From: an archaeon
Lineage (GTDB): Archaea > Iainarchaeota > Iainarchaeia > Iainarchaeales > GW2011-AR10
Assembly (NCBI GenBank): GCA_030651515.1
Contig: JAUSEO010000022.1
Coordinates: 1-33,088, forward strand
Reading direction: 5' to 3'
Length of the DNA: 33,088 nt
Shown one piece after another: positions 1 to 33,088 of the stretch (positions within the stretch are counted from its first letter, which is position 1; the number at the start of each line of letters is the position of its first letter). The notes under the pieces are model-generated. The model was not told the DNA's origin. It made no database searches and was given only the letters and a program-made list of their open reading frames with translations. Made by a program: the position numbers and the translations under genes.

Positions 1-34
1 TAAAACCTTGACTTTTCTTTTTGTCAAGGTTTTA
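1..34. terminator. perfect 12-bp inverted repeat downstream of the minus-strand gene (possible bidirectional terminator or 3' hairpin)
   Basis: TAAAACCTTGAC (1-12), loop TTTTCTTTTT, GTCAAGGTTTTA (23-34); arms are exact reverse complements; lies just past the stop of CDS 40..513. Confidence 0.55.
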
Positions 35-39
35 AAGCC

Positions 40-513
40 CTAATTCTTTTTTTTCCCGGGCATTCCTTTTTTGTCCGGAAAAACCTTTTCAACTTCCTCA
101 ATCGGAAGCACGAGATCCCCAGTCCGGTAAACCATCCAGCCCAAAAACAGGACGGCCAACCAGAACAAAACTGTTGCCATTGGCCCAAGGATAACACTCC
201 AGAACTGGCGAAGCGACAGCTCTTTCTGGTCAAGGCCAACATACACGCCTAAAGACTTTTCAGCTGTTTCCTGGCAAAAGGCCCTCGAAAAATCGGATGA
301 CGCAAGGCAACGGTTGACTTCCTTTAGGTTGTCCCAGGAATTAAACATCTGGGCTGACGATTGCACGAAAAAAAGCAGGGCAGAAAACAGTATAAAAGCG
401 CCAATCAGGCGCGGCATGTGGACTTCACGGCCGCCAAAGCGGAAAAACATGAGTTTTCTCAAAGCAAACAACCTCACAAGAGAAGTGGTTAAACAGTATT
501 TAAAGTTTTTCAT
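40..513 (-). CDS. hypothetical membrane protein (internal start MPRLIGAF also possible)
   Basis: 157-aa ORF with two hydrophobic segments; no family recognised. Confidence 0.6.
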   Translation of the reverse strand: MKNFKYCLTTSLVRLFALRKLMFFRFGGREVHMPRLIGAFILFSALLFFVQSSAQMFNSWDNLKEVNRCLASSDFSRAFCQETAEKSLGVYVGLDQKELSLRQFWSVILGPMATVLFWLAVLFLGWMVYRTGDLVLPIEEVEKVFPDKKGMPGKKKN

Positions 514-544
514 GGAAAAAGAGACTTATTCAAAGGCTTTTTTT

Positions 545-615
545 GCGATCGTGGTCTAGTGGCATGATTCAACCTTGCCAAGGTTGTGGCCCGGGTCCGA
601 TTCCCGGCGGTCGCA
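545..615 (+). tRNA. tRNA-Gly(GCC)
   Basis: Acceptor GCGATCG/CGGTCGC, anticodon stem-loop CAACC-TTGCCAA-GGTTG, T-arm CCGGG-TCCGATT-CCCGG, discriminator A. Confidence 0.95.
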
Positions 616-763
616 TGAGAACCCTTGCGCGGGTTCACGGCGCGTATATGGCGCCATCTTGCGATGGCACGGTAAGACACAATTGCACATATCGTAGTGG
701 GGCTTTGTTACCGGCCTTTCACAGGAAGGCCACATAGGCTGTGTGAACGGACGCAACCGTTCT
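616..763 (+). other. structured tRNA-trailer/spacer element (copy A)
   Basis: Hairpins GAACCC-TTGCGC-GGGTTC (619-636), GCCATC-TTGC-GATGGC (653-668), GGCCTT-TCACAGG-AAGGCC (713-731); related sequence at 3429-3530 and, inverted, in the tRNA intron 3285-3393. Confidence 0.5.
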
Positions 764-835
764 GGGCTTGTAGTCTAACGGCCAGGATGCATCGTTTACA
801 TCGATGAGAAGGAGGTTCGATTCCTCCCAGGCCCA
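764..835 (+). tRNA. tRNA-Val(UAC)
   Basis: Acceptor GGGCTTG/CAGGCCC, anticodon stem-loop CATCG-TTTACAT-CGATG, T-arm GGAGG-TTCGATT-CCTCC. Confidence 0.95.
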
Positions 836-879
836 CTTCCAAAAAACAAATAAAACAGATTGAAGCAAGTTATTGTTGC

Positions 880-2589
880 ATGAAAAAAACTATTCTCGTC
901 CTAATCCTGGTTTTGGCTGCAAACGTGCATGCACTCGAGTTTTTGCCAAACACGGTGCAGGAAATGGACGCCACAATCACGCTTGAGGCAACCGGAACGC
1001 TCAGCGGGGCCCTGACAGACAGGGATTCAATGGAAGTGCATTTCCTCACTTTTCACGAAAATGACAAGCAACAGGTGCTTGAAATAAGCGAAGAACTCGA
1101 AATTGGCGGGAAAAAATTTTCCCCGACTTATGAATTTGAAGGCGAAAACAGGTACGCGGTTTTCACGGTTGACAACCTCGCCGAATATGCGGATACGCCG
1201 ACATTTACTATCACCGTCATTGCTCGCCTGAAAAAAAGCGCGCAAATCGGGCTTGAAGAAAAACAAGCACAGGAAAATGGCGAAGAATTCCTCAAAGAAA
1301 CGAAATTCATTGAAGTGAACGACCCTGAACTAAAGAGCAAGGCAAGACTTGAATTCACTTCCGAAGACGACATTGAAACACTGCGCGAAATATCAAAGTG
1401 GGTGAAAACAAACATTACATACGATTTTGAAAACTATTACAAGGCAGTTTTTTCCGCAAAACAAACCTACAACTCAAGGGCAGGAGTGTGCGACGAGTTT
1501 GCAAACCTTTCAGCAGCCTTTGCAAGAATAAAAGGGATACCGACAAAGTATGTCACAGGAATCAGCTTTGATGGCGACCTTTTTGCAAACCACGGGTGGA
1601 ACGAAGTCCTGCTAAAAGGCTTTGGATGGGTTGGGCTTGACTCGACTTTTGGAGAAGCAGGGTTTGTTGACGCCGCGCACTTTGAACTTGCAAAAACCGC
1701 TGACGCAAGCCAGTCAGTAAACTTCAAGGTAACCACAAAGACCGCAAACACTGTAAACGTTACAACTTCCCTGGCTCTGCCAAAAGTAGAAATAAACGAA
1801 GTGAAGTTCTTCCAGGGAGTGACAAGTGCTTCACTCGAAGCCCAAAAGAAGGTTTACTCTGGCCAGGAATTCACTGTAAAGGCCATCGTGAAAAACCTCC
1901 TGGAAAAAAAAGCTGTCATCCCGGTTGAAATTGCCCTGCACCCTGACTTTTCAATCCAGGACAGGGAGAGGCTGGAAATTTTCGAGCCGCTTGAAGAAAA
2001 AGAAATAAGCTGGATTGTCAGGGCACCGGTGCACTTGGACAAAAAAACCTTTCTCCGCTACGGGCTGTTTTTCCTCGCACCCGACCAGAATGTTTCAAAA
2101 AGCATCGAAGTTCACTTTGCAGAAGAAACACCACAAGAAGAAGCAAAAATAGTTTTTTTTGACATCAGCCCCCGTGTTACAGGCAACACCCTGTTTGTAG
2201 ATGTCAGGATAACAAATGCGTCCACATCAACCGGCACTGCAAAAATAACCGCGTTTAGGGAATCACAAATAGTTGCAGAAAAAGAAGTCCGAATGGAAGG
2301 ATTGTCTGAAAAAACTGAAACAGTGAGTGTGGAAAATTTTTCTTTTGGGGAAATAGAGCTTTTGCTTGAGTCTGGTGCAGAGGCAAAAACCGTCAGGATA
2401 AACGTTCCACAGGAACAGGAAAATCCAATCGAAGTGACTGAAGAACCACAAAAGCCCCCTGAAGAAAAAAACAATTTTTTAACTGACGAGAAAAGCGGCT
2501 GGCTTGCAGCAATAGTGCTTGGGGCAGTGATAACAATGATAATCCTGCTTGCACTTGTGCAGGTTTCACGTGCTTTTCTTAAGAAGTGA
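880..2589 (+). CDS. secreted/membrane-anchored transglutaminase-like domain protein
   Basis: Signal peptide; core SRAGVCDEFANLSAAFARIKGIPTKYVTG..NHGWNEVLL..GWVGLDSTFGE with Cys/His/Asp; C-terminal TM segment. Confidence 0.88.
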   Translation: MKKTILVLILVLAANVHALEFLPNTVQEMDATITLEATGTLSGALTDRDSMEVHFLTFHENDKQQVLEISEELEIGGKKFSPTYEFEGENRYAVFTVDNLAEYADTPTFTITVIARLKKSAQIGLEEKQAQENGEEFLKETKFIEVNDPELKSKARLEFTSEDDIETLREISKWVKTNITYDFENYYKAVFSAKQTYNSRAGVCDEFANLSAAFARIKGIPTKYVTGISFDGDLFANHGWNEVLLKGFGWVGLDSTFGEAGFVDAAHFELAKTADASQSVNFKVTTKTANTVNVTTSLALPKVEINEVKFFQGVTSASLEAQKKVYSGQEFTVKAIVKNLLEKKAVIPVEIALHPDFSIQDRERLEIFEPLEEKEISWIVRAPVHLDKKTFLRYGLFFLAPDQNVSKSIEVHFAEETPQEEAKIVFFDISPRVTGNTLFVDVRITNASTSTGTAKITAFRESQIVAEKEVRMEGLSEKTETVSVENFSFGEIELLLESGAEAKTVRINVPQEQENPIEVTEEPQKPPEEKNNFLTDEKSGWLAAIVLGAVITMIILLALVQVSRAFLKK

Positions 2590-3183
2590 AAAAACCTTTT
2601 GAGCCACTTCTTTGAGGGGCTTTGAAGCATCAACCACGATTATTTTTTCACCCGGGAAAAACTTTTCCATGGAAAGGAATTTTTCCCTTGCCTTTTTTAG
2701 GAAAAACTTTTTTTCAAACAACTCGAGTTTGCCGCGCTTGGAGGAAGAAATTCTTTTCAGCGCAGTGCCCTCGTTTATGTCAAGGACAAAAACCGCGTCA
2801 GGCTTTAGCATGCCTGCATGCATTTTGGCGATTTTTTTTGCATTGATTCCCTGCAGGGACTGGTAAACGAGGGTCGAGTACTTGTACCTGTCGCAAAGCA
2901 CTATTTTTCCTTCAAAAAGCGCTGGAAGGACGACTGACTTTAAGTGGTGTTTTCTGTCAAGGGCATAGAGTTCCAAAAATTCCGCGGCATTGGATTTAAT
3001 GCTTTTTTTAGAGGACAGCAAGTGCCTTATTCTATGGCCAAAAGCGCTGTCAGTGGGTTCAGCCGTGACCACTATTTTTGAAGCAGGAACTCGTGCTTTT
3101 ACAAGCAGTTTTTTGACTTCCTGGATGACACTGGTTTTGCCAGCGCCATCAAGCCCCTCTACAACAAAAAAAGCCCCAACCAT
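2566..3183 (-). CDS. tmk: thymidylate kinase (dTMP kinase)
   Basis: P-loop FFVVEGLDGAGKTS, GHRIRHLL, LCDRYKYSTLVYQ; start taken at MVGAFFVVEG (ATG at 3183). Confidence 0.9.
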   Translation of the reverse strand: MVGAFFVVEGLDGAGKTSVIQEVKKLLVKARVPASKIVVTAEPTDSAFGHRIRHLLSSKKSIKSNAAEFLELYALDRKHHLKSVVLPALFEGKIVLCDRYKYSTLVYQSLQGINAKKIAKMHAGMLKPDAVFVLDINEGTALKRISSSKRGKLELFEKKFFLKKAREKFLSMEKFFPGEKIIVVDASKPLKEVAQKVFSLLKKST

Positions 3184-3248
3184 GAAAAAAGCACTGTTCA
3201 ATTCTGCGTCAACAAATTTAAAAAAACCCCCCAATAAAACTCTTTAAT

Positions 3249-3428
3249 GCAGTCGTAGCGTAGCGGTAGCGTTCAAGCCTTCCAAGGAACTAAATTTGCC
3301 AACCCACAGCGCAGTTTGTGGCCTTTCTGTGAAAGGCCGGTTAATACAAATTTCGCTTTAATGCTGTGCCATTGGTTAAGCTAGGTTGAAGAAAGCTTGA
3401 GGCCCGGGTTCGATTCCCGGCGGCTGCA
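3249..3428 (+). tRNA. tRNA-Gly(UCC) with a 109-nt intron (3285..3393)
   Basis: Exons 3249-3284 and 3394-3428; acceptor GCAGTCG/CGGCTGC; anticodon stem CAAGC/GCTTG; spliced loop CTTCCAA; bulge-helix-bulge: CTTC:GAAG 4-bp helix flanked by bulges CAA and AAA at position 37/38. Confidence 0.93.
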
Positions 3429-3530
3429 TTGAGCCCTTGCGCGGGCTCGCGGCGCAGCATATGTACCGTTTTCCCTTTCCAGGGCAAGCAACGGCACAGC
3501 AATACAAAGACCCGAAGTGGGTGAAAGCAG
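3429..3530 (+). other. structured tRNA-trailer element (copy C)
   Basis: Hairpin GAGCCC-TTGCGC-GGGCTC (3431-3448), CGGCGC, CCGTT..AACGG stem with inner CCCT-TTCC-AGGG; alignable to 616-700. Confidence 0.5.
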
Positions 3531-3572
3531 GATTCTTATATATTTTGTTATATTTTGTCTATAGTGAGTTAT

Positions 3573-3794
3573 ATGTCTGAAGTTACTACTATTCAGGTTG
3601 AAAAGAAAATCTTGGATGAAATGAAAAAAGCAAAGCGATACCCAAGGCAAACATATTCGGAACTTATAGAACAACTCCTGAAAAAAGACAAGGAACACAA
3701 AAACCAGTATGACGAATATTTGCACAAAATACAGCAGGAAAAAATGACTGAACTTTGGGACAACAATGAATATGAAGAGTGGGAAGATGCTTGA
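3573..3794 (+). CDS. RHH/VapB-like antitoxin-type small protein
   Basis: MSEVTTIQVEKKILDEMKKAKRYPRQTYSELIEQLLKK resembles archaeal RHH-type antitoxin N-termini; overlaps the downstream toxin ORF. Confidence 0.7.
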   Translation: MSEVTTIQVEKKILDEMKKAKRYPRQTYSELIEQLLKKDKEHKNQYDEYLHKIQQEKMTELWDNNEYEEWEDA

Positions 3795-4110
3795 ACCGGG
3801 ACAGGTTGTTTTAGCACAGGTTCAGTTTGCAGATTCCTTCCAAGCCAAAAAAAGGCCTGCGGTTGTTTTGTTTGAAGAGTTTACAAATGTTGTTGTTGCC
3901 GGAATAACAAGCAATACGAAAATGAAAGGAATTTCACTGCCAAAAAAAGAAGGCGCAATAAAAGACAGCGTTATCAAAACCAATTACATTTTTACAATCA
4001 CGGAAAAAGCAATAGCAAAAAAATTGTTCAAGTTAAGCAATGAAAAGAAAAATGAATTATACGAAAACTTGGACAAAAAACTTGGAAAACTTAAAATGCC
4101 GAAAAGATAA
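3766..4110 (+). CDS. MazF/PemK-family mRNA interferase toxin
   Basis: MLEPGQVVLAQVQFADSFQAKKRPAVVLFEE..VVVAGITSN; start may be ATG 3787 (MLEPGQ). Confidence 0.82.
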   Translation: MNMKSGKMLEPGQVVLAQVQFADSFQAKKRPAVVLFEEFTNVVVAGITSNTKMKGISLPKKEGAIKDSVIKTNYIFTITEKAIAKKLFKLSNEKKNELYENLDKKLGKLKMPKR

Positions 4111-4252
4111 GAAACAATTGAATGCCTCAAACAAAGACCTGCTTCTTGGTTTAGCAACATACTTGGGCAAATTTTAACAACCCCAAATCTCTTATAAGAA
4201 AATTCAAGCTACTATTTAAGCTAAACCGCCAAAAATCTAGATGTGAATTACA

Positions 4253-4747
4253 GTGCCTGAAGGAAAATTTGTTGAAATCGTTGACCAGAATGACCGCGTG
4301 ATTGGAAGGATTGAAAGGGACAGGGTGCATGACAAGCCGGTGCTTCATCGCTCGGTGCACGTGTGGGTGTTTAATTCGCGCAAAGAAATTTTTCTGCAAA
4401 AAAGGCCAAAAACAATGAAACAATACCCGGCACTTTGGGATTCAAGTGTTGGCGAGCACACAGAAATCGGAGAGACATACGAGGAAACCGCACAACGGGG
4501 CTTGAAGGAAGAGCTTGGAATCAAAGTAACCAAGTTGGAATATGTCGGGAAAAAAGCGATCCTTGACGGCACATGCTTTGAGTTCATAACGCTTTTCAGA
4601 ACGGTTTTTGATGGAGGGATAATGCCGGACAAACGCGAGCTTGAAGATGGAAAGTTTTTTTCACCCAAAAAAGCGGCTTGGTTAATTAAAAAAGGAAAAA
4701 CAACGCCCTTTTTTGTGGAACTGTTCAGGGGGTATATGCATGAATAA
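4253..4747 (+). CDS. NUDIX hydrolase (IPP-isomerase-like)
   Basis: GTG start; HRSVHVWVFN..QKRP..WDSSVGEHTEIGETYEETAQRGLKEELGI Nudix box; TATTTAAG TATA-like box about 35 nt upstream. Confidence 0.88.
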   Translation: MPEGKFVEIVDQNDRVIGRIERDRVHDKPVLHRSVHVWVFNSRKEIFLQKRPKTMKQYPALWDSSVGEHTEIGETYEETAQRGLKEELGIKVTKLEYVGKKAILDGTCFEFITLFRTVFDGGIMPDKRELEDGKFFSPKKAAWLIKKGKTTPFFVELFRGYMHE

Positions 4748-5039
4748 GAAAATCCAGGCACTTGCACTTGAAAGGATTTACCGGCTTTTTGAACTGGCGG
4801 AGCTGAATTTGAAAACCCACCCCGCGCGGAGCAAGAGATACATACAAATGGCAAGGAAAATCGGGACACGCACAAACACGCGAATCCCGGACGAGTTAAA
4901 GCCCTGCTACTGCAAGAAATGCAACGCGTTTCTGAAGAAAGGCGTGAACGCGGAACACGAAAAAGAAGGCACGATTTTGATCGTGAAATGCCTTGAGTGT
5001 GGGGCGGAAAAAAAGACTGGAAGGAAAAACAAGGCTTGA
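4740..5039 (+). CDS. rnp4: ribonuclease P protein component 4 (Rpr2/Rpp21 family)
   Basis: LALERIYRLFELAELNLKTHPARSKRYIQMARKIG..CYCKKCN..VKCLECG zinc ribbon. Confidence 0.88.
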   Translation: MNKKIQALALERIYRLFELAELNLKTHPARSKRYIQMARKIGTRTNTRIPDELKPCYCKKCNAFLKKGVNAEHEKEGTILIVKCLECGAEKKTGRKNKA

Positions 5040-5148
5040 ACAAACCTTTAAAAACCCTTTTTGGGGAGAAATTTGTCTGAAGCTGTTTTTTAGCTCGCAA
5101 ACCAGTAATGGTGCGCTTGAGCAAAGTGCTTCGAAAGGAGTTGTTTAA

Positions 5149-5826
5149 ATGGGGATTTTTGATGTTCCGGCCTCTGAACTCATAAAAGAGGCCGCGGGAA
5201 ACTTAAAGCAAAAAATCCAGAAACCCGGGTGGATAGAATTTGCAAAAACAGGGGAAAGCCGAGAAAGGGCCCCACAGGACAGGGATTTCTGGTTTGTAAG
5301 AAACGCATCCATACTTTACAGGGTTTACAAGGAAGGCCCCTTGGGGACAGGCAGCCTTAGAACTTATTATGGTGGAAGAAAAAACCGCGGAGTGCGGCCA
5401 GAACACCACCGCAAAGGAAGTGGGAAAATAATCCGGCTTTGCCTCCAGACGCTTGAAAAAGAAGGCTTCATCAAGAAAACAAAAAAAGGGAGGGCTGTCA
5501 CGCCTTTTGGGGAAAAATTCCTTTTGGCTGTTTCAAGAACTGTTGAAAAAAGGCTTGACGAACAGTCAAAGCAAAAAAAAGAACTGCAGGCAGAAATGAT
5601 TGCAAAAGCAAAACAGGCAGCGGCAGAAAAAACACAAGCACAGGCACAGCCAAAACACGAAAAAGCACACGAGGGCCACAAACAGGACAAACCTGCATCG
5701 CAACACGCACAGGAAAAGCCCGCGCACGGAGAAGAAAAAACCCAGCAAGCCCCAAAGCAGGAAAAAGCCCCTGAACCAGGACACGAAAAGGCTGAAAAAA
5801 AGGAGAGAACGGTTGAAAAGAAATGA
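5149..5826 (+). CDS. rps19e: ribosomal protein S19e with long low-complexity C-terminal extension
   Basis: MGIFDVPASELIKEAAGNLK..DFWFVRNASILYRVY..GPLGTGSLRTYYGGRKNRGVRPEHHRKGSGKIIR; then K/E/Q/A/H-rich tail. Confidence 0.93.
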   Translation: MGIFDVPASELIKEAAGNLKQKIQKPGWIEFAKTGESRERAPQDRDFWFVRNASILYRVYKEGPLGTGSLRTYYGGRKNRGVRPEHHRKGSGKIIRLCLQTLEKEGFIKKTKKGRAVTPFGEKFLLAVSRTVEKRLDEQSKQKKELQAEMIAKAKQAAAEKTQAQAQPKHEKAHEGHKQDKPASQHAQEKPAHGEEKTQQAPKQEKAPEPGHEKAEKKERTVEKK

Positions 5827-6131
5827 CAACCGACGAAGAAGCAAGGCAGCAGGCACTTCAAAAAATGCTTGAGGAATCAAAAAAACATGACAGGGAGGCG
5901 CAAGCAGAACAGGCACTGAACCAGGCCCTAAAAAATCTTTTGACTGACGAGGCAAAACAAAGGCTTTACAATGTAAGGCTTGTGAACAATTCGCTGTTCA
6001 CCCAGGCCGTGCAGACAATTGCATACCTTTCAAAACAGGGCCGGATTGAGGAAAAAATCGGCGACGCAGAACTAAAGCAGCTGCTTGAAAAGCTTTCAGC
6101 AAAAAAAGAAACAACCATAAGGAGAAAATGA
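5823..6131 (+). CDS. PDCD5/TFAR19-family DNA-binding protein
   Basis: LTDEAKQRLYNVRLVNNSLFTQAVQTIAYLSKQGRIEEKIGDAELKQLLEKL. Confidence 0.92.
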   Translation: MTTDEEARQQALQKMLEESKKHDREAQAEQALNQALKNLLTDEAKQRLYNVRLVNNSLFTQAVQTIAYLSKQGRIEEKIGDAELKQLLEKLSAKKETTIRRK

Positions 6132-6135
6132 AAAA

Positions 6136-6384
6136 ATGTCTACAAACAGGGAACCGGAAAAAAAAGAATTCCTGGCAGCAGTCAGGAAAAAAGTCGGCTC
6201 AGGAATGACGAGTGCCCCAGTATGGGCAATGCAGAAGGCCGGCAAGAGGCTTTGGAACAAGCGCCAGAAAAGGCACTGGCGGGAAACAAAGCTTGGAAAA
6301 CTTTTCAAAAAAAAGCAGAGAGAACAGGGCAAACTCGTGAACGTGAAAAGGATAAAGAGCGGTAAAAAGAAAAGGAAGGACTGA
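6136..6384 (+). CDS. rpl39e: ribosomal protein L39e (extended N- and C-termini)
   Basis: SAPVWAMQKAGKRLWNKRQKRHWRETKLG matches L39e core; position in ribosomal operon. Confidence 0.85.
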   Translation: MSTNREPEKKEFLAAVRKKVGSGMTSAPVWAMQKAGKRLWNKRQKRHWRETKLGKLFKKKQREQGKLVNVKRIKSGKKKRKD

Positions 6385-6386
6385 AA

Positions 6387-6854
6387 ATGAAAGGCGAAGA
6401 AGCAGCATACATTGTCAACTTGAAAAAAGCAAAAATGTTCACAAAAGACAAAAGAACGCGCAGGGCACTGGTGGAAATAAAAAAGTTTGTGCACAAGCAC
6501 ACACGCGTGAAAAACGTTGTCATAAAGAACGAGGTCAACGAGTTCATCCACGCCCATTCAAAAAACATCCCCCAAAAAGCCGAAGTGGTGCTGCGCAAAA
6601 AAGATGACAAAATCCTTGTTTACATGAAAGCAGGAAAAGAGCTTGAAGCCGACAAAAAAAAAGAAACCGAAGAGGCAAAAAAAGCAAAGGAAAAAAAAGC
6701 CCTGGAAGAAAAGGCAAAAAAGGAAAAGGAAGAAAAAAAATCGGCAGAAGAAAAAGAAAAGGAAGAAGATGGCAAAAAAAAGCTCGAGGACAAAAAGGAA
6801 AAAGAAAAAGCAGGGCAGGCACTTGAAGTAAAGAGAAAAAGCGGCAGGCAGTGA
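6387..6854 (+). CDS. rpl31e: ribosomal protein L31e with K/E-rich C-terminal extension
   Basis: AYIVNLKKA..KRTRRALVEIKKFVHKHTRVKNVVIKNEVNEFIHAHSKNIPQKAEVVLRKKDD. Confidence 0.9.
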   Translation: MKGEEAAYIVNLKKAKMFTKDKRTRRALVEIKKFVHKHTRVKNVVIKNEVNEFIHAHSKNIPQKAEVVLRKKDDKILVYMKAGKELEADKKKETEEAKKAKEKKALEEKAKKEKEEKKSAEEKEKEEDGKKKLEDKKEKEKAGQALEVKRKSGRQ

Positions 6855-7514
6855 ATGAATTTCCTAAAAAAAAACATCAGCCACACCCCGTTTGTCGGGG
6901 TGTTCTGTGCCTTAAGCAACAAGGCAATCCTATTGCCCCCGCACATTAACAAAAAGGATGAACTTGAATTCGAGGAAAAACTCGGTGTCCGGGCCATAAA
7001 ATCAACCCTTGCAAACTGTTCCCTTGTAGGGGTATTGGCGCTTTTGTTTGAGGAAAAAATAGTCGTGCCCGGAATAACCACAAAGGAAGAGAAAAAATTG
7101 CTTGAAAAACAGGGGCTTGAAGTCATGGTACTTGGGCAGACAGAGGCATTCGGAAACCTTGCGTGCCTTAACGAGTTCCACGGTTTTGCAAGCCCGCTTC
7201 TTTCAATGGAAAAGGTAAATGCAATGGAAAAATTCTTTGGAGTCGGGTTTTCACGCCAAAAAATCGCTGGTGCAGACATTTCGGGGGCATGCCTTGAAGC
7301 AAACTCAAGCGGCTTTATCGTGAACCCGGGCATTTCTGCAAAGGAATTTGAGGAACTTGAAAAAAAACTCCAGGTAAAAGGGATTGCAACGACAGCAAAT
7401 TATGGGGACAGGTTTGTTGGAAACTGTGCCCTTGCAAACAACCGCGGTGCAATAATTGGCTCAATCACAACCACGCATGAAATGATTAGGATTGACGAGG
7501 CTTTCAGGAGGTGA
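6855..7514 (+). CDS. eif6: translation initiation factor aIF6
   Basis: GVFCALSNKAILLP..STLANCSLVGVLALLFEEKIVVPGI..AFGNLACLNEFHGFASPLLS. Confidence 0.95.
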   Translation: MNFLKKNISHTPFVGVFCALSNKAILLPPHINKKDELEFEEKLGVRAIKSTLANCSLVGVLALLFEEKIVVPGITTKEEKKLLEKQGLEVMVLGQTEAFGNLACLNEFHGFASPLLSMEKVNAMEKFFGVGFSRQKIAGADISGACLEANSSGFIVNPGISAKEFEELEKKLQVKGIATTANYGDRFVGNCALANNRGAIIGSITTTHEMIRIDEAFRR

Positions 7515-7717
7515 AGTGCATGAAAAGCACAAAAAAACTTGAAAATTTCGAGGTAAAAGGAAAAATAAGGACAAAAGAGGGGGAAAACCCGTTCCTGAGG
7601 CAGTTAAAGGCATTTGGGGAAAAAAATGCGTCTGAAAGAATTTTAACTCTTTTTGGTTCACAAAACAAAATCAAGAGAAGGGACATAAAAATAGAGGAAG
7701 TGAAAAAACTTGGCTGA
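7511..7717 (+). CDS. rplX: ribosomal protein LX (L18Ae/L20a)
   Basis: FEVKGKIRTKEGENPFLRQLKAFGEKNASERILTLFGSQNKIKRRDIKIEEVKKLG; operon position between aIF6 and prefoldin. Confidence 0.85.
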   Translation: MKCMKSTKKLENFEVKGKIRTKEGENPFLRQLKAFGEKNASERILTLFGSQNKIKRRDIKIEEVKKLG

Positions 7718-8147
7718 AGAAAAAAAAATTTCGCTCAACGAAGAACAGCTTGCACAGCTTTTCCAGCTTGAAAACCAGAGGTTTTCAGCCACACAGGAAA
7801 GGATTTCAGCCCTGAGAAATATCCTTATGGAAATGCTTAACGCACGCGATGCAGTGCAGGCAATCTCAAAAGGGCAGAAAAACAACAAGGCACTCATCCC
7901 CATTGGCGGGGGGGTTTTGGTGGAAGCGGCACTCGAAAACAATAAAACGCTCTTGTTTTCAATGGCTGGAAACGTTGCACAAAAAAAAACCACGCAGGAA
8001 ATAGAGGCCGAGCTGTCAAAAAGAGTTGAAAGCGTTGAAAAAAGCATTGAAAAAGAAAACGCTGAAGCAAACAGGCAGGCTGCAAACCTCAACAACATCC
8101 TTGCAGCAGTCAACAATGCACAGGCAAGAAGACAACCACGGGTTTAA
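7710..8147 (+). CDS. pfdA: prefoldin alpha subunit (TTG start)
   Basis: Coiled coils flanking IPIGGGVLVEAALENNKTLLFSMAGNV; position before ftsY. Confidence 0.88.
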   Translation: MAEEKKISLNEEQLAQLFQLENQRFSATQERISALRNILMEMLNARDAVQAISKGQKNNKALIPIGGGVLVEAALENNKTLLFSMAGNVAQKKTTQEIEAELSKRVESVEKSIEKENAEANRQAANLNNILAAVNNAQARRQPRV

Positions 8148-8152
8148 ACAAA

Positions 8153-9301
8153 ATGTTTGACCTGCTGAAAAAAAAACTGGCTTCTTTCACCCAAAAAATC
8201 AGCGGTGCACTGGAAAAAAAAGAACATGCAAAGCCTGCACATGAAAAACCTGCAATGCAGGAAACTGTTTCTGTAAAAATAGCAGGAAAAGAAGCGCTGA
8301 TTGCTGAAGAAAAACCCGTTCTACGTGAAACAGAACCGCAAACTTTGGAGCTTGGGCTTCAAAAACACCCAGCGGCAAAAGAAACCTTGAAAAAGGAAGC
8401 TGAAGAAAAAAGAAAACTCTCGCCAAAAATCGGCGCAGCAAAAAAAATCGTGTCAGTCTTCACGGGAAAAGTCAGGATTTCAGAAAACGAGTTAAAGCCG
8501 TTTGTCGAAGAACTGGAGCTTGCGCTGCTTGAAGCAGACGTGGAACAAAACACTGCTTCCCACATATGCATGGAACTTGGGGAAAAAATCGTGCAGCGCG
8601 AATTCGAAGGGGCAAAAGTAAAAGAACAGTTGAGGGAACTCGTAAAGGAAACTCTTCAAGAGACAATGAAATGCCACACGGTTGACCTGCTTGAAAAAGC
8701 CAGGCAAAAAAAGCCATTCATCATCCTTTTCCTTGGCCCAAACGGCGCAGGAAAAACGACTACGATTGCAAAGCTTGCATCTTTCTTCAAAAAAAACGGG
8801 TTGACCGCGATTTTTGCAGCTGCAGACACTTTCAGGGCAGCCTCGATTGAACAACTGAAAAAGCACGGCGAAATGACAGGGACCAGGACCGTGAGCCACA
8901 CTTATGGCGCAGACCCGACCGCAGTTGCTTTTGACGCAGTGAAAGCCGCACAGGCAAACGGCATAGACGTAGTGCTGATTGACTCTGCAGGAAGGCAGGA
9001 AACAAACAAAAACCTCATAGAGGAACTCAAAAAAATCAACAGGGTAATAAAACCGGACCTGAAAATTTTTATCGGAGAATCATTCAGCGGACAGGCAATC
9101 CTCTCACAAGCGCGCGAGTTTGACAAAGAAATCGGGCTTGACGGGTTCATCCTCACCAAGGCAGACGCTGACTCAAAGGGCGGGACAGCGGTTTCACTCA
9201 TCTTCAACCTGAAAAAACCGGTTATTTTCATGGGCACGGGGCAGGAATACGGCAGCCTCGAAGAGTTCAGGGCTGAAAAAATAGTTGACCGCATTGTTTA
9301 G
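8153..9301 (+). CDS. ftsY: signal recognition particle receptor FtsY
   Basis: NG domain: LGPNGAGKTTTIAKLASFFKKNG, DTFRAASIEQL, DSAGRQETN, GFILTKADADSKGGTAVS. Confidence 0.96.
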   Translation: MFDLLKKKLASFTQKISGALEKKEHAKPAHEKPAMQETVSVKIAGKEALIAEEKPVLRETEPQTLELGLQKHPAAKETLKKEAEEKRKLSPKIGAAKKIVSVFTGKVRISENELKPFVEELELALLEADVEQNTASHICMELGEKIVQREFEGAKVKEQLRELVKETLQETMKCHTVDLLEKARQKKPFIILFLGPNGAGKTTTIAKLASFFKKNGLTAIFAAADTFRAASIEQLKKHGEMTGTRTVSHTYGADPTAVAFDAVKAAQANGIDVVLIDSAGRQETNKNLIEELKKINRVIKPDLKIFIGESFSGQAILSQAREFDKEIGLDGFILTKADADSKGGTAVSLIFNLKKPVIFMGTGQEYGSLEEFRAEKIVDRIV

Positions 9302-9369
9302 CAGCGGAAACACGCCATGGAAGCATTTTTATAGGTTTTTTGTGAAAAAATAAGTCAAGGTGTTTTTTG

Positions 9370-9660
9370 ATGATGATAAAGGATTTGAAGTCAGGAAGTT
9401 CTTTTACAGAAATAAGCGGTGAAATCGTCTCCATCGGAGAGCCACGGGCATTTGCAAGCCAGAGGGGTTCCGGAAAAGTTGCAAGCGCTGCATTGCGCGA
9501 CGATGAAGGCGAAGAAGTAAGGATGAGCCTTTGGAACGAGCAAATCGACCAGGTAAAGGAAGGCGACAAGATAACCATAGAGAACGGCTGGTGCAGTGAA
9601 TGGCAGGGCCAAAAACAGGTCAGCACCGGAAAACAAGGCACGCTCAAAGTAGGTAAATGA
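9370..9660 (+). CDS. single OB-fold RPA-like nucleic acid-binding protein
   Basis: EISGEIVSIGEPRAFASQRGSGKVASAALRDDEGEEVRMSLWNEQIDQVKEGDKITIENGW. Confidence 0.8.
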   Translation: MMIKDLKSGSSFTEISGEIVSIGEPRAFASQRGSGKVASAALRDDEGEEVRMSLWNEQIDQVKEGDKITIENGWCSEWQGQKQVSTGKQGTLKVGK

Positions 9661-9662
9661 AG

Positions 9663-10259
9663 TCACTTTCTTTGGGGTTTTCTTTTCTTGAGCCCCAGTT
9701 CTTCGAGGAAAAAATCCCTGCAATGGCCAGGATTAATATTAGCTGGATGCCCAATTTTCAAGGCAAGCAACCGGTCAAGGTTCACTTCAATCCACACTTC
9801 ATTGCCCCGCTGGTAAGACAATTGTTCCAAATGGGGCAACTGCAGCAAATGATGTTTTATATAATCTCTCAGGCTATTTGCATCAAGCCTGTAAACCCCG
9901 GCAGGAGAGACAACCAGCACCAAGTTTGCTGCCTGGTTATGCCAGTGCCCCTGCCTAACGCGAAAATAAATTTTTCTTGAAAGAGTGGCCTCGAGGCCCA
10001 AAGTCTTCACTTCGACTTTTAGGTTCCCTTTACTGCGGGGCATTATGAAATCATAGCCCTCTTGTCGGGGTTTTGCCGGCAACCAGTGAGGGTGCATTTT
10101 TGCCACAAGCTTTTCACCTATTTTACCAAGCTGCTGGGTCTTGTATGCCCCTTCAATTGCATGGATAGCTCTTTTGCTTAGAAATGATTCACCAGTCTGG
10201 GGATCAACCACCCGCAACCTCTTTTTCTTGCGTTTAACCAAAGGCCTTTTTCTAGCCAT
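9663..10259 (-). CDS. uncharacterised protein, possible PD-(D/E)XK nuclease fold
   Basis: GKIGEKLVAKMHPHWLPAKPRQEGYDFIMPRSKGNLKVEVKTLG: E..D-x(n)-EVK pattern; start taken at MARKRPL. Confidence 0.6.
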   Translation of the reverse strand: MARKRPLVKRKKKRLRVVDPQTGESFLSKRAIHAIEGAYKTQQLGKIGEKLVAKMHPHWLPAKPRQEGYDFIMPRSKGNLKVEVKTLGLEATLSRKIYFRVRQGHWHNQAANLVLVVSPAGVYRLDANSLRDYIKHHLLQLPHLEQLSYQRGNEVWIEVNLDRLLALKIGHPANINPGHCRDFFLEELGLKKRKPQRK

Positions 10260-10470
10260 GCAACTAAGAAAGCCTAAGCACAAATTAATAGTTTTCTCCC
10301 CTAAAAAAAGGCGATTTTTTCGTTGTGCACAGTAAAAGGAAACCTTTAAATTAACCTTGAGGGCAATGTATATTAGGGTTGGATCAATAATTAACTGATT
10401 TTTTTCTTAAAAAAAAACTGGTTCTTATTGGTCTTTACCGTTTCTACGTTCAAAAATGGAGGATTAAGAA

Positions 10471-10824
10471 ATGCAATTCAATAAGAAATTCCAAAAACCC
10501 ATACCAGTAAGGGAAGGCGAAACATACGAAGTCACCATTGAAAACATTGGAGAAAAAGGTGACGGAATAGCAAAAGTCGACGGTTACGTCATAATCGTGC
10601 CAAAAACCCAGAAAGGTGAGATGGTCAAGGTCAAAGTGACTGCGGTGAGAGGAAAAGTCTCTTTCGGAGAAGTCATTGAAAAACTCGGACAAAGCCCAGT
10701 CAAAGAAGAAAAAGAAGAAGAAATGAAAGACGAAGACGAGTCTGACGAAGAAGACACTGATGACGAAGAAGAAGACCTTGAAGACGAAGAAATGGAGGAA
10801 GGCCAAGCAGAAGAGGAAAAATAA
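10471..10824 (+). CDS. TRAM-domain protein with acidic C-terminal tail
   Basis: VREGETYEVTIENIGEKGDGIAKVDGYVIIVPKTQKGEMVKVKVTAVRGKVSFGEVIE; SD GGAGG upstream. Confidence 0.9.
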   Translation: MQFNKKFQKPIPVREGETYEVTIENIGEKGDGIAKVDGYVIIVPKTQKGEMVKVKVTAVRGKVSFGEVIEKLGQSPVKEEKEEEMKDEDESDEEDTDDEEEDLEDEEMEEGQAEEEK

Positions 10825-10873
10825 AAACCTCTTCCCCTCTAAAAATTTTTTTTTAAACGCATTTGGAGAAGTG

Positions 10874-11077
10874 ATGTCAAAAATGGAAAAACACATGCCA
10901 GAAGCCACAGAAGCCCTAAGGCTGAAGCTTTTGAAAGAAGAATTCAGGCTCAGGAAAAAACAGCCAACGGCCTGGACAAAAACAAAATTCAGAAAATACG
11001 CTAATTTCAGGACCAGGAAAGCCGAAACAGTGGTAGACGCAACCGTTGCCGCAGCAGCAACTCCGGCAAAGGCTTGA
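10874..11077 (+). CDS. small basic hypothetical protein
   Basis: 67-aa reading frame MSKMEKHMPEATEALRLKLLKEEFRLRKKQPTAWTKTKFRKYANFRTRKAE..; starts after the TRAM gene. Confidence 0.55.
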   Translation: MSKMEKHMPEATEALRLKLLKEEFRLRKKQPTAWTKTKFRKYANFRTRKAETVVDATVAAAATPAKA

Positions 11078-11090
11078 ACAAATTTTTTAA

Positions 11091-11144
11091 GCGCCTGCCC
11101 ACGCTCCCAAAAAGGAATCCCCCTAAAAAGGAGTCAACAGGCGC
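11091..11144 (+). promoter_or_regulatory. stem-loop in leader upstream of SRP54
   Basis: GCGCCTG (11091-11097) pairs with CAGGCGC (11138-11144); inner CTCC/GGAG. Confidence 0.45.
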
Positions 11145-11180
11145 GTTTATCTATTTTTTTAACCAAAAAATCTTTGGTTT

Positions 11181-12524
11181 ATGTCCTTAGGCGAACAGCT
11201 CAGAAAAGCAATTGAAAGATTAAGAAACTCTTCCTCACTTGACAAAGAGACAGTCAAGGAAGCAGTCAAGGACATCCAGCGCGCACTCATTTCTTCGGAC
11301 GTTGAAATAAACACGGTTTTGGAGCTGAGCAAAAAAATCGAGGAACAGGCTTTTTCAAACCTCCCCGAAGGCATTAACCGGCGCGAACACATCATTAAGA
11401 CAACTTATGACCTGCTTGCAGAAGCACTAGGCGGGGACGCAAAGCCACCGGAAAAACCAAAAAGAATCCTGCTTGCAGGCTTGTTTGGCAGCGGTAAAAC
11501 GACGAGCACTGCAAAACTTGCAAAATGGTACGCAAAAAGAGGCCTCAAGGTCGGAGTGGTTTGCGCAGACACCTACAGGCCTGCAGCATTTGAACAGCTC
11601 AATCAGTTAAGCGAAAAAGCAAAAATCCCTTTTTTCGGAATAGACGGGGAAAAAAATGCTGCAAAGGTTGCAAAGCAGGGACTTGAACAATTCAAGGGAT
11701 TCGACCTGGTCATCTGTGACTCTGCAGGCAGAAGCGCATTGGACACAGGACTTGTAAAAGAACTAAAAGAAATCAACTCCGTTTTTTCACCAGACCAGAA
11801 GTGGCTTGTGCTCAGCGCTGACATTGGGCAGGTTGCAAAAAAACAGGCACAGGCATTCCACGACGCGGTTGAAATAAATGGGGTAATCATCACCAAGACC
11901 GATGGCTCTGGAAAAGGCGGCGGGGCAATGGCTGCATGCAGGACCACTGGTTCAAAAGTCTTTTTCATCGGCAAGGGGGAAAAAATGGATGACTTTGAGG
12001 AATTCGAAGCCAGCCGATACCTCGGGCGGATAATGGGTTTTGGGGACCTCAAAGCCCTGCTGGAAAAAATTGAGCAGGCAAAAGAAGAAAGCGGCATGGG
12101 CCTTGAAGACATGCTTGAACAGGAATTTTCACTTGAAACATTCTACAACCAGCTTGTGGCAGCGCGAAAAATGGGGCCTTTGGGGAAAGTAATGGAAATG
12201 GCAGGCCTCTCGCAAAGCCTCCCAAAAGAAGCACTCGAAATAGGCGAGGAAAAACTCGGGTCATTCAAAGTAATCATGGACTCGATGACCAAACAGGAAA
12301 AAAAGAACCCCGACCTGTTAAACAAAAGCAGGATTACAAGAATAGCCAAGGGAAGCGGGACAAGCGAAGAAAACGTCCGCGAACTAATCAGGAACTACAG
12401 GAACATGGAGAAAATGTTCAAGCAATTCAAAAACATTAACGAGGAAAAACTCAAAAAAGGCGGAATCCAGTCGCTCCTCAAGGGTTTCCGCGGAGCAAAG
12501 AAAAAAAAGTTCAAAATCAGGTGA
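11181..12524 (+). CDS. ffh: signal recognition particle 54 kDa protein
   Basis: LLAGLFGSGKTTSTAKLAKWY, DTYRPAAFEQL, DSAGR, ITKTDGSGKGGGAM, M-domain. Confidence 0.96.
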   Translation: MSLGEQLRKAIERLRNSSSLDKETVKEAVKDIQRALISSDVEINTVLELSKKIEEQAFSNLPEGINRREHIIKTTYDLLAEALGGDAKPPEKPKRILLAGLFGSGKTTSTAKLAKWYAKRGLKVGVVCADTYRPAAFEQLNQLSEKAKIPFFGIDGEKNAAKVAKQGLEQFKGFDLVICDSAGRSALDTGLVKELKEINSVFSPDQKWLVLSADIGQVAKKQAQAFHDAVEINGVIITKTDGSGKGGGAMAACRTTGSKVFFIGKGEKMDDFEEFEASRYLGRIMGFGDLKALLEKIEQAKEESGMGLEDMLEQEFSLETFYNQLVAARKMGPLGKVMEMAGLSQSLPKEALEIGEEKLGSFKVIMDSMTKQEKKNPDLLNKSRITRIAKGSGTSEENVRELIRNYRNMEKMFKQFKNINEEKLKKGGIQSLLKGFRGAKKKKFKIR

Positions 12525-12531
12525 AAAAAAA

Positions 12532-13353
12532 ATGCTTGACCTTTTTGCACTGCGCATCGCCCTTGTGGTAATCGGCTCAGCCGTTGCAGCATACACTGAC
12601 CTCAAAAAAGGCCTCATTTACGACTCGATAACCCTGCCAATGATTGGGGCAGGAATACTCCTTAACCTGGTTGAACAACAGTTCACCGGAATTGGCTTGG
12701 GGGCACTCATTTTTGCAGCAGGATACCTGCTTTACGTCACCGGAAAAATAGGCGGCGGGGATGTGAAACTCTTCACTGCAATTGCTTTGCTTTTGCCGTT
12801 CTACAAAGAAAACGTTTTCATCCTCAATGTTTTGCTTTTCTCCGGCCTGAGTGGACTATTGTTTGTTTCAGTAAAATATTCACTCAAATACCTCAAGACA
12901 ACGCCACTAAGAAATGCATTTCAGGAAAACCAGGCAAACCTTGCAAAAAGCGCAATGCTTGCAGTTGTAATCACAGCGTATTTTTTTGTTTTGTCCACAA
13001 TTGGCTTTGTTTCAACAACTTACCTCCTTGTTTTTGGCGTTCCCATGGTTTTTGGATTAGTGTTCCTCGCGTTTGAAAAAGGCATCCGGGAAAAAATCTT
13101 CCTCAAAAAAATACCAGTAAACCAACTTGAGGAAGACGAAATAATTGCACGCGAGTTCCTGGACAAAAAAACGGTTGAACAACTGGGGCTTGGCGTAAAA
13201 GGCGTGATTGATGAAAAAGCACGCAAAAAAATACTGGAGCTTGGGTTAAAAGAAATCATGGTGTACAGAGACCTGCCAAAATTCGGCCCGTTTATTCTCC
13301 TTGGCGTAATCGCTGCGCTTTTCGCACCACCGTTCATGGCTGTTCTTGCGTGA
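12532..13353 (+). CDS. A24-family prepilin/preflagellin peptidase
   Basis: AAYTDLKKGLIYDSITLPMIGAG and GKIGGGDVKLFTAIALLLPF catalytic Asp motifs; multiple TM. Confidence 0.88.
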   Translation: MLDLFALRIALVVIGSAVAAYTDLKKGLIYDSITLPMIGAGILLNLVEQQFTGIGLGALIFAAGYLLYVTGKIGGGDVKLFTAIALLLPFYKENVFILNVLLFSGLSGLLFVSVKYSLKYLKTTPLRNAFQENQANLAKSAMLAVVITAYFFVLSTIGFVSTTYLLVFGVPMVFGLVFLAFEKGIREKIFLKKIPVNQLEEDEIIAREFLDKKTVEQLGLGVKGVIDEKARKKILELGLKEIMVYRDLPKFGPFILLGVIAALFAPPFMAVLA

Positions 13354-13359
13354 AAAAAA

Positions 13360-14412
13360 ATGAAAACCGGCAAAGACTTCATGGGGCTTGCATTAAAACT
13401 TGCGGCAAAAGGAAGCGGACGCGTTTTGCCAAACCCACGAGTCGGAGCAGTAATAGTTAAAAACGGGAAAATCGTTGGGCAGGGTTTTCACGAGTACTTT
13501 GGCGGCCTTCACGCGGAAATAAACGCCCTGAAAAAAGCCGGGAAAAAAGCAAGAGGCGCAACGATTTATCTGACGCTTGAGCCATGCACTGGCTTTGGAA
13601 AACAGCCACCCTGTGCCCCGGAACTCGTAAAAGCAGGAATCAAAGAGGCATTGATTGCTGCACTTGACCCGAATGAAGGCGGGCGCGGAGCAAGGTACCT
13701 GGAAAAGCAGGGGATAAAAGCCACTACCGGAACCATGGAAGAGGAGGCACTTGAATTGAACAAGGACTTCAACAAGCACGCAAAAACCGGCAAACCATTT
13801 GTAATTGTAAAGACCGCTATTAGCCTTGATGGAAAAATAAGTTACGGGGACGGAAAATCAAAACAGATTTCAAGTCCGCAGAGCAAGGAAAAGGCCGTTG
13901 AAATGCGCAAATGGTTTTCTGCGATAATGGTTGGAAAAAACACAGTCATCAAGGACAACCCGCTCCTCACTTCGCGGAGCAAAAAAAACACGCCGATAAG
14001 AATCGTTGTGACGCGCGATGCAAGACTACCCGTGAACGCGAGGGTTTTTTCAACAGACGCGCACACGATTGTCACCTGTACAAAGCGCGCGGAAAAAAAG
14101 GACATTGACAAAATAATTTCCAAAGGCGCAGGCGTGCTTTTAGTCAGGGGAAAAAACGGGAAACTTGACGTGCATGACCTGCTTGGAAAACTCGGCAAAG
14201 CAGGAATTGCAAGCATCATGGTGGAGGGCGGGGCAAAGACAATCACAGAAATTTTGCTTGCAGATGAATGCGATGAGATAATTCTTTCTGTCTCTCCTTT
14301 TTTCATCGGAAGCGGGACAAGCATCGTGGAAGACAAAAAAATTTTCAAGCACTTTGAGTTTTACAGGGCAGAAAAAGTGGGGCCGGACCTTTGGCTGTAC
14401 CTGAAAAAATAA
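13360..14412 (+). CDS. ribD: bifunctional riboflavin biosynthesis deaminase/reductase RibD
   Basis: PNPRVGAVIVKNGKIVGQGFHEYFGGLHAEINAL..YLTLEPCTGFGKQPPCAPELVKAGI plus reductase VIVKTAISLDGKIS..IMVEGGAKTITEIL. Confidence 0.93.
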   Translation: MKTGKDFMGLALKLAAKGSGRVLPNPRVGAVIVKNGKIVGQGFHEYFGGLHAEINALKKAGKKARGATIYLTLEPCTGFGKQPPCAPELVKAGIKEALIAALDPNEGGRGARYLEKQGIKATTGTMEEEALELNKDFNKHAKTGKPFVIVKTAISLDGKISYGDGKSKQISSPQSKEKAVEMRKWFSAIMVGKNTVIKDNPLLTSRSKKNTPIRIVVTRDARLPVNARVFSTDAHTIVTCTKRAEKKDIDKIISKGAGVLLVRGKNGKLDVHDLLGKLGKAGIASIMVEGGAKTITEILLADECDEIILSVSPFFIGSGTSIVEDKKIFKHFEFYRAEKVGPDLWLYLKK

Positions 14413-15477
14413 TCAGCCAAAAAAACCTTTGCCGGTGCATGAAACAAAAAACAGGCCGTTTTCTTCGCGGATGGAGAACTCCGTGCCCGTGAAGGCTTTT
14501 GCAACTTCTATGCTGTAAAGCAGGTGCGGTGACAAGAGCCTGCAGGAAAAAACGCTTCTTCCTTTTGCCAGTGACATGAATGAAACCAACTGGTCGGAGG
14601 CGTGAACGTCTACCCCCGCGTTGCTGTTGTGCTCTGCCAAAAATTTTTCTGCGGCTACTGCACCGATTTTTTCTGCCAGCACCCCTTTTTTTCCAAGCTC
14701 TGAAGCCCCAAGAATTGAATTCTCGTAAACACCGACAATTTCTATTCCGCAGCCAGTGGTTTCGGTTGAGTCGCGCGCGTCAAAAACAATTTCTGCTTCA
14801 GGCCCGAGCCCCTCAAGCTTTTTTTTCGCGGAACTTGCCATGTTTTTTGAAACCTCTGAAGGCAGGCCCCTGGAGTGGGAAAAAATAATTATTTCGCGAA
14901 GCGGCCCCCTCATTGAGAGGCCAAGTGGCTTTAAGCGCTTTACATCCCTGGAAGAAAAAACAAGGCTCCCGCCCCCTTTTGGGAAATAGCCGCGGGACGG
15001 GACTTCCAGGTCAAAACCTGCATTCATTTTGCGGAGCAGTGAAAACAACACATGGGGCAAGTAATTTGCAGGCGGGGCAAATGGGACATCCGTCCCGCCA
15101 AATACCCTAAGACGGGTTTTTTTAAGCATTGATGGAAGCAAAGCACTCTGGATTACAAGGCACGTGCTGCCGGCAGAGCCTATTTTTACGACAAAGTTCC
15201 CGCCACTGAATTCTTTGGGTTCAAACGTGACGTCGCGCGAACCCACCCTGGCACCCTTTACTTTTGCACTGCAAGCGGATGCCAAAAAATTGAGGCCCGC
15301 CAAATGCTGTTTTTGCAGCCCGGGGTTTTTTCTTTCAACGCGGATGTTTGAAACCTTTACACTCTTGCCTGATAAAGCAGAAAACCCCAAAGCGTTTCTC
15401 AGCACCTGCCCGCCTGCCCTGCCGTCAACTTCAATCAAAACAAAACACTCCCCTGGACAGATAAATTGTTTAGCCAC
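14413..15477 (-). CDS. rtcA: RNA 3'-terminal phosphate cyclase (possible alternative TTG start at LIEVDG)
   Basis: IEVDGRAGGQVLRNALGFSALSGKSVKVSNIRVERKNPGLQKQHL; GSAGSTCLVIQSALLP. Confidence 0.92.
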   Translation of the reverse strand: MAKQFICPGECFVLIEVDGRAGGQVLRNALGFSALSGKSVKVSNIRVERKNPGLQKQHLAGLNFLASACSAKVKGARVGSRDVTFEPKEFSGGNFVVKIGSAGSTCLVIQSALLPSMLKKTRLRVFGGTDVPFAPPANYLPHVLFSLLRKMNAGFDLEVPSRGYFPKGGGSLVFSSRDVKRLKPLGLSMRGPLREIIIFSHSRGLPSEVSKNMASSAKKKLEGLGPEAEIVFDARDSTETTGCGIEIVGVYENSILGASELGKKGVLAEKIGAVAAEKFLAEHNSNAGVDVHASDQLVSFMSLAKGRSVFSCRLLSPHLLYSIEVAKAFTGTEFSIREENGLFFVSCTGKGFFG

Positions 15478-15512
15478 AAGGCTTTTTATTTGGGAAACAC
15501 CTCAATTAAAGC

Positions 15513-16427
15513 ATGCTTGCATTGATAAGCGGCGGAAGCGGGTTTATCGGAGCCAGGCTTTCCAGGAAGCTTCGCGAAAACGGGGTTGAAGTAAGGGATT
15601 TCAGCCGCCCCAAGGGAAACGTGCTGGACAAAAAAAGCGTTGAAACTGCTGTCAAAGGCTGTGACGTTGTGTTTCACTTGGCAGCCGTGCTTGACGAAGA
15701 CAACCCGCTTATTTTTGGAGTCAACGTTGAAGGAACAAAAAACATTCTTGAAGCAAGCGCAAAAAACAGTGTAAAGCACTTTGTTTTCCTTGGAACTGCC
15801 GGCATTCACGGAAACCCGGCAGGAGTGGTGGATGAAAAAACCCCGCTGAACCCTTCAACGCGCTACGAGAAAAGCAAGGCTGCCGCAGAAGAAATCGTTT
15901 TGTCATACCAGGAAGCACTGCCAGTCACTGTTGTCAGAAGCGCGTTGGTGCTTGGGCCAAACAGGTACTGGAAAAAAATAATCGAAATGATTGCACATGA
16001 CACGCCCATGCCGGGAAACGGAAAAAACCACTGGCAAGTCATCTACGTGGATGACCTTGTTGACTGCCTCTCATTCATTGCGCTAAACGAGGACGCGTTT
16101 TCAGAAGCATTCATTGCCGCAGAGCAAAAACCAAAAACTTTGCGGGAAATAGTTGAATTCATACGCAGAAAAAAAGGCCTCAATGGGCAAGTGAAGACAA
16201 TGCCTGCGTGGCTTGCAAAACTCCTTGCAGCCATAAGAAGCTTTGCTGCAGGGCTTCTTGGGAAAAAAGTCTTCTTCACGCCGGAAATAATCGACCGCAC
16301 GGTGCGGGAACGGCTTTACTCGACAAAAAAAATCAATTCAATTGGGTGGACTGCAAAAACAGACACGTTCACGGCACTTGAAAAAACACTCAACGAGCTT
16401 GGGAAAGAAAAACCGCAGACAAACTAA
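15513..16427 (+). CDS. NAD-dependent epimerase/dehydratase (extended SDR)
   Basis: LISGGSGFIGARLSRKLRENG; VFHLAAVLDEDNP; STRYEKSKAAAEE (YxxxK). Confidence 0.9.
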   Translation: MLALISGGSGFIGARLSRKLRENGVEVRDFSRPKGNVLDKKSVETAVKGCDVVFHLAAVLDEDNPLIFGVNVEGTKNILEASAKNSVKHFVFLGTAGIHGNPAGVVDEKTPLNPSTRYEKSKAAAEEIVLSYQEALPVTVVRSALVLGPNRYWKKIIEMIAHDTPMPGNGKNHWQVIYVDDLVDCLSFIALNEDAFSEAFIAAEQKPKTLREIVEFIRRKKGLNGQVKTMPAWLAKLLAAIRSFAAGLLGKKVFFTPEIIDRTVRERLYSTKKINSIGWTAKTDTFTALEKTLNELGKEKPQTN

Positions 16428-16442
16428 GATAGGTGATTTGTT

Positions 16443-16880
16443 TTGGGAAAAACCATTTCAAGAAAAACTCCAAGGACCGGCAGGAAACCAGGAACTATGC
16501 TGCAAGGTGGACAAGCGGTAGTAGACGCGCATGGAATCGCAAGAACATTCCCGGCAAATCCAGACTTAAGAGCACTTCTCACCAAGGCAATAGAAAGAAA
16601 AACTCAACGCATGGAGCAGCAAAAGCCACCAACCAAAACACGCAGGGAACGCCAAAAGCCACCCGGCCACACGCCAAGGGTTTTACCCATCAAAACAGTA
16701 ATCAGGATACTGACTGAACTGGGTTTTGAAAGACGGCATTCAGAACACCATGAATTTGTACACCCCAGCCTTGGAGTAATAAACCTGGGTAGATACAGGC
16801 CAGAAATCGGGTTCACAGGCAACAGCCCAAGGTTAAAAAGTATAGTTAAGAAATACCTTGCCAGTGGCGGAAGACTCTGA
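16443..16880 (+). CDS. HicA-like (YcfA-fold) putative mRNA interferase with basic N-terminal extension
   Basis: C-terminal IRILTELGFERRHSEHHEFVHPSLGVINLGRYRPEI..RLKSIVKKYL resembles HicA; TTG start; no HicB alongside. Confidence 0.5.
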   Translation: MGKTISRKTPRTGRKPGTMLQGGQAVVDAHGIARTFPANPDLRALLTKAIERKTQRMEQQKPPTKTRRERQKPPGHTPRVLPIKTVIRILTELGFERRHSEHHEFVHPSLGVINLGRYRPEIGFTGNSPRLKSIVKKYLASGGRL

Positions 16881-16908
16881 GAAAAAAAGTGCAAAGGCGC
16901 GCGGCCAT

Positions 16909-17427
16909 TCATTCAACCATGATTGAAACTTTTTTTCCAACCAAAGGGACAAGGCGCTTGATTTCAACAGTGCAGTTTTCTTTCAATTTGAACTGGTCGG
17001 CAGAGTCAAGCGGAATCACGCCATCCACATCATAAACGTACATCCCTTTTTTCCCGTCAACCACGTCAATGTAAACACCCTTGTCGGTCTTGCGGAAAGA
17101 AATGCCCTCGATTTTTTTCAGGGCCTCAAGCATTGTCGAACCATTTTTCACCTTCACCGTCAGGGGCTTTTCAAAAAGCTCCCACACGCCCTTCAGTTTT
17201 TCAAGCGCATCCTTGCGGATTTTCAAAACGTGCGTGTTGCCAATCCGCTCACGCTCAATAAGCCCCACGCCCTCCAAAACACAGACGTGCTTGAGTGTAA
17301 CGGGGACAGAAATATTCAGCTCCCTTGCAAGCCCCGAAACGTGGAATTCTTTCTGCAGGAGAAACTTTAGGATGTTTCTCCTGTTCTGGTTGCCAAGAGC
17401 GCGAAACAAGTCCAAAAAAATCACCAT
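16909..17427 (-). CDS. ArsR-type winged-HTH regulator with DUF4430-like C-terminal domain
   Basis: FRALGNQNRRNILKFLLQKEFHVSGLARELNISVPVTLKHVCVLEGVGLIERERIGNTHVLKI; then KVKNGSTMLEALKKIEGISF..GVYIDVVDGKKGMYVYDVDGVIPLDSADQFKLKENCTVEI. Confidence 0.8.
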   Translation of the reverse strand: MVIFLDLFRALGNQNRRNILKFLLQKEFHVSGLARELNISVPVTLKHVCVLEGVGLIERERIGNTHVLKIRKDALEKLKGVWELFEKPLTVKVKNGSTMLEALKKIEGISFRKTDKGVYIDVVDGKKGMYVYDVDGVIPLDSADQFKLKENCTVEIKRLVPLVGKKVSIMVE

Positions 17428-17491
17428 GAAAACAAACATTAGCCGGGAAGATAAAATCCAAAAATCATTATCCAAAATGCTAACGATTGCT

Positions 17492-17514
17492 AATACTATT
17501 GAGAAGTATTTAAG
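17492..17514. promoter_or_regulatory. inverted repeat overlapping TATA-like box in divergent promoter
   Basis: AATACT-ATTGAGA-AGTATT (17492-17510) overlapping TATTTAAG (17507-17514); direct repeat TGCTAA at 17478 and 17488. Confidence 0.45.
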
Positions 17515-17559
17515 CGCGTAGCCATTAAATATCTTTTCTGTTTGCGGGGGTTGCATTCG

Positions 17560-19125
17560 ATGAAGAAAATTTTTATTGCAGTGTTTTTTGCCATTTTTTT
17601 GCACGCGGTTTTTGCAGAAGAAATGAACGTGCAGGTGTCATTCAATTTCCCGCTTGAAGAATCACCACAGGACGCGCTTGTAAGCCTAACCGTGCCAAAT
17701 GACAGCAACGCATTTACTGCAATCACCAAAGCAGCAGAACAAGCAGGGCTTGAGCTTGAAATAACTTTTTATGGAAACGACGCATTCATTGAATGCATTG
17801 AAGAGCTCTGCACAACGCAAAACGGCAATGACTGGATGTTTTGGCTCTTCTCCGTGAACAACAGGCCTTCAGGAATTGGGGTAAGCGATTACTATGCAGA
17901 GGAAGGCGATGTTTTATCGCTTGACTATTTTGAGTGGCAGGAAAAAGACGCACTTGAATGGCTCTTTGACCGCCAAGAGGAAGACGGAAAAATTGGTGCA
18001 AATTCGTTCCAGCACGCGTTTGCATTGGCAGCGCTAAGTCTTGCAAATGACCAAAATATCACTGGGTATGAACCGGAAAAAAACAGTGCAATCCAATATC
18101 TTTTGTCCACACAGCAGGACGACGCGGGATTTGGCGATGATTTGCGGAGCGCGGTTTCAGTAATGGCTCTGCTCTCAAATGGGGAAAAACTTTCAGACTT
18201 TGAAGTAAATGGCCAGGACACGCTTGAAACAATCACCTCACACCAGCAAACAGATGGTGGCTTTAGGAGCGGGACAAACCAGTCAGACGTGGACACAACT
18301 TCCTGGGCAATTATTGCATTTGCAGAAGCAGGACAAAACTTGCCGGAAAACAACAGCAAATCGCCGATTGATTTTCTGTTATCTGCGCAGCATGAAAACG
18401 GAAGCTTTGGATACATCATCGGGGATGAGGCTGAAAGCATTGATTTCACGGAAGAAGCACTCATTGCCTTATCCGCGTCAAAGCACCAAAAAGACGCACA
18501 GGTCCAGAAAAGCATTTCCTGGCTCTCCGAAAAACAAGACCAGGACGGGTGCATTGAAGATGGTTTCCGCACTGCACTTGGAACAATTGCATTTCTGGCG
18601 TGGGACGAAAATGCTTTGGCAGACCACGCAGTTGAATGCATTGAAAGCATTCTTGACCCCATGCAAAACGGGGACGGCAGCTTCGGCAGGGGCTCAAACC
18701 CTTCAAACGCCATGGACACCGGAATCGCAGTGATTGCGCTTAGCGGAAAAATTTTCCCGCTCAGCGTTTCAGATGACGGGGATGAAAATGGTTCAGGCGA
18801 CGGCAACTTTGGATTCCGCTCAATTGCCAAGTTCACTGCACGGATAAAAAACGAGTCAAACGTAAGCGCGCAAAACGTGAACATTGCCCTTGACGGCGTT
18901 CCACGAGAGTGGATAATCGACGAAGAAAGCACCCTGCACTTCGACGAAATAAAAACAGGCGAAACCGTTGAAGCAGAAATATTTGTGCGGATGCTTGAAG
19001 CAGGAGAGTACACGGTTTTGGCAATCGTTTCAACCGACACTGCCGCAAAAGACTTTGAGTCAAACAACGTCCACGCCAAAGTCGAAGAAGCATTGCTTAG
19101 CGTTGGCTTGTTTGTCGGCGGGTGA
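17560..19125 (+). CDS. secreted DUF4430-like + prenyltransferase/squalene-oxidase-type alpha-toroid protein with C-terminal CARDB-like domain
   Basis: Signal peptide MKKIFIAVFFAIFLHAVFA; GNDWMFWLFSVNNRPSGIGVSDYYAEEGDVLSLDYF; repeats QEEDGKIG, QQDDAGFG, QQTDGGFRSG, QHENGSFG, QDQDGCIED, QNGDGSFGRG. Confidence 0.85.
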   Translation: MKKIFIAVFFAIFLHAVFAEEMNVQVSFNFPLEESPQDALVSLTVPNDSNAFTAITKAAEQAGLELEITFYGNDAFIECIEELCTTQNGNDWMFWLFSVNNRPSGIGVSDYYAEEGDVLSLDYFEWQEKDALEWLFDRQEEDGKIGANSFQHAFALAALSLANDQNITGYEPEKNSAIQYLLSTQQDDAGFGDDLRSAVSVMALLSNGEKLSDFEVNGQDTLETITSHQQTDGGFRSGTNQSDVDTTSWAIIAFAEAGQNLPENNSKSPIDFLLSAQHENGSFGYIIGDEAESIDFTEEALIALSASKHQKDAQVQKSISWLSEKQDQDGCIEDGFRTALGTIAFLAWDENALADHAVECIESILDPMQNGDGSFGRGSNPSNAMDTGIAVIALSGKIFPLSVSDDGDENGSGDGNFGFRSIAKFTARIKNESNVSAQNVNIALDGVPREWIIDEESTLHFDEIKTGETVEAEIFVRMLEAGEYTVLAIVSTDTAAKDFESNNVHAKVEEALLSVGLFVGG

Positions 19126-19131
19126 AACAAA

Positions 19132-19644
19132 TTGGGCAAAAAAAGGCTTGCGTTTGTTGCATTAACAATTACCCTGATTTTTGGAATTGCGTGGTTTTTT
19201 GGTTTTAACAGCACAGGCTTTGTAGCTTTGCCTACTGCACAAAACACGCCAAATGAGCCAGCAGAGCAAAGCACGAGCACAGGACAAAAAGCAAACGCAG
19301 AAAACACAATCACGAGCGTGCGAAGCGTGTCAGCAGGTTTGTCGCTTGAAGAAGTCAGGCCAACAGAGCTTGACGCAACAATTTCTGAAGGAAAAACTGT
19401 TGCGTGCCCGCAAACAGGGGAAATCACGATTAAGGTAAAAAACACGGGGAAAAACACTGCAGAGAGGCTGAAAAGCTTTTTTCAGGAGTTTGCGGTTAAA
19501 GAGTGCGAAAATTGTAGCGCAAAACAGATTGCGCCAAGAGAAGAAATAAGCGTGAAAGTGACAGGCTGCGCGGAGCAAGATTCAACGCCGTTTGCGCAGT
19601 TCTGGGCGCTTAACGCCGAGAAAAAAACGGTTTTTTTAGATTAG
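19132..19644 (+). CDS. membrane-anchored extracytoplasmic protein, unknown function
   Basis: TTG start; N-terminal TM, Thr/Ala-rich linker, beta-rich ITIKVKNTGKNTAE domain; 6 nt downstream of 17560..19125. Confidence 0.65.
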   Translation: MGKKRLAFVALTITLIFGIAWFFGFNSTGFVALPTAQNTPNEPAEQSTSTGQKANAENTITSVRSVSAGLSLEEVRPTELDATISEGKTVACPQTGEITIKVKNTGKNTAERLKSFFQEFAVKECENCSAKQIAPREEISVKVTGCAEQDSTPFAQFWALNAEKKTVFLD

Positions 19645-20417
19645 AGTTTTTGTTTTCCGGCTTTTTTCACTGCCGCACAGATTTTTGAAAGGACCTTTGT
19701 TGCCTTGTCAAAACTGCCGGAAGTTTCCTCCGCGGCAGTGCCGACATGCACAATGTCCGCGCCTGCGGCAATGGTTTCAAACGCGAATTTTTCATCCCGC
19801 ACCCCGCCAGCAACAACCAGTGGAATGTCAATCATTTTTTTGGTCGCAGAAACCATTTCCCTTGGCGCAGGCGATGACGCCCCGCCGCCGCTTTCAAGGA
19901 TAACCATTTTTGAGCCCATGAACTGCCCTCCAAGGGCAGTAATAGCCGCCAAGTAAGGCAGGTCACGTGGAATCAATTGCACGCGCCCAACCCAGCCGAC
20001 AGCGCGACCGGGCTCGACGACAACGTACGAAGTCGGAATGACTTCAAGGCCCATCCGCTTCACGGGCATCGCGGCTGCAATCTGCGCACCCGAAATGTAA
20101 TACGGGTCGTTTGAGTTAAGCAGCGACATGAAGTAAACCGCGTCAGCGTGCTTTGAAATGCTTGCAATGTTCCCCGGAAAAAGTATGACGTCAAGGGAAG
20201 AACTCTCTTTCAGCGCAAGGACGGTTTTGTCAAGCAACTCGCCTTGTGCGCCGACGCTCCCGCCAACACAGATAAAATCAACCCCGGCTTCCTCTGCTGC
20301 CCTACCGAGCTTTCCAGCATCCTCTATTGACTGGTTAGGAGGGTCAACGACCAGGAAAGCCAGGCCACCATCTTCAGAAATCCTCTTCAAAACCTCGCCG
20401 TAAACCCTTGTTTTCAT
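19641..20417 (-). CDS. geranylgeranylglyceryl phosphate synthase
   Basis: LAFLVVDPPNQS..GVDFICVGGSVGAQGELLD..VILFPGN..ADAVYFMSLLNSNDPYYISGAQ..YLESG-like ILESGGGASSP, PLVVAGGVRDEKFA. Confidence 0.93.
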   Translation of the reverse strand: MKTRVYGEVLKRISEDGGLAFLVVDPPNQSIEDAGKLGRAAEEAGVDFICVGGSVGAQGELLDKTVLALKESSSLDVILFPGNIASISKHADAVYFMSLLNSNDPYYISGAQIAAAMPVKRMGLEVIPTSYVVVEPGRAVGWVGRVQLIPRDLPYLAAITALGGQFMGSKMVILESGGGASSPAPREMVSATKKMIDIPLVVAGGVRDEKFAFETIAAGADIVHVGTAAEETSGSFDKATKVLSKICAAVKKAGKQKL

Positions 20418-20604
20418 CCAAAACTACCCACTAATGTTTGCTCCAATCAAATAAAAAGGCTTGCATTTTTAGCACTGTTTTAGTTAAATACAAAATACAG
20501 CAGTCAGCCTAAAAAAATGGTTATGCGTTTTTCTGATTAAAGGAGTTGTGTGACAGCAACATATTTATTGTTTTTTTGACTAAATCCTTGTGGCTGTTTT
20601 TTTT

Positions 20605-21411
20605 ATGGAATGGAAAGATCTCGACAAAGACTCGCTGGTTGAAAGGATTTCTAAAGAAAGCCAAAAAGAAAAAACAGAAATAGAGAAAAGGGTTCATGAA
20701 AAAAAAGAAAAATTTGCAGGCCTCTTGACTGACCAGGGAGCGGCATTCATGGTTGCAAAAGAGCTTGGGCTTGAAATCGGAGCTGAAAAAACTACACTCC
20801 ACAGGCTCACACCCGGAATGCACGGCGTGTCAATCGAAGGAAAAATCGTGCACGTTTTCCCCCCAAAAAAATTCGACAAAAACGGGAAAAGCGGCGTACT
20901 GCAAAACATCGTAATCGGGGATGACACTGAGCAGACACGGCTCACAATCTGGAACGAGCACGTGAAACAATTTGAGGAGCAAAGAATCGAGAGAAACGAC
21001 TTCATCGAACTCAAAAACTGCAGTGTTTCCAGTTTCAATGAAAAAAAACAGTTAAGCCTCGGATTCAACGGGACAATAAGGGTGCTGAAAAAAAACCCGG
21101 GTGAAAAAAAATTGCTTGCAGGCCTTTCAGCCGGGCAGAACAGCGTGGACGTGGAATGCACGCTTGAGCGGGTTTTTGAGGAAAAAACCTTTACAAATGC
21201 AAGGGGCGAGGGAAAACTCCTCGCGTTTTTGGTCAAAGACGATTCATTAATCATGCGCGCGGTTGCCTGGAACGAGGCAATAAACGAAATCAAAAAAGCA
21301 AGCGTGGGGTCAAAACTAAAAATTGAAGGCGCTTATACCAAGCAATCCCTCAACGGCGTGGAACTAAACCTGGGGAACACTGCACGCGTAATCGTGGAAC
21401 CGCTTGCTTGA
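20605..21411 (+). CDS. replication protein A-like OB-fold protein
   Basis: Two OB-fold segments: VSIEGKIVHVFPPKKF..TRLTIWNEHV and VDVECTLERVFEEKTF..IMRAVAWNEAI. Confidence 0.85.
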   Translation: MEWKDLDKDSLVERISKESQKEKTEIEKRVHEKKEKFAGLLTDQGAAFMVAKELGLEIGAEKTTLHRLTPGMHGVSIEGKIVHVFPPKKFDKNGKSGVLQNIVIGDDTEQTRLTIWNEHVKQFEEQRIERNDFIELKNCSVSSFNEKKQLSLGFNGTIRVLKKNPGEKKLLAGLSAGQNSVDVECTLERVFEEKTFTNARGEGKLLAFLVKDDSLIMRAVAWNEAINEIKKASVGSKLKIEGAYTKQSLNGVELNLGNTARVIVEPLA

Positions 21412-21458
21412 AACTCTATTTTTTCAGCACCTTTATTTCCTTAAAGCCAATGCAAGAT

Positions 21459-21827
21459 TTAATTTCGATTTAAAAATTCCGGCCTGGACAAATAAATAAT
21501 AACTATTCCGACAAATTGCGTGACAAACTCAAAAACAAGAATGCTTGGGAAAAGGAAAGTGGCCAAATAACCCATTTGCACAAGCATTGTTACAGTCCAA
21601 CCCCATTTTTTCCTCAACAAGAAACCGAAAAAACTTACAACCCCGGCATACAAAAGCAAATCCCCAATGAAGCCAAAAGACAGAAAACGCCGAAGTGTAA
21701 ACTCAATTAAAATAGAAACAGACAGCAAAGCAAGTGAAATTAGCCAGAACACCTTTGAAGAAAACACAACATAATAATGATTTGCAGATTTAAAAATCCC
21801 ATCCATGTAAAGCCTATTTTTGTTCAA
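21459..21827 (-). CDS. hypothetical multi-pass membrane protein
   Basis: Several hydrophobic segments; overlaps the 3' end of the CcdA-like gene by 14 nt. Confidence 0.6.
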   Translation of the reverse strand: MNKNRLYMDGIFKSANHYYVVFSSKVFWLISLALLSVSILIEFTLRRFLSFGFIGDLLLYAGVVSFFGFLLRKKWGWTVTMLVQMGYLATFLFPSILVFEFVTQFVGIVIIYLSRPEFLNRN

Positions 21828-22545
21828 GCTCTTTGAAACTTACCCCGGAAATGTAGGACAAAAATGCCGGAACAATCGGCAACACGCATGGGGAAAAAAA
21901 CGAGAGGATTCCTGCGGCAAACGCGACCACGAACGTTGGGTCAGAGCCTGCAAGGATTTCTTCAAGCCCAAGCCCCTGGACAAGGAAAAAACTCGAGATT
22001 CTTGAAAGGTTGCCAGTGAAAACCAGGACGCCAAGGAGTATGAGCAAAACTCCTGCAATTGCGTTGAAGAGGGGGAGTTTGTCTGAAAACCTTTCAATGA
22101 AGCCCGTAGCGCGGGAAATGAAAAGCCCCGCAATGAGAAAAGGCACGCCAAGGCCAAGCGAGTAAGAAAACAATAGCCAGAATGCGCTCCCGGGGTTTGT
22201 AGCTGCAAGAGTCAGAATCGCTCCAAGGATTGCACCTACGCAAGGGCTCCAACCGGCAGCAAAAGTCGCGCCAAAAACAAAAGAAGTCACGTAACTTACA
22301 GAAAAAGCCTTTGCCTTTAACTTGTGCCCGCGGTCAAGAAACGGGACTTTTAGAAGGCCAACAAGGTACAAGCCAAACAGGATTATTATTGCCCCGCCAA
22401 TGTAGGAAACCCACTGGCGCAAGTCATAGGAAATGCCTGAAAAAACAGTGCTCAAAAGGACTCCAAGCAGGGAAAAAACTGTTGCAAAACCCAGCACGAA
22501 AAAAACCGTGTTGAGAAAAATACGCAAACGCACGCCTGGGCCCAT
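21814..22545 (-). CDS. ccdA: CcdA/DsbD-type transmembrane thiol-disulfide interchange protein
   Basis: AFAAGILSFFSPCVLPIVPAFLSYISG; FGATFAAGWSPCVGAILGAILTLA; note the ORF order in the given translation reads these C-/N-terminal segments within one multi-TM protein. Confidence 0.88.
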   Translation of the reverse strand: MGPGVRLRIFLNTVFFVLGFATVFSLLGVLLSTVFSGISYDLRQWVSYIGGAIIILFGLYLVGLLKVPFLDRGHKLKAKAFSVSYVTSFVFGATFAAGWSPCVGAILGAILTLAATNPGSAFWLLFSYSLGLGVPFLIAGLFISRATGFIERFSDKLPLFNAIAGVLLILLGVLVFTGNLSRISSFFLVQGLGLEEILAGSDPTFVVAFAAGILSFFSPCVLPIVPAFLSYISGVSFKELEQK

Positions 22546-22616
22546 AAAGCTACCTTTTTAATTTAATTGAAAAGAACGTATTTAAAACTTGGTTTAAATC
22601 CTGAAAGTGAAAAAAA

Positions 22617-23546
22617 ATGCAGCCACGCGTTTACAAAAAAGATTTTTTTGACGCAGGGCAAGGGCACGAACTCTACTTTGAGTTATACGGCAACCCAAAA
22701 GGCACTCCAGTCGTATTTCTTCACGGAGGGCCTGGTGCAGGGTTCTCTAAAAAAGATTACAGGTTCTTTGATCCACGCAAATTCAACGTCTTGTTTTTTG
22801 ACCAGCGCGGGGCAGGAAAAAGCAAAACAGCCGACCCGCTTTCATCAAACACGACAAAGCATTTGATTGAAGACACGAAAAAACTCATGCAGCACGTGGG
22901 TTTTGACAAAGCAATCGTCTTTGGCGGTTCGTGGGGAAGCTGCCTCTCAATGCTCTTTGCAATCAGGCACATGGACATGGTTTTGGGATTAGTGCTGAGG
23001 GGAATTTATTTGGCAGACCGCACTGCACGCGAGCACTTTTACCTGGGCGGGATAAAAAACTTTTACCCCGCCGAATTTGAAAAATTCATTTCACTTGTCC
23101 CAAAAAAGCACAGGAAAAGCCCGGAAAAATATTATTGCCAAAAAATACTCCACGGCAACAAAAAGGAACAGAAAAAATTCCTTGACGAGTGGGTGAGGAT
23201 AGAGCTATCCCTCCTGCACCTTGCGCCAAACCAAAAAGAAATTGGAAAAGAAATGGCGGGAAAATTGCACAGGCGGTTTGCACTCATTGAATGCCATTTC
23301 CTTTCACGCAACTGTTTTTTGCCATACGATTACGTAATCAAAAACGTGCACAAATTCTCGCACCTGCCGGTTTCAATCGTGCATGGGCGCTATGACATGG
23401 TCTGCCCGCCAGTATCCGCACTTGAGTTGCACCAAAAACTACCAAAGTCGAGGCTCTTTTTCACCATTGCTGGGCACGCGGGGCACGACGAGGAAAACGA
23501 AAAAAAACTCATTGAAGAAGTAAACCGCCTGCGAAAGATTGTCTGA
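22617..23546 (+). CDS. alpha/beta hydrolase, proline iminopeptidase-like
   Basis: VVFLHGGPGAGFS, FFDQRGAGKS, VFGGSWGSCLSMLFA nucleophile elbow, VHGRYDMVCP, AGHAGH. Confidence 0.92.
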   Translation: MQPRVYKKDFFDAGQGHELYFELYGNPKGTPVVFLHGGPGAGFSKKDYRFFDPRKFNVLFFDQRGAGKSKTADPLSSNTTKHLIEDTKKLMQHVGFDKAIVFGGSWGSCLSMLFAIRHMDMVLGLVLRGIYLADRTAREHFYLGGIKNFYPAEFEKFISLVPKKHRKSPEKYYCQKILHGNKKEQKKFLDEWVRIELSLLHLAPNQKEIGKEMAGKLHRRFALIECHFLSRNCFLPYDYVIKNVHKFSHLPVSIVHGRYDMVCPPVSALELHQKLPKSRLFFTIAGHAGHDEENEKKLIEEVNRLRKIV

Positions 23547-23691
23547 AAAATAAAATAATGGCACCGGCAACCCACTCAAAGAGAATTTATAAACACCTGA
23601 ACAGTTGTTGTTTTAGGCAGGCATTCAAGGAAAAGCCACTCCACCCAAGAGGGTTTTTTTCAAACAGGTGCACTGCGGGAGCGTGTATTTT

Positions 23692-24639
23692 ATGGGAAAA
23701 GAAATAAAGGAAATATCTGATTTGCCTGGAATAGGCGCTGAAAGCGCGAAAAAACTGAAAGACTCAGGCTATAAGACGCTTGAAAGCATTGCTGTTTCTT
23801 CCCCAATCGAACTGACAGAGATTGCGGGCCTTGGCGACACCACGGCAGAAAAGGCAATCAAGGCAGCGCGCGACGCACTCGAAATGGGCTTTGAACCAGC
23901 ATTCATCCTGGCGGAAAAAAGAAAACTGGTTGAAAGGATTTCAACCGGCAGCAAAGAACTGGACTCCCTGATTGGGGGCGGGGTTGAAACCGGAAGCATT
24001 ACCGAGGTCTACGGAAAATATGCTTCGGGAAAAAGCCAATGGTGCTTTCAGTTGTGCGTAATGACACAGCTTCCAAAAGACAAGGGCGGGCTTGAAGGGG
24101 GAGTGCTGTACATTGATTCGGAGAACAGCTTCAGGCCAGAACGCGTGATTCAGGTGGCAAAGTTCATTGGAGTTGACCCTGAAGAAATACTGAAAAATAT
24201 TTACGTTGCACGCGCTTATAACGCAGACCACCAAATGCTTTTGGCAGAAAAATCAACAGAAATGATAAAGGAAAAAAGCATAAAACTTTTAATAGTTGAT
24301 TCACTCACAGCACAATTCCGGTCAGAATACCTGGGGCGGGGGATGCTTGCAGACCGCCAGCAAAAACTAAACAAGCACATGCGCGTACTACAGCGCCTGG
24401 CAGAGCTCAGCAATGTGGCAGTGCTTGTCACAAACCAGGTAATGGAAAACCCGGGGATTCTTTTTGGAGACCCCACCACGCCAATCGGGGGCAACATAGT
24501 GGGGCATTCGAGCAAAACCCGCCTGTATTTGCGGAAAAGCAAGGAAGACAAGCGCGTTGCAAAACTCGTGGACTCACCTTCATTGCCGGACGGGGAAGCA
24601 CTTTACAGGATAACAGAGAACGGGATAGAGGACTCGTAA
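23692..24639 (+). CDS. radA: DNA repair and recombination protein RadA
   Basis: HhH domain LPGIGAESAKKL; Walker A YGKYASGKSQ; LLIVDSLTAQFRSEYLGRGMLADRQQKLNKHM; VLVTNQV. Confidence 0.97.
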   Translation: MGKEIKEISDLPGIGAESAKKLKDSGYKTLESIAVSSPIELTEIAGLGDTTAEKAIKAARDALEMGFEPAFILAEKRKLVERISTGSKELDSLIGGGVETGSITEVYGKYASGKSQWCFQLCVMTQLPKDKGGLEGGVLYIDSENSFRPERVIQVAKFIGVDPEEILKNIYVARAYNADHQMLLAEKSTEMIKEKSIKLLIVDSLTAQFRSEYLGRGMLADRQQKLNKHMRVLQRLAELSNVAVLVTNQVMENPGILFGDPTTPIGGNIVGHSSKTRLYLRKSKEDKRVAKLVDSPSLPDGEALYRITENGIEDS

Positions 24640-24651
24640 ATCCAAAATTGA

Positions 24652-24678
24652 TGTTTGCAGGCTAAATACCTGCAAACA
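24652..24678. terminator. perfect 10-bp hairpin downstream of radA
   Basis: TGTTTGCAGG-CTAAATA-CCTGCAAACA followed by AAAAACTTTT. Confidence 0.5.
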
Positions 24679-24801
24679 AAAACTTTTAAAAAAATAAAAA
24701 CACTACTTTTAATGTGAAAAAAATGGTTTGGGAAAGAGTTTTTGAAGTAATAGTTAACATTTAAAACTAGTACATGGCAAATATTAATTGGGAAAAAATA
24801 A

Positions 24802-25362
24802 ATGGCACTTGACATAGTTTTAATCGTCATAATTGCGCTAATACTTATCTTTCTTGGCTGGTTAGTGATTACCTACAACGGTTTTATCCAGGGCAAAAAC
24901 AGGATACAGGAAGCCTGGAGCCAGATAGAAGTGCAAATGAAAAGAAGGTTTGACCTCGTGCCAAACCTTGTAGAGACTGTCAAGGGCTATGCCAGACACG
25001 AAAAAGGGACTTTTGAAATGGTCACCAAAGCGCGCAGTGCAATGCTTGAAGCAAAAACAGTCGGGGAATCAGCACGGGCAGAGAACATGCTTACAGGCGC
25101 ACTCAAATCATTGTTTGCAGTTGCAGAAGCATATCCTGACCTCAAGGCAAACCAGAACTTTTTGATGCTGCAGGAAGAACTCTCAGGAATAGAGTCAAAA
25201 ATCGCTTACGCAAGGCAATTCTACAACGGCGAAGTGCTCAAATACAACAACCTAGTGGAATTCTTCCCGTCAAACATTTTTGCAGGCATGTTCAGGTTTG
25301 AGAGAAAAGAATTCTTTGACGCAGAAGACATCGCTTCACAGCCAGTGAAAGTAAGCTTCTGA
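24802..25362 (+). CDS. LemA family protein
   Basis: YNGFIQGKNRIQEAWSQIEVQMKRRFDLVPNLVETVKGYARHEKGTFEMVTKAR. Confidence 0.95.
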   Translation: MALDIVLIVIIALILIFLGWLVITYNGFIQGKNRIQEAWSQIEVQMKRRFDLVPNLVETVKGYARHEKGTFEMVTKARSAMLEAKTVGESARAENMLTGALKSLFAVAEAYPDLKANQNFLMLQEELSGIESKIAYARQFYNGEVLKYNNLVEFFPSNIFAGMFRFERKEFFDAEDIASQPVKVSF

Positions 25363-25392
25363 TAACTTAGAGCGGCTGTTCGGTGGCAGTTC

Positions 25393-26283
25393 ATGTATGA
25401 AGAGATAAGTAAAAACAAGCGTAACTCTTTTCTGCTCATAGCGGCGTTTGTCGTCTTCATCATTTTCCTCGGGTTTGTATTCGGGGAAATAATTTACCCC
25501 GGCTTTGGGATACCAGGGCTTTTCATTGCATTTGTAATAGCAATTCTCTTCGCGTTTTTTGGTTACTACTTTTCAGACAAGATAGTCTTGTCAATCAGCC
25601 ACGCACGCGAAGTCCAGAAAGGGGAATACCCATACCTATTCAACCTGATTGAAGGGCTTGCCATGGCTGCAGGCATCCCAAAACCCAAAGCATACGTGAT
25701 TGACGACACTGCGCTAAACGCTTTTGCAACAGGCCGCGACCCGGAACACTCAGTCATTGTAGTCACCACAGGCATAATGAACAAACTGAAAAGGGAAGAA
25801 CTTGAAGGGGTCATTGCGCACGAAATGAGCCACATCAAAAACTATGACATCAGAATGATGACACTTGCAGTGGTTTTTGTAGGAGTAGTGGCGCTTTTAA
25901 GTGACATGATGCTAAGAAGCATGCTCTGGGGGCGCCATGACAACCGTGGAAAAGGCAGCATTGGAATTGTTTTGCTTGTAGTCGGGATACTCTTGGCTAT
26001 TCTTGCCCCAATCATTGCAACGCTTTTGAAGCTTGCTGTTTCAAGGGAACGCGAGTACCTCGCTGATGCAAGTGGCGCAATGCTTACAAGAAACCCCGGC
26101 GGGCTTGCCTCCGCACTTGAAAAAATATCAGCCGACAAGGAACCGCTTGAAGCCGCAAACAAGGCAACCGCACATTTGTACATCTCAAACCCCCTCAAGG
26201 AAAACAACAAGGGCTGGTTTGACGGAATGTTCTCAACCCACCCCCCAGTCGAAAAACGGATTGCACGACTAAGGGAAATGTGA
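25393..26283 (+). CDS. htpX: HtpX-like M48 zinc metalloprotease
   Basis: GVIAHEMSHIKNYDIRMMTLA; TMs; SREREYLADASGA; FSTHPPVEKRIARL. Confidence 0.95.
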   Translation: MYEEISKNKRNSFLLIAAFVVFIIFLGFVFGEIIYPGFGIPGLFIAFVIAILFAFFGYYFSDKIVLSISHAREVQKGEYPYLFNLIEGLAMAAGIPKPKAYVIDDTALNAFATGRDPEHSVIVVTTGIMNKLKREELEGVIAHEMSHIKNYDIRMMTLAVVFVGVVALLSDMMLRSMLWGRHDNRGKGSIGIVLLVVGILLAILAPIIATLLKLAVSREREYLADASGAMLTRNPGGLASALEKISADKEPLEAANKATAHLYISNPLKENNKGWFDGMFSTHPPVEKRIARLREM

Positions 26284-27410
26284 AAATAGTGGATGACAAA
26301 ACACGAAATGTTCTGCTTGCATTTGCAATAGTGTTTATAGTCGGAGCAATTCTCGTTCTCAAAAACCCGTTTGTCCAGGAACAACCAGTGCTCCCACAGG
26401 CGCAAGAGCAGGCACTACAGGGAGAGCCAGAGCCAAGCCCCTACCCGGTTGCACCGGAAATAATCGGCATAAAGGGCTGGATAAATTCCGAGCCACTCAC
26501 GCTTTCCGCCCTGCGTGGGAAAATCGTGCTCGTGGATTTCTGGACTTATTCCTGCATCAACTGCATTAGAACACTGCCTTACCTCAAACAATGGCACGAA
26601 AAATACTCTAACACGGGTTTTGTCCTGATTGGCGTGCACAGCCCGGAGTTTGATTTTGAGAAAAAACTTGAAAACGTGCAAAAAGCCGTGGACGAATTTG
26701 GGATTGCATACCCAATTGCACTTGACAGTGACATGGAAACATGGAAGAATTACAAGAACCATTTTTGGCCCGCAAAATACCTCATTGACGCTGATGGCAA
26801 AATAAGGTACACGCACTTTGGCGAGGGCAATTACGAGGAAACAGAACAAAAAATCCAGGAACTCTTAGAAGAAGCAATGCAGGGGCAAATAGACGTTGAA
26901 ATAACAAAAGAAGAAGAAAAAAACGGGGAAGCGGGTTTTTTCAGGACGCGCGAGTTATACGCAGGATACACTTTTGGTGGGGATTACTTGGGAAACCCAG
27001 GGGGTTTCAGCAGGGAAAAAACAGGGGTGTACACCGACCCCCAAGAACATGTCGACGGGAAAATGTACCTCCAGGGAGAATGGGCCCACTACCCAGAATA
27101 TGTGAAGCACGCAAGAACAACTGACGCACTGGCGGATTACGTTGCAATCAAGTACATTGCATCGGAAGTGAACATCGTTGCAGGAGCAGCACCACAACCA
27201 TATAAAGTCTACATAACCCTTGATGGAGTTGACCTCACTAATAGATACGCAGGAAAAGACGTTCAATTCACAGAAGAAGGAAAAGCTTTCATTGAAGTTT
27301 TGGAAAACAAATTGTACAACGTGATTAACGGGCCGCTTGGTATAAGAGAATTGAAATTGTACAGCGACTCAAACGATTTTTTGCTTTACACTTTCACTTT
27401 CGGCGGGTAA
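26280..27410 (+). CDS. membrane-anchored thioredoxin-like protein of the DipZ type
   Basis: IVLVDFWTYSCINCIRTLPYLKQWHEKYSNTGFVLIGVHSPEF; FWPAKYLIDADGKIRYTHFGEGNYEETE; C-terminal beta domain as in DipZ. Confidence 0.9.
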   Translation: MKIVDDKTRNVLLAFAIVFIVGAILVLKNPFVQEQPVLPQAQEQALQGEPEPSPYPVAPEIIGIKGWINSEPLTLSALRGKIVLVDFWTYSCINCIRTLPYLKQWHEKYSNTGFVLIGVHSPEFDFEKKLENVQKAVDEFGIAYPIALDSDMETWKNYKNHFWPAKYLIDADGKIRYTHFGEGNYEETEQKIQELLEEAMQGQIDVEITKEEEKNGEAGFFRTRELYAGYTFGGDYLGNPGGFSREKTGVYTDPQEHVDGKMYLQGEWAHYPEYVKHARTTDALADYVAIKYIASEVNIVAGAAPQPYKVYITLDGVDLTNRYAGKDVQFTEEGKAFIEVLENKLYNVINGPLGIRELKLYSDSNDFLLYTFTFGG

Positions 27411-28449
27411 CTAATTCTTTCATCGTGCCAAATACTGGCGGTTTTTTCAGGAATGCTTCAAGCAGGGCAAGGCATTTCTCCACGTCTTTGAGGCTTGCAA
27501 GCCCGATTGTTGAATGGATGTTCCTTACAACCACGCCTATAACAGTTGCCGGGACGCCTGAGCGCGAAATGCTTATGTACATCGCGTCAGTTGTGCCAAA
27601 ATCAGTGACTTCAAGCTGTAACGGGATTTTTTTTGCCTTGGAAAGATTGATGAAGTGATCCACAAGCGCCCTGTTTGAAACCATTTCAGAGTCCTTTATA
27701 GTGATGAATGGCCCTTTGCCCATGATATTTGCGCCATTTGGCTCAGAGTCACTTGCGTTTGTCACGTCAACTGCCACTGCAATGTCTGGCCCCACTTCAA
27801 AAGCAGAGGTCTTTGCGCCATACAAGCCAATCTCTTCCTGCACTGTAAAAACATAATAAATTTCTTGCAGATTTTTTTTCATCCTGCGCGCAAGCATTAT
27901 GAGAATATAGCACCCGATCCTGTCATCAAGGGATTTACCGGAAATAATGCCATTGTTTCCTGCAAAGTAGGATTTTTCTTCAGCCACAATGAAGTTCCCG
28001 ATTCTCACGCCTTTTTTTACGAGCTCTTTTTTTCCAATACCCGTGTCTACAAAAAGCCTGTCAGGTTTTGGCATTCTGTCAGGTATCTCTTTTCCGTCAT
28101 GAAGTTCGCTGAAAGAAATTATTCCATGCAGTGGCCTGTTTTTTATAGTGGTTTCAATGTGGACTTTCTGGCCAATTAACGTGATTGGCTCTATGCCACC
28201 AAGAAGAGAAAACATTATCCGCCCGTTTTCCTTTATTTCTTTCACTATCAGGCCGATTTCATCCATGTGTGCTGCAAGCATTATCTTTGGCCCTTTTCCC
28301 TTTTTGTGGCAAATGAGGTTTCCAAGCTTGTCAACATGCATCTCGTCAACAAGGCTCTTCATTTCATTTACTATTTCAGTTCTTATCCGCTCTTCAAAGC
28401 CACTCACGCCATAAGCATCCAAAAGCCTCTGCAGCAAAACCAAGTCCAT
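27394..28449 (-). CDS. M42 family metallopeptidase (glutamyl/deblocking aminopeptidase-like)
   Basis: IMLAAHMDEIGLIVKEI; KSLDDRIGCYILI; FTVQEEIGLYGAKTSAF; AVDVTNASD; FGTTDAMYIS. Confidence 0.93.
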   Translation of the reverse strand: MDLVLLQRLLDAYGVSGFEERIRTEIVNEMKSLVDEMHVDKLGNLICHKKGKGPKIMLAAHMDEIGLIVKEIKENGRIMFSLLGGIEPITLIGQKVHIETTIKNRPLHGIISFSELHDGKEIPDRMPKPDRLFVDTGIGKKELVKKGVRIGNFIVAEEKSYFAGNNGIISGKSLDDRIGCYILIMLARRMKKNLQEIYYVFTVQEEIGLYGAKTSAFEVGPDIAVAVDVTNASDSEPNGANIMGKGPFITIKDSEMVSNRALVDHFINLSKAKKIPLQLEVTDFGTTDAMYISISRSGVPATVIGVVVRNIHSTIGLASLKDVEKCLALLEAFLKKPPVFGTMKELVTRRK

Positions 28450-28451
28450 TT

Positions 28452-29729
28452 TTACCTGACCTCTTTTAAAGCCTGTTCCAGAACATCAAGGCCTTTCATG
28501 GCCTGTTCCTCGGTTAACACAAGTGGGGGGCAAAGCCTTAAAACGTTTTTTCCGCAGGCAAGCATCAAAAGGCCTTTTTCAAAGCACTTTTTCAGGGTTT
28601 CTTCGCGCTTATCGTGGCTGGGTTTTTTGGATTTTTTTGATTCCACGATTTCAACCCCAATCATCAAGCCCATTCCGCGCACGTCCCCAACAATTTCAAC
28701 GCGTTCCTGCATTTCTGAAAGCCTCTGGAGCATGGATTTGCCTACGCGTTCCGCGTTTTTTGCCAAGTTTTTTTTCCCCATGAACTCAAGTGCGGCTTTT
28801 CCAGCAGCACACGCCAAGAGGTTGCCGCCAAAAGTGTTTGAATGCGAACTTGGCGGCCAGTCCATGGTTTTTTTGTTTGCAACAGTCGCCCCAAGCGGCA
28901 GGCCGCCACCAATTGACTTGCTCATGCACAAAATGTCCGGTTCAACCCCAAAATGTGAAATCGCGAGAAACTTTCCAGTGCGGAAACAACCCGACTGGAC
29001 CTCATCCACACAAAGCAACACGCCAAATTCGTTGCAGAGCTTTCGAATGCCTCTTGCAAAGTTTTTTGGAGGAACAATGTAGCCACCCTCCCCGCTTATT
29101 GGTTCAAAAAAAATTCCTGCAACATTTCCGCCAAGTTTTTTGAACACCTTTTCAACTGCGTTCAGGGATGCGTTGCTGCATTCTTCTTCAGAGCCATTGA
29201 ACCTGTAAGGGTACGGGTAAGGCACGTGCTTTACGGGTAAAAACGGGGCAAAGCCTTCGCGCTGGACTGGTTTTGAATTCGTCATTGACAAGGAACCCAT
29301 TGTGCGCCCATGAAAGCACGGAGAAAACGCGACAAGCCATTTTTTGCGCGAGTGCCACTTTGAAAGCTTGATCGCACACTCAACTGACTCAGTCCCGGAG
29401 TTTGAGAGAAAAACACTGTTTAATGAGGAAGGCAAGAGCGACAAGAGAGTCTGGGAAAACAACACAGGGGTTTCAGCGTAAAAATCAGGGAATGCCGCGT
29501 GCGTGCCAAGTGAAAGCTGTTTTCTGATTGCATTCATGATTTCCGGATTTGAATGGCCTGCATTCATGACAGCAATTCCCGCGGCAAAATCCAGGAATTT
29601 TCCCCCACTGCAGTCAAAAAGGTAAACGCCTTTCCCCCCACCGTACACAAAGTCCGTGTCACGGTCATAAGAAGAGGACATTATTTGCCTGTCAATTCCC
29701 CTTACAATGGAACAGCGGTCGCGTTTCAT
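28452..29729 (-). CDS. class III PLP-dependent aminotransferase (GABA/ornithine-type or racemase-type)
   Basis: LDFAAGIAVMNAGHSNPEI; FLSNSGTESVECAIKLSKW; FHGRTMGSLSMT; CVDEVQSGCFRTGK; CMSKSIGGGLPLGA (PLP Lys). Confidence 0.92.
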   Translation of the reverse strand: MKRDRCSIVRGIDRQIMSSSYDRDTDFVYGGGKGVYLFDCSGGKFLDFAAGIAVMNAGHSNPEIMNAIRKQLSLGTHAAFPDFYAETPVLFSQTLLSLLPSSLNSVFLSNSGTESVECAIKLSKWHSRKKWLVAFSPCFHGRTMGSLSMTNSKPVQREGFAPFLPVKHVPYPYPYRFNGSEEECSNASLNAVEKVFKKLGGNVAGIFFEPISGEGGYIVPPKNFARGIRKLCNEFGVLLCVDEVQSGCFRTGKFLAISHFGVEPDILCMSKSIGGGLPLGATVANKKTMDWPPSSHSNTFGGNLLACAAGKAALEFMGKKNLAKNAERVGKSMLQRLSEMQERVEIVGDVRGMGLMIGVEIVESKKSKKPSHDKREETLKKCFEKGLLMLACGKNVLRLCPPLVLTEEQAMKGLDVLEQALKEVR

Positions 29730-29735
29730 AATGCG

Positions 29736-31199
29736 TCAGTCAGTGTCAATCTGGGCTCGCTGTAACTTGCCGGAAAAATCAATGTAAACCGTCTTTGTTT
29801 CTGAAAACTCGTTTATGCCTTCAATGCCTGCCTCACGAGCGCCATTGCCCGTGCCTTTTACCCCTCCAAAAGGAAGGTGGACTTCAGCGCCAATCGTGCT
29901 TGAATTCACGTAAGTAATCCCAGCCTCGATTCCTTCAATTGCACGAAAAGCGTTTGAAATGTCACGGGTGTAAATGCTTGAACTCAAGCCATACTCGATT
30001 GAGTTTGCAATCTTTATAGCCTCTTCCACGCCGCTTGCGGAAATGATTGAAAGGCTTGGGCCAAAGATTTCTTCGCGCGCAATCCGCATCTTTGGAGAAA
30101 CTTCTGAAAAAATAGTTGGCTCGTAGAAAAAACCCTTTCCTTTTCCTGGTTTGCCGCCAGTCAAAAGCTTTGCACCCTCACTCAAACCCAGCTCAGTGTA
30201 ATAATGCACTTTTTCCACAGCCTTTTTGTTTATGAGCGGGCCCACGTCGGTTGAAGGGTTTGTTCCAGGCCCAAGGCGCAAAGAAGACGTTTTTTTTACG
30301 AGCATTTTTTCAAACTCTTTTTGAACTTCCTGGCTTACAATTACCCTGCTTGCAGCAGTGCAGCGCTGGCCAGCTGTTCCAAACGCACCCCAAACAACAC
30401 CTTTCAGTGCAAGGCCCAGGTCAGCATCATCCAGGATTATGATAGCGTTTTTTCCGCCAAGTTCAAGGCCAACTTTTTTTATCCCGGCATTTTTGACAAT
30501 CCATTCACCAGTTTGCTTGTTTCCAGTGAAAGAGACGCCGCGCACTTTTGGGTTTGAAACAAGCTCTTTGCCAATTTGCTCCCCTGGGCCAGTCACCATG
30601 TTCACAACGCCTTTAGGCACGCCTGCCTTTGCAAGCAGTTCCACAAATCTAGCTGCACACATTGGCGTGTCGCTGCTTGGCTTGAAAACAACCGTGTTCC
30701 CGCACACAAGAGCCGGCATGGTTTTCCACGCAGGAATTGCCAATGGAAAATTCCACGGAGTAATAAGTGAACACACCCCAAGCGGCACACGGATAGTCAT
30801 TGCAAACTTGTTTTGCAGTTCACTTGGAGTAGTATGCCCAAAAAGCCTTCTGCCTTCCCCAGCCATGTACTCCGCAATGTCAATTGCCTCCTGCACATCC
30901 CCGCGCGCTTCCGGCAACACTTTCCCCATTTCTGTTGAAACAAGTTTCGCCAGGGATTCCTTGTCCTGCCTGAGCAAGCCGGCAAACTTCAAGAGAATCT
31001 GGCCGCGCTTTGGGGCCGGGACATTTTTCCACTTTGGAAGCGCGGCTTCTGCCACGTCAATTGCGTGTTTCACGTCATGTTCGCTTCCAGAGGCAAAACG
31101 CGCAATGGGTTTTTCGGTTGCAGGGTTAAGAGAAGGAAAATACTTCCCTGAAGAAGGGAAAACCCATTTTCCGCCAATGAACAAGCCAAAGCGCTTCAT
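29736..31199 (-). CDS. NAD(P)-dependent aldehyde dehydrogenase (semialdehyde dehydrogenase-like)
   Basis: PLGVCSLITPWNFPLAIPAWK; GLELGGKNAIIILDDADL; GQRCTAASR; EIFGPSLSI; EVHLPFGGVKGTGNG. Confidence 0.94.
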   Translation of the reverse strand: MKRFGLFIGGKWVFPSSGKYFPSLNPATEKPIARFASGSEHDVKHAIDVAEAALPKWKNVPAPKRGQILLKFAGLLRQDKESLAKLVSTEMGKVLPEARGDVQEAIDIAEYMAGEGRRLFGHTTPSELQNKFAMTIRVPLGVCSLITPWNFPLAIPAWKTMPALVCGNTVVFKPSSDTPMCAARFVELLAKAGVPKGVVNMVTGPGEQIGKELVSNPKVRGVSFTGNKQTGEWIVKNAGIKKVGLELGGKNAIIILDDADLGLALKGVVWGAFGTAGQRCTAASRVIVSQEVQKEFEKMLVKKTSSLRLGPGTNPSTDVGPLINKKAVEKVHYYTELGLSEGAKLLTGGKPGKGKGFFYEPTIFSEVSPKMRIAREEIFGPSLSIISASGVEEAIKIANSIEYGLSSSIYTRDISNAFRAIEGIEAGITYVNSSTIGAEVHLPFGGVKGTGNGAREAGIEGINEFSETKTVYIDFSGKLQRAQIDTD

Positions 31200-31261
31200 G
31201 AACTAAACCTGATATAATAAAACAAACCGAGTATTTAAGGATTTAGAAGTGACAAAAAAGG

Positions 31262-31939
31262 TCATCTTAATTTAGCGTGGATTACTCGTGTCACTTGTAA
31301 TACATTGTGCCAGAAATTCACCCAATCTTGATCACCAGACCGCCATTTTACCGCTTCAAGCATTCGCTGTTCAAATATTTCACGGGTGAAATGTAATTCT
31401 CTTTGAACTTTTTTGTATCTAGGCTGTTTCTCGGCTGTTTGAAGCATTCGCGCAACGCGCAATAATTGTTGGAGTTCATGCCCAATAGGAACTTTTAAAC
31501 CCTCAAGAATTGCCCTACAAATCGCTGGCTTGGGGCTTTTGTCATATCTTTCTATTTCTTGAGCAACATTTACAATCGGCATTTCCCTAGCATTCAACAC
31601 AATATGTTCTCCTTTAAGAATAGGAAATTTTATGCTTGCATCTTCCCATTCGGAAGCCCTTTCTGAAAATTCTGCAAACAAGTCTTCAAGCCCCATAATT
31701 CTTTTTTGGGGGACTGATTTTGGATTGCGGGGGTCAAACTTAATACCTTGGCGTTTAAAGTAACGCGCTACGCGCGTTTTGTCTATTGCTTCAACGATTC
31801 CCGCAACATCATTCATTTTTTCTCGTGAAAGCTTCCCCCGGAGGCCCCCCAAAAAAGGTTTCCCAGTTGGGTGAGCATATTTATCTAATAAGTTATCAAG
31901 CCATTTTCTTTCGTGTCGGGTGTATCGTGGCCTTGGCAT
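31262..31939 (-). CDS. hypothetical protein
   Basis: 225-aa ORF MPRPRYTRHERKWLDNLLDKY..; no recognised family. Confidence 0.6.
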   Translation of the reverse strand: MPRPRYTRHERKWLDNLLDKYAHPTGKPFLGGLRGKLSREKMNDVAGIVEAIDKTRVARYFKRQGIKFDPRNPKSVPQKRIMGLEDLFAEFSERASEWEDASIKFPILKGEHIVLNAREMPIVNVAQEIERYDKSPKPAICRAILEGLKVPIGHELQQLLRVARMLQTAEKQPRYKKVQRELHFTREIFEQRMLEAVKWRSGDQDWVNFWHNVLQVTRVIHAKLR

Positions 31940-31944
31940 AATTC

Positions 31945-33088
31945 TCAGATAAAACCGTGTTTTTTGAGGATTGACTCAAGAGTGGTTTTGCCTTTTTCAG
32001 CCAGTTCATACCTGACTGAAACGATTTCCTTGTTTACCTTAAGGCTTCTTCCAAGGTCAATCGGCGTGCCGGAAACAACTATCTCCGCAGAGGAATTATT
32101 TATTGTCTGCTCCAGTTCATGCACCTGTTTTTTCGAGTAACCCATTGCAGGCAGGATTTTTCTCAGGTGCGGGTATTTTTTGTAAACCTCAAGAATAGAG
32201 CCTACGGCTGATTTTTGTGCATCAACTACCTCACGGCACCCAAATTTTTTTGCCGCAACAAAACCCGCGCCAAAAGGCATTCCACCATGCGTAAGAGTCG
32301 GGCCATCCTCGACAACCAGAACACGTTTTCCTTTTATTTTCCCAGGCTCTGAAACGCGGAGCACGGAATCCGCAAGAACTACAAGTGCAAAAGGATTGAA
32401 TTTTTTTGCATTTGCAACAACTTTCTGCACGCCACTTTTCTTTGCAGAGTTGACCTTGTTTATTATAATCACGTCCGCCATGCGGAAGTTCGTTTCACCA
32501 GGGTAATATGAAACCTCATGCCCCGCTCGCAGCGGGTCTGCAACAACAAACTGCAAATCGGGCTTGAAAAAAGGAAAATCGTTGTTGCCACCGTCCCAGA
32601 TTACAATGTCGGCTTCTTTTTCCGCCAATCGCAGAATTTTTTCATAATCCACACCTGCAAAAACAACTATGCCACGCTCAACGTATGACTCGTACTCTTC
32701 GCGCTCTTCTATAGTAACGTGGTGTTTTTCAAAATCAGAGAACTTTGCAAACCTCTGAACAGCTTCTTTGGCCAAGTCTCCATAAGGCATTGGGTGGCGC
32801 ACGACAGCCACTTTTTTCCCTGCACGAAGCAACCGCTCTGCAATTTTTCTTGAAGTCTGGCTTTTTCCTGAACCGGTGCGCACTGCACAAACAGAAATCA
32901 CCGGTTTTTTTGAAACAAGCTGTGTGGAAAATGGGCCAAGCAGCACAAAATCCGCCCCGGTTGCCTGGACCATTGAAGCAAAATGCATCACATACTCATG
33001 CGACAAATCAGAGTAAGACAGGGCAACTTCCTGCACATTGAATTTCTTTACAAGTTCCGCCAGCTTGGCTTCATCAAAGATTGGTATG
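31945..33088 (-). CDS. cyclic 2,3-diphosphoglycerate synthetase-like P-loop protein, N-terminus truncated by the window edge
   Basis: SVCAVRTGSGKSQTSRKIAERLL; VVIWDGGNNDFPFFKPDL; VVADPLRAGHE; VEDGPTLTHGGMPFGAG. Frame stays open to 33088 (..PIFDEAKLAELVKKFNVQEVALSYSDLSHEYVMH). Confidence 0.85.
   Translation of the reverse strand, partial: IPIFDEAKLAELVKKFNVQEVALSYSDLSHEYVMHFASMVQATGADFVLLGPFSTQLVSKKPVISVCAVRTGSGKSQTSRKIAERLLRAGKKVAVVRHPMPYGDLAKEAVQRFAKFSDFEKHHVTIEEREEYESYVERGIVVFAGVDYEKILRLAEKEADIVIWDGGNNDFPFFKPDLQFVVADPLRAGHEVSYYPGETNFRMADVIIINKVNSAKKSGVQKVVANAKKFNPFALVVLADSVLRVSEPGKIKGKRVLVVEDGPTLTHGGMPFGAGFVAAKKFGCREVVDAQKSAVGSILEVYKKYPHLRKILPAMGYSKKQVHELEQTINNSSAEIVVSGTPIDLGRSLKVNKEIVSVRYELAEKGKTTLESILKKHGFI

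Follow-up and report, generated by a model that had tools for sequence, protein, structure and literature searches.

A predicted corrinoid-scavenging module with its own ArsR-DUF4430 regulator in Diapherotrites archaea

An ArsR-type regulator and a secreted protein, each with a DUF4430-like domain, are divergently encoded on the DNA studied here. Which ligand would such a pair capture and sense, and how would the regulator act on its neighbour? The window, i.e. the whole stretch of 33,088 nucleotides analysed, is contig C21 of a 770-kb archaeal assembly which is 73% complete. The relatives of this genome in GTDB are mostly labelled Candidatus Diapherotrites (DPANN), GW2011_AR10 being among them. 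Conservation was followed in 75 genomes of the window's order, and a wider scan for the regulator family covered 84,980 genomes. Three loci carry the public titles Thaumarchaeota (L106, JAFCCH01), Falkowbacteria (L109, JAFCBY01) and Chloroflexota (L112, DAOWAC01); they match genomes of the window's order and the titles are probably wrong.

Domains and conservation of the divergent locus

The open reading frame of the regulator spans positions 16909-17604 of the reverse strand. A start conserved among the orthologues lies near 17427, giving a protein of 172 aa (16909..17427). Residues 14-58 matched the HTH_5 (ArsR) family in Pfam (E=6.9e-7). Residues 96-156 matched DUF4430 (PF14478), a transcobalamin-like SLBB domain, with an E-value of 1.8e-4 and 22.3 bits, just below the cut-off of 23.8 bits. 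In a genome-wide profile search the domain scored above this cut-off (24.2 bits), and orthologues passed it clearly, with a maximum of 34.6 bits. Comparison of the regulator-family profile with DUF4430 lipoproteins by hhalign gave a probability of 97.8% (E=1e-12). The transcobalamin-type domain proposed for this region in the initial annotation is thus corroborated at the sequence level, and no unrelated fold was assigned to the C-terminus. The AlphaFold2 model (overall pLDDT 82.3) matches ArsR/SmtB structures through its HTH, over which the displayed Foldseek matches mainly lie; its C-terminal domain has a pLDDT of about 81-86. Judged by the sequences of HTH and C-terminal domain, the regulator is predicted to be a member of the ArsR-SLBB one-component type. 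The initial annotation knew of no such regulator; however, Burroughs et al. (2007; PMC1796856) had already reported fusions of an ArsR winged HTH with SLBB, which they connected with B12 and took to be probable one-component factors responding to it.

The DUF4430 domain of the regulator might serve for dimerisation or partner binding instead of ligand binding, the regulator then sensing something else. The alignment revealed that it lacks the YW motif typical of secreted DUF4430 domains, which would fit such a role, as would the modest quality of the whole model (pTM 0.51). Yet the domain has been kept in three archaeal groups with conserved Gly residues, and no conserved cysteines as used by metal-sensing ArsR proteins were seen in the regulator alignment. 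A non-sensing domain is considered quite unlikely.

The secreted protein is encoded on the forward strand (17560..19125), with 17560 as best start and a length of 521 aa. A signal peptide is followed by a DUF4430/transcobalamin beta domain, an alpha/alpha toroid and a C-terminal Ig domain of NEW3 type (Pfam); the limits of the three domains in the AlphaFold2 model (pLDDT 82.9) are about 21-124, 127-394 and 415-510. DUF4430 was detected by hmmscan at residues 69-123 (E=7.8e-5) with 23.5 bits against the cut-off of 23.8, and with 27.1 bits, above the cut-off, in the genome search. Profile-profile comparison with DUF4430 lipoproteins gave a probability of 98.6%. Foldseek matched the modelled N-terminal domain to the human transcobalamin beta domain with a TM of 0.81 (that of the target, over 108 columns) and an rmsd of 2.3-2.5 Å, the targets being the isolated beta domain in apo (5NO0) and cyanocobalamin-bound form (5NP4). 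The DUF4430 domain is predicted from the model to adopt the transcobalamin-type beta-grasp fold. In Pfam the toroid belongs to the Prenyltrans/squalene-cyclase group (E=1.8e-13), and six repeats of Q..DG..G type are visible in its sequence. Both parts of the earlier reading of this protein, a DUF4430-like segment and a toroid, are therefore confirmed by these matches.

Directly downstream, 19132..19644 (forward strand) codes for a small, predicted membrane-anchored protein, composed of a single hydrophobic helix at the N-terminus and an Ig-like domain. Four cysteines are invariant in its alignment (A9), namely C92, C125, C128 and C146, and may form two disulfides or a metal site.

A full-length regulator was found in 17 of the 75 genomes, with 43-87% identity, and the divergent secreted protein in 16 of these 17. 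These numbers argue against a chance arrangement, and the pairing is not unique to the window genome. The small gene adjoins the secreted gene in 13 of 16 loci, in agreement with its proposed role as partner; in two of the three others the contig ends there. The regulator of G066 is not adjacent to the gene of the secreted protein, and a cobalamin adenosyltransferase (PF01923) is encoded about 4 kb away. The partner has a toroid-first architecture in G025 and at L111, a related locus. Convergent to the regulator, five f6 genomes encode a DUF6580-like membrane protein of S-type together with a DUF4430 lipoprotein. An open reading frame at 16443-16880 of the window showed a weak partial match to HicA (E=0.015); no homologue clustered at the equivalent place in a same-genus genome.

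The best matches of the toroid in Pfam and Foldseek were squalene-hopene cyclase, farnesyltransferase and TED domains. The secreted protein could on this basis be a surface adhesin or a terpenoid/thioester-type enzyme, with a regulation unrelated to cofactor uptake, but its secretion and its fusion to a transcobalamin-type beta domain speak against this. Moreover, at L111, L112 and L118 the same divergent position is occupied by a toroid-first protein, which continues with a weak DUF4430-like segment (hhalign E=2e-4, probability 45%). That of L118 also matches PF01122, the eukaryotic cobalamin-binding protein (3.5e-4). An adhesin or enzyme is regarded as highly improbable.

A predicted operator between the two genes

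A search for exact dyads proved too strict to find an operator, and the motif was recovered by EM. With 15 orthologous intergenic regions of Diapherotrites, one 30-bp motif was obtained with a log-likelihood of 230, against at most 89 in shuffles; these regions are homologous, so that shared descent contributes to the value, the flanking proteins being only 43-60% identical in most pairs. In the window the predicted operator is located at 17465..17494 (forward strand), with a consensus near TATTAyCn6gGnTAAyrAynATTATC. In 14 orthologous regions it begins 8-44 bp from the start codon of the regulator, and in 11 of the 14 its end is exactly 14 bp from the TATA core of the secreted gene. The TATA-like element in the window is ATTTAA at 17508..17513 (forward strand), the TTTAA core of which begins 14 bp after the operator. 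A weaker second matrix match (11.7 bits; 17428..17457, reverse strand) abuts the start of the regulator and may have arisen by chance.

The matrix trained on Diapherotrites detected 20 sites above 16 bits in 17 loci outside this group, together with one additional held-out Diapherotrites copy (L122). Ten shuffles of the same 351 kb gave 0 or 1 site. The sites outside Diapherotrites mostly lie 12-16 bp from a TATA-like box, and they are found directly upstream of the DUF2162-CobN cluster, two BtuF-type genes and DUF4430 genes, among others. In some loci of Methanosarcinales and Thermoplasmata the match shares sequence with the initial codons of the regulator gene; those at L125, L128 (two), L129 and L149 are clear of them. 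The operator is thus predicted to be shared by loci of the same regulator family in Diapherotrites, Methanosarcinales and Thermoplasmata. A pattern search of the window genome (G000) revealed no convincing further copy, five places with up to three mismatches being no excess over the control. No full operator was found upstream of the remote operons of S-type and DUF4430-lipoprotein genes, nor near nrdJ, except for one 11.5-bit match inside the gene.

Corrinoid-related neighbours

In the wider scan, members of the regulator family with about 35-43% identity came from Methanosarcinales, ANME-2 and Thermoplasmata. One ArsR regulator of Methanosarcina mazei is MM2441 (PMC3510493). The regulator adjoins BtuF-BtuC-BtuD-CbiZ-type genes at L113 and L117, BtuF/CbiZ-type genes at L128, and CobN-like clusters (DUF2162-ExbB-DUF2149-CobN) at L121, L125, L129, L135 and L148, with parts of such a cluster at L120 and L149. 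DUF4430 genes are its neighbours at L118, L124, L132 and L134. Where DUF4430 lipoproteins are encoded near the regulator in these archaea, DUF6580 proteins accompany them. Roughly half of the loci in these groups have neighbours of the kinds listed, and for about one half of those in Methanosarcinales no clear corrinoid role of the neighbours is apparent; weak CbiZ-like matches to proteins of 380-411 aa in Methanosarcinales loci were left out of the count.

Within the order, 38 of the 75 genomes encode DUF4430 domains, and in most neighbourhoods read a stand-alone DUF4430 lipoprotein is encoded directly downstream of an S-type membrane protein. Genes for the latter are present in 37 of the 38 genomes with DUF4430 versus 9 of the 37 others (Fisher 1e-11, ignoring relatedness). 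The profile of the long S-type gave one significant PDB match, chain A of 6FNP (E=6e-5), and none to other S-components; the match persisted in alignment A5, which is A1 minus the short-type L090. 6FNP is ECF-CbrT, which was shown to import cobalamin and cobinamide (PMC5997447). The likeness to a CbrT-type B12 S-component is predicted for the long type only, the profile of the short, DUF6580-like type having no PDB match. For the lipoprotein DUF4430 profile the best PDB match was transcobalamin-2, a weak one (E=0.0044).

nrdJ, of the adenosylcobalamin-dependent type, has an S-type gene as its neighbour in G036, G037 and G038, three relatives of the window's family, and in G070, with the order nrdJ, short ORF, S, DUF4430 lipoprotein, S in the latter. 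Regulator and nrdJ co-occur no more than expected by chance (6/17 vs 17/58 genomes). In the window genome, at 73% completeness, nrdJ was not found, and the S-type gene is near a contig edge. CobS was found in none of the 75 genomes. CbiQ (EcfT) was detected in 17 f6 genomes and one other, and nowhere else in the order, though S-type proteins are widespread. The c4 neighbour of 238 aa was EcfT-like by size only and turned out to be ribose-5-phosphate isomerase.

Two further observations concern these genomes. In the window's family (L078:8549-11046, L079:1507-4022, L080:6954-8650, L081:2301-3942) the DUF4430 lipoprotein is preceded by another lipoprotein, which ends in a cupredoxin-like domain and in G036 carries DUF4382 as well; two of these genomes additionally have a Ferric_reduct/MsrQ-like membrane protein there. 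These partners replace the S-type protein. Class II ribonucleotide reductase frames (TIGR02504) of about 1200-1900 aa, with a match split by gaps of ~1 kb or more, are present at L154 (G036:C1:88573-92049) and L155 (G038:C43:27040-31662), and in G039, G042, G043, G045, G046, G064, G073 and G074. Such gaps within an open frame look like inteins.

The same circuit might handle another ligand, and the DUF4430 domains would then capture and sense a peptide, a metal complex or a tetrapyrrole other than a corrinoid. The DUF4430 family is broad, several metal chelates are substrates of FecCD/Peripla_BP_2 transporters, and several neighbours in Methanosarcinales are not corrinoid genes; Burroughs et al. 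(2007) remarked that archaea with SLBB proteins commonly synthesise B12, and that the scavenged compound may be a different metabolite (PMC1796856). On the other hand, CbiZ, present in the L117 and L113 clusters, is an adenosylcobinamide amidohydrolase, the S-component profile is significant to CbrT and to no other S-component, and nrdJ is adjacent to S-type genes. A non-corrinoid ligand appears unlikely, and the ligand is best read as a corrinoid because of the operator and neighbourhood evidence.

Proposed working of the module and known systems

The locus is likely to be a scavenging module for corrinoids (vitamin-B12-type cofactors) with its own sensor. The circuit of ligand scavenging and sensing suggested in the initial annotation has gained support. 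The domains, the conserved arrangement, the operator, the target set across lineages and the link to the B12 S-component profile were obtained computationally. We infer ligand binding, hand-over and the sign of regulation as set out below.

Outside the cell, the corrinoid would be held by the secreted protein, with the transcobalamin-like beta domain on one side and the toroid on the other, and the small anchored Ig-like protein would keep the secreted protein at the cell surface. The corrinoid would pass to a DUF4430 lipoprotein, which has a CbrT-like S-component in the membrane as its partner, and then be imported; the genes of these two adjoin the regulator in some genomes and lie at other places in the remainder. 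Inside, the DUF4430 domain of the regulator would read the cytoplasmic corrinoid level, and an HTH dimer would bind the 30-bp operator, which overlaps the regulator's own expected promoter and sits 14 bp upstream of the TATA box of the secreted gene. With this geometry, uptake would be switched on under corrinoid scarcity. The constant distance between operator and TATA box suggests activation of the uptake promoter by the ligand-free regulator, combined with repression of its own gene, and the geometry would fit an autorepressed factor in contact with the basal machinery at the uptake promoter. A ligand-dependent repressor acting by occlusion is nearly as likely as this ligand-free activator.

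With somewhat better than even confidence, we extend the corrinoid reading to a widespread archaeal family of sensors, composed of an ArsR HTH and a transcobalamin-type domain, which would govern B12 scavenging in DPANN, Methanosarcinales and Thermoplasmata by means of a single conserved operator; in DPANN, a B12 trap of two domains outside the cell, similar in kind to transcobalamin, would be linked to it. One fold, that of the animal B12 carrier, is apparently used twice, outside as a trap and inside as a sensor. No CobS was detected in these small DPANN archaea, and the module is proposed as their way of obtaining a B12-type cofactor. The domain-architecture prediction of 2007 becomes a testable set of regulator, operator and targets in three archaeal groups, including the genetically tractable Methanosarcina.

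New here are the 30-bp predicted operator between the genes, 14 bp from the TATA box of the secreted gene in most genomes, its untrained recurrence at Methanosarcinales and Thermoplasmata loci of this regulator family, and the pairing of DUF4430 lipoproteins with CbrT-profile membrane proteins, sometimes beside nrdJ. No description of the operator or of the pairing of regulator and secreted protein was found in the literature searched, mostly papers outside subscription.

By described architecture, the window regulator resembles the known ArsR-SLBB regulators (Methanosarcina gi:72395507; PMC1796856) in its ArsR wHTH and transcobalamin-like SLBB; the conserved divergent partner, the operator and the cross-lineage target genes are added here. 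Fusions of SLBB with toroids in both orders and with Ig folds were linked to B12 scavenging by Burroughs et al. (2007), and the SLBB-first order is known in Bacillus (PMC1796856). Like transcobalamin and intrinsic factor, the window protein is secreted and combines a beta domain of the same fold with an alpha/alpha toroid. These carriers have the toroid first, whereas the archaeal protein, for which binding is only predicted, has the beta domain first (Pfam, AlphaFold2), as noted in the initial annotation, and a C-terminal Ig domain in addition. It is likened to transcobalamin in its working and is not a member of that family, its toroid not being N-terminal.

ECF-CbrT of Lactobacillus delbrueckii is matched by the S-type profile and has a comparable nrdJ neighbourhood (nrdJ-cbrS-cbrT-pduO; PMC5997447); in contrast to it, the archaeal S-like proteins pair with a DUF4430 lipoprotein, and EcfT was undetected outside f6 and one genome. 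If the extended reading is true, the ArsR-DUF4430 family is a candidate for the unidentified archaeal B12 regulator. The CBL-box of the archaeal cobalamin regulon reportedly goes back to Rodionov et al. in 2003. For the predicted cobalamin regulon of Pyrococcus furiosus, a paper of 2023 gives the regulator as 'CblrR (unknown)' (PMC10746257). Likened by description only, CblrR and the regulator presented here are both proposed archaeal DNA-binding B12 regulators.
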